Positions 1-64,000 of a DNA stretch of 64,000 nt are shown in pieces (positions within the stretch are counted from its first letter, which is position 1; each line of letters begins with the position of its first letter). Origin of the DNA: Chloroflexota bacterium (GTDB lineage: Bacteria; Chloroflexota; UBA11872; VXOZ01); the NCBI GenBank assembly GCA_958295775.1, contig CATQHC010000009.1:434001-498000 (forward strand), given 5' to 3'. The notes under the pieces are model-generated. The model was given only the letters and a program-made list of their open reading frames with translations, did no database searches and was not told where the DNA came from. The position numbers and the translations under genes were made by a program.

Positions 1-389
1 TTCTCCGGTATGCCGCTGTGGGCCCGCACCCACTTGAACGAAACACTGTGCCTACAGGATAGGTCGAGCAGCCGCTCCCAAAGGTCGGGGTTCAGGGCCT
101 TGCCGCGTTTCCCGCGCTGCCACCCCTGCGCTTGCCACGCTTTCGCCCAGCCCTTCGTCATCGCGTCCACGAGGTACTTCGAGTCGCTATGCAAGATTAC
201 CTCGCACGTTTCGGTGAGCTCTTCCAGCGCTTTAATGGCTGCCTTGAGTTCCATTCGATTGTTCGTCGTCGCGCGGTATCCGCCGGCAATCTCTTTGCGA
301 ATCTGTTTGAAGAGGATCACAGCGCCGTAGCCGCCGGGGCCCGGGTTCCCGATGCAGGCGCCGTCCGTGTAGATCGTGACACGCTTCAT
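1..389 (-). CDS. rnhA: Ribonuclease HI, partial (C-terminus beyond window edge)
   Basis: Ribonuclease HI cleaves the RNA strand of RNA-DNA hybrids, for example R-loops and lagging-strand primers. Translation from the ATG at 389 gives about 129 residues with no stop before the window edge, so the gene is cut off by the window and is not a pseudogene. Three of the four carboxylates of the family's catalytic centre are visible: Asp9 in YTDGAC, Glu47 in NNRMEL and Asp69 in HSDSKY. The motif [13 protein letters not shown] near the edge is the usual strand before the last catalytic Asp, which lies outside. A glycine-rich NPGPGG loop follows strand one. The full length should be about 150 residues. 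Confidence 0.95.
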
Positions 390-482
390 ATTCAATTCCC
401 GTAGCTGGGCATGCAATCGGAGTAATTCAACCCGGCACTCTCAGAGCACGCGCCCAGACTTAGGTGCGTGAAACTTCGCCCG

Positions 483-667
483 GCAGAGCGGATCCAATTG
501 CCCCCTCTCCCGCATCGGAGACCTCTGCGAATCCCTTGCCGAGGCGAGAAAGTCCCCTCTCCCGGCGGGAGAGGGTTAGGGTGAGGGGAGTCTTCCCATC
601 ACACGGCCCAAGTTGTGCAAGAGTCTCCGTATCGGGGGAGGGCCTGGGTGAGGGTGAACCGCTCTGC
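483..667. repeat. MITE-like element with 9-bp terminal inverted repeats
   Basis: The element is bounded by GCAGAGCGG at 483-491 and its exact reverse complement at 659-667. The next 40 bases on each side remain imperfectly complementary, with CCCTCTCCCGCATCGGAGAC on the left matching CTCCCCCGATACGGAGAC read from the right. The centre holds a G/C-rich block with CCCTCTCCC and GGGAGAGGG facing each other, followed by GGTTAGGGTGAGGGGAG. Related fragments of the central block occur near 41247 and 51190. No target-site duplication is obvious and no transposase is encoded. Confidence 0.55.
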
Positions 668-858
668 AAACTGCAAACTCACTCCCCGTGTACACGTGCA
701 AAGTCCGCCCTGCAAGGATCGGATAGACGAGATCAGGCACACAAGCTCGTCATACCCGCAGGAGTGTCCTCAGCGGTTGCATCTTTCGTGCGGGCCGTCC
801 AAGCCAGCGCGCGAGCACCCACTGCACTATCAAGAGTCATTCGAGAAGCAAAGCAAAA

Positions 859-903
859 GGAGCGCTCTGCTTCCCTGCATCGTCGGGAAGAGCAGAATGC
901 TCC
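859..903. other. Long imperfect hairpin
   Basis: GGAGC at 859-863 pairs with GCTCC at 899-903. Inside it TCTGCT pairs with AGCAGA and TCCC with GGGA, with a two-base bulge and a nine-base loop. It could be a structured transcript or a dying repeat. No T-run follows, so it is not a simple terminator. Confidence 0.3.
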
Positions 904-961
904 TCTAAGTCCGTCGTTCACCTTGATGAAAGCCGACACGGGCTTTCTATTCGCCGCCGCC

Positions 962-1258
962 TCAGCCAGCGGTATCAACACCGCTTATCATAAACCCGCG
1001 CCGCGCGCCCTCATTCACGTACTCGACGGAAGCGCCGTCCAACGCTGCAAACGCTTGCTGGTCCATCACTACACCAACGCCGGCGGAATCCACCACCTGG
1101 TCGTTGTCTTCCACTTCCTGGTCGAAGCCCATGCCGAAATTCACCTTGCCGCAGCCGCACTCGCTTTGCACGAAGATGCGCAGCTTGGCATCCGCCAAGT
1201 CATTATCCGTCATGAGCCGCTGCAACTCTGCCGCCGCCGTATCCGTAACCGTAATCAC
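962..1258 (-). CDS. HesB/IscA-type (A-type carrier-like) iron-sulfur protein
   Basis: This 98-residue protein has the size and fold pattern of A-type iron-sulfur carriers (IscA/ErpA/HesB), which hold Fe-S clusters for transfer to apo-proteins. It opens with the typical ITVTDTAAAEL helix-strand pattern, and the central segment SECGCGKVNFGMGFD carries a Cys-Gly-Cys. The C-terminal CGC found in classical IscA and ErpA is absent: the protein ends GFMISGVDTAG. Cluster ligation must therefore differ, as in HesB-like proteins of unknown role. The start is a GTG at 1258. An extended -10 (TGCTATAAT) lies about 62 bases upstream on the same strand. The gene stands alone, downstream of tmRNA on the same strand. 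Confidence 0.75.
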   Translation of the reverse strand: MITVTDTAAAELQRLMTDNDLADAKLRIFVQSECGCGKVNFGMGFDQEVEDNDQVVDSAGVGVVMDQQAFAALDGASVEYVNEGARRGFMISGVDTAG

Positions 1259-1320
1259 GTTATCGCTCTCTTTCTTCCAGCCAGCCGCGAAAGGTCCTCA
1301 AATTAACTCTTCGCAACGGC

Positions 1321-1329
1321 ATTATAGCA
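1321..1329 (-). promoter_or_regulatory. Extended -10 promoter element for the Fe-S carrier gene
   Basis: Read on the minus strand the bases are TGCTATAAT, which is an extended -10 (TGn) followed by a perfect TATAAT hexamer. It lies about 62 bases upstream of the GTG at 1258. No good -35 is visible, which is acceptable for an extended -10 promoter. Confidence 0.5.
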
Positions 1330-1506
1330 TAGATTCCTGCAACCATAGTCTGCCACTGCCTCGTGCCGAACCACGAGCGGTGGCTTCACCATGCGCACAA
1401 ATTCCCACGCCCCCAAGAGGGTCAAGCTGGCGCCGATCGGCCTTGGCATCCCGAGGGGAAGTGTCTCGCGCAAGGTGATTCCGCGCCGCCTTGCACAACG
1501 TCGTCC

Positions 1507-1880
1507 TGGTGGAGATGGGGGAGAGTCGAACTCCCCGTCCAAAGCTGTTCTTCCGGCAACCTCTACGAGCGTAGTCAGCTTTTATGTGTCATTCCCAGAG
1601 CACGAGCGGACGAAAACCTCTGAGAACTAGCCTCCGTTTGTCTTTCGCAGTCCCCGAAGGCGGCGGATGCTATCCGCATGGACTGCGGCACTCCGGCTGG
1701 TAGGTCGCCCAAGCTGCGCTCACCGGAGGAAGAGCAGGTGGACGTCACAGCTTTAGTTAAGCTGCGAGAGCAAAATCGTGCTTGTTGGCACTTAAAAAAG
1801 TTGCTACCTGTTTAACGAGGGTGATAGCACCTCGGCTCGCAGTTACGGGCCTCCCAACCCTGTCGAATCCACTCATCCCC
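1507..1880 (-). ncRNA. ssrA: Transfer-messenger RNA (tmRNA)
   Basis: tmRNA rescues stalled ribosomes and tags the nascent chain for proteolysis. On the minus strand the 5' end GGGGATG (from 1880) pairs with CATCTCC near the 3' end to form the acceptor stem, with one G-U pair, followed by an encoded ACCA ending at 1507. The T-arm (GGGGAGTTCGACTCTCCCC) and a GGATTCGACAGG segment near the 5' end match tmRNA. An internal reading frame at 1757-1789 encodes ANKHDFALAA followed by TAA, a typical tag ending in ALAA. A hairpin directly after the stop (CAGCTTAACTAAAGCTG) is also characteristic. The length of 374 nt is normal for a one-piece tmRNA. A possible -10 (TATACT) lies at 1893-1898. Confidence 0.97.
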
Positions 1881-2081
1881 ATGTACATTTCCAGTATATC
1901 ACGCTTTGGGCCCGATTCTTCCACTGGAATCCGAAAAACTCTTGGCGGTCTTCGAAGTCCAACGGCACGTCCGACAAGGCTAGCGCGCTGCCCCAATATG
2001 CAACAAAAGTAAGCGGGCAAGGCGGACTTTCCAAAAAGGCCATGCAACCGAATGCTATCGGGAGACTGTAGTGGCGGCTGC

Positions 2082-3344
2082 TTAGGCGCTCCGGGGTTGG
2101 TGGAGCAGCCCGTCGTCGACCAGATTGCCTCTGGCGTCAAAGTCCCAGGCGTAAGGCACGTCAAGGACTTCCAAGGCCGGATTTTCTCTTGCCGCTGGAA
2201 TAAGCGCTTCGGAGAAGAGAAGATACTCCAGGTGGAGCGTGCTGTAGATGCGCACTACCCTTGGCTCTGCCACACCGGTGCAGGCAGACTTGAAGGCGGT
2301 GTCGATAGCAGCTTTGTCGGTTTCCAGTGTGATGGGAATCTTGGCAACGGCCGGATTGTTGGCCGTAAGGGCGTTCATGTAGAGGTCGTAGTAGTTGATC
2401 TTGTCGGCCAGGCGTTTCGTCACAAAGTCGGCGTGGCCGATGCCCACCGCGTTGCCGTGTGATTCCGCTGTCAAATCGCGCACAAGCACGCGCTTATAGT
2501 TGGGGTGCCGGTCCATGGTCATGCCACGGTTGAGCCCAATGATGTTCGGGTCCATGCCGGCGCCGGAGATGTTCTTGCCCATCACGTCTACAATCAGCAA
2601 GTCCAGTTCATCAAACGGCACGCGCGGCAACAAGGACTTTGAGAGCGTCTGCAGTTCCCGATCGGTTTCGTAGATATCTCCCGCCAGCGCAGCACCAATG
2701 GTGTGGGGTTGGTCGTAGCCGTTTTCAACAACGCCCAGCCCCAGCACGATGTTCGAATTCTCGATTGCATGGGCGGCGGCCTGGGGAATTGTCTCCGCTA
2801 GGCCGTGGGCGTGCATCTGCTCCGCGCCCTTTTGTTTGCCGAGACCCACAGTAATCATCTTGCAGAGGCCGCTCTCCACCGGGCCGCGGAAGCTGGTATG
2901 GGGTTTTACTCGGGCCACCACAATAACCGCATCGGCATTGTAGGCGTTCTGATCGAAGTAGACCGTCGCCCCATTGTCCGTAGTGCCTAGGTTGACCACG
3001 TCCATCGTGGCTCGGACTGACGCGCCCGTGGACTCCTCGGAAATGCCGTAGTCGCGCAGCACTGAGGCCTGGCCCTCAGCAATGGCGCCCCCGTGACTGC
3101 CCATTGCGGGCACAATGAAGGGAGTGGCTCCCGCCGCCTTCACGGCGTCGGCTACTGTTCGGATTATCTCCGGGATGCGGGTGATGCCGCGGCTACCGGC
3201 CGTTATCGCGACCTCCATGCCGGGTCGAACGACCTTTTCAAGTCCCGCACGCGAGAGTTCGGAGTGGATGGCGCCCGGCAGGTCTTCAATCTGGTCCGTT
3301 GAGAAGCGTTGACGCACGTGTACCATACGGGGAAGCGCTGCCAT
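2082..3344 (-). CDS. LarA-like protein (DUF2088, lactate racemase domain)
   Basis: This 420-residue protein belongs to the LarA/DUF2088 group. Its founding member, lactate racemase, uses a nickel-pincer nucleotide bound to lysine. Visible hallmarks are a Rossmann-like opening with GSRGITRIPEII, the histidine-containing loop PAMGSHGG (about residues 78-85), and the segment VKPHTSFRGPVESGLCKMI, which carries Lys, His and Arg where LarA binds its cofactor and substrate. The length fits the family. No larB, larC or larE maturation genes lie in the window, so the substrate and the use of the Ni cofactor are open: lactate or another 2-hydroxy acid is possible. The start at ATG 3344 has only a weak Shine-Dalgarno. 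The gene is monocistronic as far as can be seen. Confidence 0.8.
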   Translation of the reverse strand: MAALPRMVHVRQRFSTDQIEDLPGAIHSELSRAGLEKVVRPGMEVAITAGSRGITRIPEIIRTVADAVKAAGATPFIVPAMGSHGGAIAEGQASVLRDYGISEESTGASVRATMDVVNLGTTDNGATVYFDQNAYNADAVIVVARVKPHTSFRGPVESGLCKMITVGLGKQKGAEQMHAHGLAETIPQAAAHAIENSNIVLGLGVVENGYDQPHTIGAALAGDIYETDRELQTLSKSLLPRVPFDELDLLIVDVMGKNISGAGMDPNIIGLNRGMTMDRHPNYKRVLVRDLTAESHGNAVGIGHADFVTKRLADKINYYDLYMNALTANNPAVAKIPITLETDKAAIDTAFKSACTGVAEPRVVRIYSTLHLEYLLFSEALIPAARENPALEVLDVPYAWDFDARGNLVDDGLLHQPRSA

Positions 3345-3512
3345 AAATTCTCCTCAATGCACCTGCGAGTCTGATCTACTCATGGCGCCCCAGCCCAACT
3401 GCAGAACGCAGATGTCTCATGTCGAAAGCGGCTGCGAGCCCAAGTCGCGCTGCCCTGGCGGTGCGGCTTACCACAGCACTCGCCTCTGGCGCTATCGCTG
3501 TTGCTTGCGCGC

Positions 3513-4442
3513 CTAAATAGTCTCCCAGAACGGTGTGTCGCCGCTATCCAACGTAAAGATGACCAACTGATCGTTGGGGGCCCTCACGTCGGTAAGGTTT
3601 TCTGCCGTAATCAGCACCCGATTGTACTGCCGCATACCCTTAGTCTCGGGCGGCTGCGTCATTACTATTTGGGAATCTCCATTGGGTGTAACCGTGAGCC
3701 AAGAGCCGTTATAGGTAATCGGTTCTTGGCTGAGCGTATCCAAAACCCACAATAGCAGGAACTTATCGCCGTATTCCTTGGGCTGCTTGAGGCCGGCAAA
3801 CGTGATGGATAGTCCGCCATTGATGCCTAAACGCACGACAGTTTCAACGTCGCCGCCAAGTTCAGTTGGTTGCAGCTCAAACTTCCTGCCCGGCCGCATG
3901 ATCATCGATCTGGACAAGATGATATGAAACGGCGCATCTTCAAGGGCGATGGACGGCTGCTCTACCAAAGCGTGATCTTCGGCAGTCACGTAAATCGTCT
4001 TTACCGCGTCAAACGTCGTATACGTCCACAGGGTGGCGACACGTGAAACGTCGGAGATGAGTGCCCCACCATTCTCGTACTCAATCGTGCCGTTACGCTC
4101 GCTGCCAAGCCAGACCACGAAAATATTGCCGCCTAACGTGGCAGGTTCAGGCATCCGGCGTCCGTTTACGAATACGGAGCCCTTGTAGGAGTTCAGTGCC
4201 ACACCAACCTCGGCGTTGCCGGCTGATTCATCAACTTCCATGCGCAGCGGCAGGTCACGCCGGCTCTCTTCCGCCTCAGCAATTGCCCGGGCTTGCGCCG
4301 TTGCCACAAGGCTTGGGTTAGAACTAATCGGCGTCTCTTCTACGTCAAAGTCCTCCTCAACGCCGCAAGCTGCCGCCGTAATGAGCAAAACAAAACTGAG
4401 AATAGCAACTCGGTAAATGAATGGCACCTTCAGCCGTCTCAT
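3513..4442 (-). CDS. Predicted lipoprotein with two repeated beta-rich domains
   Basis: The N-terminus has a positive charge cluster, a hydrophobic stretch and a lipobox (TAAAC, Cys near residue 26), so the 309-residue protein is probably an exported lipoprotein. The mature part contains two similar halves. Each has a strand pattern of F/L-x-V-W-L or L-L-W-V-L followed by a glycine turn, then a later VTAED or ITAEN segment, suggesting an internal duplication. The pattern (FVVWLGSERNGTIEYENG, then FLLLWVLDTLSQEP) loosely recalls the C-terminal domain of RskA-type anti-sigma factors, but that is a resemblance only. The Shine-Dalgarno AGGAGG lies 5 bases before the ATG at 4442. The function is unknown. 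A 19-bp tandem repeat lies 120-215 bases upstream. Confidence 0.7.
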   Translation of the reverse strand: MRRLKVPFIYRVAILSFVLLITAAACGVEEDFDVEETPISSNPSLVATAQARAIAEAEESRRDLPLRMEVDESAGNAEVGVALNSYKGSVFVNGRRMPEPATLGGNIFVVWLGSERNGTIEYENGGALISDVSRVATLWTYTTFDAVKTIYVTAEDHALVEQPSIALEDAPFHIILSRSMIMRPGRKFELQPTELGGDVETVVRLGINGGLSITFAGLKQPKEYGDKFLLLWVLDTLSQEPITYNGSWLTVTPNGDSQIVMTQPPETKGMRQYNRVLITAENLTDVRAPNDQLVIFTLDSGDTPFWETI

Positions 4443-4562
4443 GGTTCCTCCTGTAATATCGGGTGCAGCGTTGCCGGCACGGCACGCTCAATCGGGCGCG
4501 TGTGAATTCGTTTCCATTGAATCGTGTATACCAATGGTATGCCAACAATTTGATTACTACAA

Positions 4563-4656
4563 GTCGGAGGCCGACTTGTCTGTCGGAGGCCGACTTGTCT
4601 GTCGGAGGCCGACTTGTCTGTCGGAGGCCGACTTGTCTGTCGGAGGCCGACTTGTG
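4563..4656. repeat. 19-bp tandem repeat, about five copies
   Basis: GTCGGAGGCCGACTTGTCT repeats with an exact 19-base period starting at 4563, 4582, 4601, 4620 and 4639; the last copy decays after CTTGT. Each unit contains the inverted repeat GTCGG-AGG-CCGAC, so the array can fold into a string of hairpins. It occupies the upstream region of the lipoprotein gene starting at 4442 and lies about 240 bases before the divergent zinc-ribbon gene. The rest of the 4443-4935 interval is AT-richer and shows no gene. Confidence 0.9.
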
Positions 4657-4893
4657 AAAAACTCTCTTGTTAGCAGCCACGCATCTCAGAGGAAACGCCG
4701 TTCGTGCCCATTACCCCTTTAATTGCTCATTATCAATCCGTACACAGATCACTCTATCAGCCCGTTTCTTCGCTCCATTAATGATCACACGTCGGTCAAT
4801 ATTACTATTGTGATCCCTTGAAATCAAAGAAACTGTGGCCGGGTCGCATCTACTGCAAGAGAGCATAGCATACTCCACGTGGGATGAGAATTG

Positions 4894-4899
4894 TATAAT
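4894..4899 (+). promoter_or_regulatory. -10 element for the zinc-ribbon gene
   Basis: A perfect TATAAT lies 36 bases upstream of the chosen ATG at 4936. Its position argues against translation from the TTG at 4891 or the ATG at 4903, because transcription would start at about 4906. No convincing -35 is seen. Confidence 0.5.
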
Positions 4900-4935
4900 G
4901 GCATGAAAGACGAATTTTCGCCTAGGACTGACGCA

Positions 4936-5646
4936 ATGCCTCCCATTGATTTTGCGCGATTACAGGACCTGCAGGAGATCGACCTGCTGCTGGACGCGCT
5001 TCGCGCCGAGGTTGCAGCCATAGAGTCTGCGCTTGCCGACCATGCGGAAATCGAGACGGCGCGGCGAAACTTGGCCGCTCTCACGAAGACCCAGGTCCAG
5101 GCGAACGCTGCTCTTCAAGACGCCGAACTCGCCCTGGCGGCCTTGACCGCTGAAGTCGAGAACAAATCAAAGCGTCTCTACAGCGGCGCCGTGGTAAATC
5201 CCCGCGAGCTGGAAGCGTTGCAAGCTGACATCGCGCAACTTATGCAACAGCGCGCCGTACGGGAAGAGAGTGCCCTCCAAGCCATGGTTGCCTCAGAAGA
5301 AGCCGAGACTGCACGAGACTTGCAACAACAGCATCTCGATGCTCTCGAAGCGACGTTTGCCACACGAGAGAAAGAATTCGGTGTGCGGCTCAAGGAACTT
5401 GAGACGGATATTCCAAGACGGGAAGCTGAACGCAAGGCGCTTCTGGAGCAGAACGATCGCACGCTGGTCGTGACTTACGATTCTATGCGCAAGCGCTTGG
5501 GCGGCCGCGTACTCGTCGTCGTTGCGCAAGGGCGCTGTACGTACTGCAACATCTCCCTCCCCGACACGCAGTTGCGCCGTACACAGCACAACCAGGAGGT
5601 CGTCTACTGCGACAGTTGCGGCCGCCTGCTGTACTCAGCTTCGTAG
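4936..5646 (+). CDS. Coiled-coil C4 zinc-ribbon protein (CT398/CdsZ-like)
   Basis: This 236-residue protein consists of a long heptad-rich helical hairpin (about residues 5-185, rich in Ala, Glu, Leu and Gln) followed by a C-terminal zinc ribbon. The ribbon has two CxxC knuckles, CTYC in GRCTYCNISLP and CDSC in VVYCDSCGRLLY. This is the architecture of the chlamydial CT398/CdsZ family, widespread in bacteria and proposed to bind nucleic acid or act as an adaptor; its role outside Chlamydia is not settled. The fingertip motif SGAVVNPRELEALQ between the helices is typical. The ATG at 4936 was chosen because AGGA stands 8 bases upstream and a TATAAT overlaps the earlier candidate starts. The gene is monocistronic. 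Confidence 0.85.
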   Translation: MPPIDFARLQDLQEIDLLLDALRAEVAAIESALADHAEIETARRNLAALTKTQVQANAALQDAELALAALTAEVENKSKRLYSGAVVNPRELEALQADIAQLMQQRAVREESALQAMVASEEAETARDLQQQHLDALEATFATREKEFGVRLKELETDIPRREAERKALLEQNDRTLVVTYDSMRKRLGGRVLVVVAQGRCTYCNISLPDTQLRRTQHNQEVVYCDSCGRLLYSAS

Positions 5647-5921
5647 GTCGATGCGCGCGGGTTTCGCTAGAGTACGCGCATTGGAATGATCGCCTGCATT
5701 GCATCAGCAATTCTCTCGCATGTTGCTCCTGCAGACCTGTGGTGACAGACTGACCAAGACTGGTCGCTTTTGCGCGCGGAACCTTGCGCTCTATCCGCTC
5801 TAAGCTGTGCGCCTTCCACGGAATTATGCTTGGACAGGTCGCTGGGAAGCACGCCAAAGGGAGCTCAGGCCGGGCAGAGCGCAGGCTGGAATTGAGCACA
5901 CCACTTGGGCGAAAAGGCACA

Positions 5922-5954
5922 GAAAAAAATAGAAGCCACCTAGGTGGCTTCTAT
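5922..5954 (-). terminator. Rho-independent terminator after tRNA-Leu
   Basis: A perfect 26-base palindrome at 5929-5954 (arms ATAGAAGCCACC and GGTGGCTTCTAT) is followed on the minus strand by seven T residues (5928 down to 5922). It lies 13 bases past the 3' end of tRNA-Leu and would end that transcript. Confidence 0.9.
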
Positions 5955-5966
5955 CAAAATGACACG

Positions 5967-6054
5967 TGGTGCCGAAGAAGGGACTCGAACCCTTACGAGC
6001 GTAATGCCCACTAGCCCCTCAAGCTAGCGCGTCTTCCAATTCCGCCACTTCGGC
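5967..6054 (-). tRNA. tRNA-Leu (anticodon GAG)
   Basis: This 88-nt gene encodes its own CCA. The acceptor stem GCCGAAG pairs with CTTCGGC. The anticodon stem CTAGC/GCTAG encloses the loop TTGAGGG with anticodon GAG (6018-6020), which reads CUC and CUU leucine codons. A long variable arm, as expected of tRNA-Leu, is present, and the T arm AAGGG-TTCGAGT-CCCTT is perfect. A strong terminator follows. Confidence 0.97.
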
Positions 6055-6247
6055 GTGGGTGCTGCCTGACTCTGATTATAGGCAAGCGAGAAATCAGCCG
6101 TCAACGCACGACTCAGTTCCGGCGGCCCACGCCGCCTGCTCGCCTCTCCACGCAGCGGCTAGTTTTAGGTAAGTCTCACGTACTTGGTGAGATCGGCGCG
6201 CCGCTTTTGTTGCCAAGCCCTATATGAACGAACGGCGGCGCTGCTAT

Positions 6248-7093
6248 CTAGATCGATTGCACGGAGAAGCCGCCGTCAATCACGAAGGCAAGTCCGGTGG
6301 TGAAGGCACTGGCGCTGGAAGCAAGGTAAACGGCCGCGCCGCCAATTTCAGTGGGATCTCCGAAGCGGCCCATGGGCGTGTGCGCCACGATCTGTTCGCC
6401 GCGCTCGCTCAGCGCGCCGTTCGGATTGCGGAGCAGCGAGCGATTCTGGGTTGTCTCGAAGAATCCGGGGACGATCATGTTGACGCGCACGCTGCCCTGC
6501 CACTCCCGTGCCAAAAAGTACGTGAGGGTTGCCACGCCGGACTTGGCAATGGCGTATACCGGTACGCGCGAGAGAGGCCGCTCACCGCCCGCCATCGAAC
6601 CAATGTTGATCACGCTCCCGCGTCCATTCGCCAGCATTGCCGGTCCGAATTCCTGGCACGCGATCCACGCCGACGTAAGATTGAGATCAAGATTGTCGCG
6701 CACTGCGTCCAAACTGATTTCCTGAAAAGCTTGATCTGTGCTGACAACCGCCGTTGGTTGGTTGCCGCCCACCGCATTTACCGCCACGGTCACTGCGCCG
6801 AACGCGTCCTGCACACGCGTATGCGCTTCCTTGACAGAACTCGCATCTGTCGCCACGTACGACACGAAGATTGCCTCGCCGCCGGCGTTCTTGATTGTCT
6901 CAACCCGGCGTTGGCCTTGTTCCTGGTTGCGCCCAAGCACTGCGACCTTGGCTCCGGCTGCGCCGAGGTATTCTGCCATCACGCCGCCCAAAATTCCCGT
7001 GCCGCCGCCAACGACCGCCACTTCGCCGCTGAGGCCGAAGAGCTCGTCGAGAAACTCGCTGCGCCGTCCGTCCCCTGTGCTATCTGCCGCCAT
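6248..7093 (-). CDS. SDR-family oxidoreductase (mannonate/fructuronate reductase-like)
   Basis: This 281-residue classical short-chain dehydrogenase/reductase has the nucleotide-binding loop VVGGGTGILGG (about residues 27-37), an NAVGGN segment in place of the usual NNAG, a catalytic Ser in NIGSMAG, and Tyr-x3-Lys in VYAIAKSG. The protein ends VIDGGFSVQ, like most SDRs. The GGN segment and a roughly 25-residue N-terminal extension resemble SDR-type fructuronate (mannonate) oxidoreductases, so a sugar-acid substrate is a reasonable guess, consistent with other sugar-acid genes in the window. AGGAG lies 9 bases before the ATG at 7093. There are no operon partners. Confidence 0.8.
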   Translation of the reverse strand: MAADSTGDGRRSEFLDELFGLSGEVAVVGGGTGILGGVMAEYLGAAGAKVAVLGRNQEQGQRRVETIKNAGGEAIFVSYVATDASSVKEAHTRVQDAFGAVTVAVNAVGGNQPTAVVSTDQAFQEISLDAVRDNLDLNLTSAWIACQEFGPAMLANGRGSVINIGSMAGGERPLSRVPVYAIAKSGVATLTYFLAREWQGSVRVNMIVPGFFETTQNRSLLRNPNGALSERGEQIVAHTPMGRFGDPTEIGGAAVYLASSASAFTTGLAFVIDGGFSVQSI

Positions 7094-7159
7094 CGGATGA
7101 GTCTCCTAGAAAGATTCGTGAGGTCGACTGCATTGCTTCATGCAGGCGGATAAAGATTC

Positions 7160-7486
7160 TTAGCCCGATGCCGCCCTTTCAATAGTCTCGGCCAGCCAAG
7201 CATTAAGACTTTTGCCTTCTGCCCGCGCTGCGGTCGTAGCTGCACGATGGATCTCTGGCGCTAAACGCAGCGGAATCCGCCCTGAGAACGGTCGATCCGG
7301 TGTCCGGCCTCGCTCAGCACATGCAGCCAAGTAGTCATCTATGGAGAACTGGAACTCTCTCTCAAGTTGCGCCACGGAGTCGCCTTCAAAAACGATCACG
7401 TCACGCGTGTCCACCACCTCACCTTGAAAGACCCCCGCCTCGTAATCGAAGCTAACTGCCGCGCTATAGCCTTTGTACTTCATCAT
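7160..7486 (-). CDS. HicB-family antitoxin-like protein, orphan
   Basis: This 108-residue protein has an N-terminal HicB RNase-H-like fold (KYKGYSAAVSFDYEAGVFQGEV, then the DVIVFEGDSVAQLEREF signature) and a C-terminal ribbon-helix-helix-type domain (SGRIPLRLAPEIHRAATTAARAEGKSLNAWLAETIERA). HicB normally neutralises and represses the HicA mRNA interferase encoded next to it. No HicA-like frame is visible on either side: 66 bases separate it from the SDR gene downstream, and upstream lies repeat-bearing intergenic DNA. It is therefore either a solitary regulator or the remnant of a toxin-antitoxin pair. Two adjacent ATGs (7486 and 7483) compete as the start. Confidence 0.85.
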   Translation of the reverse strand: MMKYKGYSAAVSFDYEAGVFQGEVVDTRDVIVFEGDSVAQLEREFQFSIDDYLAACAERGRTPDRPFSGRIPLRLAPEIHRAATTAARAEGKSLNAWLAETIERAASG

Positions 7487-7567
7487 GGATCAGCCCGTCC
7501 TTCCCCAAGAATCAATGCAGAAACTAACGGTTCAGCACGTTTGTATCAATGGGCAAGAGCGTCAGTA

Positions 7568-7588
7568 GCGCAGGTTTGCAACCTGCGC
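7568..7588. repeat. Dispersed hairpin repeat A, copy 1
   Basis: Perfect 9-base arms GCGCAGGTT and AACCTGCGC surround a TGC loop, preceded by GTA. The same unit occurs near 26063, 32716 and 57692, always between genes. It lies in the 7487-7782 intergenic space upstream of the hicB-like gene. Confidence 0.9.
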
Positions 7589-7680
7589 CCACCTGCCGTT
7601 AGAGGCAATCCTTGTTGCTTGCCATGTTAGACTGACAGCATTGAGACGGCCCACACGCTACGAGGAACTGCGATCCCTGG

Positions 7681-7700
7681 ATTCCGGCTTTCGCCGGAAT
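7681..7700. repeat. Dispersed hairpin repeat C, copy 1
   Basis: Arms ATTCCGGC and GCCGGAAT surround TTTC, flanked by TGG and GAC. Related copies lie at 41294-41337 and, within the galE coding region, at 41784-41803. Confidence 0.85.
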
Positions 7701-7782
7701 GACGGAGCAAGCCACCTGCGCTCCAGTGTCTTCCCGATAGGTAGGAGAGCAACGGCAAATTGTGTTAACTACGTTCACACGC

Positions 7783-9105
7783 TCAGCCCTCGCGTGTGCT
7801 TACGCTCAAGTCCGCCACTAGGATCGGCGGCGCGGAGAAGCCGCCGCCCACCCACTCCGGCTCGCTCCCGATTGCAGCAATGTCCTTGAGCGCTTCATAG
7901 ACATTTCCTGCCACCATCGTATCCTTCACACGGCCGGCAAGCTTGCCGTTTTCGATCTTGTAGCCCAAGTGCACGTTGCCGGAGAAGTCACCGGCAAAGA
8001 GGTTGCCCATCCCCGCGCCCATCGTAAATTCAACCAGAACTCCCTCAGCGACGCTGCCGATAAGGTCTTGGAGACTACCGCCGCTGCCAGGCGCGACAAC
8101 CACATTGTGATAGCCGGGCGCCGGCAGGGAACTCGGCGAGCGTTCGCCGTTGCCGGTCGGCTCGGCGCCGGCCAACCCTGCGGTCTGCAGATCGTAAATG
8201 AAGGTACGCACGTAGCCGTCTTCCACCAGCGGCGTGCGCCGCAACGGCATACCTTCGTCGTCGGTAGGAGAGGAGCCAACGGCAAAGTCTATCGTACCGT
8301 CATCGTAGATGCTCAACTTCTCGTCAAACACCTGCTCTCCCAGCTTATCGCTCAAGGGCGACGCGCCCTGCAACACGGTCTTGCCGCTGAATGCCTGCCT
8401 GAGCGGTTGCATGAGCGTATTGCCGAGTCCCTGTGGTGTGAAGAGGACCGGCATGTGCTTGGTGGACACATCCGCATTGTGGCGCGCGTCCTCAACTCGC
8501 TGGATGACTCGCTGCGCTACCGTCTTCGGGTCAATGTCCGCCCGGCAAGAAACCGCATAGTGCCAAACGTCCAAGAGGTCTTCGCCTCGCGTCAGGTTAA
8601 CACTGCCGCTCAAGGACACCACAGACTTAACGTAGTCGGTGCCGCCACCCAGCGAATTGAGCAGCCGCACGCGTGTGACCCGTTTCGCAGCGCCTACGTC
8701 GCACAAGAACTGGTCGTCGTGATTGCGCAGCAAATCCAGGGCTTCCGTGCCGAGAGACACAAGGTTTTCCAGGGAAAGGGCCTCAACCGCCGGATCAAAC
8801 GTCGCGACTCCATTCGCCGTGAAGGCGCCGGGGAGCGAAAACTGCGCCTGGGCGCCGAACTGCGCGGACTCAACCGCGCTTGCAACGAGTGCGTCCAGAT
8901 CGCCCGGATTACCAAGCTTGGACGAATAGCCCAGACCGATGCGGCCGTCTTTGATGATACGCAATGCCATGCCGCTCGACTCACGGGCGTTGATGGACTT
9001 CATCCGATTGGCTTCAAAGGAGATAGGGAGCTCCGTCGACTCATAGAAGAAGGCCTCGGCCACCTCCGCCTCTTTCTTGGCTTTCTCCAACAATGCATCG
9101 AGCAT
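7783..9105 (-). CDS. pmbA: TldD/PmbA-family protein, PmbA (TldE)-like
   Basis: This 440-residue protein is the PmbA/TldE partner of the TldD-TldE peptidase. In known systems the heterodimer degrades unfolded or leader-bearing peptides; TldD supplies the metal-binding motif and PmbA lacks it. The sequence follows PmbA throughout: SFEANRMKSINARESSGMALRI near the N-terminus, the MPVLFTPQGLG strand in the middle, LRRTPLVEDGYV, and the C-terminal glycine-rich block EFTMGAGMGNLFAGDFSGNV. No HExxxH is present. The ATG at 9105 was chosen because GGGAGG stands before it and because the tldD stop is only 4 bases upstream, indicating translational coupling in the degV-tldD-pmbA operon. Confidence 0.92.
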   Translation of the reverse strand: MLDALLEKAKKEAEVAEAFFYESTELPISFEANRMKSINARESSGMALRIIKDGRIGLGYSSKLGNPGDLDALVASAVESAQFGAQAQFSLPGAFTANGVATFDPAVEALSLENLVSLGTEALDLLRNHDDQFLCDVGAAKRVTRVRLLNSLGGGTDYVKSVVSLSGSVNLTRGEDLLDVWHYAVSCRADIDPKTVAQRVIQRVEDARHNADVSTKHMPVLFTPQGLGNTLMQPLRQAFSGKTVLQGASPLSDKLGEQVFDEKLSIYDDGTIDFAVGSSPTDDEGMPLRRTPLVEDGYVRTFIYDLQTAGLAGAEPTGNGERSPSSLPAPGYHNVVVAPGSGGSLQDLIGSVAEGVLVEFTMGAGMGNLFAGDFSGNVHLGYKIENGKLAGRVKDTMVAGNVYEALKDIAAIGSEPEWVGGGFSAPPILVADLSVSTREG

Positions 9106-9109
9106 ATGA

Positions 9110-10468
9110 CTACTGACCTCCCACCAAGCACTTGCTGATGAGTACGTGGGGGCTGCCGTCGCCAACCGGCGCCGACTGGCCATTCTTGCCGCACGTGCCA
9201 CCCGCCGGGTCCCAGGCGAAGTCGTTGCCGACGGCGATGATGTTTTCCAGGGTGGTAAAGACGTTTCCGGAGAGATTCACTCCCCGCAGCGGCTCGGCCA
9301 GCTTGCCGTCGCGAATGGCATAGGCTTCCATGCAAGAGAACGTGAACATTTCCATGCTCGTCTGGCCGCCGTACCAATTCTTGCAGTACACGCCGTCCTT
9401 GACCTCCGCCAGCATTTCGTCAAAGGGCGTATCCCCCGGCTCGATGGCCGTATTGCGCATACGCACCAAGGGCGGCACGCGGTAGCTCTCAGCGCGCGCA
9501 TTGCCCGTGGGCGCTTCGTTCATCTTGCCTGCCGTTTCCCGTGAGTGCAGCCGTCCCACCAGTTCGCCTTCCCTAATCAAGTACTGTTTGCCAGTGGGCA
9601 CGCCCTCATCATCGTATGAAAAGGAACCGGTAAGACCGCGCACTTGTCCGCTGTCTGCGATGTTGAGCTGCTTACTGCCGAAAGTACGACCCAAGACCAT
9701 GATCTCTTTCAGTTTCTCATTCTCGTAGACGTGGTCGGCTTCCGAGAGATGCCCGAATGCCTCATGGGCAAAGACTCCCGCCAACGTAGAGTCGAGTATC
9801 ACCATGAATTCCCCGCCTTTGGGCGGTGTCGCGTCGAGCATGCCTACCGCTTTCGCGGCGGCCTCGCGTACCTCCGCATGGCGATTCTCCACTACGCTGT
9901 AGTCGTCGCTGCTGGCAAAGCCCGTCCGCGCCTGTTGCACATTGCCGTTGTCGCGCGCCACGACGCCAAAGTGAGCGGTCAGCCTGCCGCGCTCTTGCTC
10001 GATATAGGTACCCGTCGAGTTGCCGTAGTACTGCTTGCGGTAGCCGTCACCGTAGCGCACCGTAGAGGTCTGAATCTTTGGCGTCCGCCAGATTTCCTCT
10101 ACGTAGGAGTCCATGAGGCGCTTCTTGTCCGCCAGCGCAATCTCTCGCGGGTCGCGCACCATCGCGACGCGCACGACGTCGTCAACCGGCGGCACGTCCA
10201 CCAACTCGGTCTTTTCATTGCCAACCAAGCGTGCCTGGCTAACCGCCTGGGTTACCTTTTCCTTCAGGTCGGACAATTGATTGAAGGAGACGAATCCCCA
10301 GCCGCCGTTTACCACCGCGCGCACGCAACCGCCAAGTTGTGTGGTTGTGCCAACCTCCTCCAAGTCCTGGCCGCGGTAGGTGATGCTGGTAGACTTCGTC
10401 TCCTCGATGCGAATTTCTACGTAATCTGCCGTATGGTGTTTGAGCGCGTCTTCAATGCGTTCGCGCAT
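9110..10468 (-). CDS. tldD: Metallopeptidase TldD
   Basis: This 452-residue protein is the catalytic subunit of the TldD-TldE peptidase. The zinc-binding motif HEAFGH is at residues 235-240, within LAGVFAHEAFGHLSEAD. The C-terminal region has the family's GGTCGKNGQSAPVGDGSPHV segment containing a conserved Cys. The RGQDLEEVGTTTQLGGCVR region near the N-terminus is also typical. Length and layout are normal. The gene is the middle member of a minus-strand operon: it begins 9 bases after the degV stop, with AAGGAGTG as a strong ribosome-binding site overlapping the end of degV, and it ends 4 bases before pmbA. The peptide substrate cannot be told from the sequence. Confidence 0.96.
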   Translation of the reverse strand: MRERIEDALKHHTADYVEIRIEETKSTSITYRGQDLEEVGTTTQLGGCVRAVVNGGWGFVSFNQLSDLKEKVTQAVSQARLVGNEKTELVDVPPVDDVVRVAMVRDPREIALADKKRLMDSYVEEIWRTPKIQTSTVRYGDGYRKQYYGNSTGTYIEQERGRLTAHFGVVARDNGNVQQARTGFASSDDYSVVENRHAEVREAAAKAVGMLDATPPKGGEFMVILDSTLAGVFAHEAFGHLSEADHVYENEKLKEIMVLGRTFGSKQLNIADSGQVRGLTGSFSYDDEGVPTGKQYLIREGELVGRLHSRETAGKMNEAPTGNARAESYRVPPLVRMRNTAIEPGDTPFDEMLAEVKDGVYCKNWYGGQTSMEMFTFSCMEAYAIRDGKLAEPLRGVNLSGNVFTTLENIIAVGNDFAWDPAGGTCGKNGQSAPVGDGSPHVLISKCLVGGQ

Positions 10469-10477
10469 GGATGCGAC

Positions 10478-11335
10478 TCACTCCTTGTGAAAAGTAATGC
10501 CCACGGCGCCCGGCCCTGCGTGGGTGCCGATTGCCGGTCCAATTGTGCCTTTGATTACGACCTTTGCTGACACGCGGCTCAGAATTGCTTCCTGCAATTC
10601 AGCCGCAAATTCCGGTGAATTCGCATGCATAACGCCTAAGTGTGTGAGCTCGCCCTCAGCGCCGGCCACACTCTCCACGTACAGCGCCATGCGTTCGATA
10701 ACGCGCGACCGGGTGCGCACCTTATCCAGTACGTCGATTGCGCCATCCTTGAGGATAAGCACCGGCTTGATCCGAAGCAGAGAGCCAAGCAGGTGCGACG
10801 CAGCCCCGAGCCGGCCGCCGCGACGCAAGTATTCCAGGGTTTCGGGTGTGAAAGCGACGTGCATAAGGTCGGCAACATATTTGATGTGGTTTACGATGCG
10901 ATCAGCTTCCATATCCTCGGCAGCCAGCCGCGCGGCTTCTCGCGCCATGTAGGCCACCCCCAATGAAGCCGATTGCGTATCAATCACGTGAATCTTGCAG
11001 GACGACTCTTCCTGCATCTGTTGGGTAGCCGTCAGTGCCGACTGCACCGTGCCGCTCAGCTTGCCGGAGACGTGAAGGGAGACGATGTGTTCATGATCCT
11101 GCGCCAAACGCTGATAGACCTCCACAAACTCCCCTGCCGAGGGCTGCGAGGTCTGCGGCAACTCCTTGGCCTCCGTGAGCATGGAGTAAAACTGCTCACC
11201 CTTGATGTCCACGCCATCCTTGTAATCGATATCGCCAAAACGAACGTGAGCCGGCACAACGGTAATGTGCTGCTCAGCGGCAATGGTGGGATCGAGGTCG
11301 CTCGTGCTATCAGTAACGATGGCAATCGTACTCAT
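10478..11335 (-). CDS. degV: DegV-family fatty-acid-binding protein
   Basis: This 285-residue DegV protein belongs to a family that binds fatty acids, with FakB as the best-studied member; FakB presents acyl chains to the kinase FakA for phosphorylation. Hallmarks are the N-terminal IVTDSTSDLDP, the TSQPSAGEFVEVY segment (the T-S-Q-P/S site that contacts the carboxylate), IHVIDTQSASLGVAYMA, and the C-terminal GPAIGTHAGPGAVGI. No fakA is in the window. The ATG at 11335 has GGAG 6 bases upstream. It is the first gene of degV-tldD-pmbA, behind a TTGACT-TATAGC promoter. The link between a lipid-binding protein and the TldD peptidase is unexplained. Confidence 0.93.
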   Translation of the reverse strand: MSTIAIVTDSTSDLDPTIAAEQHITVVPAHVRFGDIDYKDGVDIKGEQFYSMLTEAKELPQTSQPSAGEFVEVYQRLAQDHEHIVSLHVSGKLSGTVQSALTATQQMQEESSCKIHVIDTQSASLGVAYMAREAARLAAEDMEADRIVNHIKYVADLMHVAFTPETLEYLRRGGRLGAASHLLGSLLRIKPVLILKDGAIDVLDKVRTRSRVIERMALYVESVAGAEGELTHLGVMHANSPEFAAELQEAILSRVSAKVVIKGTIGPAIGTHAGPGAVGITFHKE

Positions 11336-11465
11336 GCAGTCTCCTCTCTCTACTCTTCCTTGAGCATTTCGTCTCGGTTGCGCCTTCAACGAATTCTTGC
11401 ATGCCTGCGCAAGCGGTAACAATCCACGTACCTTCACACCCATTCTTCCAGAATTCGTCTCTCAC

Positions 11466-11493
11466 GCTATACTAACGCACACGTGGCAGTCAA
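11466..11493 (-). promoter_or_regulatory. Sigma-70-type promoter for degV-tldD-pmbA
   Basis: On the minus strand TTGACT (11493-11488) and TATAGC (11471-11466) are separated by 16 bases, about 130 bases upstream of the degV ATG. This is the best two-box promoter seen in the window. The remainder of the intergenic interval 11336-11820 shows no gene or repeat. Confidence 0.6.
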
Positions 11494-11820
11494 CCGCTAA
11501 TTTTGAACAGGAAGAGGGCGCCGGTAGCTGGGGATAGCGTAACACGATTCTTGCCCAAGTTCTTGAAGAAGACTTGAAGGGCTGAAGGCAATACCATGCC
11601 AAAGTACGTGGAGTGTGCGCGAGGCCTGCCTAGCACACGCTTGCTATGCCTTGCGCACCCAGGTGCTGGGAGCCGCCGTTACCAGAGGCTGTACAACGGC
11701 ATGCCGTTAGAACGCTTAGAATAGTGAACAAGGACTGGGAGAAAGCGGTCGCGTGCCCGTGGAATGTCCCGGTCGCAGAGCTATTGAGGCATCATCCATA
11801 CGCTATAGGAGAAGGTTGGC

Positions 11821-12669
11821 ATGAAAGTGGTTGTGACGGGTGGCAGCGGCAACATCGGGCAGTACGTAGTGAGAGAGCTCTTGCGCGCCGGGCACGAGAT
11901 CGTCTCCTTTGACCGGGTGGCGCCGCGGGAGCCGGAACCGGGCGTGCACTATCGCGTCGGCGATCATGAGGACGAGGGCACGATTTTCGAATTGCTCGCC
12001 CCTGCCGAGGCCGTGGTGCACCTCTCTGCCATCCCCTCGCCGGGTACCCACGCCAACGCGTTTGTCTTCCGCACGAACGTGATGGGGACGTATAACGTGT
12101 GCGAGGCCGCCGCCACCTTAGGACTAAAGAAAATCGTGGCTACGAGCAGCATCAATGTACTCGGCATGAGCTTCCGCTACCGGGACTTTGCTCCAAGTTA
12201 CCTACCGGTGGACGAAAACCACCCCGATCTGCCGCAAGACCCATACGGTCTTTCCAAAGTCGTGGGAGAAGACATCGTGGACATGGCCCATCGGCGGACC
12301 GGCATACCCGCGGTGTCCATTCGCCCGTCGCATGTGGTCATGCCGGAGACGTGGCCGGACCGCCTGGCAGCAATGGATGCCGACTTCAATGTCTTCTATA
12401 GCGGCATCTGGGGGTATGCGGACGTGCGCGACTTGGCGGTAGGCTTCCGATTGGCTCTTGAAACAGAATCCGCCGTGCAGGGCGCATACTATATCGTCGC
12501 CGACGACGCCTTTTGCCCCATGCCCCTTGCCGAAGCCGCGCCGCTGGCCTTTCCCGGCATTGGGGACATAGCAGCCCACCTTACTGGCACGGAATCGGGC
12601 ATCACCAATGCCAAGGCAAAACGCGATCTCGGCTTTCAGGCACAGCACTCCTGGCGGGACTTTGCGTAG
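11821..12669 (+). CDS. NAD-dependent epimerase/dehydratase family protein
   Basis: This 282-residue extended SDR has the nucleotide-binding motif TGGSGNIGQYV (about residues 6-16), an Asp after strand 2 (SFDR) favouring NAD, a VVHLSAIPSP segment, a catalytic Thr/Ser in VATSSINV, and Tyr-x3-Lys in YGLSKVVGE. At 282 residues it is shorter than UDP-glucose 4-epimerase and close to the uronate dehydrogenase group. The substrate is probably a sugar or sugar-nucleotide and is not determined. AGGAGA stands 7 bases before the ATG. The gene appears monocistronic. Confidence 0.82.
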   Translation: MKVVVTGGSGNIGQYVVRELLRAGHEIVSFDRVAPREPEPGVHYRVGDHEDEGTIFELLAPAEAVVHLSAIPSPGTHANAFVFRTNVMGTYNVCEAAATLGLKKIVATSSINVLGMSFRYRDFAPSYLPVDENHPDLPQDPYGLSKVVGEDIVDMAHRRTGIPAVSIRPSHVVMPETWPDRLAAMDADFNVFYSGIWGYADVRDLAVGFRLALETESAVQGAYYIVADDAFCPMPLAEAAPLAFPGIGDIAAHLTGTESGITNAKAKRDLGFQAQHSWRDFA

Positions 12670-12872
12670 AGCATTAATGTGCTGCCGCATTGGCAACGCT
12701 TCCTATGGACCAAATGCGCCGGCCGAATGCCCCACAAACTGCTTGGTGACTTGCTAGCGCAAGACTGCGACTGCGCCGTCTTCTCCTTTCTGGGCATTGG
12801 TTCCACGCGGAGTTGCTATACTGAGTGTGAGTTTGAAGCGCCAGCGGAAAGTGTCCGTGCTGAGCCCGCCAG

Positions 12873-12919
12873 CCGTTCGTGCTGAGGGCTGCGCGAAGCC
12901 CCTGTCGAAGCACGGACGG
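12873..12919. repeat. Dispersed hairpin repeat D, copy 1
   Basis: CCGTTCGTGCT at the left is nearly complementary to AGCACGGACGG at the right. In between are GAGGGCT and AGCCCCT arms around GCGCGA, giving a long hairpin of about 47 bases. A degenerate partner follows at 12961-12987 (TTCGACAAGCTCAGGCC). Other copies are at 35695 and 52515. The 12670-13083 interval has no gene apart from these repeats. Confidence 0.8.
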
Positions 12920-12960
12920 CGAATTGTGCGCAGCTATTTTGACTATCCAGATTCTCAGTG

Positions 12961-12987
12961 CCGGCCTTCGACAAGCTCAGGCCGAAC
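12961..12987. repeat. Dispersed repeat D, partial copy
   Basis: CCGGCCTTCGACAAGCTCAG followed by GCCGAAC is a shortened form of repeat D in the opposite orientation, about 40 bases after the full copy. Confidence 0.6.
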
Positions 12988-13083
12988 AGGGACAGAGCTC
13001 CGTGCGAGGTGAAAGTTGCCCACGGTTTCACTTTTACAGACAGTTACATGCGGGTGTCCAATTTGAGCATAAGGACTACTGTA

Positions 13084-14127
13084 GTGTCATCACCAATTAA
13101 GTTGACCAGCCTGGCCGCTTGCGCAGGCTGAGCGGGAAAACTCGGCCCCGCCGAGCTCGCGCAGGTGCTGCGCGCCTTCCCTTCACAAGCGAATAGCAAT
13201 CTACTGGTGGGCTTAACCGCGCCGGATGACGCCGCCGTCTACCGCATGAGCGACGAACAGGCCATCATCAGTACTGCGGATTTCTTTCCTCCCGTCGTAG
13301 ACGATCCGTATGCCTACGGGCAGATCGCCGCCGCCAACGCGCTGAGCGACGTCTACGCCATGGGTGGCGAGCCGCTCTTTGCCCTGAATCTCGCGGGCTT
13401 TCCGGACGACCTTGACCTGGAAATCCTGAGCCGCATTTTTCAGGGCGGCGCCGAAAAGGTGATCGAAGCGGGCGCCGTCATTGCCGGCGGACATACGGTG
13501 ACTGATGAGGAGCCAAAATACGGCTTAGCCGTAACCGGCCAGGTGCATCCCGACCGCATCTTTACCAAGGCCGGCGCGCAACCGGGCGACCTGCTGGTGC
13601 TCACGAAACCCATCGGCACGGGCGTCATTACCACGGCCCACAAACGCGATTGCGTCGAACCCGCGCATCTCGATGAGGCCGTTGCCAGCATGTGCCGTCT
13701 CAATGGCTCTGCCGCACGGCTATTCCAAGATTTCACCATCCACGCCTGCACCGACGTCACCGGCTACGGCTTGCTCGGCCACGCGATGGAGATGGCGCGC
13801 CACGGCAACGTGCGCTTCAATATCGCTGCTAATGCTGTCCCGCTGCTGAGCGGCGCGCTGGGATACTCCCAGGATGACGTGGTGCCCGGCGGTCTCGACC
13901 GCAACCGCGCGCATCTGCTGGATGAGGGGTTGCTTGCGCTAGACAAGTACATTCCCCCTGCCCTCGCCGCACTCCTCTTCGACCCCCAGACCAGCGGCGG
14001 CCTACTCGCAGCCGTGCCTCCACGGGAACAAGCCCAGCTTGAAGAAGCCTTCCGCGCCGCCAATGAGCCCTGTTGGGTCCTCGGCTCGGTGAGCGAGGGC
14101 ACGGGCATAACCGTTACTACGGCATAG
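13084..14127 (+). CDS. selD: Selenide, water dikinase, selenoprotein with in-frame UGA (Sec16)
   Basis: SelD makes selenophosphate from selenide and ATP for selenocysteine and selenouridine synthesis. From 13141 onward the frame is unmistakable SelD: LVGLTAPDDAAVY, IISTADFFPPVVDDP, AAANALSDVYAMGG, AGGHTV, TDVTGYGLLGH and FDPQTSGGLL. The same frame continues upstream through a TGA at 13129-13131 into IKLTSLAACAG, giving CAG-U-AGK. This matches GAGCGCK of E. coli SelD, whose Cys17 and Lys20 are catalytic, so the UGA sits exactly at the catalytic position and should encode selenocysteine. The GTG at 13084 is preceded by AAGGA at an 8-base spacing. The total is 347 residues, normal for SelD. A hairpin follows the UGA directly. 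An annotation starting at 13165 would miss the active site. Confidence 0.93.
13132..13160 (+). promoter_or_regulatory. Candidate bacterial SECIS hairpin in selD
   Basis: Immediately after the UGA, GCGGG (13132-13136) can pair with CTCGC (13156-13160) using one G-U pair, and CTCGG (13141-13145) with CCGAG (13151-13155), leaving an AAAA bulge and a CCCCG loop. Bacterial SECIS elements occupy this position. SelB recognition features cannot be verified by eye. Confidence 0.4.
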
Positions 14128-14202
14128 ACCGCGATACAAACGTCAAGACACGTCAATCGCCGCGCGCAAGGCTCACAGGTCGTTCCCGCCATGCGGCGGC
14201 AA

Positions 14203-14817
14203 TTACTCGCCCGCGCCGGCGGCTTCATGCTCGTTCCGCCACACCACCAGATCGGTGTTCACCCTACCGTCCGGCTCCTGGATGCGGGCGTGGCAGGTGA
14301 AGCCGTTCTTTTGGAAGGCGCGCTGGCTGCGGTGGTTGTCCGCCATGACGGGAGCGAAGATAGCGTCTGCCTTCGCCACGTTGAAACCATATGCGACGAG
14401 CAACCCAATCGCCTCGGTGCCGTAGCCGCGGCCCCACAGCTCCCTCTCGCCGATCATCAGATCAATGCGGCGCAGGTCTTGATCGGGAAATTGTGCGACG
14501 ATCCGCTGCAGGTTCATGCGCTGCAGCCAACACTCGCCGATGGGACTTTCCTCTACCTCCATGATGAAACAGTAGGCATGCGTTGAAATCCAGCGGTAGA
14601 TGAGTTGCAGTTCCTCCAGCGTGCTCTCTGTGAATTCGTTGTGGTCTGCCATTTCCATGACGTTAGGGTCGTTATTCCACTTGAGGAGCACGTCCCAATC
14701 ATCTTCATTCATTGGACGCAAAGTGACCGTAGCGCCACGCAGCGTGACGTCATGGCTCAGGAGGGCCGTGGTACGGCGTTCAGGGGTGGGCTGAAGTTCC
14801 GGGACGACAGTATTCAT
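14203..14817 (-). CDS. GNAT-family N-acetyltransferase (RimJ/RimL-like)
   Basis: This 204-residue protein has the GNAT fold. It opens VTLRPMNEDDWDVLLKWNNDPNV, as in the RimJ/RimL and AAC(6') subgroup. The acetyl-CoA pyrophosphate-binding loop is GERELWGRGYGTEAIGLLVAYGF (R/Q-x-x-G-x-G/A at WGRGYGTEA), and it has the C-terminal NHRSQRAFQKNGF signature. The substrate is unknown; a protein N-terminus or a small amine are the usual options. A TATACT hexamer ends only 6 bases before the ATG at 14817, so the transcript may be leaderless or the true start may be further in. The gene is convergent with selD. Confidence 0.85.
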   Translation of the reverse strand: MNTVVPELQPTPERRTTALLSHDVTLRGATVTLRPMNEDDWDVLLKWNNDPNVMEMADHNEFTESTLEELQLIYRWISTHAYCFIMEVEESPIGECWLQRMNLQRIVAQFPDQDLRRIDLMIGERELWGRGYGTEAIGLLVAYGFNVAKADAIFAPVMADNHRSQRAFQKNGFTCHARIQEPDGRVNTDLVVWRNEHEAAGAGE

Positions 14818-14926
14818 AGGAGTAGTATACTAGCAGAAGAAGCAAGAGAGACGCGGCAGCGCGCGACTAGTCAATGGAAAACTGCGCGCCCCACGTGCCG
14901 CCATTAAACCATAAGGAGCATTGAGA

Positions 14927-15628
14927 ATGAGTCAGGTGCAAGACATAGTTGCCGGTGCAGAGATCGATGAACGTTGGCTGCCGCCCTCGCCGCACCGCGA
15001 GAAGATACTGGAGAAGATCGCGCTGGGCCGCGCCCACATCGAGGAGACCGGCCACAACCAACCGCCGCTCGTCTACTTCGAGGATGGCGGCATGATGGAA
15101 TTGCCGCGCGTGCGCTGGGCCGGCGCCAATCAGTTCGTGCCCGATATGTCGGCAGAAGGCGCCGCGCGCCAGACCCACTACACCGACGTGTGCGGCAGCA
15201 TTGACGAACTCAAGCGCATTGAAGCGGAAGAGCCCGCACGAGTGCAGAGCGACGTCGCGCACATCACCGAGCTTCTCGACGACATCCAGCACATGATGGA
15301 GCGCATGCACCGCCGCTGGGACGTGTACAAAGAAGCTGCGGACGCGCTCATGGCGGCGGCGCAGCAGATGCAGGCCATCACCGGGCCGGACGTGCCCGGC
15401 GGTCTTGCCAAGCTGGAAGAGATGCGCCGCTTCCTGCTCGAGCATCCGGAAGAAGTCGCCGCCAACGTGCCGTGGCTGCACCAGACCGCTGAAGAGGTGC
15501 GCTCAGTCGCCGGCCGCAACGAGCAAACCCTCTATGCCTACCGCGAAGCCTGGATCGAGGCGGGCGCCAGCTATTTGCACGTTAAAGGCAGCCGCGCTTG
15601 GAACCCTGATAACGGTCAATCTTCCTGA
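14927..15628 (+). CDS. Uncharacterised protein, helical, about 233 residues
   Basis: I do not recognise this family. The 233-residue product is soluble, with no signal peptide or membrane segment. It starts with an IDERWLPPSPHREKILEKIALG segment, has an aromatic stretch LVYFEDGGMMELPRVRWAGANQFVPDM, and then a long, mostly helical region with heptad-like spacing (about residues 95-205). It ends in a YREAWIEAGASYLHVKGSRAW segment. The ATG at 14927 has AAGGAG at an 8-base spacing, better than the upstream TTG at 14921. The codon bias resembles the neighbours, so it is probably a native gene. It stands alone. Confidence 0.7.
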   Translation: MSQVQDIVAGAEIDERWLPPSPHREKILEKIALGRAHIEETGHNQPPLVYFEDGGMMELPRVRWAGANQFVPDMSAEGAARQTHYTDVCGSIDELKRIEAEEPARVQSDVAHITELLDDIQHMMERMHRRWDVYKEAADALMAAAQQMQAITGPDVPGGLAKLEEMRRFLLEHPEEVAANVPWLHQTAEEVRSVAGRNEQTLYAYREAWIEAGASYLHVKGSRAWNPDNGQSS

Positions 15629-15830
15629 ACACTCCTAACGGGGTTGCCGCACAGGTATACAGGTTGCCGGTGTGGAGTAAGTTTGAGGAGGTATTTGGGT
15701 AGAGACCCAGTACCGATCACAGCAAGTTACGCTTTCATCTTGATTGCCCGGGAAGTCACGCCTGCAATAACGATTTGACTACGCTAGTGCTGAAGAGCAG
15801 TAGTCAGAGAAACCCCAATCGGACCAATTG

Positions 15831-16280
15831 ATGGCGAACGTCAACCTTACGCAAGCCGAAGCCGACGAACTAATCGCTCTCGAGAAGTACAGGGTCGACG
15901 CGCAGGAGTGGCTCTATCCACACATGGGTGGGAAGGTCATCATCCCGCTAGTTTCACAGGATGGTCGTGAGCAGTTCCGGTTGGATCTATATCGGAGCAA
16001 GATCGCCCTCTCCCGCAGAACCTATCAGAATCGCGCCCGGGGCGTCGTGGTTTTGGTCAGACTGGATGCAAGCGGTCCGCCACACCGTAACCCTGATGAT
16101 GAAGAAGTGCCCGCACCACACCTACACATTTACCGGGAAGGCTATGGCGATAGATGGGCAATCCCGGTGCCGTCAGTGCGCTTCTCAAACTTAATCGACA
16201 CTTGGCAAACGCTTCAGGATTTCATGGAGTACTGCAGTATAACGGAGCCACCCAATATCAGAAAAGAGTTGTTTCCATGA
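15831..16280 (+). CDS. DUF6978-like protein, first gene of a putative toxin-antitoxin/defence cassette
   Basis: This 149-residue soluble protein begins [14 protein letters not shown] and has the compact signature [13 protein letters not shown] followed by [15 protein letters not shown] recognise this pattern as the uncharacterised DUF6978 family; the assignment is from memory and not searched. The His-rich [11 protein letters not shown] block and the preceding GPPHxNPD could form a catalytic or metal site. The gene ends in ATGA overlap with the DUF1828 gene, so the two are translationally coupled. G+C is lower than in neighbouring genes. The ATG at 15831 lacks a clear Shine-Dalgarno; a TTG sits one codon earlier. 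Confidence 0.7.
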
Positions 16281-17047
16281 CTAGCGAAGTGCAGGCACTC
16301 TTAGACCAATACTGGGAGTGGCTGAAGGAAAAGACGACATTGCGCCAAATCAATGAATGGGTCGAGATAACCACGCCGCACTTGGACCGTCATAATGACT
16401 ATCTCCAGATATTTGCCATGAAAGACAACAGCGGATTCATCCTAAGCGATGACGGGTACGTATTGGATGACCTGGAGATGTCTGGCTGCGGTGTCGATAC
16501 TTCCAGGCCGTCCAAGCGACGCGCGTTGCTCGACATGACTCTTAACGGGTTCGGCGTAAAACGAAACGGCAATAGACTAGAAGTCAATACGTCTCCGGAA
16601 AACTTCCCAATTCGCAAGCACAACCTCGTGCAGGCAATGCTTGCTGTTAACGATCTGTTTTACTTAGCGACTCCTGTGCCACGACTATTCCGTGAAGAGG
16701 TCGTAACTTGGCTTGATCATGCCGACGTTAGATACACGCCTACCGTTAAGTTTTCGGGGAGAAGCGGCTATGATCACGTGTTTGACTTTGTGATTCCCAA
16801 GTCCAGATCGCAGCCGGAACGAGTTGTAAAGGCAATCAATCAGCCGAACCGGCAGACTGTTCAGTCACTGGTGTTCGCCTGGGGCGACACCAAAGAGAAT
16901 CGCACACCCGACTCACGCGCTTACGCGCTACTGAACGATGCGGAACGGCAAGTAGCGGAAAACGCGATGGCGGCCTTGCGGGAGTACAACGTGCACGGAA
17001 TCTCATGGTCCAATCGTGAACTCGCGCTTCCTGAACTTGCAGCCTGA
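16277..17047 (+). CDS. DUF1828/DUF1829 domain protein
   Basis: This 256-residue protein fits the two-domain DUF1828 (N-terminal, about residues 25-115) plus DUF1829 (C-terminal, about 150-245) arrangement known from phage and plasmid-borne genes of unknown function. The N-terminal domain contains [18 protein letters not shown] and [18 protein letters not shown]. The central [17 protein letters not shown] leads into [18 protein letters not shown]. The start at ATG 16277 overlaps the stop of the preceding DUF6978-like gene (ATGA), which is stronger evidence than the longer frame from 16154. This coupling suggests that the two products work together, perhaps as toxin and antitoxin. G+C is locally lower, consistent with acquisition. 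Confidence 0.75.
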
Positions 17048-17054
17048 GGCGGTA

Positions 17055-17297
17055 TTGTTCAAAGAACATGAGCAAATCGTACTCACTGCCAGAGTCTGCG
17101 GCGATGAAGGGGAGGAATTGCACCCAGGGGACATCGGCACAATCATGCATGTCTATGCCGAAGAAGAAGCCTTTGTGGTCGAATCCATGGCCGTCGGGGG
17201 CGAAACCGTAGCCATTGCTACGGTATTACCGTCGCAGGCGCGTCCGGTGACCAGCGCGGACCCTACGCTTGCCCGCATTCTGAATACTGCCGTGTGA
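17055..17297 (+). CDS. DUF4926-like small protein
   Basis: This protein of about 80 residues resembles DUF4926. It has a short beta-barrel-like unit, FKEHEQIVLTARV then HPGDIGTIMHVY, followed by AFVVESM and a tail containing VLPSQARPV. DUF4926 genes are often found next to toxin-like genes and may act as immunity or antitoxin partners; that is a family association, not a proven role. The TTG at 17055 follows GAGGCGG closely and lies 7 bases after the DUF1828 stop. A GTG at 17016 would instead overlap the previous gene by 32 bases. It is the third gene of the cassette. Confidence 0.65.
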   Translation: MFKEHEQIVLTARVCGDEGEELHPGDIGTIMHVYAEEEAFVVESMAVGGETVAIATVLPSQARPVTSADPTLARILNTAV

Positions 17298-17371
17298 AAC
17301 GGTAGGCAAGCTCGCCCTGTGGACCTCAACCGAACGATGGTTCCTTCTGGTTTCCGGCGATGGACGACCGC

Positions 17372-18049
17372 CTATCCTGAGTTTGTCTTGGGCAGGTGCG
17401 GAATCAGCCAGGCGAGGAAGGCGTCGGTGCTGCGCGATTGGATCGTCACCATGCCGGGGCCGGTCAACTCCACCACTAGGCCCTCGCCGCTAAAGAGCGT
17501 GGACTTCATGCCGCCGACGCGCCGCACGTTGTAGCCGACGCCTTCGGCGAACGAGACCATGTGACCCGTGTCCACGGTGTACGACTGTCCTGCCCCCAGC
17601 ATGACTTCCTGGATTGCACCGTAGCTGGAGAGGAATACCGTGCCGCTGCCGCTTATCTTGAGGAGGAAAAGACCCTCGCCGGAGAAGAACGTCTTCGCGC
17701 CGCCCCACGACGTATCCACGTCGATACCGGCGGTCGAGGAGATGAAAGAGCCCGATTGAGCATACATCACCTCATTGTTGAGCTCCACCGCGTAAATGTC
17801 GCCGGGGAGACTAGGGGCAAAGTTAATTTCGCCGGCCTGCGAGGCATTAAATGTGTTGATGAAGAACGACTCGCCGCCCAGGACCTTGCGTCGCAACCCA
17901 CCCAACAGGCCGCCGCGCATGCTGGTCTCTATTTCAATGCCATTGGACATGCTGACCATTGCCCCGGCTTCGGCGCTCACGCTCTCACCGGCAGCTAATT
18001 CCATCCTGAGCAACGCGTACGACGGACGATGCAGAATTTCGTACTCCAT
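17372..18049 (-). CDS. AIM24/TIGR00266 family protein
   Basis: This 225-residue protein matches the AIM24 (TIGR00266) family, a beta-rich fold related to the TRAP-like repeats of tryptophan attenuation protein; its bacterial function is unknown. Characteristic segments are ELAAGESVSAEAGAMVSMSNGIEIETSM, LLGGLRRKVLGGESFFINTFNA, GIDVDTSWGGAKTFFSGEGLFLLKISGSG, and a repeat of the last pattern in GMKSTLFSGEGLVVELTGPG. The ATG at 18049 follows a GGGGG stretch; a TTG sits one codon earlier. It is convergent with the DUF4926-like gene, with about 75 bases between the two stops. Confidence 0.9.
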   Translation of the reverse strand: MEYEILHRPSYALLRMELAAGESVSAEAGAMVSMSNGIEIETSMRGGLLGGLRRKVLGGESFFINTFNASQAGEINFAPSLPGDIYAVELNNEVMYAQSGSFISSTAGIDVDTSWGGAKTFFSGEGLFLLKISGSGTVFLSSYGAIQEVMLGAGQSYTVDTGHMVSFAEGVGYNVRRVGGMKSTLFSGEGLVVELTGPGMVTIQSRSTDAFLAWLIPHLPKTNSG

Positions 18050-18380
18050 CAAGTCCCCCTGTTGAGATCAGCAACTACTGCACACTAGATTTAGCCTACC
18101 CTACTGCGCGCGTGCGGCGCATCCGAAGCCACGCGCGCACTCGCTCAGTCCGCAAGCGGCGCCCCTCCGGCTGCGGAAAACTGCTTTAAGTGAACACTAG
18201 CGGCGCCAAAGCGCGGCCAACCAGAGCGTCTACATGGCACATGCCGATGAATTCCAGCCGTAGGTTGGCAAAGGTCGGAAACACTTCACGGGTGCCACTC
18301 GCGAAGTCTGCTCGCAGCGCGCGGAAGCGTACAACCAGGCCTGGGCGGCATTGCGAGATTCGCACCGCAACCATCAGGAA
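18050..18380. other. Intergenic region, no supported gene
   Basis: Between the AIM24 gene and the next minus-strand gene I see no gene, repeat or clear terminator. A 62-codon minus frame at 18186-18374 has no recognisable product and a weak start. Confidence 0.4.
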
Positions 18381-19229
18381 CTACCTGATGTTCTCCGCCA
18401 GCGCCTTCAGATCGAGATCAGGCACGTTGGTCCCCAGCACGTATATGCGGCCCTCGGACACCCAGACGAGCATGCGATCGCCGGCTTCCTCACCAAAGAA
18501 GCGCACGGCGGTCGCCGAACCAATGTTCACTTCCTCCGACATGCCTTCCACCAGCGGGAGCAGGAGTGTCTGTTCCCAATCATCTATCGCCCGCAGTTGC
18601 TCCGCCAATTCGGGAGGCAGAATCGGCAGGGCGAGCATTTCTTCCCGAATCGCATCCATATCTAATTCTTCAGGTGCAGACAGCGTGGGACTGGTGGTTT
18701 GAATGAAGACCAATTCTTCCTCGTCTTCGCCCGTGCCGCTGTATACCACCATCCCAACCTGCGGCATTGAAACCCGGAACACCGCTCCCTCTAACGAATC
18801 AGGCAGAATAGCGCCGTCACCGCCCAGGGCCCAGATGTAGTTGCGTGCCGCAGGCAGGTTTACCGTAAATGTCGCTTCTTCTGTCTCCGTAATCATGACC
18901 TTGGGTTCCGGCTGGAAAGCCTCCGGCACCGAAGTGAGCTGCGCCAGACGGAAGCCCAACGCCTCCTCCGCCTCGGCAAGCGTAACCTCTCGCGGCTCTT
19001 CATCCAGCGAAGGTTCTTCCACCCACTCAATCAAGCCGGCCTCCGGCTCCGGCAGCGAATCCAGAAACTCCTGCGTGATCTGCACTGTCTGCGCTTCTTG
19101 TACACGGAAGAGGTTGAGGAACTGCTGACCCGCGTCGCGGACGGAGGAGAAAATGACAAGGAGCAGCACAACCACTCCCACCGCCAGCGCGGATAAACCA
19201 ACCCATGCGCGTCTATCAAGTGCTCCCAT
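18381..19229 (-). CDS. Membrane-anchored protein with a DUF4367-like extracytoplasmic domain
   Basis: This 282-residue protein has a single N-terminal transmembrane helix (about residues 12-30, AVGVVVLLLVIF) and a large outside domain. The C-terminal half alternates strand segments and loops: AVFRVSMPQVGMVVYSG, ELVFIQTTSP, ATAVRFFG, then MLVWVSEGRIYVLGTNV, ending in DLKALAENIR. This recalls DUF4367 or anti-sigma-factor outer domains that follow sporulation or ECF sigma genes. No sigma-factor gene is nearby and there is no zinc-binding anti-sigma motif, so a regulatory role is speculation. GGAGGAC precedes the ATG at 19229. It is monocistronic. Confidence 0.7.
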   Translation of the reverse strand: MGALDRRAWVGLSALAVGVVVLLLVIFSSVRDAGQQFLNLFRVQEAQTVQITQEFLDSLPEPEAGLIEWVEEPSLDEEPREVTLAEAEEALGFRLAQLTSVPEAFQPEPKVMITETEEATFTVNLPAARNYIWALGGDGAILPDSLEGAVFRVSMPQVGMVVYSGTGEDEEELVFIQTTSPTLSAPEELDMDAIREEMLALPILPPELAEQLRAIDDWEQTLLLPLVEGMSEEVNIGSATAVRFFGEEAGDRMLVWVSEGRIYVLGTNVPDLDLKALAENIR

Positions 19230-19822
19230 TGCGTCGTCCTCCGTTGCCGTGGTTTGCTCTGAGTTTGCGAAAGTGGACGCAGCCCGCCTGCTCCCGGTCC
19301 AGTTTTTGGCCTAGCCGCACCCTATTGTACCCGGCATGCCTGAGAAGCACCTAAGAAACTGGACCGACCGGACAGAATCACTTGCTCCTGTACGTCGTGT
19401 TTGGACGTCCGATTGAGATGGAATACAGGTGGAACGACCTGCCAAGGGTTGGTCGCTAATCGGGTCTGAGAGCGCGACGTTCAGGCGGCTCTTCCCCTAG
19501 TGTGGAATTCCTTTTCCAGGTAACGCAGATGTGCTACGTTGAAAGCAGGAGGGTAGGGAACAAATCTCGGTTGTCGGCCTGCACTAGCGCGTATGAATTC
19601 ACATGTGAATTCATACGCATGCCGTGAAAGCCCAACTTCCTTGCAGACTGCGAATATGACGATAGCCGGCCGGGGCGAAACCGAGCTAGGACCATGCCAC
19701 CTTGAATGTGTGGCAGCTCTAGTCGCAGCTCAAACGGTGAATAGCGCACGGCCAACCAATCACGCAAGTTGCGCCCCTTCCCGACTTCTACAGCAAGGGG
19801 CCAAACAGAGAGGATACCAACT
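19230..19822. other. 593-bp intergenic region with two inverted repeats
   Basis: No gene is supported. An 11-base inverted repeat (CGGTCCAGTTT at 19295-19305, AAACTGGACCG at 19356-19366) encloses 50 bases. A separate 30-bp perfect palindrome lies at 19589-19618. The region precedes an ABC transporter operon on the plus strand and a membrane-protein gene on the minus strand. Confidence 0.5.
19589..19618. promoter_or_regulatory. 30-bp perfect palindrome, candidate operator
   Basis: The 15-base arm GCGTATGAATTCACA is followed immediately by its exact reverse complement, with no loop. There is no T-run, so it is not a typical terminator. It lies 205 bases upstream of the ABC exporter start. An operator for a dimeric regulator or a cruciform-forming site are both possible. 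Confidence 0.45.
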
Positions 19823-20746
19823 TTGGAGCCAGAACTGGCGATAGAATCGCACCAGCTTACGAAGTTCTACGGCAAGAATCGCGGCGTCGAAGACCTTGAT
19901 CTCGACGTGCGCCGGGGGGAAATCTACGGCTTTGTGGGCCCCAACGGGGCGGGGAAGTCGACTACGGTCCGGCTTCTTCTGAACCTCATCCGTCCCACGC
20001 GCGGCTCCGCGACCATACTCGGTATGGATGCCCAACGCAACGCGAAGGACGTCCGTGCCCGTCTCGGTTACCTGCCTGGAGAGTTGCGGATGTACGAGAA
20101 TCTCACCGGGCAGCAACTGCTGCGCTTCTTCGGCAACGTGCGCGGTGTGACCGACACCACATACATGTATGAAATAGCGGAACGCCTCAGTGCGGAACTC
20201 GGTAGACGCATCGGCACGCTATCGCGGGGCAATAAACAGAAACTCGGGGTCGTCCAGGCACTCATGCACCGCCCCGATCTCATCCTCTTCGATGAGGCAA
20301 CGAGCGGACTTGACCCGCTGATGCAACAGGAACTCTACGCAATCTTGGATGAATACCGCGGACAAGGCGGCACGGTCTTCTTCTCCAGCCACTATCTGGA
20401 CGAGGTGGAACGCATCTGCGACCGCGTGGGTGTCATTCGTGACGGCACGCTCATACTAAGCGACACCTTGGAAGCGATCCAGGAAAAGCAAGTGCGCCGG
20501 TTGCGCCTGGAGTTTGCCGAACCGCCGCCAGCGGACATCCTTACCGGTCTGTCCGGAGTGCAAAAGGAATCCCAAGACGGAACAACCGTGCTGGCGCTCG
20601 TGCAGGATAATCTCGCCGGCGCGCTCAAGGAAGCGGCCCGCTACACCGTCGTGGACATCGAGTATGAGGAACGACGCCTCGAAGACATCTTTCTCCAGTA
20701 CTATGACACCCGTGAGGAAACCCATGCTGCGGAATCTTCTGCTTAA
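19823..20746 (+). CDS. ABC transporter ATP-binding protein (ABC-2/drug-export type)
   Basis: This protein of about 307 residues is the ATPase of an ABC exporter. Walker A is GPNGAGKST (residues 39-47), the signature LSRGNKQK is at 133-140, Walker B is LILFDEAT at 153-160, and the H-loop is FFSSHYLDEVERI. A C-terminal extension after LILSDTLEAIQEK resembles the accessory domain of CcmA/BcrA-type exporter ATPases. The TTG at 19823 was chosen: it follows AGAGGA at a suitable distance and leaves the usual short lead-in (LAIESHQLTKFYG) before Walker A. It overlaps the permease gene by 23 bases, so the two are co-translated. The exported substrate (lipid, peptide or drug) is unknown. Confidence 0.93.
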   Translation: MEPELAIESHQLTKFYGKNRGVEDLDLDVRRGEIYGFVGPNGAGKSTTVRLLLNLIRPTRGSATILGMDAQRNAKDVRARLGYLPGELRMYENLTGQQLLRFFGNVRGVTDTTYMYEIAERLSAELGRRIGTLSRGNKQKLGVVQALMHRPDLILFDEATSGLDPLMQQELYAILDEYRGQGGTVFFSSHYLDEVERICDRVGVIRDGTLILSDTLEAIQEKQVRRLRLEFAEPPPADILTGLSGVQKESQDGTTVLALVQDNLAGALKEAARYTVVDIEYEERRLEDIFLQYYDTREETHAAESSA

Positions 20747-21527
20747 GACTCTGCGCGACCAGCGCATTCCCGTTCTTGCCTATGGCCTCGGCCTCGGCGC
20801 GCTTGCGTTGCTCATCATTGCAATTTATCCCAGTTTCGCGGAGAGCGGCGCCGAGCTTGAGGAAGCTATGAAGAATTTGCCGGACGCCTATAAGGCGTTT
20901 ACCGGCGGGGTGCTTTCGCTTACTGAATTTGACGGCTACCTGGTATCACAGTACTTGATCATCCTGCCGCTGATTCTGGCTATTTTCGCAATCATCGAGG
21001 GCACCGGGGCGCTGCGGGGTGAAGAGGAACGCGGCACGATGGATACGCTCCTCTCCCTGCCGATCGCGCGCGGCCAGGTGGTCCTGCAAAAGGCGGTTGC
21101 CACGCTGCTGAGCCTCATCTTCGTTGTCATCATCATAGGCGCGGTGCTCATGGTGAGCACGAGTTTTGTGGACGAAGCCACGCTGGCGGTCGATCGGCTG
21201 TCGGCAGTCATGCTCAACACCTTTGCCATGGGCGCGCTTTTCTATTGTTTCTCGCTCTTCCTGTCCGCTTCATTGCCGTCGCGCCGCCTTGCGGGCGTGC
21301 TCGGCGCCGTCTTCACCGTAGGCGCGTACTTCTTCGATGCTATGACCGACATCGTAGCCGGGCTCTACGACTACCGTGTCTTGGGGCCGTTCAACTACTT
21401 CGAACCATTGACCATCTTGCGCGAGGATCTCTCATTCCAGAATTCCGGGGTGCTCCTGCTTGCCAGTCTCGTCTTCCTAGTCGCAGCGGCAGTGATATTT
21501 CAACGGCGGGACGTCGCCGGCATCTAG
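20724..21527 (+). CDS. ABC transporter permease (ABC-2 type)
   Basis: This 267-residue membrane protein partners the preceding ATPase. The six hydrophobic stretches expected of ABC-2 permeases can be picked out, including VLAYGLGLGALALLIIAIYP near the N-terminus, YLIILPLILAIFAIIEG, LLSLIFVVIIIGAVLMV and VLLLASLVFLVAAAVIF at the C-terminus. The short conserved cytoplasmic segment ALRGEEERGTMDTLLSLPIARGQVV, which contacts the ATPase, is a family hallmark. The ATG at 20724 is preceded by GAGGAA and lies inside the end of the ATPase gene. Confidence 0.92.
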   Translation: MLRNLLLKTLRDQRIPVLAYGLGLGALALLIIAIYPSFAESGAELEEAMKNLPDAYKAFTGGVLSLTEFDGYLVSQYLIILPLILAIFAIIEGTGALRGEEERGTMDTLLSLPIARGQVVLQKAVATLLSLIFVVIIIGAVLMVSTSFVDEATLAVDRLSAVMLNTFAMGALFYCFSLFLSASLPSRRLAGVLGAVFTVGAYFFDAMTDIVAGLYDYRVLGPFNYFEPLTILREDLSFQNSGVLLLASLVFLVAAAVIFQRRDVAGI

Positions 21528-21679
21528 GGTTTGGCGCCACGCCAGCCCCTGCAGCAAGTAGCCGCAGAGGAGAGTGGACTCAGTTATCCCCCGCAGGGGT
21601 TATTGAGTATACTAGAGGGTAGGCAATTCACATCCCACCTACATACACCGCAGTTTTCACGCTGGGCAGGGCTAGATAA

Positions 21680-22393
21680 ATGGCAAGCAAGAAGGCGAAG
21701 AAAGACAAGGCAACGACAACGGAAGCGGAACCCAAGAGCGAGGCAGCAGCCGCTGACGCGAGCGACGGCGCTTCCGATTCTGCGGATTCTGCAGCGCAAG
21801 ACGCAACGGAGCTCACCGCCGATTTGGCTGCGGTCCAGGAAGCGCTTGCGGCGAAGGATGAAGAGCTCCAGCAAGTTCGTGAAGCGCTTGCCCGCGCGCG
21901 GGCAGACTTCTCAAACTACCGGCGGCGCACCCAGCAGGAGCAGGAAGAGCAGGGGAAGTTTGCCACCGCGCTCCTCGTGGCGGAGTTTCTCCCCATCCTC
22001 GACAACTTCGAACGGGCGTTGGATACTATTCCCCGCGAACTCCGTTTCTTTTCCTGGCTGCAGGGCATTGATCTGGTCCACCAAATGGCGCGCAGCGTGC
22101 TGGAGAAACGTGGGCTTGAACCGATCGACACGCATGAAAAGCCGTTCGATCCCAATTACCACGAAGTCGTAATGCGCGAGGGCGAGGACGACGGCAGCGA
22201 CGTGGTAGTGCTCGAAGAACTGCAAAAGGGCTACGTAATGCACAGCCGTGTGCTGCGCCCCAGCCTCGTCAAAGTGGGACCACCTCCGCAAGCAGCGGAA
22301 GCAGCCCCGGAACAAGACGAAGTAACCACTATAGATGCAGAGACAACCTCGGAATCCGAGACTCAAGCCGAATCCGCATCCGAGCAATCCTAG
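21680..22393 (+). CDS. grpE: Nucleotide exchange factor GrpE
   Basis: GrpE releases ADP from DnaK and resets the Hsp70 cycle. The 237-residue protein has an N-terminal low-complexity acidic and alanine-rich tail (about residues 1-45), a long coiled-coil helix (LAAVQEALAAKDEELQQVREALARARADFSNYRRRTQQEQEE), and the GrpE beta domain with LLVAEFLPILDNFERAL, GLEPIDTHEKPFDPNYHEVV and LQKGYVMHSRVLRPSLVKV. An additional acidic tail follows. A TATACT about 67 bases upstream is a candidate -10; no CIRCE element is seen. dnaJ follows after 24 bases; dnaK is not adjacent. Confidence 0.96.
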   Translation: MASKKAKKDKATTTEAEPKSEAAAADASDGASDSADSAAQDATELTADLAAVQEALAAKDEELQQVREALARARADFSNYRRRTQQEQEEQGKFATALLVAEFLPILDNFERALDTIPRELRFFSWLQGIDLVHQMARSVLEKRGLEPIDTHEKPFDPNYHEVVMREGEDDGSDVVVLEELQKGYVMHSRVLRPSLVKVGPPPQAAEAAPEQDEVTTIDAETTSESETQAESASEQS

Positions 22394-22417
22394 GCCAAGC
22401 TGGTGAACTGAGAATAG

Positions 22418-23539
22418 ATGAGCACTAAAGCCGATTACTACGAGACGCTCGGCGTCAGCCGTGACGCATCTGAGGCAGAGATCAAGCAGGCATTTCGCGC
22501 GCTGGCCCGGCAGTATCATCCCGACGTGAACAAGGCGCCGGATGCCGAGGGCCGTTTCAAGGAAATCAATGAGGCCTACGAAACCCTGCGCGATCCGCAA
22601 AAGCGGCGCGCCTACGACCTCTTTGGCCACAGCAACGGGCGCGCCGGGGGCATCCCTCGCGGCGTCGATCCCGCGGACATGGGCGGTATCGGCGATATCT
22701 TCGAAGCCTTCTTCGGCGTTGGCGCCCGTCCCTCGGCGCGGTCCGGCCCGGAGACCGGCGCCGACTTGCGCTTTGACCTGACACTCGACTTTGCGGAAGC
22801 GGTATTTGGCGCGGAAAAGGACATCGAAGTCGCTCGGCTCGAGGCATGTGGGGGCTGCTCCGGCAGCGGCGCGGAGCCGGGAAGCAAGATCAGTACCTGT
22901 CCCTCCTGCAAAGGGCAGGGCCAAGTGCGGCGCATGCAGTCGAACTTCTTCGGCCAGTTCACTACCGTTGCCACGTGCTCCCGCTGCGACGGCCGGGGCA
23001 AGGTGCCCACCGTGCGCTGCGGCTCCTGCAACGGCAGCGGCCGCACCAAGCAAAATCGCACCATATCCGTCAAGATTCCGGCCGGCGTCGATACGGGGCT
23101 GCGCATACGCCTGGGCGGACAGGGCGAAGCCGGCCCGAGGAACGGGCCGCGCGGCGACCTCTACGTTTTCGTAACGGTGCGCCCCGATGAACGCTTCCAG
23201 CGTGAAGACGACGACATTCACCTGGACTACGGCATCAACTTTGCGCAGGCAGCGATGGGCGATACGGTTGCGGTACCGACGCTGGAAGGCGACGAGAGCA
23301 TGGATATTCCTCCCGGCACCCAGTCCGGGTCGGTGTTCACATTGCGCCGACGCGGTGTGCCTCACTTGAACGGCGGCGGGCGCGGGGATCAGCATGTCCA
23401 CGTGCACGTGGAGGTGCCGAAACGCCTCTCAGTGCAGCAAAAGGAATTGCTCGAAGCGCTGTCCAAGACCTTTGGCCGCACAACCAGCACGCCGGGAGAC
23501 AAAGGGTTCTTCGACAAGATGAAGGATGCGCTGGGGTGA
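22418..23539 (+). CDS. dnaJ: Chaperone protein DnaJ
   Basis: This is a 373-residue type I Hsp40 co-chaperone that delivers clients to DnaK and stimulates its ATPase. The J domain (residues 5-70) carries HPD at 34-36. A glycine-rich linker follows. The zinc domain has four CxxCxGxG repeats: CGGCSGSG, CPSCKGQG, CSRCDGRG and CGSCNGSG. The C-terminal client-binding domains include GDLYVFVTVRPDERFQREDDD and GTQSGSVFTLRRRGVPHLNG. The stop codon overlaps the GTG start of a DNA methyltransferase gene (GTGA), an unusual downstream partner. In many bacteria prmA follows dnaJ, and here prmA appears after the two-gene insertion. Confidence 0.97.
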   Translation: MSTKADYYETLGVSRDASEAEIKQAFRALARQYHPDVNKAPDAEGRFKEINEAYETLRDPQKRRAYDLFGHSNGRAGGIPRGVDPADMGGIGDIFEAFFGVGARPSARSGPETGADLRFDLTLDFAEAVFGAEKDIEVARLEACGGCSGSGAEPGSKISTCPSCKGQGQVRRMQSNFFGQFTTVATCSRCDGRGKVPTVRCGSCNGSGRTKQNRTISVKIPAGVDTGLRIRLGGQGEAGPRNGPRGDLYVFVTVRPDERFQREDDDIHLDYGINFAQAAMGDTVAVPTLEGDESMDIPPGTQSGSVFTLRRRGVPHLNGGGRGDQHVHVHVEVPKRLSVQQKELLEALSKTFGRTTSTPGDKGFFDKMKDALG

Positions 23540-24432
23540 ACCAGGTCTGGTTCGGTGATAACCTGCCAATCCTCGAACAATTCCCTGACGAATCATTCCC
23601 ACTTATCTATATTGACCCACCGTTCAACACAGGGAAAGAACGCAATTATACACGATTGCGCACCGTCTCCGACGAAGAGGGCGATCGAGTTGGATTCAAG
23701 GGAAAGAGATATCGCACAATCAGTCTTGGTAGCCAGTCCTACCAAGATGATTTTGACGACTACCTGGAGTTCTTGGAACCGCGCCTGCGCGAAGCCTTCC
23801 GTCTCCTAACACTCAACGGCACACTGTACTTTCACATAGACTATCGGGAAGTTCATTACTGTAAGGTGCTGCTCGACCAGATCTTTGGCAGAGATAGGTT
23901 CATAAACGAGATTATTTGGGCCTATGACTACGGCGCACGCACCAAACGGAAGTGGCCAGCTAAGCACGACAATATTCTTGTTTATGTAAAGGATCCTGAA
24001 AACTACACTTTCAATTCTGATGCTATCGACCGCATACCCTACATGGCTCCGGGTCTGGTGGGGCCTGAGAAGGCGGCCCGCGGCAAGCTCCCCACAGATG
24101 TCTGGTGGCACACTATCGTCCCAACGAATGGTAAAGAGCGCACAGGTTACCCCACACAGAAGCCGCTCGGCATCCTTCGCCGCATAATCCAGGCTTCCTC
24201 AAATTCAGGGGATACAGTACTCGATTTCTATGCTGGCAGCGGCACTACCGGAATGGCGGCCTATGAAAGTGGACGCTCATTTGTCTTGATTGACAGCAAT
24301 CCCGAAGCCATTGAAGTAATGGTAACGCGTCTGTCAGACTGCAACGTGGAATTTGTGAACTTTGACCCAACTCCGCATTTGGATCATCCACGTGAACCCT
24401 CTCTATTTGACTATCGCGCATCGCAAGGATAG
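23536..24432 (+). CDS. Type II site-specific DNA methyltransferase (amino-MTase, beta-like order)
   Basis: This 298-residue amino-methyltransferase modifies adenine-N6 or cytosine-N4. The catalytic motif IV, DPPFNTG (about residues 32-38), comes first. The AdoMet-binding motif I, VLDFYAGSGTTGMAA, comes near residue 233 after a TQKPLGIL segment. That order is the beta class. The middle region (DYGARTKRKWPAKHDNI to DVWWHTIVPTNGKERTGYP) probably includes target recognition. The GTG at 23536 overlaps the dnaJ stop by 4 bases and AAGGAT lies within the dnaJ end, so it is translated with the chaperone operon. G+C is visibly lower than in dnaJ and prmA. The downstream nuclease-like gene makes it half of a restriction-modification pair. 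Confidence 0.92.
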   Translation: MNQVWFGDNLPILEQFPDESFPLIYIDPPFNTGKERNYTRLRTVSDEEGDRVGFKGKRYRTISLGSQSYQDDFDDYLEFLEPRLREAFRLLTLNGTLYFHIDYREVHYCKVLLDQIFGRDRFINEIIWAYDYGARTKRKWPAKHDNILVYVKDPENYTFNSDAIDRIPYMAPGLVGPEKAARGKLPTDVWWHTIVPTNGKERTGYPTQKPLGILRRIIQASSNSGDTVLDFYAGSGTTGMAAYESGRSFVLIDSNPEAIEVMVTRLSDCNVEFVNFDPTPHLDHPREPSLFDYRASQG

Positions 24433-24440
24433 TTGGCTAC

Positions 24441-24989
24441 ATGCGACGACAGATCGATGACCCAAATGTCAAGCTTTTGGCGTCAATTGCTCAGGGTCTA
24501 CGTGAAGACTACGTTGATGTTGAGGAGGAGGAAGCATGGCGAGGCAGCCCATTTGGCTGGATCAGAGAAAGACCGTCAAGGCAAGTCGGTAAGATAGGCG
24601 AGCAGCTTGTCGCAGGCTGGTGTGCTGCAAGAGATCTAGATGTAGTTAGAAGTCCTGATGCGGAAGCAGATCGCATCATAGAGGGAAGACGAGTAGAGAT
24701 CAAGTATTCCAGATTGTGGAAAAGTGGCAGGTTCGTATTCCAGCAGTTCCGAGACCAGAACTACGACTACGCGATCTGCCTTGGTTTGGCGCCCTTCACC
24801 GCTCGTTGCTGGGTAATTTCGAAACCCATTTTGAGACAGTATGTAATTGGTCACCGTCCACAACATAGAGGTCGCGAAGGAGGGGACACGTTTTGGTTGC
24901 ACGTCTTACCAGAATCGCCAGAAACGTGGTTGCAACAATGTGGTGGTAGTTTGGCTGATGCGTTCGGCATTTTGCGTTCGTTTCGATAA
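24441..24989 (+). CDS. Putative type II restriction endonuclease (PD-(D/E)xK-like)
   Basis: This 182-residue protein follows the methyltransferase by 8 bases. The segment VGKIGEQLVAGWCAARDLDVV, then SPDAEADRII, then RRVEIKYSRLWKSGRFVFQQFRDQNYDYAICLG has the layout of a PD-(D/E)xK nuclease: an Asp or Glu in the ADRI strand and Glu-x-Lys in VEIKYS, with a Gln-rich FQQFRDQ helix after it. No restriction-enzyme family is recognised by name. The short length would suit a dimeric type IIP enzyme. The ATG at 24441 has AAGGA about 12 bases upstream. It is likely co-transcribed from grpE-dnaJ. Specificity is unknown. Confidence 0.75.
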   Translation: MRRQIDDPNVKLLASIAQGLREDYVDVEEEEAWRGSPFGWIRERPSRQVGKIGEQLVAGWCAARDLDVVRSPDAEADRIIEGRRVEIKYSRLWKSGRFVFQQFRDQNYDYAICLGLAPFTARCWVISKPILRQYVIGHRPQHRGREGGDTFWLHVLPESPETWLQQCGGSLADAFGILRSFR

Positions 24990-25013
24990 ACCGATGTTAG
25001 ACTCGATTCGTTC

Positions 25014-25931
25014 ATGACTAGCGAAAAGCGCTGGTTGGAACTTTCCGTGCGGGCGCATCAGGAAGCGGCGGAAACGGTGGCGGCGCTCCTCCACAAATGG
25101 GGCGAGGGCGGGGTCGCGATCTTCCAAGAGCACGCGCAAGAATCCCTCGACCACGCGCCGCAGCCGGTCGGCACACGGCTTACGCTCACCACCTATCTTC
25201 CCGAAACTGCCGCACTGGCAGCACGGCGCGACGGCCTGGAGAAGGACCTCTGGCACCTGCACGCCTTTCACGGCGACTTGGTTGGTGAACTCGCCACCCA
25301 GTGGGTTGCGGAAGAGGACTGGGCCAATGCGTGGAAGCAATTCTATACCGTGCTCCACGTTGGCGAACGAATCGTCATACGGCCGCGCTGGCAAGCGTAT
25401 ACTCCCAAGCCGGATGAAATCGTCATCGCGCTCGACCCGGGCATGGCCTTTGGCACCGGCACCCACCCGACTACTCAGCTCTGCCTGGAAGCCCTCGAAG
25501 GACTGCCGGTAGCCGGCACGCAAGTGCTGGACGTGGGCACGGGTTCGGCCATCTTGGCCATCGCCGCCGCCAAGCTCGGCGCGGCCCACGTTGCCGCGCT
25601 GGATACGGATCCCGTCGCCGTGGCCGCTGCCCGCGACAACGTGGCGCAAGCAGGGCTCGACGACAGCATTTCTGTACATCAGGGTTCGCTCCCGTTGCCC
25701 GATTCCCCATCCACCTATGACATCGTGCTCGCTAATATTACGGCTTGGACTCTCTGCACGTTGGCGGCAGAGCTGCGGGCGGCGCTTGCGCCGCGCAGTC
25801 GCCTGCTCGCCTGTGGCATCATTGATCAGAAGGCGGATGAAGTTATCGCAGCCTTCGCTGCGGTGGGGCTTGAGGTCTTGGGCCGCCAAGAGGCGAGCGA
25901 TTGGGTGCTCTTGGAAGTGGGCGTGGGTTAG
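25014..25931 (+). CDS. prmA: Ribosomal protein L11 methyltransferase
   Basis: PrmA trimethylates ribosomal protein L11. The 305-residue protein has the N-terminal substrate-recognition domain (about residues 1-85, with KWGEGGVAIFQE), the linker motif IALDPGMAFGTGTHPTTQLCL that is diagnostic for PrmA, and the class I methyltransferase core with VLDVGTGSAILAIAAAKLGA, AALDTDP and IVLANITAWTL. It begins 24 bases after the restriction-modification pair. The usual dnaJ-prmA neighbourhood supports the view that the pair was inserted between them. Confidence 0.95.
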   Translation: MTSEKRWLELSVRAHQEAAETVAALLHKWGEGGVAIFQEHAQESLDHAPQPVGTRLTLTTYLPETAALAARRDGLEKDLWHLHAFHGDLVGELATQWVAEEDWANAWKQFYTVLHVGERIVIRPRWQAYTPKPDEIVIALDPGMAFGTGTHPTTQLCLEALEGLPVAGTQVLDVGTGSAILAIAAAKLGAAHVAALDTDPVAVAAARDNVAQAGLDDSISVHQGSLPLPDSPSTYDIVLANITAWTLCTLAAELRAALAPRSRLLACGIIDQKADEVIAAFAAVGLEVLGRQEASDWVLLEVGVG

Positions 25932-26062
25932 CGGGGTTCGGGGTTGTCGCGGCGTGCCGCTGCCAACCTGCTATCGAGCAAGCTCCGCAAGGATTTTCCT
26001 GTCTTGGCTCTGAAGCCTTGCTGCGTTATGCATAGACCGATATGCTTCGCCCTCGTCCGGTA

Positions 26063-26083
26063 GCGCAGGTTTGAAACCTGCGC
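26063..26083. repeat. Dispersed hairpin repeat A, copy 2
   Basis: Arms GCGCAGGTTT and AAACCTGCGC flank a single G, preceded by CCGGTA. It is in the 25932-26243 intergenic interval, in which nothing else is recognised. Confidence 0.9.
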
Positions 26084-26243
26084 ACTTCGAGTACTGGGAA
26101 AACCCTACTGTCCACCACGCGCTTACTGTAACAATGTCGGTTGTCGGTCTTTCGCGACGCACTCCGCGCTCGTGCAGAGCATGCGACGAGAACCAAGAAC
26201 AAGCATCTCCATCACTATTCCCTAGTAGAAAGGACCACGCACT

Positions 26244-28355
26244 ATGTCAGGACAGGCGCAGCGAGTGTACGTCATCGGCCTCGACGGCATGATGTTTCCC
26301 ATGTACGAACGATTTGCGAACGAGGGATTGCTGCCGAACCTCAAGAAGCTGGCGGACGCCGGCATCGTAGGCGAAGCCTACCCTTCTATGCCGGTGTGGA
26401 CGCCCACAAACTGGACCACTCTGGCTACGGGCGCGCACACCGGCACCCACAGCGTTTCGCGCTGGTTTCTCAACTTGCCCAATCCCCGGGGTGAGGAGCA
26501 GACCCTTTCCGCGTTCATCCGCCCGGCGGCGGCGGCGGAAAACGTCTTTGAGGCAGCCGCGAAAGCGGGGCGCAAGAGCGTTGCCATTCACTACCCGGCG
26601 GCGTCACCCAGCCAATCGCCGCTTGCCCACGTCATAGACGGCTTCGGCCATCCCAGCTATGGCACCACGCCGTTCGAGGTCACGCCCGCATGGGGCTACA
26701 CCAATATGGAAGATGTCACCAACAGCACGCGCATTGCCCTGCAGCCTGCCCAGACATCGTCAGAGCCGCAAGCCAGCGTGCAAGGCACCCTCTTGGCAAC
26801 CGCCAGCCAGCCGCCGCTTGCTCAAGAAACGTGGCAGCACCTGCCGGAAAGCGCCGCGGGAGGAAACCCACCGCTGGAGTTTCCCATCGAAATCATCACG
26901 AAGCGCGCTGGGGAGAATCAGACCCTCTGGGGTCTGGTGCTGGACACGCAAGGCGCCGGCTACGACACCATCGCCATTTGCGCTGAGCGTGACGGACAAT
27001 CGGAGCTTGGGCGCACGCGCGTTGGCGGCTGGAGCTCGTGGATCTACCGCTCATTCACGGTCGAGGGCAAAGAACAAAAAGCTGCCTTTCGCTGCAAGGC
27101 CATCGAGCTAACCCCCGATGCCAGCCGTCTTCTCCTCTATCGCTCTCAAGTCATGCACACTAATGATTTCTGCGAACCGCCGGAATTGAGCCAAAGCCTG
27201 GTCGAACGCTTTGGGCCGTATCTCGAACATGCGTCGGTTTTCCCATACGTATGGGGAATTGCCGATCTGGACACCTGCCTTGAGGAGATTGAGTACCAAT
27301 GCCAATGGATCGCTCGTGTCGGAAAATGTCTCCTCGAGGAGCAAGACTACGCGTTGCTCTATACGCACATCCACATATTCGACTACATTAACCATCACTT
27401 CCTGCCGCTCGTTGATCCGGAGTGTCCCGGGTATCGTGAAGAAGACGCCGCGGAAGGTTGGCGCGCGTATCGCGAGTCATACAGAGTTGCCGACCGTCTC
27501 TTCGGCACACTGCTGGAAGATTCGCCGGAAGACACGGCGGTTATTGTCGTCTCAGACCACGCCGCTATTCCCCAGTTCCGGGCCACCGACATACCGCGCT
27601 TGCTCCACGACAACGGCTACTTGGCTTACACGGAGCCGGTGGCACACTTTGACCCCAACGAAGACTTCGCCAAGATTGATATGGAACGCACCCAGGTCTT
27701 CATCACGCCTGTACGCAACTACGAACTCTTCATCAATGCGCCGGAAGGGTCTGCTGAATACGTGCGCATACAGCGCGAGGTAATTACGCTGCTGCGCTCG
27801 TGGGTGGATCAAGAGACCGGACAATGTCCCGTGGCCGTTGTGCTGCCCAAGTACCATGCCGCCCTCTTTGGCAGTTGGGGCGATCAGTGCGGTGACATTG
27901 TGTACGCCATGGAAGACGGCTTTGTGAGCGGCTATCCCGGCGGCGACGCGGCCGGGCAAGACCCGTACGTCTTCAAGCCGTCTGAATACGGCGCGCATCA
28001 CGGACCGTATCTGCCGACCGCGCGTACTGCTCAATCCTCCAACATGGCATTCCTCTTGTCGCATGGTCCCGGCTTGAAAGAAGGCTACCGGCGTCCGGTG
28101 GATAGGTTGGGCTACGTGCACCTTACGAGCGTGGTGCCGGTTGTCTGTCACCTGCTCGGCATCGAACCGCCTGCCCAGTGCCAGGGCGCGCTGCCGCGTG
28201 ACTATCTGGAAGGCATTGCGCCCACCGCCGATCGCGCCTCACATCTGCCAACCTGGGAGTGGGGCACGGGGGTGGACGGCTGGGGCGAACGTGTGTGGAC
28301 GCAAAAGCGCGACATGTTTGAGGGATTCATGCCGGGCTACGAGCGCAAGGACTGA
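26244..28355 (+). CDS. Alkaline-phosphatase-fold protein (type I phosphodiesterase/nucleotide pyrophosphatase family)
   Basis: This 703-residue protein belongs to the alkaline phosphatase superfamily, phosphodiesterase/nucleotide pyrophosphatase branch. The N-terminal metal-binding motif is VIGLDGMMFPM (Asp near residue 14). The likely nucleophile is Thr in WTPTNWTTLATGAHTGTH, followed by metal-ligand regions LLYTHIHIFDYINHH and VVSDHAAIP, and a late AHHGPYLPTARTA. A variable insertion at about residues 165-300 has no recognised domain. There is no signal peptide, so it acts in the cytosol. Similar proteins are common near sugar-catabolism genes, but the substrate is not known. The stop is followed at once by a strong terminator, so it is the last gene of its transcript. 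Confidence 0.82.
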   Translation: MSGQAQRVYVIGLDGMMFPMYERFANEGLLPNLKKLADAGIVGEAYPSMPVWTPTNWTTLATGAHTGTHSVSRWFLNLPNPRGEEQTLSAFIRPAAAAENVFEAAAKAGRKSVAIHYPAASPSQSPLAHVIDGFGHPSYGTTPFEVTPAWGYTNMEDVTNSTRIALQPAQTSSEPQASVQGTLLATASQPPLAQETWQHLPESAAGGNPPLEFPIEIITKRAGENQTLWGLVLDTQGAGYDTIAICAERDGQSELGRTRVGGWSSWIYRSFTVEGKEQKAAFRCKAIELTPDASRLLLYRSQVMHTNDFCEPPELSQSLVERFGPYLEHASVFPYVWGIADLDTCLEEIEYQCQWIARVGKCLLEEQDYALLYTHIHIFDYINHHFLPLVDPECPGYREEDAAEGWRAYRESYRVADRLFGTLLEDSPEDTAVIVVSDHAAIPQFRATDIPRLLHDNGYLAYTEPVAHFDPNEDFAKIDMERTQVFITPVRNYELFINAPEGSAEYVRIQREVITLLRSWVDQETGQCPVAVVLPKYHAALFGSWGDQCGDIVYAMEDGFVSGYPGGDAAGQDPYVFKPSEYGAHHGPYLPTARTAQSSNMAFLLSHGPGLKEGYRRPVDRLGYVHLTSVVPVVCHLLGIEPPAQCQGALPRDYLEGIAPTADRASHLPTWEWGTGVDGWGERVWTQKRDMFEGFMPGYERKD

Positions 28356-28371
28356 AGCGGCCGTGAATCAC

Positions 28372-28403
28372 AAGAGCCGTGCAGGTTCTGCACGGCTCTT
28401 TTT
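28372..28403 (+). terminator. Rho-independent terminator after the phosphodiesterase-family gene
   Basis: A 13-base stem, AAGAGCCGTGCAG paired with CTGCACGGCTCTT, closes a GTT loop and runs into a T5 tract, starting 17 bases past the stop. The sequence is symmetric enough to act weakly on the minus strand as well. Confidence 0.93.
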
Positions 28404-28474
28404 GATGTTCCAGCTTTGTCGCCGCTTGCCTGCGCTCTCATGGAGGCACGGCAGGGCTCCGACCGGGGGAGAGT

Positions 28475-28891
28475 CTAAATTGAGTTGGGAATGTTCGCCG
28501 TAATGACGCCCCGCAATTCATCGCCGCCGCCGGTTATCATGAATTCATAGATTCCCGGTACAAGAACGAGTTCCAAAGTGTAACTCTGTCCGGCAGAGAC
28601 CGACACGGTCTCTTCATCAAGAGTTTCGCCGGAAATCGTGAACATCCGTGACTGCTGGGCCTTGTTTTCAATTACAAGGTGCACCGGTCCCCGCGGCACG
28701 GCAATGGCGGTCGGCGACACGCCCTCACTGCTGATGGTCACAACAACATTTGCCGGTTCCTGCTCCGACACTTCTAGTTCACCAAGAACCAACGCCTCAT
28801 CCAGTGGTCTATCTGATGCCGTAGGACCAATACGGCATCCGCCAAAACCAATGACCATCAGCACAAGCAGTATGCTTGTCGCTCTTCTCAT
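28475..28891 (-). CDS. Predicted lipoprotein with cupredoxin-like fold
   Basis: This 138-residue lipoprotein has a hydrophobic signal ending in the lipobox FGGC (Cys near residue 19). The mature domain has the cupredoxin-like strand order, with VVVTISSEGVSPTAIAVPRGPVHLVIENKAQQSRMFTI and later VSAGQSYTLELVLVPGIYEFMIT. Blue-copper ligands are missing: no Cys or His stands in the expected loop, so it should not bind type 1 copper. The function is unknown. The ATG at 28891 is used because GGAGG lies 6 bases before it; the ATG four codons earlier would overlap the Shine-Dalgarno. Confidence 0.7.
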   Translation of the reverse strand: MRRATSILLVLMVIGFGGCRIGPTASDRPLDEALVLGELEVSEQEPANVVVTISSEGVSPTAIAVPRGPVHLVIENKAQQSRMFTISGETLDEETVSVSAGQSYTLELVLVPGIYEFMITGGGDELRGVITANIPNSI

Positions 28892-29033
28892 GAAACCCTC
28901 CACGTCTCGTAATTGTCGGCCGCGACCGCCCGCACGCCAAATTGCTCAGAAGCGCGCGCCACCCTCTCGTACGTCTATTGCACCATAGAGTATCACTTTG
29001 CGTGAGATTCTGCATCCCCTTCCCCCGCGACAA

Positions 29034-29888
29034 TCAGGGGCTCGTTTTAGAAGCAGGCGGCGCCGCCGCGTCAGCCACAGCCAGCAGCGAACGCGGTAAC
29101 TCTCGCAGTGCCGAATGATTGCCTTTGCCGTGACGCTTCACGCTTACGATTTCCGCCATGACGGCCACAGCGATTTCTTGCGGCGTTTGCGCATTAATGG
29201 CCAGCCCAACCGGCGCGTAGACGCGCCCAAGCTGCTCCGGTGTCACCCCTTCTTCCAAGAGTCTACGGTAGACGGTGATGACACGCCGCTTGCTTCCAAT
29301 CATACCAATGTACGGCGCCGGCGAGTCCGCGACTTGCTTGAGCACCTCTTCATCATGCTCATGCGCGCGCGTCACCAACACCAAGTAGGTGGTGCGGTCA
29401 ATTGCTACCTGGGTGGGCACTGCCCCAAACGGGATGCAACGCACTTCATCAGCCTGAGGAAAGCGCTCGCGCGTGGCGAAGTCCGTCCGGTCGTCCACCA
29501 CGATAACCTCGAATCCCAGCAACTTACCGATTTCATGCAGAGGCACGGCAATGTGCCCGGCCCCGATTACTAGCAACCTGTCGGGCGGCAAAAGCGGCTC
29601 GAAGAGCAGTTCGACGTACGCGCGGCTGCGCCGCGGCGCCGGCGTACCATCCGGCAAGTACCGCTCGAGGCGAGGCTCACCCCGGTCGATCACAGTGTCT
29701 GCCAGATCGCTTGCGATGCGGTCCAGCACTTCATAGCCCAACGAGCCCTGGCAAGTGCCACCGGTGACGAGCAGTTTGGACCCCAGCGTTGCCGCCTCGT
29801 CCCAGCCTCGGGCACGCACCACGGTAACCATGACTGCCGATTCACGCCGCCGCAGCGTCTCAGTCGCCTGTCGAGCCAAGTCTAGCAC
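29034..29888 (-). CDS. XdhC/CoxI-family protein
   Basis: This 284-residue XdhC/CoxI protein belongs to a group that inserts or sulfurates the molybdenum cofactor of xanthine and CO dehydrogenase-type hydroxylases. The N-terminal XdhC_CoxI domain (about residues 8-75, with SKLLVTGGTCQGSLG) is followed by a C-terminal Rossmann domain with VIGAGHIAVPLHEIGKLLGFEVIVVDDR, AVPTQVAIDRTTYLVLVTR and PYIGMIGSKRRV, then an APVGLAINAQTPQEIAVAVMAEIV tail. No molybdenum hydroxylase genes are in the window. A second, short XdhC-N protein is encoded 200 bases upstream on the same strand. Confidence 0.92.
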   Translation of the reverse strand: MLDLARQATETLRRRESAVMVTVVRARGWDEAATLGSKLLVTGGTCQGSLGYEVLDRIASDLADTVIDRGEPRLERYLPDGTPAPRRSRAYVELLFEPLLPPDRLLVIGAGHIAVPLHEIGKLLGFEVIVVDDRTDFATRERFPQADEVRCIPFGAVPTQVAIDRTTYLVLVTRAHEHDEEVLKQVADSPAPYIGMIGSKRRVITVYRRLLEEGVTPEQLGRVYAPVGLAINAQTPQEIAVAVMAEIVSVKRHGKGNHSALRELPRSLLAVADAAAPPASKTSP

Positions 29889-30089
29889 TGGCGACCACCA
29901 TAGAAATCCATACGGTTACTCACGTTCATAGTCAACTGTAGAAGCGTCCTTACATCGTACGTGTGTGTTCGCGAGAGAGGAGCTTCCTGGCACTGCGGTC
30001 TTGAACCGGCCCCGGATTGCGAGGTGAAACGGACCTGGGGGTTTGCGCACACTACAAGGCTATGGCACGTCGCGTGAAAGCAAGACCAC

Positions 30090-30434
30090 CTATGCGCCGG
30101 CCGCGCTCGTGCCGTTCTCTGTCGCGCTCTCCGGTTGCCAAACGTCAACAAAGACGGTGAGGGTACCACCGCAAACGTCGCCCATCACGTCGTCGTTCAG
30201 GTCCACCTCGACGATGCGGGAAGCGCGCAGGCGCAGCGCGGCGATAGCTTCTTTCCACACCTCAGCTTCGACGCACCCGCCGCCAATTGTGCCCTGGGTC
30301 CGCCCGTCCTCATGCACCAAGAGCTTCGCGCCCACCTTTTGCGGGGTGGAACCGCGTGTCTGTATGACGGTGGCTACCGCCAAGCACTCCGCTCGCTCCA
30401 AACGCTTGACGACGTCGTCATAAACTGTGCGCAT
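30090..30434 (-). CDS. Stand-alone XdhC/CoxI N-terminal domain protein
   Basis: This protein of about 114 residues consists only of the XdhC_CoxI N-terminal domain: LERAECLAVATVIQTRGSTPQKVGAKLLVHEDGRTQGTIGGGCVEAEVW, then VDLNDDVMGDVCGGTLTVFVDV. The GGGCVEAEV and CGG segments with two Cys are the family's conserved core and are better preserved here than in the longer neighbour. The short and long XdhC proteins probably cooperate in molybdenum-cofactor delivery. Several in-frame ATGs are present (30443, 30434). The 200-base gap to the downstream xdhC holds no gene. Confidence 0.88.
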   Translation of the reverse strand: MRTVYDDVVKRLERAECLAVATVIQTRGSTPQKVGAKLLVHEDGRTQGTIGGGCVEAEVWKEAIAALRLRASRIVEVDLNDDVMGDVCGGTLTVFVDVWQPESATENGTSAAGA

Positions 30435-30578
30435 GCGCCGCATTTCTCCCGTTTGCTCAGGCCATCTTCATGATAGTGAAGCGCCTGGCGGCGGTCAAAG
30501 CAACAAAACGCCGCCTATGCGCGGCGATGCAGAATGTTCGCAGCGCATTTGGCGAATTTCACGGACTCCCGGCGAACC

Positions 30579-30920
30579 TTAACCTGGAGGCCAACCCAGT
30601 TTTCGTCCGCCGAGGAGATGAAGGTGGAGGTGGTCTACGGACTGTCCTGCCGCGCGGCCGCAGTTGAAAACAAGCCGGTAGCCGGAACTCCCAATGCCTT
30701 CCTGCTCTGCGATCGCATTTGCAGCGAGGAACATCTCGCCCAACAGCGGCGTGTGTTCCTCATCGAGTGCGGCGACCGATTCAATGTGCTCGCGCGGGAC
30801 GATGAGGACATGCGTCGGCGCCTGTGGCGTAATGTCGCGAAATGCCACTATCTGGTCGCTCTCGTAGACCAATTCTGTAGGCAGGCTACGGTCGACAATT
30901 CCGCAAAAGATGCAGTCCAT
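30579..30920 (-). CDS. HIT-family (histidine triad) hydrolase, HINT-like
   Basis: This 113-residue protein has the N-terminal CIFCGIVDRSLPTELVYESDQIVAFRDI pattern of HINT proteins, the PTHVLIVPREHI strand, and the histidine triad QSVDHLHLHLLGG (His97, His99, His101). HINT enzymes hydrolyse nucleoside phosphoramidates and AMP-amino conjugates; the physiological substrate is unclear. The two N-terminal Cys (CxxC) suggest a zinc site with downstream His residues. GAGGTG precedes the ATG at 30920. It lies in a run of minus-strand genes but has its own upstream gap of about 160 bases. Confidence 0.95.
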   Translation of the reverse strand: MDCIFCGIVDRSLPTELVYESDQIVAFRDITPQAPTHVLIVPREHIESVAALDEEHTPLLGEMFLAANAIAEQEGIGSSGYRLVFNCGRAAGQSVDHLHLHLLGGRKLGWPPG

Positions 30921-31078
30921 CGCATCACCTCACTTCCCTGCTATGGCTACTCTGCTGCGCCGGTTACGTCCCAATTGACTGAAAGAGGTGTGCAAAGTGG
31001 GGTTTGCTCTCCTGTAGCCGCAACGCCTTCGCGTTACACTTCGCCTTCCAGTGGGCTTGGGACAGACGGCTTGGTATT

Positions 31079-32455
31079 TCAAGCGAGCGCACGGCGCGGC
31101 TCATCTTCAAGTATTTCTCCGAGAGTGCCGTCCTTGTAAACTCCCACAATCCGCGTTCTTTGTAAGGTGCCCGTAGTAATCGTATCACTCTTGACGTACA
31201 CGCGCAGGTAGTTATCAGTGCAACCCCGCCAGTATCCTTCTGACTTTCCCTCCCACACCACGTCCAGCGCCGTGCCAAGAAATCGCTCAATGTAGGCCCG
31301 GCGGAGCCCCGGCACCTTGGCAATGAGACTCTGCACCCGCTGCTTGCGCACGCCAAACGGCACCTGAGCATCGAAGTGCGCAGCGCTCGTCCGCGGGCGA
31401 ATTGAATAAGGAAAGACGTGGAGATCGGCGAATCCGATTTCATCGATAAAGGCGGCGGTCTCGCCAAAGTGCTCCGCGGTCTCGCCCGGGAAACCAACGA
31501 GCACGTCAGTCGTAAGCGCGATGTCCGGACACACTTCGCGCGCACGTCGCACGATTCTACGGTATTCAGCGAGGGTGTGACGCCGATTCATGCGCTGCAA
31601 GATGTGCGGACTGCCGCTCTGTAACGGCAGGTGCAGGTGCCGGCAGATGCGCGGCAGTGCAAACAACCCCAGGAAAGTATAGTCGAAGTGCATCGGGTTG
31701 ATGGAACTGATGCGTATCCGGGGAATGTCGGTTTCCGCAAGAAGCATACGGATGAGCGCCGTCAACGCGCTACCTGTAGCCGGGTCTTCATAGTCGCCAA
31801 TGCAGACACCGGTGAGCACCACCTCCGCCACATCTTGGGCGTGGAGGTCCCGCACACGCTGCACGACCTCGGTCGCAGGCCGCGATACCGAACGGCCCCG
31901 CGCGCGGGGCACGATGCAGTACGCGCACGCATGCCAGCAGCCATCCTGTACCTTCACAAAAACCCGGCTGCGCGAGCGCTTAGCCGTGGGTTGCACTAGC
32001 GCCGCATACGCCAGTTCCTCCGGTGAGAGCGGCTCGGGAATGGGCACACCGCGCTCGCGCAGCGCCTCGGAAACGATGTCTACTAACTCTCTATGCCGGT
32101 CTCGCTGGACCACGAGGGCGCCGGGCACCACTGCCTCCGCTTCCGCGGGCGACACCGCAGCATAGCATCCGGTGACCACCACGATACCAACGGGAACAGC
32201 AGTCTGAGCGCGGCGGATCATTTGGCGCGACTTGCGGTCGGCCACATGCGTCACCGTGCAGGTATTCACGACGCTCACTTCCGCCGCTTCGCCAAACGGC
32301 ACCGTCGTGAAGCCCGCCTGCGCAAAGCGCTCGCGTATCTCTTCAGATTCGGCCTGGTTGACCTTGCAGCCCAACGTCAGCACCGCGCAGCGGGGAGCGC
32401 TCGCAAGGCCCTGCGCGGGTTCAATTTGCTCATGTTCTACGAAAGTGACTGACAT
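31079..32455 (-). CDS. mtaB: tRNA N6-threonylcarbamoyladenosine methylthiotransferase
   Basis: MtaB converts t6A37 to ms2t6A37 in tRNA using radical SAM chemistry and a second Fe-S cluster. The 458-residue protein has the UPF0004 domain with TLGCKVNQAES and VNTCTVTHVADRKSRQMIRR, which together with VTGCYA give the three cluster Cys. The radical-SAM motif is CWHACAYCIVPRARG. The core includes LTGVCIGDY and HLHLPLQSGS, and it ends in a TRAM-like domain (about the last 60 residues, VVWEGKSEGYWRGCTDNYLRVYV). TLGCKVNQAES and the VTH sequence distinguish MtaB from MiaB. It is monocistronic, followed by a gap of about 158 bases without a gene. Confidence 0.93.
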   Translation of the reverse strand: MSVTFVEHEQIEPAQGLASAPRCAVLTLGCKVNQAESEEIRERFAQAGFTTVPFGEAAEVSVVNTCTVTHVADRKSRQMIRRAQTAVPVGIVVVTGCYAAVSPAEAEAVVPGALVVQRDRHRELVDIVSEALRERGVPIPEPLSPEELAYAALVQPTAKRSRSRVFVKVQDGCWHACAYCIVPRARGRSVSRPATEVVQRVRDLHAQDVAEVVLTGVCIGDYEDPATGSALTALIRMLLAETDIPRIRISSINPMHFDYTFLGLFALPRICRHLHLPLQSGSPHILQRMNRRHTLAEYRRIVRRAREVCPDIALTTDVLVGFPGETAEHFGETAAFIDEIGFADLHVFPYSIRPRTSAAHFDAQVPFGVRKQRVQSLIAKVPGLRRAYIERFLGTALDVVWEGKSEGYWRGCTDNYLRVYVKSDTITTGTLQRTRIVGVYKDGTLGEILEDEPRRALA

Positions 32456-32715
32456 GCTACGGCCTGTGCAAAGTGTTGCTACGCCACCAAGGCGCTAAGC
32501 AGAATTCAAAGACGACACGCTATTCGCCGTTCCTACTACTCATACTACACCGCTCTGCCGCAATGGGTTCCAGCAGAACTCCAGCGGAATTTGAAGCGCC
32601 TTGCCCGGGTAGGCGTTCACTGCTGAAGCCAGGAATTGAGGAAAGAACCCAATTCTCTCGCATCTAAGGAAAACTTGAGGAACTCGGGATGTAGTCAGAG
32701 TCCGCATCCCCGGTA

Positions 32716-32736
32716 GCGCAGGTTTGTAACCTGCGT
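32716..32736. repeat. Dispersed hairpin repeat A, copy 3
   Basis: GCGCAGGTT and AACCTGCGT arms flank TGT, preceded by CCCCGGTA. One arm base differs from copies 1 and 4, which leaves a terminal mismatch. Confidence 0.88.
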
Positions 32737-32801
32737 CCGCTGCCGCGCGCCCAACGCAAAATCTCAACCGTATCGCTTACCTGACGGGAATCCGACGACG
32801 A

Positions 32802-32820
32802 GCGGGGGACAAGCCCCCGC
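32802..32820. repeat. Dispersed hairpin repeat B, copy 1
   Basis: GCGGGGG and CCCCCGC arms flank a five-base loop. On the minus strand it reads GTAGCGC-like bases followed by GGGGG-CTTGT-CCCCC. Other copies are at 52635, 52733 and 61924. Confidence 0.85.
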
Positions 32821-33035
32821 GCTGCGGTGTCCAGAAGGCGCGCGCACATTGATAAAGCCATGCTATCCGACTCAAGTGCTCATTGATCGTTTCATCAAGG
32901 ACTTACACACACACACGGACGGTAGGCGAGTGACCTCTGAGTAATCCCTTCTGCACAGGTTTGGGAACAGCAGCGGGGAATTCTCAAGTCGCCGTAACAC
33001 GTGTGACCTTCTGCTATTTCTCAATCGAGTGTCCC

Positions 33036-33809
33036 TCACGCCATGAGCGACCCGCCATTCACGTCCAGACAGGCGCCGGTAACGTAGCTGGATTCGTCGC
33101 TCACGAGAAAGACCACCACACTCGCCAACTCTTCAGGATCCGGCAGACGGCGCAACGGTGTGGCCTCAATCATGGTGGTGCGCTCCTCGTCGGTCATTTT
33201 TTCCCACGCAGCTTGCAGTGCCGGTCCGCTGACCGTGAAGCTGGGTACGAGACAGTTGACGTTGATGCCGTCGGGGCCAAGTTCCTTGGCAAGCTGGCGC
33301 GTCAGGCCGATGACGCCAATCTTGGCGCAGATATACTCCGGCGTGACCTGGCCGAACCACGCCGTGCCGCGGGCGGCCCGCGAAGAGATATTTACGATCT
33401 TGCCGCTCTGCTGCCGCTTCATATGAGGCGCAACGTACTTGATGCTGAGCATGGTAGAAGTGAGGTTGATTGCGATGATCTCGTCCCAGTGCTCCCGATC
33501 GATCTTCTCAATTTCAGACTCCGCAGGCCGCTGACCCGCACCGCCCGCATTATTGACAAGAATATCAATCCGGCCGTATTCGGCCATCACAGCTTCCATC
33601 AAGCGTTTCACTTCGTCCTCGTCTGTCAGGTCTGCCTGCAGCGCCAACGCCCGGTGGCCCTGCGCCCGGATCGCGGCCTCCGTCCCCTCGCCATTCGCCA
33701 CATCGACCACGACCACGTGACCGCCCTCCCGGGCAATAGCGTGGGCATACGTCGCCCCCAGCCCGCCCGCGGCGCCAGTGACAATGGCAACTTTGTCTTG
33801 TAAGCGCAT
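33036..33809 (-). CDS. SDR-family oxidoreductase (3-oxoacyl-ACP reductase-like)
   Basis: This 257-residue classical SDR has TGAAGGLGATYA for cofactor binding (residues 11-22), DVA after strand 2, NNAGG, a catalytic Ser in NISSRAA, Tyr-x3-Lys in YICAK, and a C-terminal GACLDVNGGSLM. The Asp after strand 2 favours NAD. AGGGAAC precedes the ATG at 33809. It lies 33 bases downstream of a ThDP-dependent synthase/decarboxylase gene on the same strand, so the two probably form an operon in one catabolic pathway. The substrate cannot be assigned. Confidence 0.88.
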   Translation of the reverse strand: MRLQDKVAIVTGAAGGLGATYAHAIAREGGHVVVVDVANGEGTEAAIRAQGHRALALQADLTDEDEVKRLMEAVMAEYGRIDILVNNAGGAGQRPAESEIEKIDREHWDEIIAINLTSTMLSIKYVAPHMKRQQSGKIVNISSRAARGTAWFGQVTPEYICAKIGVIGLTRQLAKELGPDGINVNCLVPSFTVSGPALQAAWEKMTDEERTTMIEATPLRRLPDPEELASVVVFLVSDESSYVTGACLDVNGGSLMA

Positions 33810-33842
33810 CCTTGTTCCCTCTCCGGTTGGACGCTCAGACCA

Positions 33843-35549
33843 TTATTCGGATTTCAATGCTGCCAACCGTTTGCGCAGATCGAGCTCCGGCGTCTGCCAA
33901 GGATCGACCTGCACGTCAAGCAGCACCGGGCACTTGGCGGCAAAAGCCGTTTCCAGCGCGGGCGCAAGCTCACTGGGCTCACTTACCGACACGCCTTCAC
34001 AACCAAAGCCCTTGGCGATAAGCGCGAAGTCGGTATCCGGAAAGTCCACCTCTTCATAGTCGGCGCTGTAATTGAGCATCTCCGAAATTTTGCTATAGCC
34101 GAGGCAGCTATTGTTCAAGACCACCACGATTATGTCTAAGCCGTATTTCGCCAGCACGGCCAGTTCGCCAATAGCGTACGTCACGCTGCCGTCGCCAACG
34201 ACGACAACCACTTTGCCTTCCGGCTGGGCAAACCGGGCGCCAATCGCCGCCGGTATGCCGAATCCCATGGTCGCCAGTCCGCGCGGGAACAGGAATCGCT
34301 GTCCGCCCCGCAAAGCTCGTAAGTAGGAACCCACCCAACCTACGGAAAAACTGGCGTCGGAGACCACAATGTCCTCACGGCTGAGCCGCGCCTGTATCTG
34401 TGCCATGAGGTGCTGGGGACGAATCGGCGTGCCGGTATCGTTCAACTCCGCGCTAATCACTGCATGCCACTGCGCCTTGTACGCGGCCACCTGGCTGAGC
34501 CAGGCGCTCCGCTCCGTGTCGAGGTCCGCGCATGCTGCAGTCAGCGCTTCCAGGCCGGCCCGCGCATCGGCCACCATGCCCGCTTCAACCTGAAAGACTT
34601 TGCCGACCTCAGCCGGATCAACGTCCAAGTGGACAATCCTTTGTGTTCGCGACGGCTGCGTCCACGCCGACGTCACCTGCTGCGACGACTTCATACCGAC
34701 CAAGAAGACCACGTCGGCTGCCGCGACCACCTGGTTTGCCGCCTCCGAGCCGTACTGACCGCCCATCACCCCAATGGCGAGGGGATGGTCGTCAGGAAAG
34801 ACGCCCTTGCCGGAGATAGTGGTCGCAACGGGCATTTGCAGCCTCTCAGCGAAAGCGCGAAGAGCATCCCAGGCTTGGGCAATTGCCACGCCGCCGCCTG
34901 CCACGACGACCGGTCGTTCGGCGCTGCCGAGCACGCGCGCCACGGACGCCACGTCTGCCGGATCCGGGTGCGCCCGCCAGGCGGGAAAGCGGCCGGCGCG
35001 CGGATTGCCCGCGATGTCTGCCGCGTTTGCGTCCCAGTCCTCCTTGAAGACATCTGCCGGAATGTCGAACACCACCGGCCCCGGCCGTCCCGCCGTCGCA
35101 AGGTTGAAACTATACCGCACCGTATCGGACACCGTCGCCTGGCTGGCGACTCGAAACGTCCCTTTCGTAATGGGCGTAAAGGGCGAGACCTGCTCCACGC
35201 CCTGTGCCGTGCTGCCGCGCTCATTCCACACCATCCAGTCGCGCGGGGCGTTGCTGAGGATGCCCAACACGGGAATGGAGGAGTTGTACGCTTCGGCCAA
35301 GCCGGAAGGGAGCTTGAGCACGCCCACGCCAAAGGCGGCGTCGCACACGCCCACTTTGCCGCTCACCCGCGCGTAGCCGTCGGCCGCATACGCGCTGGAG
35401 CGCTCGTCGCGCACGGCGATATGGCGCGCAACACTGCGGCGGCGGTGCAACGCGTCATTGAGCGGGTAGCCCTGACCGCCAATCGCCCCAAAGACGTACT
35501 CCACGCCATGAGCAATGAGGAGTTCCGCAAGCAGGTCACCGGTATTCAT
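33843..35549 (-). CDS. Thiamine-diphosphate-binding protein (acetolactate synthase large-subunit-like)
   Basis: This 568-residue protein has the three-domain layout of the acetolactate synthase/benzoylformate decarboxylase family. The N-terminal ThDP pyrimidine-binding domain carries the catalytic Glu in VRDERSSAYAADGYAR (about residue 49), where acetolactate synthase has HEQ. A central domain (about 195-330) follows. The C-terminal domain has VVGDGSVTYAIGELAVLAKYGLDIIVVVLNN, the GDG-x(24-27)-NN motif that binds Mg and diphosphate. No small subunit is encoded nearby, so a catabolic decarboxylase or carboligase role (oxalyl-CoA or sulfo-compound type) is as likely as biosynthesis. It is the first gene of a two-gene operon with an SDR; a 17-bp tandem array lies 58 bases upstream. 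Confidence 0.88.
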   Translation of the reverse strand: MNTGDLLAELLIAHGVEYVFGAIGGQGYPLNDALHRRRSVARHIAVRDERSSAYAADGYARVSGKVGVCDAAFGVGVLKLPSGLAEAYNSSIPVLGILSNAPRDWMVWNERGSTAQGVEQVSPFTPITKGTFRVASQATVSDTVRYSFNLATAGRPGPVVFDIPADVFKEDWDANAADIAGNPRAGRFPAWRAHPDPADVASVARVLGSAERPVVVAGGGVAIAQAWDALRAFAERLQMPVATTISGKGVFPDDHPLAIGVMGGQYGSEAANQVVAAADVVFLVGMKSSQQVTSAWTQPSRTQRIVHLDVDPAEVGKVFQVEAGMVADARAGLEALTAACADLDTERSAWLSQVAAYKAQWHAVISAELNDTGTPIRPQHLMAQIQARLSREDIVVSDASFSVGWVGSYLRALRGGQRFLFPRGLATMGFGIPAAIGARFAQPEGKVVVVVGDGSVTYAIGELAVLAKYGLDIIVVVLNNSCLGYSKISEMLNYSADYEEVDFPDTDFALIAKGFGCEGVSVSEPSELAPALETAFAAKCPVLLDVQVDPWQTPELDLRKRLAALKSE

Positions 35550-35606
35550 TCATGCAATCCTGTTCGCTTGAAAGTCGCATCCAGGCTACCTGACGCATTC
35601 TGCCTC

Positions 35607-35691
35607 GTACGGTGCACATTTCCGTGCGATCCACATTTTCGTATAGTGCAAATTCTCGTGAAAAGTACACCCTCGTACAGTGTACATTGCC
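35607..35691. repeat. Degenerate 17-bp tandem array, five units
   Basis: Five successive 17-base units begin at 35607, 35624, 35641, 35658 and 35675: GTACGGTGCACATTTCC, GTGCGATCCACATTTTC, GTATAGTGCAAATTCTC, GTGAAAAGTACACCCTC and GTACAGTGTACATTGCC. The phase is exact but the copies differ. Units 1 and 5 contain near-palindromic GTGCAC and GTACAxTGTAC. The array is 58 bases upstream of the ThDP-enzyme start (35549) and about 410 bases before the divergent dehydratase gene. Confidence 0.75.
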
Positions 35692-35694
35692 AAT

Positions 35695-35724
35695 CCGTTC
35701 GTGCTGAGCCTGTCGAAGCATGAA
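35695..35724. repeat. Dispersed repeat D, short copy
   Basis: CCGTTCGTGCTGAG followed by CCTGTCGAAGCATGAA is a shortened form of the repeat at 12873 and 52515, lacking the inner GGCT/AGCC hairpin. It directly follows the 17-bp array. The rest of the 35725-36101 interval shows nothing recognisable. Confidence 0.75.
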
Positions 35725-36101
35725 TGGATTGGCGCGAAAGCTGAAAAACCTGCAAGGGCCATACACAAGCATTCACTGCATTGCCTTGCAGTTTCCAAAC
35801 TCAACCACCTAGTGAGAAGATACCGCATTTGCTCAGGCCCCGGCGACCTGCGCTGCGCAGCCATCAATCTCGACCTCCCATCCGGTGGCGAAACCCCAAG
35901 ACCCGGCTGAATTCTCCGCTGGTTAGTCTAGCGCAAAGGCGATACTATACGGTCTGGAGAGCAGACATCCGCACACATTTCGATCCCTCGGCAAGCTTAG
36001 GTGAGGCAAGCTCAGTGTGAACGAGAGCTGTGCGCCACGACCCTTGGATATTACCCGCAGGCCTTCCTCATACCCATGACATAATTAGGAGCACTGCCAC
36101 C

Positions 36102-37241
36102 ATGAAGATCACCGCCGTCAAAGCGCTGCCGATCGACCGCTACCTCTTTGTGCAGATTGAGACCGACGCGGGCATTGCCGGCCTGGGAGAATCCGGCACG
36201 TGGGGACACCTGGAAGCATCGCAAGCGGCATTGGAGAAGTTCGCCGCTTACCTGGTCGGTGAGGACCCCGGCCGGATCGAGCATCACTGGAACGTTATGT
36301 ACCGCACCGCTCACTTCCGAGGTTCCGCCATCATGGGCGCGCTATCCGCCATCGACATTGCCCTCTGGGACATCAAGGGTAAGCAGCATGGCGTACCGGT
36401 CTACGATCTGCTAGGCGGCAAGTGCCGCGACAAAGCCAGGGTCTACTATCACGTGTATGGCCGCACCATCGCGGAGCAAGTGAGGGGCTGCGTGGAGGCC
36501 CGTGACCTGGGCTTTACGGCCGTTGGACATCTGAATCCGTTGCTCGACGAGGGACGCGACGTGCCCTTCTTCATGACCCACGCCGCCAGGATTGGCGAAG
36601 CCGCCGACCACGTGCGCCAGTATCGCGAGGCGGTCGGCACCGACGTTGACCTCTGCATCGAGATTCACCGGCAGTTGACGCCCGCCGAGGCGGTTGTGCT
36701 CGCCCGCAGCATCGAGCCTTACCACCCGTACTTCTACGAAGACCCCACGCTGCCCGATAGCTTTGACGCAATGGCGCAGATCGCGGACAAGATCAGCATC
36801 CCGATTGCCACCGGCGAGCGGCTGCACACGCTCCACGAATTCCAGATGCTGCTCACGCGTGGAGCCGTGCAGTACGTGCGCCCTGACGTGTGCCTGGTCG
36901 GCGGCATCTCGGGCACCAAGAAGATTGCGGCGCTGGCCGAGGCGCACTACGTGGGCGTGGTGCCCCACAATCCGCTGTCGCCGGTGAGCACCGCCGCCTG
37001 CCTGCAGGTCGCCGCCTGCATTCCCAACTTTGCCATCCAGGAGTATCCCATTGGCGAAAACCGGCCGCCGAAGAGCGAAATCGTGCAGACCGCTGCGCAG
37101 TGCGAGCAGGGCTTCCTTATCATTCCGGACGCCCCCGGCATCGGTATCGAGTTGCTGCCCGACGCCGCCGAGCGCTATCCGCCCGTGGCCCGCCCGACGG
37201 GCGCCCGGCTGCACGTTGATGGCAGCGTGGTAGACCAGTAG
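36102..37241 (+). CDS. Mandelate racemase/muconate lactonizing enzyme family protein (sugar-acid dehydratase-like)
   Basis: This 379-residue enolase-superfamily enzyme has an N-terminal capping domain (MKITAVKALPIDRYLFVQIETDAGIAGLGESG), a conserved ALSAIDIALWDIKGK helix, and a barrel domain with metal ligands in LCIEIH, YEDP and TGERL. A late HNPLSPVSTAA contains the His expected of acid-sugar dehydratases. These features resemble the galactonate/mannonate dehydratase subgroup; the exact sugar acid is not readable from sequence. The ATG at 36102 follows AGGAG and leaves the normal N-terminus; the open frame extends further upstream without support. It may work with the SDR, ThDP and Gfo/Idh-type enzymes of the window in sugar-acid use. 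Confidence 0.9.
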   Translation: MKITAVKALPIDRYLFVQIETDAGIAGLGESGTWGHLEASQAALEKFAAYLVGEDPGRIEHHWNVMYRTAHFRGSAIMGALSAIDIALWDIKGKQHGVPVYDLLGGKCRDKARVYYHVYGRTIAEQVRGCVEARDLGFTAVGHLNPLLDEGRDVPFFMTHAARIGEAADHVRQYREAVGTDVDLCIEIHRQLTPAEAVVLARSIEPYHPYFYEDPTLPDSFDAMAQIADKISIPIATGERLHTLHEFQMLLTRGAVQYVRPDVCLVGGISGTKKIAALAEAHYVGVVPHNPLSPVSTAACLQVAACIPNFAIQEYPIGENRPPKSEIVQTAAQCEQGFLIIPDAPGIGIELLPDAAERYPPVARPTGARLHVDGSVVDQ

Positions 37242-37287
37242 TCCCGCGCTTGTTCCGCACCTACGCAGCGTCTTAGGAAATGCGAGG

Positions 37288-37683
37288 ATGAAACCCGGAC
37301 ATGGCAACAGCGCGGTACGATATGTGGTCGGCGTTGCCTGTGTCGTCGCTCTCGTGTTCTTGAATTTGAGCGCACTGTCAGCCTGTGGGTCAGGGAGTTC
37401 AGCCGAGATCGAAGTCCGCATCAACAACATTTCTCAATTCGACTTCACCGAGGTCAGCGTGGCCGATCAGCCCTTTGACGACCTCGCCGCCGGCACGCGC
37501 AGCGACTATGTGAAAGTCAGAACCCGCCTGGGCTACGCGGTCGTCAAACTGACGGCAGACGGCCGCAAAGTGACCGGACAGACCCTTAACTATGGGGCAA
37601 AACGCTTCACCTACGAAATAGACGTCGTAGATCTCCTGGCAAGCCAGTTGGCCATCAACGTGGTTCCGGAGGAAGACCCTTAG
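37288..37683 (+). CDS. Small predicted lipoprotein
   Basis: This 131-residue protein has a signal sequence (VGVACVVALVFLNLSALSAC) whose lipobox LSAC puts the lipidated Cys near residue 33. The mature part is a single beta-rich domain: EIEVRINNISQFDFTEVSVADQPFDDLAAGTRSDYVKVRTRLGYAVVKLTADGRKV. The arrangement NNISxFDFxxVxV...F..L..G..S.Y recurs in small lipoproteins of other phyla, with no known function. It starts 46 bases after the dehydratase stop and may be co-transcribed with it. It is convergent with the restriction-modification locus. Confidence 0.7.
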   Translation: MKPGHGNSAVRYVVGVACVVALVFLNLSALSACGSGSSAEIEVRINNISQFDFTEVSVADQPFDDLAAGTRSDYVKVRTRLGYAVVKLTADGRKVTGQTLNYGAKRFTYEIDVVDLLASQLAINVVPEEDP

Positions 37684-37804
37684 GCAGGTGAGGACCCTGT
37701 GCAGCAATCTCTAGCGCTACTAAGTACAAAAGCGAATGATCCCAAGTCGAAAACTTGCACTCACTCGAAGAATAACTAGCGGAGGTGGACAAGCATCTTA
37801 ACCT

Positions 37805-38647
37805 TCAGTTCGCCGAATCCCCACTTTGTAAGCTTGGTTGACTCATGCGGCTTCTTTGAATCTCTCGTGTGTCGATCTTTGCTAGTTCCTTGAAATGGAC
37901 GTCAATCTCATCTCTCATACTGCAACCAACGACTTCAAAGCAGTCAAGCAAGTCCGTGTAAACATCCTGACCCCCTGCTAGGAAATTCCAGAATTCATCT
38001 CCTACCATCAATTGGCTTTGATTCTCAATCTCAAGCATTCCTTTCATCGTCCACCGGTTGTATCGCTTAGGCTCATAGGGATTGTAAGGGATTGCAATTC
38101 TTGTCCTTACATCCGCATCTGGATCTTGATATAGAATTGCTGCTGCCCACTCCAGCATGTCCTGTTTGTGCTTCTCAAAGCTAGCAATATTAGGTTTGGC
38201 GGTTTTTAGATCAATCAAGAATCTCGTTTTTTCTTTGGATAGGTAGATGTCAACATTGCGTAGCTTCTTCCTTGCCGCCCGCCCAACACGGCAAGCTGCG
38301 CGGATCTGCTTAATCTCACAAGAGTGATTTGGGTTGCGACTTCCTTCACTAAGACCGTTCATGATCTCCGTGATGGCTTCTTGAGCACCAGAAGAGAATT
38401 CACCTTTAACTTCATACTGCGGCTCTACATAGTCAAATGAACCATCCGCGATCTCCTTCGCTACTTTCTCGAAAATCGCAGTTCCGAAGTTAGTGCTAAG
38501 CGAGTGGATAAATGAATAGAGTGCCATCCGATCTCGGCCAAGTAGGCGAGCATGAAATGGCATGTGCGAAGGTTCGGGATTGTAATTTTGCAGTTTTCTA
38601 CGCAGTGCCAACTCAATAGTATTCTCAATCCGCTTGCTGTTAAACAT
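37805..38647 (-). CDS. TdeIII-family type II restriction endonuclease
   Basis: This 280-residue protein matches the TdeIII restriction-endonuclease family by overall pattern. It has an N-terminal helix NTIELALRRKLQNYNPEPSHMPFHARLLGRDRMALYSFIHSLSTNFGTAIFE and the catalytic stretch RKKLRNVDIYLSKEKTRFLIDLKTAKPNIASFEKHKQDM, where Asp in VDIY and Asp-x-Lys in IDLKTAKPN form the PD-(D/E)xK site. TdeIII itself is reported, as I recall, to cut GGNCC; specificity here is inference. The gene begins 6 bases after the methyltransferase stop, with AAGG upstream of the ATG. The pair is AT-richer than its surroundings. Confidence 0.9.
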   Translation of the reverse strand: MFNSKRIENTIELALRRKLQNYNPEPSHMPFHARLLGRDRMALYSFIHSLSTNFGTAIFEKVAKEIADGSFDYVEPQYEVKGEFSSGAQEAITEIMNGLSEGSRNPNHSCEIKQIRAACRVGRAARKKLRNVDIYLSKEKTRFLIDLKTAKPNIASFEKHKQDMLEWAAAILYQDPDADVRTRIAIPYNPYEPKRYNRWTMKGMLEIENQSQLMVGDEFWNFLAGGQDVYTDLLDCFEVVGCSMRDEIDVHFKELAKIDTREIQRSRMSQPSLQSGDSAN

Positions 38648-38653
38648 ATTGCC

Positions 38654-40267
38654 TTATCTATTCTTCATGTGAAATATCGTCTCACCGTATGCGCCTTTGT
38701 CGCCCTCTGAGCGATTGAGTACCGGCCGTTTGTACTCTTTCTTGATTTTCAAATTGGAGAGTTCTGCAATTTGCGGGTACAATTCGAACTTGTCATTTGC
38801 TACAAGAAACACGTCAAAGTCCTCGATCATGTATTGTCGGCAATTCGTTAAGACTTTGGCGACCCCTTTGACATATGCTTCTCTAGCATGTCGTCCACGG
38901 CCTTGACTCAGCGGACCAATTTCCGATTGGTCGTTTCGAGTAAGGTCAAACAGCTCATAGGCATAGGCATGTTGCTCATGATAGTCAATCAAGCCCACGT
39001 AGGGAGGACTGGAGAATACCCCCCGAATCTTCTCTCGCTTCAACAGAGCAGAAAACTCAGTGTCTTCACTCTCGAGTTCTGCAACTATGTCTATTTTGCG
39101 AGAGTCTCCCGTCAAGCAAAGTTGTCTTGTGCTAGTTCGAAGATCATTGAATTGCGCCAATCTCTTAATGGTATCGTCAGCGTAGCGACGCCACCAACCC
39201 AATATCGAAAAAAGTGGCTTGCAAATCTTGTTGTGCTTTCCACAATAATACGTCTCTGTAACCGGTCGGATCAGTGTTGCAAGATCTGAGTGTGTAGTTG
39301 CTCTAGACGAACGGACCGTACGGCTAAGGATTAGACGAAGTACATCCCGGAGCAGCGGGTCAGAATATCCGTCTATATAGCTCCTGGCACTCTCAATCTC
39401 ACTTTGAACTGTTGGTAGGAACCACTTGTGAAGAAACTCATTGCGGGTGGGGTCGATATTGTTTCGGACTCCACACTTGTCCAGCAATTCATAGTATTTT
39501 GGCAGGAATTCAGCAGCATTTTCAGCTCCGTATCGGTCTTCTTCAATCTCTCCACTTCGCACTTGCTTACGAAATTGTGGCGCGGGGAAGAACTCCCCAT
39601 TGAAGACTCTCAATTCCTCGAGCAACTCTCCCTCGAATCTACGTGCGTCTTTCCCTTCTATGTTGGACGCGATACAATTGCTCACAACCATCGTCGCTGT
39701 AAGTAGATCACTTAGTCCTACCCTACATAACTTAAGGTTGCTGATCATTGAATTGAATTGGGAAACATCAATGCCTATAGCATGCATTCCCAGTTCACTT
39801 GCCTGAACCAGTGTTGTGCCACTGCCACAGAACGGGTCAAGAATTATGTCTCCTGGTTCAAAGCACGCCTCGTCTTTGAATTCGTCGGTGTGAGAATCTA
39901 GAAAGTACTCCACTAACTGTGGGATGAACTTCCCTTTGTATGGGTGCAATCGATGCACATGCTTGGTGGTTTCTGACTCCTTGAATTGGTCAAAGGAGAG
40001 ATGCCAGTTCAAGTCTTCGCCGAGTTTGCTCCTAAAGGAGCGCTCTTTCCACCGTGCATTTGACTGAAAATAGCTCAACAGATCGGAGACGTTGACCATC
40101 TGCATACCATTTCTGTCAACTGCCGCTATGCGACCGTACTTTATTAGATAGGAAATGTTCGACGATGAGACTCTACGACCTGTGTGCCTCGTCGCCCAAT
40201 CGCTGGCTTGAGCGACTGTCATCAATTCAGCTTGATCCGGCAGCAACTCGTAATTGTGCTCTAGCAT
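38654..40267 (-). CDS. Type II DNA methyltransferase of the TdeIII-type system
   Basis: This 537-residue methyltransferase has an N-terminal winged-helix or excisionase-like segment (about residues 15-70, MTVAQASDWATRHTGRRVSSSNISYLIKYGRIAAVD). An HPYKGKFIPQLVEYFL region follows, then AdoMet motif I IILDPFCGSGTTLVQASELG (about residue 140), a long central region likely including target recognition, and catalytic motif IV SSPPYVGLIDYHEQ near residue 420. SPPY fits amino-methylation, N4-cytosine or N6-adenine. It precedes the endonuclease, so protection is made first. AGAGGT precedes the ATG at 40267. The 40268-40506 gap shows no controller gene. Confidence 0.9.
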   Translation of the reverse strand: MLEHNYELLPDQAELMTVAQASDWATRHTGRRVSSSNISYLIKYGRIAAVDRNGMQMVNVSDLLSYFQSNARWKERSFRSKLGEDLNWHLSFDQFKESETTKHVHRLHPYKGKFIPQLVEYFLDSHTDEFKDEACFEPGDIILDPFCGSGTTLVQASELGMHAIGIDVSQFNSMISNLKLCRVGLSDLLTATMVVSNCIASNIEGKDARRFEGELLEELRVFNGEFFPAPQFRKQVRSGEIEEDRYGAENAAEFLPKYYELLDKCGVRNNIDPTRNEFLHKWFLPTVQSEIESARSYIDGYSDPLLRDVLRLILSRTVRSSRATTHSDLATLIRPVTETYYCGKHNKICKPLFSILGWWRRYADDTIKRLAQFNDLRTSTRQLCLTGDSRKIDIVAELESEDTEFSALLKREKIRGVFSSPPYVGLIDYHEQHAYAYELFDLTRNDQSEIGPLSQGRGRHAREAYVKGVAKVLTNCRQYMIEDFDVFLVANDKFELYPQIAELSNLKIKKEYKRPVLNRSEGDKGAYGETIFHMKNR

Positions 40268-40506
40268 TTGTGAGGTTTACCTCTTTGATAGGAGTCTTCA
40301 ACGAAGGCGAGTGACAAATTAAGCAATATGCTACACCGCTTCGTTTAACCTCTAGCAGGTTCTCGAAAGGCCGCCTTCCATATAATACACACTCCCGTCG
40401 TGGCGAGTGAAAACTTTGCATCTCTACAAGTCAGATGTACTAAATCAGAGGGCGCTACTGACAACGTCTTCAAACTTTGACAATTTCCTTGGACTAGAGC
40501 AAGTAT

Positions 40507-41151
40507 CTACCTCAAGCGCGAACGCAGTTTCGTCAAACGCGTTGAGGCGTGCACGAGCCAGGAACTGCGCCGCTTGACTAGACGGCCTTCCCGCAGTGAC
40601 TCCAGGAAAGTCTGGGGTGAATCGAAGTCCGCCATCTCGACGTACGCGCGGCCCAGTTCGTGCGCCGTGTGGGAGTCGCTGCCCGCCACCGGTATCAGGC
40701 CTTGCTCAGCGGCCAGCAACTCGGCGCGCCGGTTGTCACGGGCAAAGGCCGTGCGCGCATTGAATACCTCCATTATGTCCACCTGCGGCAACACGCGCAT
40801 TAGGGCCTCTTCCGAGAGGCGCGAGCGGCGGAAGCGATCAAACGGGTGGGGAATCATTACCAGCCCTTCCTGGTCGCGGATGTGCCGGATGGTCTCCTCC
40901 GGCGTGAGGCCGCGCGCGATCTCATCCTGGAGAAAGAGACCGATTATCTCGCCTTCGCAGGTCCTCACCTCGTTCCCCACAATCACCCGCAGCGGCGCCC
41001 ACTCGCGCAGCGCCAGCGCCCCGGCGCTGGTGTTGTGATCGGTCACTGCCACACAATCAATGCCCGCGCGCTGCCAGCCCGCAACGGCATCTGCCAACGC
41101 GAGTTCGGAGTCCGATGAGTAGACCGTATGTGTATGTAGATCGACGCGCAC
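40507..41151 (-). CDS. PHP-domain phosphoesterase-like protein
   Basis: This protein of about 214 residues has the PHP metal-binding motifs: I, RVDLHTHTVYSSDS; II, VAVTDHNTSAGAL; then EVRT; III, VMIPHPFDRFRRS; and IV, AGSDSHTAHELG. Stand-alone PHP proteins hydrolyse small phosphates, for example RNase AM-type 5',3'-nucleotide phosphatases, but this one's substrate is unknown. The GTG at 41151 or the TTG at 41154 both sit close after AGGAAG and give the usual N-terminus just before the first motif; a longer start at 41181 would overlap this site. It is monocistronic. Confidence 0.85.
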   Translation of the reverse strand: MRVDLHTHTVYSSDSELALADAVAGWQRAGIDCVAVTDHNTSAGALALREWAPLRVIVGNEVRTCEGEIIGLFLQDEIARGLTPEETIRHIRDQEGLVMIPHPFDRFRRSRLSEEALMRVLPQVDIMEVFNARTAFARDNRRAELLAAEQGLIPVAGSDSHTAHELGRAYVEMADFDSPQTFLESLREGRLVKRRSSWLVHASTRLTKLRSRLR

Positions 41152-41293
41152 CAAGTAATTCTTCCTGATCCATCCCGTCACTGCCGCGCAAGCGGGAATT
41201 CATCATCTGTGTTGAGCCTCAAACTCATTGCCGCGGGGAAACCAGACCCTCACCCTAACCCTCTCCCAGCGGTGACCTGTGCGTAGCTCCGTC

Positions 41294-41337
41294 ATTCCGG
41301 CGAAAAGCCTGCCCCGTACTCGATACGGGGCCGGAAT
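41294..41337. repeat. Dispersed hairpin repeat C, elongated copy
   Basis: ATTCCGG at the left pairs with CCGGAAT at the right. Inside, GCCCCGTA (41311-41318) pairs with TACGGGGC (41324-41331). The flanks GTC and CCA match the other C copies. Just before it, near 41247, CCCTCACCCTAACCCTCTCC repeats part of the MITE-like element at 483-667. Confidence 0.85.
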
Positions 41338-41381
41338 CCAGAGGGGGTGTGGGTGATTAGAGATTATTTGCCGTGAGGCCG

Positions 41382-42518
41382 CTATTCACCCCTATCCCGA
41401 CCTTCCCCCATCAAGGTGGCAGGGGATTCGCAAAGGTCTCCAGCAGGAGAGGCGACTGATCCGTAGCCCTGCGGATGCCGCTGCAGCCAGTGCCACGCGT
41501 TGCTGATGATCGTCTCTAGGTCCGATGCTGCAGGTTCCCAGCCCAACTCCCGGCGAATTTTGCCCGCGCTCGCCAGGGACGCGGGGGCATCGCCGGGACG
41601 CCGGGGACACTCTCGCACAGGAATGGCATGGCCCGTGACGCGCCGCGCCATCTCTATGACTTCCAGATTGGTCGCGCCGTGCTCGCTGCCGATGTTGTAG
41701 ACAGTCACGCCACCGCCGCCTTCATACTCTTTGGTCCCATTGCTGTCCTTGTCCTTCCTGCCGGCCCTTTGATTGCCCCCGTCATTCCCGCGAAAGCGGG
41801 AATCCATCCCCTCTATCGCCAGCAGGTGGGCATGAGCAAGATCGCTTACGTGGATGTAGTCGCGGCTCGCGGTGCCGTCGTGGGTCGCGTAGTCCGTGCC
41901 GTAAAGGTCCAGATGGGAGCGCCTGCCCTGTGCCACCTGAAGCACGATGGGGATGAGATGACTCTCCGGCCGGTGGTCTTCACCATAGTTGAGCGTAGCG
42001 CCCGCGGCGTTGAAGAAGCGAAAGATCGTCGCTGTCATTCCGTGCGCCTGAGCGTACCATTGGAGTACGCTCTCCACCTGGCGCTTGCTCTCACTGTAGG
42101 GATTCAGCGGGTCTAGGGGACAATTTTCCTCAATGGGCAGCATGTCCGGCGTGCCATAGACCCCGGCTGTGGATGAAAACACGATATGCGCAACCTTTGC
42201 TGCCACCATGGCATCGAGGACGTTCAGGGTGTTGGCGACATTGTTGCGGAAGTACTTGCCGGGATCGGTCATCGATTCGCCCATTTGAATATAGGCCGCC
42301 ATGTGCACAACCACGTCGGGCGCGGCAGCTACCACTGCCTCACACACACCGGCAGCATCGTTCGTATCGCCTTCTATAAGCGTCGCGCGCGGGTCTACTG
42401 CTGGCCGATATCCCGTCTCGAAGTTATCGAACACATGAACAGCATGCCCGCTATTCAACAGCAGTTCAGTCACAACGCTGCCGATGTAACCGGCGCCGCC
42501 GGTAACGAAAACCTTCAA
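41382..42518 (-). CDS. galE: UDP-glucose 4-epimerase with an in-frame repeat-derived insert
   Basis: GalE interconverts UDP-glucose and UDP-galactose. The 378-residue product has TGGAGYIGSVV (residues 6-16), the DNFETGY loop, FSSTAGVYG, catalytic Tyr141-x3-Lys145 in YSESK, FRFFNAAGA and the GTDYATHDGTASRDYIHVSDLA signature. It is longer than usual (about 330 residues). An insertion-like segment at residues 237-270 (GMDSRFRGND, then a Gly/Lys/Asp-rich run to GGGG) coincides with repeat C at 41784-41803, just before VYNIGSEHG. The C-terminal tail is also extended. The TTG at 42518 has AGGA upstream. The insert lies in a surface turn after the catalytic core, so activity may survive. Confidence 0.92.
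   Translation of the reverse strand: MKVFVTGGAGYIGSVVTELLLNSGHAVHVFDNFETGYRPAVDPRATLIEGDTNDAAGVCEAVVAAAPDVVVHMAAYIQMGESMTDPGKYFRNNVANTLNVLDAMVAAKVAHIVFSSTAGVYGTPDMLPIEENCPLDPLNPYSESKRQVESVLQWYAQAHGMTATIFRFFNAAGATLNYGEDHRPESHLIPIVLQVAQGRRSHLDLYGTDYATHDGTASRDYIHVSDLAHAHLLAIEGMDSRFRGNDGGNQRAGRKDKDSNGTKEYEGGGGVTVYNIGSEHGATNLEVIEMARRVTGHAIPVRECPRRPGDAPASLASAGKIRRELGWEPAASDLETIISNAWHWLQRHPQGYGSVASPAGDLCESPATLMGEGRDRGE
41784..41803. repeat. Dispersed hairpin repeat C inside galE
   Basis: ATTCCCGC and GCGGGAAT arms flank GAAA, with GTC and CCA flanks like the intergenic copies. On the coding strand it is read as MDSRFRGND without a frameshift. Confidence 0.9.
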
Positions 42519-42718
42519 CTGACTACTTCCTAACCACAACTCTACTTACTTCTATTGGACTGCACATACTGCAGCCAATGCAAAACGAAACTTGCGAAAT
42601 GCGCCAAACCAATCACCGCCGACTCGTCACACTTTCGGATTCCTTACTTTGCTCACGTCCGGAATACCCGCCGGAGCCGGAATCACCACATGTTCTATCT
42701 GCACCCCTCGATTCAATG

Positions 42719-43981
42719 CTAGCGTGATTTGCACTTCTTCTTCAAACCGGCGCAGACTTCACGCGCTGCTCTTCGTCCGCCTGCGGGATACGGGAAGCGG
42801 CGCCGCAGTGCCGAATAGAGACCAAACCCACCCAGGAGAAGTATGCCATCCACAACGAAGACACCGGAAAGGGAGAGCGAGGCAAACATGCCGCTGGCGA
42901 CGCGTCCGACAGCCGTGCCGCCCAAGCCCACGCTCGTCAGAAGTCCAAACCCTGCACCGCGCCGTTCCGGCGGCACGAAGGGCTCCGCCGCCGTATAGAC
43001 CAGCGCCGGAATCGTACCCGTAAACAGCGACAGCAGCGGGCGAAAGACGAGCAGGTGCCAAAGTTGGCTCGCAAAGAAGAGCGGCACGCACACGATGGCG
43101 GCGCCGATGAGACCCGGCAGTACGGCAAGGTGCGCCAGACGGGGCGGGACAAAACGTCCGACAAACGCGTTCGCCGCGACATAGCTCGCCGCGCTGAGCG
43201 CGGTGACCAGTCCAACGGTAGCCGCGACCTGGTCCGCCGCGACGCCCAGCACCCGCAGGTAGAGCGGGATAATCGGCAGCGTGCTGCCCTCGGCATAGAA
43301 CGAGACCAGCAGCACGATGGAGAGCATGCCCATTTGCGGCTGCGCGATGATCATCTGCCAGGGCGAGCCGGTTCCGGCTCCGGAGCGTTGCGGCTTCAGC
43401 CCTTCCCCGCCGGAATACATGAGCGCAACGATCCCGGTGGCAATCCAGAACATCACTCCACCCAGCACAAAGGCCGCTTTCAAGCCCCACACTAACGCGA
43501 CAGCGCCCCCCATTGCCGGCGCCACGATGGGCGCGCCAAAGTTCACCATCTGCAGCCAGCCAAATGCCCGCACCATGTCATCGCGCGGCGCATGCTCGGC
43601 AATGGCGGCGGCGAAAAACGTCCAGTAGACTCCGCAAATGCCAAAAAGCATGCGACCGATCAGGAGGTGCCACGGGCTCGTCGCCAACGCCAGGAGCGAA
43701 ATGGTAATCCCACCGACTCCAAGCCCGATCAGGGCCAAGGGCTTCAGCCCGATGCGATCGCCGACCAAGCCGAGGTAAGGCACCGCTAGGGTTGAGGTGA
43801 GCGGTGTGATCGCCACCAGCACACCGCTCCAGCGGGCAGCCTCGCCAATGTCGTCAATGCCCAACTCTTCCATATAGAGCGGTATGAATGGCAGGAATGC
43901 CGGAACGCCGAGTTGGGCGGTGAATGCCGCGAGGAGGACGGGAAAGAGACGCCGCTGCCAGGGTGTCACTAGCGAGGGCAT
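42719..43981 (-). CDS. Major facilitator superfamily transporter
   Basis: This 420-residue MFS permease has about twelve hydrophobic segments. The loop 2-3 signature is GLVGDRIGLKPLALIGLG and there is a matching half-repeat ANAFVGRFVPPRLAHL after helix 8. The pattern resembles multidrug-efflux MFS members (MdtG-like). The substrate is unknown. The ATG at 43981 overlaps the end of mazG by 13 bases, so the two are translationally coupled. Codon use matches its neighbours. Confidence 0.88.
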   Translation of the reverse strand: MPSLVTPWQRRLFPVLLAAFTAQLGVPAFLPFIPLYMEELGIDDIGEAARWSGVLVAITPLTSTLAVPYLGLVGDRIGLKPLALIGLGVGGITISLLALATSPWHLLIGRMLFGICGVYWTFFAAAIAEHAPRDDMVRAFGWLQMVNFGAPIVAPAMGGAVALVWGLKAAFVLGGVMFWIATGIVALMYSGGEGLKPQRSGAGTGSPWQMIIAQPQMGMLSIVLLVSFYAEGSTLPIIPLYLRVLGVAADQVAATVGLVTALSAASYVAANAFVGRFVPPRLAHLAVLPGLIGAAIVCVPLFFASQLWHLLVFRPLLSLFTGTIPALVYTAAEPFVPPERRGAGFGLLTSVGLGGTAVGRVASGMFASLSLSGVFVVDGILLLGGFGLYSALRRRFPYPAGGRRAAREVCAGLKKKCKSR

Positions 43982-45363
43982 CCCCAGGGATTGCTCGTGG
44001 CAAGCTTGGCCTCTTCCCAAAGGGAGTCAAGTTTCTCAAATGAATAGTCGCTTAAGTCGCGGCCCGCTTGCCGGGCGACTTCTTCCATATAGGCGAATCG
44101 GCGGCGGAACTTGGCATTGGATGCCCGCAAGGCCTCTTCCGCATCCACCTGCATCCATTTGGCAACTTGCGCCAAGACAAAGAGCACGTCACCGAATTCT
44201 TCGAAGCGCTCGTCTGCGGATTCGGCGGCTACCAATTCATCTATCTCTTCCCGCAGTTTTGCCACGACGCCCTGGACGTCCGGCCAATCAAACCCCACCT
44301 TGACCACGGTGTTGCCAATTGCCTGCGCCGTTGCGAGACCGGAAAGAGAACGGGGAACCCGATCCAGGAGCGACTGCCGCTCTTTGCCCTGAGACGCGTG
44401 TTCTTCTTGCTTGATTTGTTCCCAGTTGGCCAGCGCCTGCGCGGCGCTGCCCACTGGGCGGTCGCCAAACACGTGGGGATGGCGGCGCACAAGCTTCTCG
44501 CTGATACCGCGCACCACGTCGTCAAACGAAAAGTCCCCCTGCTCTTCCGCAACTTGCGCTTGAAAGTACACCTGCAGCAGCAAGTCGCCAAGCTCTTCGC
44601 GCAGGGCAATCATGTCCTCTTCATCGAGCGCATCGATGACCTCGGCAGTCTCCTCGAGCAAATGCCGCTTCAGCGTCTGATGGGTCTGTTCCTGGTCCCA
44701 TGGACAACCGTCAGGAGCGCGCAAGCGCGCCATGATCCAACGGAGAGTCTCAGGCGCGTGCAACCGCTCCAGGGGAGCGAGCGGCGGGAAATAGAGCACG
44801 TCGGCCTGTTGTGCCATCACCTCGCTCAGCGGCAATGTTTGCGCCGCAGGCGCCGAACGCCCACGAAGCGAGAGCACGTCAACGCGATGCGCCCCCGGAT
44901 ACTGCCGGACCAGCTTTTGCAGCCCGCGCTTAGGCACATTTGCCGCGACAACCAGCAGCGCCGTATTCGGATGGTTAATCGGCTGCGCGGGTCCGCTTAC
45001 CACCGTGTGCACAACACTGCCAAGCGAAAGAGTTGCATACGCCCGCTCCAAGAGGCTGGGCGCACCCACCACGTGCACTTGCCACGCCGCCGCGGTGGCC
45101 TTCTGATGCAATTCACGCGCCAACCCGTCATCCAGGAGTGGATGTCCCACGCTGACATAAGCCACGTCATCCTCGCTCATGAGCGCCGCACGAACTCTGT
45201 CTGCGCTCGCTTCCAAGACGCGCCCAGCAAAGTGCTGCTCCAGCAGAGGATTGCCAGGATTGCCGGCAAGAACCAACGTGGAATCCGCCAGGAATAGAGC
45301 CGCTTCATCGGGAATACCGGAAGCGCCGCTCGGGTCTAGACCGAGGAGAAGCAACTTGGGCAT
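43969..45363 (-). CDS. mazG: Nucleoside triphosphate pyrophosphohydrolase MazG with N-terminal YabN-like domain
   Basis: This 464-residue fusion has a degenerate tetrapyrrole-methylase-like N-terminal domain (about residues 1-215, LLLLGLDPSG then VAYVSVGHPLLDD, as in YabN) and a full MazG with two repeats. The first repeat has LRAPDGCPWDQEQTHQTLKRHLLEETAEVIDAL and EELGDLLLQVYFQA. The second has VGFDWPDVQGVVAKLREEIDEL and EEFGDVLFVLAQV. The ExxE and ExxD Mg-binding pairs are present. MazG hydrolyses NTPs and non-canonical nucleotides. AGGAA precedes the ATG at 45363. The coupled MFS gene downstream is a curious partner. Confidence 0.94.
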   Translation of the reverse strand: MPKLLLLGLDPSGASGIPDEAALFLADSTLVLAGNPGNPLLEQHFAGRVLEASADRVRAALMSEDDVAYVSVGHPLLDDGLARELHQKATAAAWQVHVVGAPSLLERAYATLSLGSVVHTVVSGPAQPINHPNTALLVVAANVPKRGLQKLVRQYPGAHRVDVLSLRGRSAPAAQTLPLSEVMAQQADVLYFPPLAPLERLHAPETLRWIMARLRAPDGCPWDQEQTHQTLKRHLLEETAEVIDALDEEDMIALREELGDLLLQVYFQAQVAEEQGDFSFDDVVRGISEKLVRRHPHVFGDRPVGSAAQALANWEQIKQEEHASQGKERQSLLDRVPRSLSGLATAQAIGNTVVKVGFDWPDVQGVVAKLREEIDELVAAESADERFEEFGDVLFVLAQVAKWMQVDAEEALRASNAKFRRRFAYMEEVARQAGRDLSDYSFEKLDSLWEEAKLATSNPWGCPR

Positions 45364-45591
45364 GGGAGGTTCCTTTCCTATCTGCGCCATTGTAACACGC
45401 CAAACTTCGCTGCCCCCGACTGGCTGGGACCGTCGTAGACTTCAACGGTCAAGCACAGATTTGCAGGGCAGGCACATGCCCATGTAGCCACGAACCACGC
45501 GTTGAAGTCGCTCCTGGGAGCGGGTAGAATGAGCACAGTGATCGTGTGTCTGATTCTTGTGAAACGCTCCGACTTACAACCATGAAAAACG

Positions 45592-46695
45592 ATGCAACTC
45601 AAGCGAACTTCTCTCTTTGAGTCCCATGTCGCAGCAGGCGCCAGAATAGTGCCTTTTGCGGGTTGGGAGATGCCCGTCCAATATGCGGGCGTGATTGCGG
45701 AACACGTGGCTGTGCGCAGCGCAATCGGCCTTTTTGACATTAGCCACATGGGCATCCTCGACTTTGCCGGTGACGGTGTCCGCGAATTCTTGGACGGCAT
45801 CTTGACGAACAAAGTATCCGACCTCGCCGAGAACCAGATTCGCTATAGCCTGATATGCCGACCGGACGGCGGCATCCTGGACGACGTGCTGATTTACCGG
45901 TTGCCAACGCACTACCGGCTGGTGGTGAATGCCTCCAACACCGACAAGATCGTCGACTGGCTAGAACACCAGAACACGAGCCAGCATTGGTCAATTGACA
46001 TCAGCGTGCAAAACAGTGCGCTCGCGCTCCTAGCCGTGCAAGGTCCAGAGGCCACCGCGCTCCTGCAGAACATGGTAGGAGACGCCGCCGATCTTGCCGC
46101 AGTGCGCTATTACCGCGGCACGCAGGCGCCGTTTCTTGGCAATACTATTACGATCACTCGCACCGGCTATACCGGAGAGGACGGCTTCGAACTCTTTGTC
46201 CCTGCCGACGACGCGGCAGAGGCTTGGGCGACGATACTCGATCAGGGAGCCCCGCACGGCATCGCGCCGGTCGGGCTCGGCGCCCGCGATACTTTGCGCT
46301 TGGAAGCCGGGCTGCCGCTGTACGGGCACGAGTTGGATGACGCGACGTCTCCCTTTGACGCGGGACTGCAGAAGTTCGTTCGTTTCAAGAATCGTCACTT
46401 CATTGGCAAAGAGGCCCTCTTGGAGGAGCGGCAATTGGGCCCTGACCGGGAGTTGATCGGCCTAGAACTCATAGATCGCGGCATCGCGCGAGACGGCTGT
46501 CTCATCGTCGTGGCTGGCGAAGATGTCGGCGTCGTAACCAGCGGCACGTTCAGCCCAACGCTGCAGAAGGCGATTGCGATCGCGAACGTAGAGACCGGGA
46601 CTGCATTGGCGGGCACGACGGTCCACGTGCGCATTCGCGCGGACCTGCGCGCAGCCAGAGTGGTCGCGCTTCCGTTCTATCAACGTCCGCGCTAA
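45592..46695 (+). CDS. gcvT: Glycine cleavage system T protein (aminomethyltransferase)
   Basis: GcvT transfers the methylene group from aminomethyl-lipoyl GcvH to tetrahydrofolate and releases ammonia. The 367-residue protein shows the family landmarks FAGWEMPVQYAG, EHVAVRSAIGLFDISHMG, RTGYTGEDGFELFVPADDA, GLGARDTLRLEAGLPLYGHELDD and FVRFKNRHFIGKEAL. It is the first gene of a gcvT-gcvH-gcvPA-gcvPB cluster on the plus strand. No lpd gene is here. A glycine riboswitch was looked for in the 230 bases upstream and not recognised. Confidence 0.97.
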   Translation: MQLKRTSLFESHVAAGARIVPFAGWEMPVQYAGVIAEHVAVRSAIGLFDISHMGILDFAGDGVREFLDGILTNKVSDLAENQIRYSLICRPDGGILDDVLIYRLPTHYRLVVNASNTDKIVDWLEHQNTSQHWSIDISVQNSALALLAVQGPEATALLQNMVGDAADLAAVRYYRGTQAPFLGNTITITRTGYTGEDGFELFVPADDAAEAWATILDQGAPHGIAPVGLGARDTLRLEAGLPLYGHELDDATSPFDAGLQKFVRFKNRHFIGKEALLEERQLGPDRELIGLELIDRGIARDGCLIVVAGEDVGVVTSGTFSPTLQKAIAIANVETGTALAGTTVHVRIRADLRAARVVALPFYQRPR

Positions 46696-46908
46696 ACGGC
46701 TCCTTGCCCAAGAGTTCGTACCCGATGCTATCGGTCTCGCGTGCAATTCATGCGAAGAACTACAGTTGACATCTGCATTGAATGAGAACAGTTGCAAATC
46801 TTGGAAACTGTGAGAATCCATTAGAGGAAATGCGGTACCATTTGGCGGTACACAGGGAATTCTCTCGTACTGCAGCGCCGCGAGGAATGCACTTCAACGG
46901 AGAAGAAT

Positions 46909-47304
46909 ATGAACATACCGGATGAGTTGTGCTATACCAAGGAACACGAGTGGGCCCGCATGGAGGACGACCTCTGCGTGATTGGCATTACCGATTTCGC
47001 ACAAGGCGAACTCGGCGACATAGTTTATGTTGAGTTGCCGCAGCCGGGCACCCACGTGGACATGATGGGCGAGTTTGGGGTAGTGGAATCGGTGAAGACC
47101 GCTTCCGACCTTTTCTCGCCGCTTGCCGGGGAAATCGTAGAGGTCAATGACGAGCTCACCGATAATCCGGAACTCGTCAATGACTCTCCCTACGAGGAAG
47201 GGTGGATGATCAAGCTCCGGCCCTCGAACCTCGATGAGGACTGGCCAACGCTCCTCGACGCCGCCGGCTATGAAGCGGTGCTCGCAGAGTCCGGCGCGCA
47301 TTAG
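46909..47304 (+). CDS. gcvH: Glycine cleavage system H protein
   Basis: This 131-residue lipoyl carrier shuttles the aminomethyl group between the P and T proteins. It has YTKEHEWARMEDDLCVIGITDFAQGELGDIVYVELPQPGT and the lipoylation site GVVESVKTASD with Lys63, then FSPLAGEIVEVNDELTDNPELVN and GWMIKLR. Length and order are standard. The ATG at 46909 follows a GGAGAAG stretch. The next gcv gene is displaced by about 770 bases that contain a GIY-YIG gene. Confidence 0.97.
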   Translation: MNIPDELCYTKEHEWARMEDDLCVIGITDFAQGELGDIVYVELPQPGTHVDMMGEFGVVESVKTASDLFSPLAGEIVEVNDELTDNPELVNDSPYEEGWMIKLRPSNLDEDWPTLLDAAGYEAVLAESGAH

Positions 47305-47477
47305 AGTGCTTGCTACTAGCGCTAACGGGCGGCGCCTTGGCTACAGAGAGAGTATTTGTCAATCTAGTATGATTAACTGTGCACCTCAGATTGATAAATT
47401 GCTAGTTTCCTCGCTGTCTTTGGGACAATACGGGTTGGCTTGAGTAGTTGAACTAGACGTACCCCCCCCCTCTAGAT

Positions 47478-47513
47478 GTCATTCCGAACGCAGCGAAGCG
47501 AAGTGAGGAATCT
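47478..47513. repeat. Dispersed repeat E, left copy
   Basis: GTCATTCCGAACGCAGCGAA followed by GCGAAGTGAGGAATCT resembles the copies at 47838 (inverted) and 51104. It follows a run of nine C residues and marks the left side of the GIY-YIG gene. Confidence 0.8.
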
Positions 47514-47526
47514 AAGAAATCTGCCT

Positions 47527-47817
47527 GTGATTCAAAACAGACACTACTACGTTTATATTTTGACTGATAGAGTCAGGACGCTCTATGTTGGCGTTACTAA
47601 CAAATTGGAGCGGCGTATCCACGAGCATAAGCAGAAACTCGTACCTGGTTTTACGATGAAGTACAATCTGACCTGGCTGGCCTACTATGAAGAAACCTCA
47701 GATGTAAGATCCGCGATCAAGCGTGAAAAGCAAATCAAGAGTTGGCGGAGAAGCAAGAAGATTGAGCTCATAGAGTCAGTGAATCCTCAGTGGATGGACT
47801 TAGCACTGGATTGGTAG
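47527..47817 (+). CDS. GIY-YIG nuclease domain protein, stand-alone
   Basis: This protein of about 96 residues is essentially one GIY-YIG domain: HYYVYILTDRVRTLYVGVTNKLERRIHEHK holds the two YY/YxG strands and the catalytic Arg, and YYEETSDVRSAIKREKQIKSWRRSKKIELI holds the conserved Glu region of the family. Such small nucleases are common and mobile-looking, with unknown targets. The frame is open from 47476, but that stretch is the translated repeat E, so the GTG at 47527 just before the domain is preferred. It lies between gcvH and gcvPA, flanked by inverted copies of repeat E. Confidence 0.85.
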   Translation: MIQNRHYYVYILTDRVRTLYVGVTNKLERRIHEHKQKLVPGFTMKYNLTWLAYYEETSDVRSAIKREKQIKSWRRSKKIELIESVNPQWMDLALDW

Positions 47818-47837
47818 GGGAGTGCTTTTGGATGACT

Positions 47838-47865
47838 CTAGATTTCTCGCTACGCTCGAAATGAC
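47838..47865. repeat. Dispersed repeat E, right inverted copy
   Basis: The reverse complement reads GTCATTTCGAGCGTAGCGAG then AAATCTAG, very close to the copy at 51104. With the left copy at 47478 it brackets the GIY-YIG gene in inverted orientation. Confidence 0.8.
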
Positions 47866-48078
47866 ATGTTGTGAAGGACGATATAGAACGAAAGCAATAG
47901 CCCGGGTTGGGGACTTCCACCGCCTCGGTATAGCTCTAACGTAGTTCCGCACAGTGCCCGGAGACTTAATAGACGGTATTAGAACTGCGGGAGGAGCGTT
48001 CAGGACAGCTCTAGACGACTTGCTTTCTAGCGAAACTAGCGAAGACCCTATCAGCTTGTGAATCAAAAAGAAGGTGCA

Positions 48079-49434
48079 ATGGATTACGTACCACACAGTA
48101 GCGAAGACCGTGAGGCAATGCTGCGCGCCATCGGTGTCGCCGGCACTGAAGACCTCTTTCACGACATACCGGCAGACGTGCGTCATCCGACCCTCAACCT
48201 GCCGCCGGGGATGGCGGAACCGGAAGTCATCCGGCACCTCAACGCCCTGGGCCGGCAGAACCAGAACGTGCAGGATATGCCGAGTTTCCTGGGCGCCGGC
48301 TGCTATAACCACTTTATCCCGAGCATCGTAAGCGCCCTGATTCTGCGGGGCGAGTTTCTCACCAGCTACACGCCCTATCAACCTGAACTCTCCCAGGGCA
48401 CCCTGCAGGCCATGTACGAATTTCAAAGCCTCGTTTGCCTGCTCACCGACATGGACGTAGCGAATGCGAGCATGTACGACGAGGCAACGGCTACCGCCGA
48501 AGCGGTATTGACGGCGTGCAGCATTACGAGACGGTCGAAGGTCATCGTGCCCGACACTTTCCATCCGACCACACTCGAGGTGCTGGAGACCTACGCCGAG
48601 GGACGTGAACTCACCCTCGTGCGCGTGCCGGCGTTTACGCTCGCTGATGACGGTACGTTTCACGATTGCTGGGAAGCCGTCAGCGCCGCCATCGACGCCG
48701 ACACGGCCTGCGTGGCGGTGCAGGTGCCGAACTTCTTCGGCTGGGTGCACGAGTGCCAGCAGATTGCGGACGTCGTGCATGCCAACGGCGCAATGCTAGT
48801 AGTAAGCGCGGACCCGGTGGCACTGGGTATCCTCACGCCGCCGGGGGCATACGGCGCCGATATTGTGACCGGCGAAGGACACAGTTTGGCGTTGCCGCCC
48901 GCGTTCGGCGGTCCGCGCCTCGGGCTCTACGCCACACAGAAACGGTTCATGCGACAGATGCCCGGCAGGGTCTCAGGCATGACAAAAGACCTTGATGGCA
49001 AGCGCGGCTTCGTGATGACACTCCAAGCCCGCGAGCAACATATTCGCCGTGAGAAAGCCACCTCGAATATCTGTACGAATGAAGCGCTGGCGGCACTGGC
49101 GTTTACGATCAACGTCAGTTGGCTTGGGCCGGCGGGCATGCGCAAAAAGGCCGAGCTTTGCCTCAGCAAGTCCCACTACGCCGCAGCGCAAATCGACGCC
49201 CTGCCCGGCTTCACTGTCACGTCACCCGGTCCCTATATCAAGGAGTTCGTCGTGCATTGCCCCGCTGCGGTACGCAGCGTGAACGAGCATCTCCTCGAAC
49301 AGGGCGTGCTGGGCGGCTACGATTTGGGACGCGTGCGAGCCGAGCTCAATCATCACATGCTGGTCTGCGTCACCGAACTCACCACTCGCCAAGATATCGA
49401 CCGCCTCGTGGCAGCCCTGAAAGCACTGGGATAG
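48079..49434 (+). CDS. gcvPA: Glycine dehydrogenase (decarboxylating) subunit 1
   Basis: This 451-residue alpha subunit of the two-subunit P protein has the typical openings YVPHSSEDREAMLRAIG and FLGAGCYNHFIPSIVSALILRGEFLTSYTPYQPELSQGTLQAMYEFQSL, plus DEATATAEAVLTA and GEGHSLALPPAFGGPRLGLYA. It lacks the PLP lysine, which is in subunit 2. The ATG at 48079 has AGAAGG upstream; the GTG at 48058 adds seven unsupported residues. The split-subunit type is found in Gram-positives, Chloroflexota and Thermotogae. It is 89 bases from gcvPB. Confidence 0.96.
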   Translation: MDYVPHSSEDREAMLRAIGVAGTEDLFHDIPADVRHPTLNLPPGMAEPEVIRHLNALGRQNQNVQDMPSFLGAGCYNHFIPSIVSALILRGEFLTSYTPYQPELSQGTLQAMYEFQSLVCLLTDMDVANASMYDEATATAEAVLTACSITRRSKVIVPDTFHPTTLEVLETYAEGRELTLVRVPAFTLADDGTFHDCWEAVSAAIDADTACVAVQVPNFFGWVHECQQIADVVHANGAMLVVSADPVALGILTPPGAYGADIVTGEGHSLALPPAFGGPRLGLYATQKRFMRQMPGRVSGMTKDLDGKRGFVMTLQAREQHIRREKATSNICTNEALAALAFTINVSWLGPAGMRKKAELCLSKSHYAAAQIDALPGFTVTSPGPYIKEFVVHCPAAVRSVNEHLLEQGVLGGYDLGRVRAELNHHMLVCVTELTTRQDIDRLVAALKALG

Positions 49435-49523
49435 TCTCATCAGATATCACGCTCCCTAAGCGAAAACTAAACTTGCAGCTCCTTTCGCGACGAGAGAGCG
49501 CCCTTACAACTAGGAACACTACG

Positions 49524-50978
49524 ATGGAAAACACAGAGCCCCTCATCTTCGAACGCAGCTCACCCGGCCGCCACGGCTACTCGTTACCGGAGAGCGACGT
49601 TCCGGCAGTAGCTGGCGGAGACACCATTCCCGCGCACTGGCAGCGCGACTCGCTGCCCTTACCCGAAGCATCGGAACTTGACGTCGTGCGCCACTTTACG
49701 CGTCTCTCGCAGCGCAACTACAGCATCGAGCACGGCTTCTACCCGCTTGGCTCCTGCACGATGAAGTACAACCCCAAGGTGAATGACGCAACCGCAGGAC
49801 TGCCGGGCTTTTCATTCATTCATCCCGACCAGCCTGAGAGCACCATTCAGGGCGCACTGGCGCTGATGCACAATCTCTCCCAAGCGCTTATGAAAATAAC
49901 CGGTTATGCGAATTGCTCTCTCCAACCGGCCGCGGGCGCGCACGGCGAACTCTGCGGCGTGCTGATGATCCGGGCGCATCACGTCAAACAAGGGAACCCG
50001 CGCCGCAAGATGATCATTCCCGATTCTGCCCACGGCACGAATCCGGCCACCGCCGCCATGTGCGGCTATACCGCCATCGAGGTGCCCTCCAACACGCAGG
50101 GAACTGTGGATATGGATGCGCTGGCCGCGTTGCTCGATGAAGACGTGGCCGGCTTGATGCTCACGGTGCCGAATACGCTCGGCCTCTTCGAGCAGGACAT
50201 CGTAGAGATCTGCCGCATGGCGCACGAGGTCGGCGCGCTCGTCTATTGCGACGGCGCCAATATGAACGCGCTCCTAGGCACGGTGCAACCCGCCGCCTTA
50301 GGCTTGGACGTGCTCCACCTCAATCTGCACAAGACATTCACAACCCCCCACGGGGGTGGTGGACCGGGAGCCGGGGCCATCTGCGTCAACGAAACGCTGG
50401 AGCCGTACCTGCCGGTGCCGCTGGTAAGCGAAGATGATGGCGTGTATGCGTGGGACTACGACCGTCCTGACAGCATCGGCCGCATCCACTCGTTCTACGG
50501 CAATTTTCTCAATCAAGTGCGTGCGTACACCTATATTTGCACGCTCGGCCTTGAAGGCATCAAACGTGCCGGCGAATACGCCGTACTCAATGCCAATTAC
50601 CTAAAGGAACGCTTGCGTGATGCCTACGCCTTGCGCTACGACCGCACCTGCATGCACGAGGTCGTCTTTGCCGGATTGAAAGAAAAGGCCGAGGGTGTGC
50701 GCACGCTTGACGTCGCCAAGCGCATGATCGATTACGGCTTTCATCCCTCCACGGTGTACTTCCCACTCATCGTGCCGGAAGCCCTCATGATCGAGCCGAC
50801 GGAAACCGAGAACAAGGACACACTCGACACCTTTATCGCTGCCTTGCTCGCCATCGCCGAGGAAGCCCAATCGGAGCCGGACAAGCTCAAGGATGCCCCC
50901 GTCTCCGCGCCCGTGCGGCGCCTCGACGAGACTACCGCCGCCCGCCGACCTAACCTGCGCTGGCAACCGCCGGAGTAG
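49524..50978 (+). CDS. gcvPB: Glycine dehydrogenase (decarboxylating) subunit 2
   Basis: This 484-residue beta subunit carries the pyridoxal-phosphate lysine in LHLNLHKTFTTPHGGGGPG. Other marks are HFTRLSQRNYSIEHGFYPLGSCTMKYNPKVND, IIPDSAHGTNPATAAMCGY, VYCDGANMNALLG and the C-terminal YGFHPSTVYFPLIVPEALMIEPTETE. It decarboxylates glycine and loads the remaining aminomethyl group on lipoyl-GcvH. The ATG at 49524 with AGGAA upstream was chosen although the frame is open much further upstream, inside gcvPA. It is the last gene of the gcv cluster. Confidence 0.97.
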   Translation: MENTEPLIFERSSPGRHGYSLPESDVPAVAGGDTIPAHWQRDSLPLPEASELDVVRHFTRLSQRNYSIEHGFYPLGSCTMKYNPKVNDATAGLPGFSFIHPDQPESTIQGALALMHNLSQALMKITGYANCSLQPAAGAHGELCGVLMIRAHHVKQGNPRRKMIIPDSAHGTNPATAAMCGYTAIEVPSNTQGTVDMDALAALLDEDVAGLMLTVPNTLGLFEQDIVEICRMAHEVGALVYCDGANMNALLGTVQPAALGLDVLHLNLHKTFTTPHGGGGPGAGAICVNETLEPYLPVPLVSEDDGVYAWDYDRPDSIGRIHSFYGNFLNQVRAYTYICTLGLEGIKRAGEYAVLNANYLKERLRDAYALRYDRTCMHEVVFAGLKEKAEGVRTLDVAKRMIDYGFHPSTVYFPLIVPEALMIEPTETENKDTLDTFIAALLAIAEEAQSEPDKLKDAPVSAPVRRLDETTAARRPNLRWQPPE

Positions 50979-51103
50979 TCTGGCGCTTTCACCGGTGCCT
51001 CGCTTGTTTCCCGCAAGAAGCGGGCAGCATACCGTCATTCCTGTAAGTGTTGACTATTCCGTTGACAGAATCCTCTCCCCAATTGGCAGTGTTGACAGTT
51101 CAT

Positions 51104-51130
51104 GTCATTCCGAGCGGAGCGAGAAATCTG
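51104..51130. repeat. Dispersed repeat E, copy 3
   Basis: GTCATTCCGAGCGGAGCGAG then AAATCTG lies in the 274-base gap between gcvPB and tgt. A degenerate CCCTCACCC/CCCTC block related to the MITE-like element follows at about 51190. Confidence 0.8.
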
Positions 51131-51252
51131 GGGTGCTCGTGAAGCGGTTAATGGCGGCATACAAGTCAAGCATTTCAGCCCGGTTGCCGGATCCCCTCAC
51201 CCTAGCCCTCTACCTCCGGAGAGGGTGCTTCTTAGCAAGTGTACGGCCCGTT

Positions 51253-52428
51253 CTAATTCTTTCGGACTTCCCGCCGGGCCTGCCACTTGCGCCGCTGTTC
51301 CACCCGCACTTCCTCAGATGCGGGCGTATACTGGGCAAGAAACTCTTCCTTGAAGGTCGCGAACCGCTGCTCCCTAATGGCCGTGCGCGCATCATCCAAG
51401 AGGCGGAAGATGAAGCGCAGATTGTGGAGCGTGGCGAGGCGGTGGTAGAGCAATTCGCCGCTGCGGCACAGATGGTGCAGATAGGCGGCGCTGTAGTGCG
51501 CGCAGGTTGGGCAATCGCACGTCGGGTCGACGGGTGATTCCTGGGTGCGATAGGCGGCCTTGCGGATGTTCACGCGGCCGGTGGGTGTAAACAGCGCGCC
51601 GTGCCGCGCCAAGCGCGTGGGCAGCACGCAGTCGAAGAGGTCCACGCCGTTGTCAATGGCTTCCAAGAGATCTTCCGGCGACCCTACGCCCATCAGGTAT
51701 CTGGGCTTCTGTTGCGGCAGCAAGTCGTGAAGACGCGCGAGCATCCCGTACATATCCGCTTTCGACTCGCCAACGCTCAGACCGCCGATCCCATAGCCTG
51801 GGAATCCGATATCCTCCAACGCTTTCAGCGACCGCTCCCGCAGGTCGAGGTGCAGACCCCCTTGCACGATGCCGAAGAGCGCCTGGTCGCCGCGCCGTTT
51901 CGCATCGCGGCAGCGGGCCGCCCAGGCGAGCGTGCGCGTCAAGGCCGCTTCGTCCTCGGCATAGGCGGCAGGCTGCGGTGTGAGATGGTCGAGCGCCATG
52001 ATGATGTCCGCGCCGAGCGCTTCTTGCACCGCGACCGCCCGCTCGGGACTGAGCACGTGCCTGCTGCCGTCGAGATGCGAACGAAAAGTAACCGACTCAT
52101 CGGTTATGTCAACGCGATGGCCCAGGCTATAGATTTGATACCCGCCGCTGTCGGTAAGCATGGGCCCCGGCCAGCGCATGAAGCGATGGAGGCCGCCCAG
52201 TTGCCGCATCACGTCCGGTCCAGGCCTTAGCAACAGGTGATAGGTATTGGCCAGCAGCATTTCCGCGCCAAGCGCACCGACCTCGTCGCCGGTGAGCGCC
52301 TTCACGCTCGCTTGCGTCGCCACCGGCATGAATGCGGGCGTCGTCACCTCGCCATGCGGCGTGGTCAAGGTTCCGACCCGGGCAGCGCCGGCGGTGGCCT
52401 CGATGCTGAATTTTAGGACGTCTGCCAT
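51253..52428 (-). CDS. tgt: tRNA-guanine transglycosylase
   Basis: Tgt exchanges guanine-34 for preQ1 in tRNAs with GUN anticodons. The 391-residue protein has MLTDSGGYQIYSLG (catalytic Asp of DSGG), GIVQGGLHLDLRERS, GIGGLSVGES, VGSPEDLLEAIDNGVDLFDCVLPTRLARHG (nucleophile Asp) and the zinc site CDCPTCAHYSAAYLHHL. At the base-recognition site it reads ALDHLTPQPAAYA where typical bacterial enzymes have FDECTPYPA, so Glu-Cys is replaced by His-Leu. That may alter base preference or simply be a lineage variant. The ATG at 52428 follows GGCGGTGAG; earlier starts add nine poor residues. It is monocistronic. Confidence 0.93.
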   Translation of the reverse strand: MADVLKFSIEATAGAARVGTLTTPHGEVTTPAFMPVATQASVKALTGDEVGALGAEMLLANTYHLLLRPGPDVMRQLGGLHRFMRWPGPMLTDSGGYQIYSLGHRVDITDESVTFRSHLDGSRHVLSPERAVAVQEALGADIIMALDHLTPQPAAYAEDEAALTRTLAWAARCRDAKRRGDQALFGIVQGGLHLDLRERSLKALEDIGFPGYGIGGLSVGESKADMYGMLARLHDLLPQQKPRYLMGVGSPEDLLEAIDNGVDLFDCVLPTRLARHGALFTPTGRVNIRKAAYRTQESPVDPTCDCPTCAHYSAAYLHHLCRSGELLYHRLATLHNLRFIFRLLDDARTAIREQRFATFKEEFLAQYTPASEEVRVEQRRKWQARREVRKN

Positions 52429-52514
52429 CGCGTGCTCACCGCCTATAACCGCCACTGCCGGCTGATCTCAATTGAACCCGTATTGAAGCCTATCCCGCTC
52501 GCTCCGGCGTACCC

Positions 52515-52561
52515 TCCGTACGTGCTTCGACAGGGGCTTCGCGCAGCCCTCAGCACGAACG
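52515..52561. repeat. Dispersed hairpin repeat D, copy 3
   Basis: CCGTACGTGCTTCGACAGGG then GCTTCGCGCAGCCC and TCAGCACGAACGG is the reverse complement of the copy at 12873-12919, with a single-base arm difference. Confidence 0.85.
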
Positions 52562-52634
52562 GAGGGGAGGTATCTCAGTGGGACTTGCCCGGCCCTAGGC
52601 CAAGATAAGGACTCCGTTCGAACTTCGATGTAGC

Positions 52635-52653
52635 ACGGGGGCTTGTCCCCCGT
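52635..52653. repeat. Dispersed hairpin repeat B, copy 2
   Basis: ACGGGGG and CCCCCGT arms flank CTTGT, preceded by GTAGC and followed by TCTTCCACTCTA. It is 98 bases from copy 3 in the same orientation. Confidence 0.88.
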
Positions 52654-52732
52654 TCTTCCACTCTAACCAAGGCATAACCCGGCTTGATCTCCACTGCAGC
52701 CAATTATTGCCCAGTCCTGTATTCACCGTAGC

Positions 52733-52751
52733 GCGGGGGCTTGCCCCCCGC
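52733..52751. repeat. Dispersed hairpin repeat B, copy 3
   Basis: GCGGGGG and CCCCCGC arms flank CTTGC, preceded by GTAGC and followed by TCTTCCACTCTA. Confidence 0.88.
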
Positions 52752-52933
52752 TCTTCCACTCTAGCGCGTTGCTTGGGGCCGCGCACATAGCGCAGCCTCC
52801 GCATGCTTATTCACTCCGGCAGAGTATGCGAACCGGCTGCGCGCGCGGTACCATATCTGCAAGTTACACTAGGCAAAGGACCTCGCACAGCGCATTCGTG
52901 CGCGCGTGCGACCGCCGCTGAGGAGCAAATTCT

Positions 52934-53968
52934 ATGCGCGCAATTCGCTTTCACTCGTTTGGGGGGCCTGAGACCCTGCAGCTCGATACCGTACCCGTGC
53001 CAGAACCCGGCGCTGATGAAGTTCTCGTCAAAATTTACGCGTCCGGCGTCAACCACCTCGACATTTGGCTACGCACCGGCGCCCGCCCCAGCATTGAGAC
53101 GCCGCATGCCCCCGGCTCCGAGGTTGCCGGCGAGATCGTGCAGGCCGGCGCCGCGGTGCGCAACGTAGCCGTCGGCCAGAGGGTAGCAATCTCGCCGTGG
53201 GCATTCTGCGGCGTGTGCGAATTCTGCTTGCGGGGCGAAGAGAGCCTCTGTGTTGACGGCCACATCATCGGCACGGCTCCCAACCAGGGCGGCTACGCGG
53301 AGTACATCGCTGTGCCGGCGTCCATCGCCGTATCCATCCCGGATTCCCTCACCTATGATGACGCGGCGGCGCTGACGCTCGCCGCCATCACCTCCTGGCA
53401 TATGCTCTACCGGCGCACCCGCGTTCAGCCGGGGGAATGGGTGCTGGTGCAAGCGGCAGGCAGCGGCGTCGGCGTGTATGCCGTGCAGATAGCGCGCTTC
53501 CTCGGCGCGCGCGTCATCGCCACTGCCGGTAGCAATGAGAAACTCAACCGTGCCCGCGAGCTTGGCGCGGACGCTACGATCAACTATAGCGAGCAGGATG
53601 TGGCAAGCGCGGTGAAAGACATCACGAACGGCCGCGGCGTAGACGTGGTCTTTGAGCACGTGGGTGAAGCCACGTGGGAGCAAAGCATTCGCTCGCTGGC
53701 GCGGAACGGACGGCTGGTTACGTGCGGCGCTACCACGGGGCGCGGCGGCAAGGTGGACATCGGTCTGCTCTACACCCGCCAGCAGAGCCTGCTCGGCAGC
53801 ATGGGCGGCAACCGCCTGGACCTGCAGCAGGTACTCTCGCTTGCCGACCGGGGAATTCTCAATCCTGTGCTCGACACCGTCTTTCCACTGGCGGAAGCCC
53901 AGGAGGCGCACCGGCGCATGGCTGCAAGAGCGCAGTTCGGCAAAATGCTGCTGCATCCAACCGAGTAA
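52934..53968 (+). CDS. Zinc-containing alcohol dehydrogenase/quinone oxidoreductase family protein
   Basis: This 344-residue medium-chain dehydrogenase has an N-terminal GroES-like domain (PGADEVLVKIYASGVNHLDIWLRTG, HAPGSEVAGEIVQAG). The structural-zinc loop CGVCEFCLRGEESLC has four Cys. A Rossmann domain follows with VLVQAAGSGVGVYAVQIARFLGARVIATAGS and VDVVFEHVG. The catalytic-zinc Cys of true alcohol dehydrogenases is replaced by Asn in GVNHLD, as in quinone-oxidoreductase-like members, so it may bind only structural zinc. The ATG at 52934 is preceded by GAGGAG. The substrate is unknown. Confidence 0.9.
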   Translation: MRAIRFHSFGGPETLQLDTVPVPEPGADEVLVKIYASGVNHLDIWLRTGARPSIETPHAPGSEVAGEIVQAGAAVRNVAVGQRVAISPWAFCGVCEFCLRGEESLCVDGHIIGTAPNQGGYAEYIAVPASIAVSIPDSLTYDDAAALTLAAITSWHMLYRRTRVQPGEWVLVQAAGSGVGVYAVQIARFLGARVIATAGSNEKLNRARELGADATINYSEQDVASAVKDITNGRGVDVVFEHVGEATWEQSIRSLARNGRLVTCGATTGRGGKVDIGLLYTRQQSLLGSMGGNRLDLQQVLSLADRGILNPVLDTVFPLAEAQEAHRRMAARAQFGKMLLHPTE

Positions 53969-54204
53969 ATCAGCAATTCCAAAAACGGCCTCCCAAACCT
54001 CTGTAACTCAGCGGGAGAACGCGAAGGAATCTGATTGCGGTGGGTGGCTGCCGGAAGTCCAAGACTGAAGAGGGTTTGCCGTAAAGCCGACGCAGAATTC
54101 AGTTTCCGGACCGCGTCGATATGAAGGGCTCGAACGAGAAGGAACGGCCTGTTTGCAGCCGAGCGGCGTGCTCGTAAGAGAGCAGAACCAGGCCTTATTC
54201 GCTT

Positions 54205-55143
54205 CTAATCTAGTTCCCACATCGAAAGATAGCGTTCGCCGGCATCCGGAATGATGGTAACCACGGTCTTGCCGGCGCCCAACTCTTGGGCCACCGCGAG
54301 CGCAGCCACCACTGCCCCGCCGGCGGAGATGCCGGCCAGGATGCCTTCCGACTTAGCCAAGCGCTCGGCCATGGCAATCGCGTCTTCATCAGCCACCGTC
54401 ATCACGTCCGCGAGCACACTGCGGTCCAATATACCGGGCACGAAACCCGCTCCGGTCCCTTGAATGCGGGTGATGCCGGGACGGCCGCCGGAAAGAACTG
54501 CGGACTTGGCCGGCTCTACGGCAATCACGCGTACATGAGGGGCTTCATCACGCATTACCTGGCCGATACCGGTGATCGTGCCCCCGGTGCCGACCATAGC
54601 CACCACCGCATCGAGCTTGCCGGCAGTGTCGTGAAGAATCTCCCGCGCCGTCGTCGCACGGTGAACGGCCGGATTCGCCGGATTCATGAACTGCTGCGGC
54701 ATGAAGTAGCCGTGGTTTCGCACTAATTCCTGAGCCGCGTAGACGGCGCCGGACATGCCTTCGATGGCGGGCGTCAGAACAAGCTCCGCGCCAAGCAACG
54801 CGAGCAGTTTGCGCCGTTCCACGCTCATGTCTTCCGGCATGGTGAGCATGAGCTTATAGCCCTTCACGGCGCAGACAATTGCCAGGCCGATGCCGGTGTT
54901 GCCGCTGGTCGGCTCCACCACCGTGTCGCCGGCTTTGAGCGTGCCCTCCCGCTCCGCCGTTTCAATCATGGCGAGGCCGATCCGGTCCTTCACACTGCCG
55001 CCCGGGTTTCGCGATTCGATTTTGGCGAGAACCGTAGCCGATTCAGGCCCGGGCAGACGGTTGAGACGCACCAGCGGCGTGCGCCCTATCATCTGCAACA
55101 CGTCGTCATAGACCATGGGCGGCAATCCGGCATCTTCTGACAT
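54205..55143 (-). CDS. cysK: Cysteine synthase (O-acetylserine sulfhydrylase)
   Basis: This 312-residue PLP enzyme makes cysteine from O-acetylserine and sulfide. The PLP lysine lies in ESRNPGGSVKDRIGLAMIE. PTSGNTGIGLA binds substrate, MVGTGGTITGIGQV binds the PLP phosphate, and the late EGILAGISAGGAVVAAL and IPDAGERYLSM match CysK. Of the tandem ATGs at 55146 and 55143, the second has AGAGG at a better spacing. cysE is not adjacent. It is divergent from nothing obvious; the 55147-55434 gap holds no gene. Confidence 0.95.
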   Translation of the reverse strand: MSEDAGLPPMVYDDVLQMIGRTPLVRLNRLPGPESATVLAKIESRNPGGSVKDRIGLAMIETAEREGTLKAGDTVVEPTSGNTGIGLAIVCAVKGYKLMLTMPEDMSVERRKLLALLGAELVLTPAIEGMSGAVYAAQELVRNHGYFMPQQFMNPANPAVHRATTAREILHDTAGKLDAVVAMVGTGGTITGIGQVMRDEAPHVRVIAVEPAKSAVLSGGRPGITRIQGTGAGFVPGILDRSVLADVMTVADEDAIAMAERLAKSEGILAGISAGGAVVAALAVAQELGAGKTVVTIIPDAGERYLSMWELD

Positions 55144-55434
55144 CATTACCTCTTGTTTCAAAGAAACTCAGCGCAATTCTCTTGAATCCGGGCATGGCCC
55201 AAAGCATCTAACCGCACCGCAAACCAGGCAAGGCCAATGCTCTCAGCGCGGCACTGCGCTCCGCAGTGAGAAGTCGCACCGACACATTTCCAAGATTCTG
55301 CACACTGCAAGACTGCAACAGGACCACGTCACTCTCTCACCCGATTGCACTAGAGCCGCCCAGGTGCCCGCGGCACTGCTGGCTCTGCCCAGACCGGCGG
55401 TTTTCGTAAGCGCACGAGCGCTCGCCACGACCGT

Positions 55435-56541
55435 CTAGGGTTCTACATCCGCTTGCTGCACAGAGACTTCCTGTCCGGCGAGCGGTTGCAATTGGCCCAT
55501 CGCTGCCATGCTCTCCGACATCATGCTGCGCACGGCAGTCACGTTGGGCATCAACACCACAGCACCCGATTCCAGCACAGCATCGGAAACCAAGTTTCCT
55601 TCATAGTCAATTACCTCGCTATACATGCGTTCACGGGGAATCGCAAGACCGAGTCTTGCCAGAGCCACCACGCGCTGGGGTTGGAGAGGGAAGTTGGTGT
55701 CCACCATACCGTACAGATCGTCAAAGAGCAGGGGGATTTTCACGAGGCTTTGGAACGTAAGCAACTGGGACTTTAGTTCAACCAGCGCCTGCTGTTGCCG
55801 ATCGATACGACCAAAGTCTCCTCGCAGATCGTCGAAGCGCGTACGTACGTAACGGAGCAGCGTATCCCCACTCATGTGGTGCAGCCCGCGTCTTATGACA
55901 AAGGGCTCGAAACCGGTGTCGTCTTCATTGGGGAAGCTGTAGTCGTTTATGTCGTATTTTACGTCGATCTCAATCCCACCCAATTCATCGATGATGCGCC
56001 GGAAGCCATCAAAGTCGATCGTAATATAATATTGGATTGGAATGCCCAGCAGTATCTCAGCCGACTCCATCAAGAGCTCTGCGCCCCCGACACTGAACAG
56101 CTCATTGATCCGCCGATTTTGATACCCGGGAACCAATGACACGACGTCGCGCGGTATCGAAACTAGCATCGCAGCCTTCTTCACAGGGTCGATGGTCACG
56201 ACGATGATGGTGTCCGCACGGCCTACGTCGTTTGTACGCGTATCCACGCCAATGATGACGACGCTAAATGGCTCTGTATCCGTCCAATCCGGAATTGGGG
56301 GGTCTTCAACCGTGGGGGCAACTTCCAAAACCTTCTTTTCAACCGCGGAGTCGCCGCCAGGCTTTCCGTCCGTCGCAGAGCTAGCAGTTTCGGCCCGGCT
56401 TGCCGCGGAATCATCGTCCCGACTGAGTAACCAAGCTGTGCCCCCAAGAAATGAGAGCAAGAGGACTACAGCCAATCCCAAGCCGACAACCACACGCAGC
56501 CACGATAGCCGGCGCGAAGAATAGTGAATCCGTCCCTGCAT
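55435..56541 (-). CDS. LytR-CpsA-Psr (LCP) family protein
   Basis: This 368-residue membrane protein has an N-terminal transmembrane helix (about residues 16-38), a linker of about 55 residues rich in Ser, Ala and Asp, and an extracytoplasmic LCP domain. Conserved elements are FSVVIIGVDTRTNDVGRADTIIVVTIDP, AAMLVSIPRDVVSLVPG, YYITIDFDGFRRIIDELGGIEIDV, GLHHMSGDTLLRYVRTRFDD and DFGRIDRQQQALVEL. LCP enzymes transfer glycopolymers from lipid carriers to the cell wall or other acceptors. The Arg and Asp residues that bind pyrophosphate are present. GAGGCGG precedes the ATG at 56541. Confidence 0.92.
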   Translation of the reverse strand: MQGRIHYSSRRLSWLRVVVGLGLAVVLLLSFLGGTAWLLSRDDDSAASRAETASSATDGKPGGDSAVEKKVLEVAPTVEDPPIPDWTDTEPFSVVIIGVDTRTNDVGRADTIIVVTIDPVKKAAMLVSIPRDVVSLVPGYQNRRINELFSVGGAELLMESAEILLGIPIQYYITIDFDGFRRIIDELGGIEIDVKYDINDYSFPNEDDTGFEPFVIRRGLHHMSGDTLLRYVRTRFDDLRGDFGRIDRQQQALVELKSQLLTFQSLVKIPLLFDDLYGMVDTNFPLQPQRVVALARLGLAIPRERMYSEVIDYEGNLVSDAVLESGAVVLMPNVTAVRSMMSESMAAMGQLQPLAGQEVSVQQADVEP

Positions 56542-56804
56542 TTACCGCCTCAGCCCAGTCCCTTCATCCGTTGCGACTGTCTGCCGACAAGGATTTGTAG
56601 AAGCTGCAATCTTCTTTCATTATGCCACTCAGCATTCTCAGGGACAATCTCAGCGATTGCGGCGGGCCCAGACACCGCCAACCACAATATCTTGCGCAGA
56701 CTTACCTTATTCTAGCGCTGGGATTCGGCATCGGCAACCCATGGCAAACCCGGGTGTTTCGGCAAAGGAATCTAGACTAAATCCGCTATGCCTTACGAAG
56801 CGTG

Positions 56805-56810
56805 TATACT
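56805..56810 (+). promoter_or_regulatory. -10 element for the SDR gene at 56836
   Basis: TATACT lies 25 bases upstream of the ATG, followed by an AAAGGAG ribosome-binding site. No convincing -35 is present. Confidence 0.4.
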
Positions 56811-56835
56811 CGACTAGCAAAAGGAGTAAAGGGCC

Positions 56836-57630
56836 ATGGGTATCTTGGCGCAGTTCCAGTTGGACGATCAGGTCGCCATTGTGACCGGCGCCGGCAGCGG
56901 CATCGGCAGAGCAATCGCCGGTGCGCTGGCTGAGGCCGGCGCCAAAGTTGCCTGCGTGGATAACCAGGCGGCGCGCGCCGACGAGGCCGCACATGCACTC
57001 GCCGCGGCGGGGCATACGTCGCTTGCCATCCAGGCTGACATCACTAGCGAGCACGACATGCGGCAGATGGTAGCGATCACCGAATCACAGCTCGGGCCGC
57101 TCGCCGTGTGCTTTGCGAACGCCGGCGTCGCCGAGCGGCGCAGTAATCTCGTAGACGCGCCGCTGGAAGAGTGGCAGCATGTGCTGGACGTTGATCTGAC
57201 CGGACCGTTCCTCACCGTCCGCGAAGCCGCGAGAGTGATGATTCCGCGTCAGAGAGGGAAGATCGTCGTAACCGCCAGTGCGGTGGGTTTTGTGGCCTCA
57301 TTTCACCACGGCCTCTCCCGCGCCTACGGCTCGGCCAAAGGCGGCGTGATCAACCTCATCCGTTCGGTGGCGGTTGAACTCGCACCCCATAACATTCAAG
57401 TAAACGGCTTTGCCCCCGGCTACACGCGTACGCAGATCGGCGGTGGTCGCTACCTGGCGGAAACTCCCGAGACCGCAGCGTTCGTGGAAGCCGTGCAGGA
57501 GCGCTGCCCGGCGGGTCGTTTGGCGGAACCGGAAGACTACACCGGCGTCGCGGTGTTCCTTGCCTCCCAGGCCTCCAACTTCATGGTCGGCCACACCGTG
57601 GTCGTTGACGGCGGCTGGTTAATCGTGTAG
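56836..57630 (+). CDS. SDR-family oxidoreductase
   Basis: This 264-residue classical SDR has VTGAGSGIGRAIAGALAEAG (residues 17-36), VDN after strand 2, FANAGV, a catalytic Ser in VTASAVGF, Tyr-x3-Lys in YGSAKGG, and an NGFAPGYTRT loop. It ends VDGGWLIV. AAAGGAG stands upstream of the ATG at 56836. Such enzymes often oxidise sugars or polyols (gluconate 5-dehydrogenase-like), but the substrate is not determined. It is monocistronic. Confidence 0.9.
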   Translation: MGILAQFQLDDQVAIVTGAGSGIGRAIAGALAEAGAKVACVDNQAARADEAAHALAAAGHTSLAIQADITSEHDMRQMVAITESQLGPLAVCFANAGVAERRSNLVDAPLEEWQHVLDVDLTGPFLTVREAARVMIPRQRGKIVVTASAVGFVASFHHGLSRAYGSAKGGVINLIRSVAVELAPHNIQVNGFAPGYTRTQIGGGRYLAETPETAAFVEAVQERCPAGRLAEPEDYTGVAVFLASQASNFMVGHTVVVDGGWLIV

Positions 57631-57691
57631 CGGCAAGCCACTCCTCAATCACCATTAACTGGGCAACATGAGAATTCTCACTGCCCCGGTA

Positions 57692-57712
57692 GCGCAGGTT
57701 TGCAACCTGCGC
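57692..57712. repeat. Dispersed hairpin repeat A, copy 4
   Basis: GCGCAGGTT and AACCTGCGC arms flank TGC, preceded by CCCCGGTA. It is identical in its core to copy 1 at 7568. Confidence 0.92.
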
Positions 57713-57805
57713 CCCATGCGCGGCAGGATGCGGCTAATCCGCCAAGGCTTTCATGTGATACCCTAAGACCAATCTTGCGTCCATTCAGAGACGGAGAAGA
57801 GTCCC

Positions 57806-58630
57806 TTGGCAAACGAACCGTGGGTCGCACTTGTCGGCCCCTTTCCCGCGGAACTCCGCCCCAGTACGCGGTGGCGCGACCGCTACCAGCGTGTGCCCCG
57901 CACAATCCAAACGAATGAGCTCGAAGCAGCACTCGCGGATCCGACGCTCGACAGCGTGATACTGTACTGGAATCTGCCTGACCGGCTCACCCTCGCTGAG
58001 CGCGTGTTGGCAACAGATCGGCCCCTCTGTCTCCCCGGACCGCTGACGCCGGACGAATTACAGCTTCTCCAGGCTTCTTCGACCTCACCATTTCTTGGCG
58101 CCGCGAGCCTGGTACTGCCTGCCGTGCGCGCGATGAAGCTGGCGCTCGACCCGGAGAAGACAGGCCCTGCGCGCTACGTTGCCGTGAGACGGCTCACCAA
58201 AACCGCTCCCACAGCCCCGCACTTTGCGCCGTTAACGGTTGCCTTAGTCACTGCAGCTTCATTTATAGACGACACGCCGGACTGGATCTTTGCCAGTCGC
58301 GCCGCGCACAAGGAGACTACAACCATCATCGTCAATCTGCACTTCCCGTCTGCTGAGGTGATGGCAACCTGGGTGCAGATGCCGGACGGCCCGGTGCAAG
58401 ATGATTGGATGGTGTACGGCACGAAAGGAATGCTGCACCAACGCGACGAGGCTGCCGACCACACGCTCGCCGCGCATCTCCTGGACCACTGGCTCAGCGT
58501 GCGCAGCGGACGCGACGAACCGCTCATGTGCGCAGAGCAGGCTCTCATTGCCGCGAGCCTCGCTCAAGCAATCGACCGTTCGCTCGAAGAACGACGCCGT
58601 GTGGCGTGGCAGGAGGTGGCAAATGTCTGA
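57806..58630 (+). CDS. Uncharacterised partner of a Gfo/Idh/MocA oxidoreductase, possibly a degenerate paralogue
   Basis: This protein of about 274 residues overlaps the next gene by 8 bases. Its outline is that of a truncated Gfo/Idh/MocA protein: WVALVGPFP in place of the nucleotide-binding loop, then LEAALADPTLDSVILYWNLPDRLTLAERVLATDRPLCLPGPLT (where relatives have the EKP motif), and a late QMPDGPVQDDWMVYGTKGMLHQRDEA like their beta-sheet domain. The glycine-rich NAD loop and the E/DKP lysine are both missing, so it is unlikely to be an active dehydrogenase. A non-catalytic subunit is possible. The start is a TTG at 57806 preceded by GGAGAAG. Confidence 0.7.
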   Translation: MANEPWVALVGPFPAELRPSTRWRDRYQRVPRTIQTNELEAALADPTLDSVILYWNLPDRLTLAERVLATDRPLCLPGPLTPDELQLLQASSTSPFLGAASLVLPAVRAMKLALDPEKTGPARYVAVRRLTKTAPTAPHFAPLTVALVTAASFIDDTPDWIFASRAAHKETTTIIVNLHFPSAEVMATWVQMPDGPVQDDWMVYGTKGMLHQRDEAADHTLAAHLLDHWLSVRSGRDEPLMCAEQALIAASLAQAIDRSLEERRRVAWQEVANV

Positions 58631-59675
58631 GAAATTGCGGGTGGGCTTAGTGAGCGGCGTTCGCCATCAAGAGGACTACGCCACGGTCTTTGCGCACCAC
58701 CCTGACGTAACTTTGGTTGGCATAGCCGACGACGCCGACATCCCGGATGACTACCACGCCCTCAACCGCGCCATCGCGTCAGATCATGGACTGGAATACT
58801 CGACTGACCTCGATGCGTTTCTCGCCCGTGACGACATCGATGCGGTTTGCGTAGCGCCGGAGTACGCCCGGCACACACCGCTCGCTCTGCGTGCGCTCGC
58901 GGCCGACAAGCACGTGCTTGTGGACAAACCCGTCGGCATTACGTTGGAGCAGTGCGATGCACTGATCGCGGCAGCGCGTCGGAGCACGCGCACGTTCGCC
59001 TGGATCGCCCGCGTCGGTCACCCCTCGCTCCAGCGGGCGCGCGACGCTATCGCTTCCGGTGAACTCGGCGAAATTGTAAATGTGCACGCCCACTTCCTCG
59101 TCACTTACGGCAACGGCGAGAAGTGGGACGAAGAAGAGCGCATTTTCTTCGACCCGGTCGCCAACGGCGGCGGCGAACTCCTGAATTTTGGGCTCTATCC
59201 CCTCTCGGCCATATTGGACGTCACCGGACTGGCCGCCACTGCTGTGCACTGCGTCACCGGCGCGTACTACAACCGCGCCCATCGCGAACTCGACCTTGAG
59301 GACATGGCGCTACTCAATTTACAGATGGAGAGTGGCATCATCGCCTCGGTCTGCGTTGGGCGGGCACACGTGCCGGGCAATGTGCACAACGGCGATCTCT
59401 GGCTCGAAGTTTCCGGTACGCGCGGTACGCTGATTGCCGATGAACTGGTACCCGATGCCGTGCTCGCCGGCGCAACCTCCGGCTACGTCGAACGCTGCTA
59501 CCGGTCATCGAATGGCAGTCAGGCGCACTTCGAAGCCGTCATCGACAACTTCGTCTGGGCCGTCCAAACCGGCGGCACTCCCTTCCTCGGCGCCGACGAA
59601 GCGGAAAAGGTGATGCACACGGTGTTTGCTGCCTACGAATCCGCTGAGACCGGCGAAATCGTGAACGTAGAGTAG
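58623..59675 (+). CDS. Gfo/Idh/MocA-family oxidoreductase
   Basis: This 350-residue NAD(P)-dependent dehydrogenase has LRVGLVSGVRHQEDYATVFAHHPDVTLVGIAD as its Rossmann start, DIDAVCVAPEYARHTPLALRALAADKHVLVDKPVG with the catalytic-site lysine of the DKP motif, and the C-terminal beta domain with ANGGGELLNFGLYPLSAILDVTG. The dinucleotide loop is unusual (GLVSGVRHQ instead of GxGxxG). The family acts on sugars, inositols and related compounds. It is co-translated with the degenerate paralogue upstream and followed after 4 bases by the secreted-protein gene. Confidence 0.9.
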   Translation: MSEKLRVGLVSGVRHQEDYATVFAHHPDVTLVGIADDADIPDDYHALNRAIASDHGLEYSTDLDAFLARDDIDAVCVAPEYARHTPLALRALAADKHVLVDKPVGITLEQCDALIAAARRSTRTFAWIARVGHPSLQRARDAIASGELGEIVNVHAHFLVTYGNGEKWDEEERIFFDPVANGGGELLNFGLYPLSAILDVTGLAATAVHCVTGAYYNRAHRELDLEDMALLNLQMESGIIASVCVGRAHVPGNVHNGDLWLEVSGTRGTLIADELVPDAVLAGATSGYVERCYRSSNGSQAHFEAVIDNFVWAVQTGGTPFLGADEAEKVMHTVFAAYESAETGEIVNVE

Positions 59676-59679
59676 CCGA

Positions 59680-61569
59680 ATGAAGAGACTGCTTGCCGGA
59701 GTCGTCTTCGGCTTCTGCCTAGCTCTTTTCTCCGCTTCGACTGGCCTTGCCGCCGATTGCCAGTTCGTCCTCGGCTTCAAGACGATACGCGACCTCATCG
59801 GTCACGATATCGTGGGTGAGTGTCTGGACAGCGAACACTACAATGCCATCGGCGATAGCGTACAGCACACCACCGGCGGCCTGCTCGCGTGGCGTAAAGC
59901 AGACAATTGGACCGCCTTCACCGACGGCTACCGCACCTGGGTCAACGGCCCCAACGGGCTGCAACAAAGACTCAATACCGAGCGTTTTGAGTGGGAGGCC
60001 GATTATGCCGAGATTACTGGGCAGGCGACAGCGAGTGCGCTCACTCGCGACGCGTTGCGCAATGCCGAGTACGCAGCCAACTTTCCAAGCTACGGAACGC
60101 TACAGAGAGATCGTATTGACGCGCAGGACCCGCTCGCTTTTGGTGACCTCAATGGAGACGGCGTAGACGATGCCGCCGTAGTGCTGTTGCTGGTGGACGG
60201 CAACGCTGGGCTTCGCTACCTCGCCGCAGTCCTTAATGAAAACGGCGCGCCGCGGCACGTTGCCTCCGCCTTCTTGGGACTCAACATTTGGATTGACTCG
60301 GTCACAATCGCAGACGGGATTTTGACACTGCAGACAAAGCAACTCGGCCCTAACGACCCGACTTGCTGCCCGACGAAAGAGGTCGTGGTTACTTTCCGGT
60401 TGACTGACAATGCGTGGCAGTTGCTTGCTGAAACGCCGTTGGGTTCAGTCACATCCAATTTTCGCCCACGCGTATCCACGCCAGCACCCGCGCCTACCGA
60501 CGCTGCTCTCATCGTGGCGGCCCTGCAAGAACTACGATCTACGGAGGTTGGGGAAACAGTTGCTGCATGGTTCTTGGAATCGGGAGGTGGGGTGACGTTT
60601 GATGACGCGCCATTCCAGGACCTGCCTGTTGTTCCCGAAATACCGATCGCTATCGCTTTAGACTTGCAGGAAAACCGCATTGTCATTGGAACCGCCCATC
60701 GCGGCGAAAGCGCGGAGACGTTGGCCGCCTGGATGGCGGGAAGCATGACCCAAAGCATTTCACTTACGCTGGATGGGGAACCCCGTTCAACGGCCGCGTG
60801 CTATGACATGATCCAACTCGCCTATCACGCGCGGGCCGCCGTTTGGTACGAATTCCACGGCAGCGAAGGCAAGCCGAATGCAAACTCCCAGGAAGCGTTT
60901 CTCAACCGGAACATGCAACGCGCGATGAGCGGCATTCTCGCCGATTGGGTGCGCGGAATCTCCTTCTACCGGCAACTCTGCGTGCAATTCGCCGCGCCGA
61001 CTTCGGCGACACCGACGATCGTCCCAGCGCCAATTCCGCCGACGCCTATCCCCGCGCCTTCGCCCACGCCGACTCCACACGCTCCTGCAGCGCCAGAGTC
61101 CTGCCTTACGCCCGCTGAGTTCGACTTTGTACGCGCCTTTGACACAGACTTCTGGAATTCAACTCGATCGCGCAGAAATGCGTGGTTCGCAGCGGCAAAT
61201 GCTGCAGCCGCGGCATACTCTGGATTGAATGATATCCCCACTGGAAATACGGAACTTAGGCTTGTCCGTTTGGCAAACCAGGCAATAGAAGCACTAAGAC
61301 TGTACGGTCTTGCAGTACACGAGGCAATATTAGCGCTGCCCTCACCGCCGTCAGTACAAACGGCGGAGCTACACAGGCACGCAGTCCAGCACTACAAATC
61401 TATCGAAGTCGAATATCTAGGGCTCTTAGAGCACCTTGATCGGCCTCGATGGATGCAAGCTCGAATCTTGCCACAGCAACTGAGTCGCATAGGCGATGGG
61501 ACATTTGAGGAAATCCTTGACGTCGCCGCTCAAATCGATGCACTAGCGGCCAAGGGCCGCTGCCAATAG
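59680..61569 (+). CDS. Secreted protein with EF-hand-like loop and Pro/Thr-rich linker
   Basis: This 629-residue protein has a signal peptide (MKRLLAGVVFGFCLALFSASTGLAA, cleavage after about residue 25). An N-terminal domain contains QFVLGFKTIRDLIGHDIVGEC and a Trp-rich segment (LLAWRKADNWTAFTDGYRTWVNG). A calcium-loop-like DLNGDGVDDAAV sits in a beta-rich region at about residues 150-260, and a middle domain covers about 265-430. A linker rich in Pro, Ala and Thr follows (about 440-470), then a C-terminal helical domain (about 475-625). The QFVLGF...GxCL opening occurs in secreted proteins of this kind, but I cannot name a family. The start is 5 bases after the oxidoreductase stop. Confidence 0.75.
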   Translation: MKRLLAGVVFGFCLALFSASTGLAADCQFVLGFKTIRDLIGHDIVGECLDSEHYNAIGDSVQHTTGGLLAWRKADNWTAFTDGYRTWVNGPNGLQQRLNTERFEWEADYAEITGQATASALTRDALRNAEYAANFPSYGTLQRDRIDAQDPLAFGDLNGDGVDDAAVVLLLVDGNAGLRYLAAVLNENGAPRHVASAFLGLNIWIDSVTIADGILTLQTKQLGPNDPTCCPTKEVVVTFRLTDNAWQLLAETPLGSVTSNFRPRVSTPAPAPTDAALIVAALQELRSTEVGETVAAWFLESGGGVTFDDAPFQDLPVVPEIPIAIALDLQENRIVIGTAHRGESAETLAAWMAGSMTQSISLTLDGEPRSTAACYDMIQLAYHARAAVWYEFHGSEGKPNANSQEAFLNRNMQRAMSGILADWVRGISFYRQLCVQFAAPTSATPTIVPAPIPPTPIPAPSPTPTPHAPAAPESCLTPAEFDFVRAFDTDFWNSTRSRRNAWFAAANAAAAAYSGLNDIPTGNTELRLVRLANQAIEALRLYGLAVHEAILALPSPPSVQTAELHRHAVQHYKSIEVEYLGLLEHLDRPRWMQARILPQQLSRIGDGTFEEILDVAAQIDALAAKGRCQ

Positions 61570-61669
61570 CGGCGCGGAAAACCGAGGAATCGTATCGCCT
61601 CACAGTAGCGTAGGGTCGAATGCTGCGCCCTTCAGCGAAGGGGAACGGAGCCTGGCAGCGAAAGAGCGC

Positions 61670-61843
61670 TCACGGAATCCACTTCAAAATCGCCACCGCT
61701 ACGCCGAGCGCCGCGACGAAGAGCATTGCCAATTGCATGGTCTGGCGGTTGAGGCGCTGTTCCAGTTCGGCGCGCAAGCGTAGCTCTAGCGCCTGCAATT
61801 CTGTGCGCAGACCTGCCTGACTTACGAGGTCGCAGTTATTCGC
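61670..61843 (-). pseudogene. Remnant of a small coiled-coil/transmembrane protein
   Basis: The frame ending with TGA at 61670-61672 reads LRTELQALELRLRAELEQRLNRQ followed by the membrane-like stretch LAMLFVAALGVAVAILKWIP. That is the C-terminal pattern of small coiled-coil membrane proteins. The frame is closed upstream by a TAG at 61844-61846 and has no good start codon, so it looks 5'-truncated. It may be a dead copy of the intact small ORF upstream at 61944-62150. It is too short for certainty. Confidence 0.35.
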
Positions 61844-61923
61844 CTATCACACCAACTAAGTGCCTTGCCTAAGTGGGTGATTACTTTTCGCGCCAAGCAT
61901 GCTCTGTTCCCCGAAACGGGGAG

Positions 61924-61942
61924 GCGGGGGACAAGCCCCCGC
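61924..61942. repeat. Dispersed hairpin repeat B, copy 4
   Basis: GCGGGGG and CCCCCGC arms flank ACAAG, followed by GCTAC. Its GTAGC end supplies the stop codon of the small minus-strand ORF at 61944-62150. Confidence 0.85.
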
Positions 61943-61943
61943 G

Positions 61944-62150
61944 CTACGGCAAGAGCTTTACCAAGGCCACGATCATCACGCCCTGCAAGATTTGGAGCGC
62001 GGCAAGCTGGAGAAACAGATAGTCCAGCCGCCGTTGCAGGCTGTCTCCAAATTCCCTTACGTCGGTTTTCCGGGCAGGAGATTCCAACTTACTAGGCGTT
62101 GCCGGAGCCCTTTGCCCACCTAAAAAACGCACAGTGTTATCTCCTTTCAC
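61944..62150 (-). CDS. Small membrane-associated ORF truncated by a repeat
   Basis: This 68-residue ORF has a polar N-terminal half (TPSKLESPARKTDVREFGDSLQRRLD) and a hydrophobic C-terminal helix (YLFLQLAALQILQGVMIVALVKLL). Its stop codon TAG belongs to repeat B copy 4, so the native C-terminus may have been lost on insertion. It is similar in design to the remnant at 61670-61843. Whether it is expressed is unknown. Confidence 0.4.
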   Translation of the reverse strand: MKGDNTVRFLGGQRAPATPSKLESPARKTDVREFGDSLQRRLDYLFLQLAALQILQGVMIVALVKLLP

Positions 62151-62184
62151 GGCAATGTGGGGAGATGCGCTTGACCAAACCCTC

Positions 62185-63873
62185 CTACTCGCAAACCGCC
62201 CCGCGGGCCGCAGAGGTGACCAGCTTGGCGTATTTTGCGAGGACGCCTCTTGTGTAGCGGGGTTCCAGCGGTTGCCAGTGCTTGCGGCGTTCTGCTAGTT
62301 CAACCTCGTCCACGTGCAGCGTGAGTTCCTGGTTGTCGCCGTCGATGGTGATTTGATCGCCTTCTTTAATCAGACCGATGGGGCCGCCCATGGCCGCTTC
62401 CGGCGCCACGTGGCCTACCATCATGCCGTGGGTCGCGCCGGAAAAACGTCCATCGGTGATGAGTCCCACCGAATCGCCTAGGCCGCGGCCAAAGACCGCG
62501 CCCGTCACGGCCAGCATCTCGCGCATGCCTGGCCCGCCCTTCGGTCCCTCGTTGCGGATGACGATCACGTCGCCTGCGTTGATGCGGCCTTTCACCACCG
62601 CGGTAAAGGCGTCGTCCTCGATCTCAAAGACCCGCGCCGGACCGGAGTGCACACGGTTTGCGACACCCGCCACTTTCACCACCGCGCCATCCGGAGCTAG
62701 GTTGCCGCGCAGAATGACCATCGTGCCGCCGGCAAATATCGGATCGTCCGCCGAGCGCACGATGTCCTGTCCGTTTTCCGACACCTGTGCGCCTGCCACG
62801 TCTTCCGCCAGCGTATTGCCCGTCACCGTGAGGCAGTCACCGTGGAGCAGACCGGCTCGCAACATCTCCTGCATGATGAGCGGCACACCGCCCACCTTGT
62901 CGAGGTCGGCCATCACGTACCGACCGCCGGGTCGCATGTCGGCAATATGGGGCACACGCTTGCTCACGCGGTCAATGTCGTCGAGATCGAACGGCACGCC
63001 CGCTTCCCACGCAATGGCGGGCAGATGGAGCGCCGCGTTCGTTGAACCGCCGGCTGCCAGCGCGACAGCTACCGAATTCTCCATCGACTCCTTTGTAATG
63101 ATGTCGGACGGCCTCCGGTTGTTGCGCACGCAGTCCATCACCAGATGGCCCGCGTCCACGCACACCTGATCGCGGCGTTCGTCCATGGCCGGCGGCGAGG
63201 CGCTGCCGGGTACCGAGAGACCCATCGCCTCCAGCGCGCTCGACATGGTGTTGGCCGTGTACATGCCGCCGCACGAGCCCGGCCCCGGACAGGCGTGCAA
63301 CTCAAGGTCGGTCAGTTCATCATCGCTCAGATTTCCGGCGGCGTGGGCGCCGACCGCCTCGAACACGTCCTGAATGGTCACGTCCTTGCCCTGCCAGCGC
63401 CCCGGCATAATGCTGCCGCCGTAAACGAAAACGCTGGGGATATCGAGGCGCGCCATGGCCATGGCGCAGCCCGGCAGGCTCTTATCGCACCCGGCAATGG
63501 TGACCACGCCGTCTAAGCGCTCGCCGATGGCAACCGCCTCAATCGAGTCCGCAATGATCTCCCGCGTCACCAGGCTGGTGCGCATACCTTCCGTGCCCAT
63601 GGCAATGCCGTCGCTGACCGTGATTGCAACGAACTCAATCGGCGTGCCGCCGGCTTCGCGAATACCTTTCTTGACCTTCTGCGCCAGCCGGTCCAGGTGG
63701 TAGTTGCAGGGCGTGACCTCGTTCCACGTGCTGGCGACGCCGATGAGAGGCTTCGCCAGGTCTTCGCTGCTAAAGCCCATGGCGTGGAACATCGAACGTG
63801 CGGGCGCGCTCTTTGGACCCACGGTGATGTCTTTGCTAAACGGTTTAATGTCGACGTTAGCGTCTTCGCTCAT
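62185..63873 (-). CDS. ilvD: Dihydroxy-acid dehydratase
   Basis: IlvD catalyses the third common step of isoleucine and valine synthesis. The 562-residue protein has the three Fe-S cysteines in [30 protein letters not shown] and [25 protein letters not shown]. It also has [28 protein letters not shown], and late [20 protein letters not shown] and [21 protein letters not shown]. Length and motif order are normal. The ATG at 63873 follows AAGGAG and AGG; seven extra upstream residues are unsupported. The remaining 127 bases to the window end show no gene. Confidence 0.97.
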
Positions 63874-64000
63874 AGGACCTACTCTCCTTGTCAAATGCCT
63901 CGCAGCTTACCCAACTTTGATAACTGGTGTTTTCGTGCGGAGTACAGCCATGCGCCTTGCACGGTTCTCTCCCAGCACTCTTCGCACGCGTGCGCTGTCC

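Follow-up and report, generated by a model that had tools for sequence, protein, structure and literature searches.

A gene for a DUF6978 protein (gene A) and a gene for a DUF1828-DUF1829 protein (gene B) form a conserved two-gene unit in the DNA analysed here, a stretch of 64,000 nucleotides from a Chloroflexota contig (hereafter the window). The A-B pair is widespread and already catalogued as a candidate for defence, and many of its relatives lie inside type I restriction-modification operons. We propose that it is an anti-phage module of toxin-antitoxin or abortive-infection type, with A as toxin and B as its controller, a reading that we consider to have about an even chance of being correct. 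To the catalogue entry, the present analysis adds a concrete mechanistic hypothesis and a suggested bridge to the TumE toxins.

Gene layout and family assignment

The initial annotation had described three genes packed head to tail, the first two overlapping as ATGA and the third beginning 7 bases later with its own Shine-Dalgarno sequence, and the coordinates agree in all these points (Table 1). Gene C starts 7 bases past the stop codon of B, on which a GAGG Shine-Dalgarno-like stretch is situated. The family assignments were borne out by Pfam, with E-values of 2.7e-43 for DUF6978 in A, 6e-33 for DUF1829 and 1.3e-24 for DUF1828 in B, and 3.9e-9 for DUF4926 in C. The lower local G+C content was likewise recovered: 54% in A, 52% in B and 56% in C, against 64% and 60% in the flanking genes and 59% in the window.

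Table 1. Features of the A-B locus, in window coordinates
Feature	Position	Strand	Size, start or extent	Assignment or remark
Gene A, DUF6978 protein (PDC-M24A)	15831..16280	+	149 aa, ATG start	putative toxin/effector
Gene B, DUF1828-DUF1829 protein (PDC-M24B)	16277..17047	+	256 aa, ATG start	putative antitoxin/sensor, predicted PD-(D/E)XK-like fold
ATGA start/stop overlap of A and B	16277..16280	+	4-base overlap	kept in 43/60 loci
Gene C, DUF4926 protein	17055..17297	+	80 aa, TTG start	resident neighbour outside the module
Leader, from conserved upstream gene to A	15629..15830	+		no alignment even with the sole A-B-bearing congener

Among the PADLOC models, A was matched by PDC-M24A (5.4e-57) and B by PDC-M24B (3.2e-99), as neighbours in A-B order, and none matched gene C. 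Both A and B also match PHROGs phage families of unknown function. Only DUF6978, DUF1828 and DUF1829 were found in the two proteins, with no HipA kinase, HTH or other known antitoxin domain. Gene A is present in a single copy in the genome of the window. A scan of the leader for sigma-70-like promoters found none, such a scan being uninformative for this phylum.

Pairing of A and B across genomes, viruses and plasmids

Protein B was used to scan 84,980 species genomes, and the resulting set of 60 loci, which is therefore B-seeded, spans many bacterial phyla and one archaeon. A was detectable directly upstream of B in 52 of the 60, and the identical 4-base overlap was found in 43. Searches seeded with A gave the same picture. 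Among 301 genomes of the phylum of the window, A was present at 8 sites with B directly downstream at 8/8, B accompanied A in 15/15 viral loci, and no A-seeded locus without B was found on the viral contigs or in the 301 genomes. The order is kept in distant relatives on virus contigs, in a Staphylococcus phage and on plasmids, down to approximately 25-30% identity. In Staphylococcus phage 37 the pair is placed between the repressor side and the integrase, and a B gene is placed likewise on an S. epidermidis plasmid. The co-occurrence, for which the initial annotation had suggested a check of gene neighbourhoods across genomes, is thus far beyond chance, and the conserved unit is A plus B. It should be added that apparent A-B fusion proteins in two loci (L029 and L033) were rejected, because they resemble the products of a deletion and a frameshift.

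Protein A: histidine motif, possible relation to TumE and decay of the pair

The conserved motif of A reads R77-L-D79...P-H85-x-N87-P88-D89...P-H97-x-H99-x-Y, its first part also being given as R77-x-D79. It includes the HLHIYREG... block, noted earlier as conserved-looking, whose H97-x-H99 histidines are invariant in 57 homologues. The further suggestion that this block is catalytic stays plausible as a putative role, given the two invariant histidines and the loss of the region from several decayed copies. The AlphaFold (AF2) model of A is a confident alpha+beta fold (pLDDT 93), which gave no convincing structure match in the PDB or BFVD; a PDB sequence search likewise returned no relative of A.

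The motifs of A align in register with those of the TumE toxins, which carry RYDNAPHHP...FPHHKH in the same order. The profile score of 24.8-26.3 exceeded those of 300 column shuffles (at most 19.3) and of 33 unrelated families (at most 19.5), with an HHalign probability of only 7-28%. The TumE Pfam model (PF20126) did not match A, which matched only DUF6978 at E up to 1. The comparison is suggestive of a relation between A and TumE, weak but above the null.

Directly before many other DUF1828 genes of the phylum lies a gene for a divergent protein, approximately 150 aa long, that shows the pattern H-x-[HN]...H-x-H. In six loci (L160, L163, L165, L166, L167 and L175), a DUF1828 gene outside PDC-M24 follows a small divergent protein of this kind. 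Most of these escape Pfam and PADLOC, and the family is thus larger than catalogued.

Decayed copies bear on which of the two proteins might be toxic. Locus L020 carries a copy of A from which residues 62-123 have been deleted, precisely the stretch that holds the motif; L029 and L047 retain a single end of A, and A is lost in L034 and L043, with B intact in all five. This loss of A with B kept, together with the finding that no A-seeded locus lacked B, agrees with A being the toxin and B the antitoxin. The asymmetry is biased, however, B having been the query that yielded the 60 loci, and one locus (L173) goes the other way, with B shortened and A intact.

Protein B: predicted fold and conserved residues

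The AlphaFold (AF2) model of B consists of two confident domains with uncertain relative placement (pLDDT 91, pTM 0.54). Most of the 20 best PDB matches returned by Foldseek for this model are PD-(D/E)XK enzymes; the best has an E-value of 3.3e-4 and a probability of 1.00, at a low TM of 0.38. Card1, VC1899, NucS, PspGI, Can2, MspJI and McrC are among the matches, some of them CRISPR ancillary nucleases. A PDB sequence search with B gave noise only. The predicted fold of B is PD-(D/E)XK-like.

It is unlikely, but deserves consideration, that the role of effector falls to B, as a PD-(D/E)XK relative that cuts nucleic acids, with A as its sensor, adaptor or inhibitor. The structure matches, led by Card1, VC1899, NucS, PspGI and Can2, would agree with such a role, as would the invariant D58 and D221 and the near-invariant D41, D170 and D204. 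However, the alignment of B holds no conserved copy of the canonical E-x-K: position 185 in the third strand is a mixture of Q, R and K, and position 206, which follows D204, has K in 30 of 58 sequences and R in 16. Catalysis by B is thus unproven despite the conserved acidic residues. Furthermore, the histidine cluster is found in A and absent from B, and it is A that is lost in several loci. For A as toxin and B as controller, the same matches to nucleases, including CRISPR ancillary ones, count in favour. A recognisable DNA-binding domain is usual in type II antitoxins, and the lack of one among the domains found in B counts against that assignment.

Type I restriction context of the relatives and surroundings of the window copy

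The context of the relatives was read by clustering of flanking genes, and representatives were confirmed with Pfam (N6_Mtase 1.9e-106, Methylase_S 1.3e-18, T1RH-like_C 1.2e-117 and HSDR_N 5.1e-47). In about half of the loci, the pair lies inside a type I restriction-modification operon on a single strand, in the order hsdM-hsdS-[A-B]-hsdR. HsdS/HsdM-like genes were found upstream in 25 of the 41 loci with enough sequence, HsdR-like genes downstream in 24/49, and both in 17/35. The same slot also holds RhuM, AAA_21 with DUF4276, and DUF4143 ATPases. In loci L024, L039 and L047, a pair of an AAA_21 ATPase and DUF4276 stands between B and hsdR as a second cargo of the same operon. Separately, one HsdR-like protein (L042:5363-9343) carries GIY-YIG and DUF559 nuclease-like domains as insertions.

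The window copy has no hsd genes beside it and no known immune operon around it. Proximity to a defence island, which the initial annotation had proposed to check, was not upheld: the strong restriction genes in the window are a type II pair approximately 21 kb off, the nearest restriction system to A-B, and the window as a defence island is unsupported near the locus. This pair (37805-40267) consists of a TdeIII-type endonuclease (2.6e-76) and an N6/N4 DNA methylase, in a patch of low G+C (45-47%).

The position in hsd operons could also mean that A-B serves the type I enzyme as an accessory regulator, for instance as a modification or anti-restriction control factor, and is no separate killing system. 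We regard this as quite unlikely, since free-standing copies occur in the window genome, in the congener G213, in phage 37 and on plasmids. A comparison of the window with G213 gave a dN/dS of 0.07 for each of A and B and of 0.21 for C, values that are rough because synonymous changes are near saturation. The free-standing pair of the window is under strong purifying selection and maintained for protein function. An ordinary housekeeping or mobile-element pair devoid of an immune role would agree with the patchy distribution, which fits any mobile gene; nevertheless, the recurrent embedding in restriction operons, the repressor-integrase position in the phage and the status of PADLOC candidate make this very unlikely.

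DUF4926 and the A-B site in the genus

The flanking genes are common to all 6 genomes of the genus. A-B is present at the site in 2 of them and missing in 4, and its presence is therefore polymorphic within the genus. In three of the four genomes devoid of A-B (G077, G301 and G149), DUF4926 directly follows the upstream gene, which indicates that A-B was either inserted just upstream of a resident DUF4926 or lost in the other lineages. DUF4926 stands beside A-B in the window and in one congener (locus L003, whose 86% match is that of the genome G213), and in 0/59 other genome loci.

The initial annotation had read all three genes as one toxin-antitoxin or defence cassette. This arrangement is refuted as a conserved unit and has hardly any chance of being right, its head-to-tail packing in the window and one congener being outweighed by the three congeners in which DUF4926 occupies this site and A-B is missing, by its absence beside A-B outside the genus and by its weaker constraint (dN/dS 0.21).

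It should also be added that the three DUF4926 genes at sites lacking A-B (L119, L120 and L122, in G077, G301 and G149, respectively) have no in-frame ATG, GTG or TTG at the expected start and show an apparent ATT or ATC start immediately behind a TGA stop. Where A-B is present, in two genomes, DUF4926 starts with TTG or ATG and the Shine-Dalgarno sequence lies on the stop codon of B. Given this difference, an insertion would also have replaced the start region of DUF4926.

Proposed mode of action

The reading of A-B as a toxin-antitoxin-like anti-phage module draws on the PADLOC models for both proteins, the pairing with a constant overlap in 43/60 loci, the embedding in hsd operons, the position in phage 37, the polymorphism in the genus and the low dN/dS of both genes. 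It also draws on the TumE profile score above controls, TumE being a translation blocker encoded in a two-gene operon, on the five loci with A lost or cut through the motif, and on DUF1829 in the non-kinase subunit of HipAD. The low HHalign probability, the TumE Pfam model that A fails to reach, the B-seeded origin of the decay asymmetry together with L173, and the window copy with no type I operon nearby weigh against it.

Under this reading, A would be a small enzyme with a histidine motif, probably an RNase resembling TumE, that brings translation to a halt. B, tightly coupled to A in translation, would keep it inactive and would sense infection, in many relatives possibly via the neighbouring type I restriction enzyme. 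A phage that disturbs B or the partner of B would release A, and the infected cell would be halted. The window copy would represent a free-standing, selectively maintained version of the module. The identity of the two proteins, their pairing, the embedding of the relatives, the selection, the polymorphism and the exclusion of DUF4926 are results of the present analysis, whereas the choice of A as toxin, RNA as its target and the trigger are inferred.

A broader conjecture, which we consider doubtful, is that DUF6978, TumE and the divergent histidine-motif proteins upstream of DUF1828 constitute one large RNA-targeting toxin superfamily, controlled by dedicated DUF1828-DUF1829 proteins whose PD-(D/E)XK fold would be catalytically dead. 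Many of these would be wired into type I operons, so that disabled restriction frees the toxin.

Comparison with known systems

The PDC candidates of PADLOC-DB 2.0.0 originate in a screen by guilt-by-embedding (Payne et al. 2024, a preprint cited in PMC12988326), and most members of the class await experimental validation. The window pair agrees with PDC-M24 in having M24A and M24B side by side in A-B order; it differs in not being embedded in another immune operon, embedding being the discovery context of the class and not its definition. Neither the catalogue entry nor the literature searched gives a mechanism, and PDC-M24 is named in none of the papers covered by that search. The initial annotation had presented the locus as an undescribed toxin-antitoxin or defence system. 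A candidate system stands for A and B, given the PDC-M24 match, the hsd embedding of the relatives and the position in phage 37, but 'undescribed' is wrong because the pair is already catalogued as a candidate. The points that may be new are the link to TumE, the fold of B and the wider superfamily of such pairs.

TumE-TumA is a two-gene superfamily (DUF6516; PMC10584680) in which TumE is a translation blocker that its operon partner neutralises. A-B shares with it the small two-gene operon, and the RxD...PH...HxH motif lines up in register, a resemblance that is suggestive, the alpha+beta fold of A being one that lacks a PDB match. A is, however, longer, with an N-P-D segment, and below the detection of the Pfam TumE model. 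Its partner is a DUF1828-DUF1829 protein in place of a RelB-like one, and the putative toxin gene comes first in A-B. In HipAD (DS-6), a HipA kinase is accompanied by a DUF3037-DUF1829 protein, and the system is validated as anti-phage and proposed to be toxin-antitoxin-like (PMC13092281). Both are two-gene systems with DUF1829 in a non-kinase subunit, whereas A-B has no HipA kinase and has DUF1828 instead of DUF3037.

The PrrC anticodon nuclease is embedded in the EcoprrI type Ic operon and acts when a phage defeats restriction (PMC3874165, PMC2610378). The relatives of A-B inside hsd operons are similarly situated and might form a second line upon failure of restriction, a likeness of operon position; A-B differs in consisting of two small proteins without an ATPase, and in that the window copy is without hsd genes. 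A-B is thus placed where PrrC-like second-line effectors sit and, should the proposed reading be true, it would provide a function for two uncharacterised families and an RNA-targeting backup to type I restriction.
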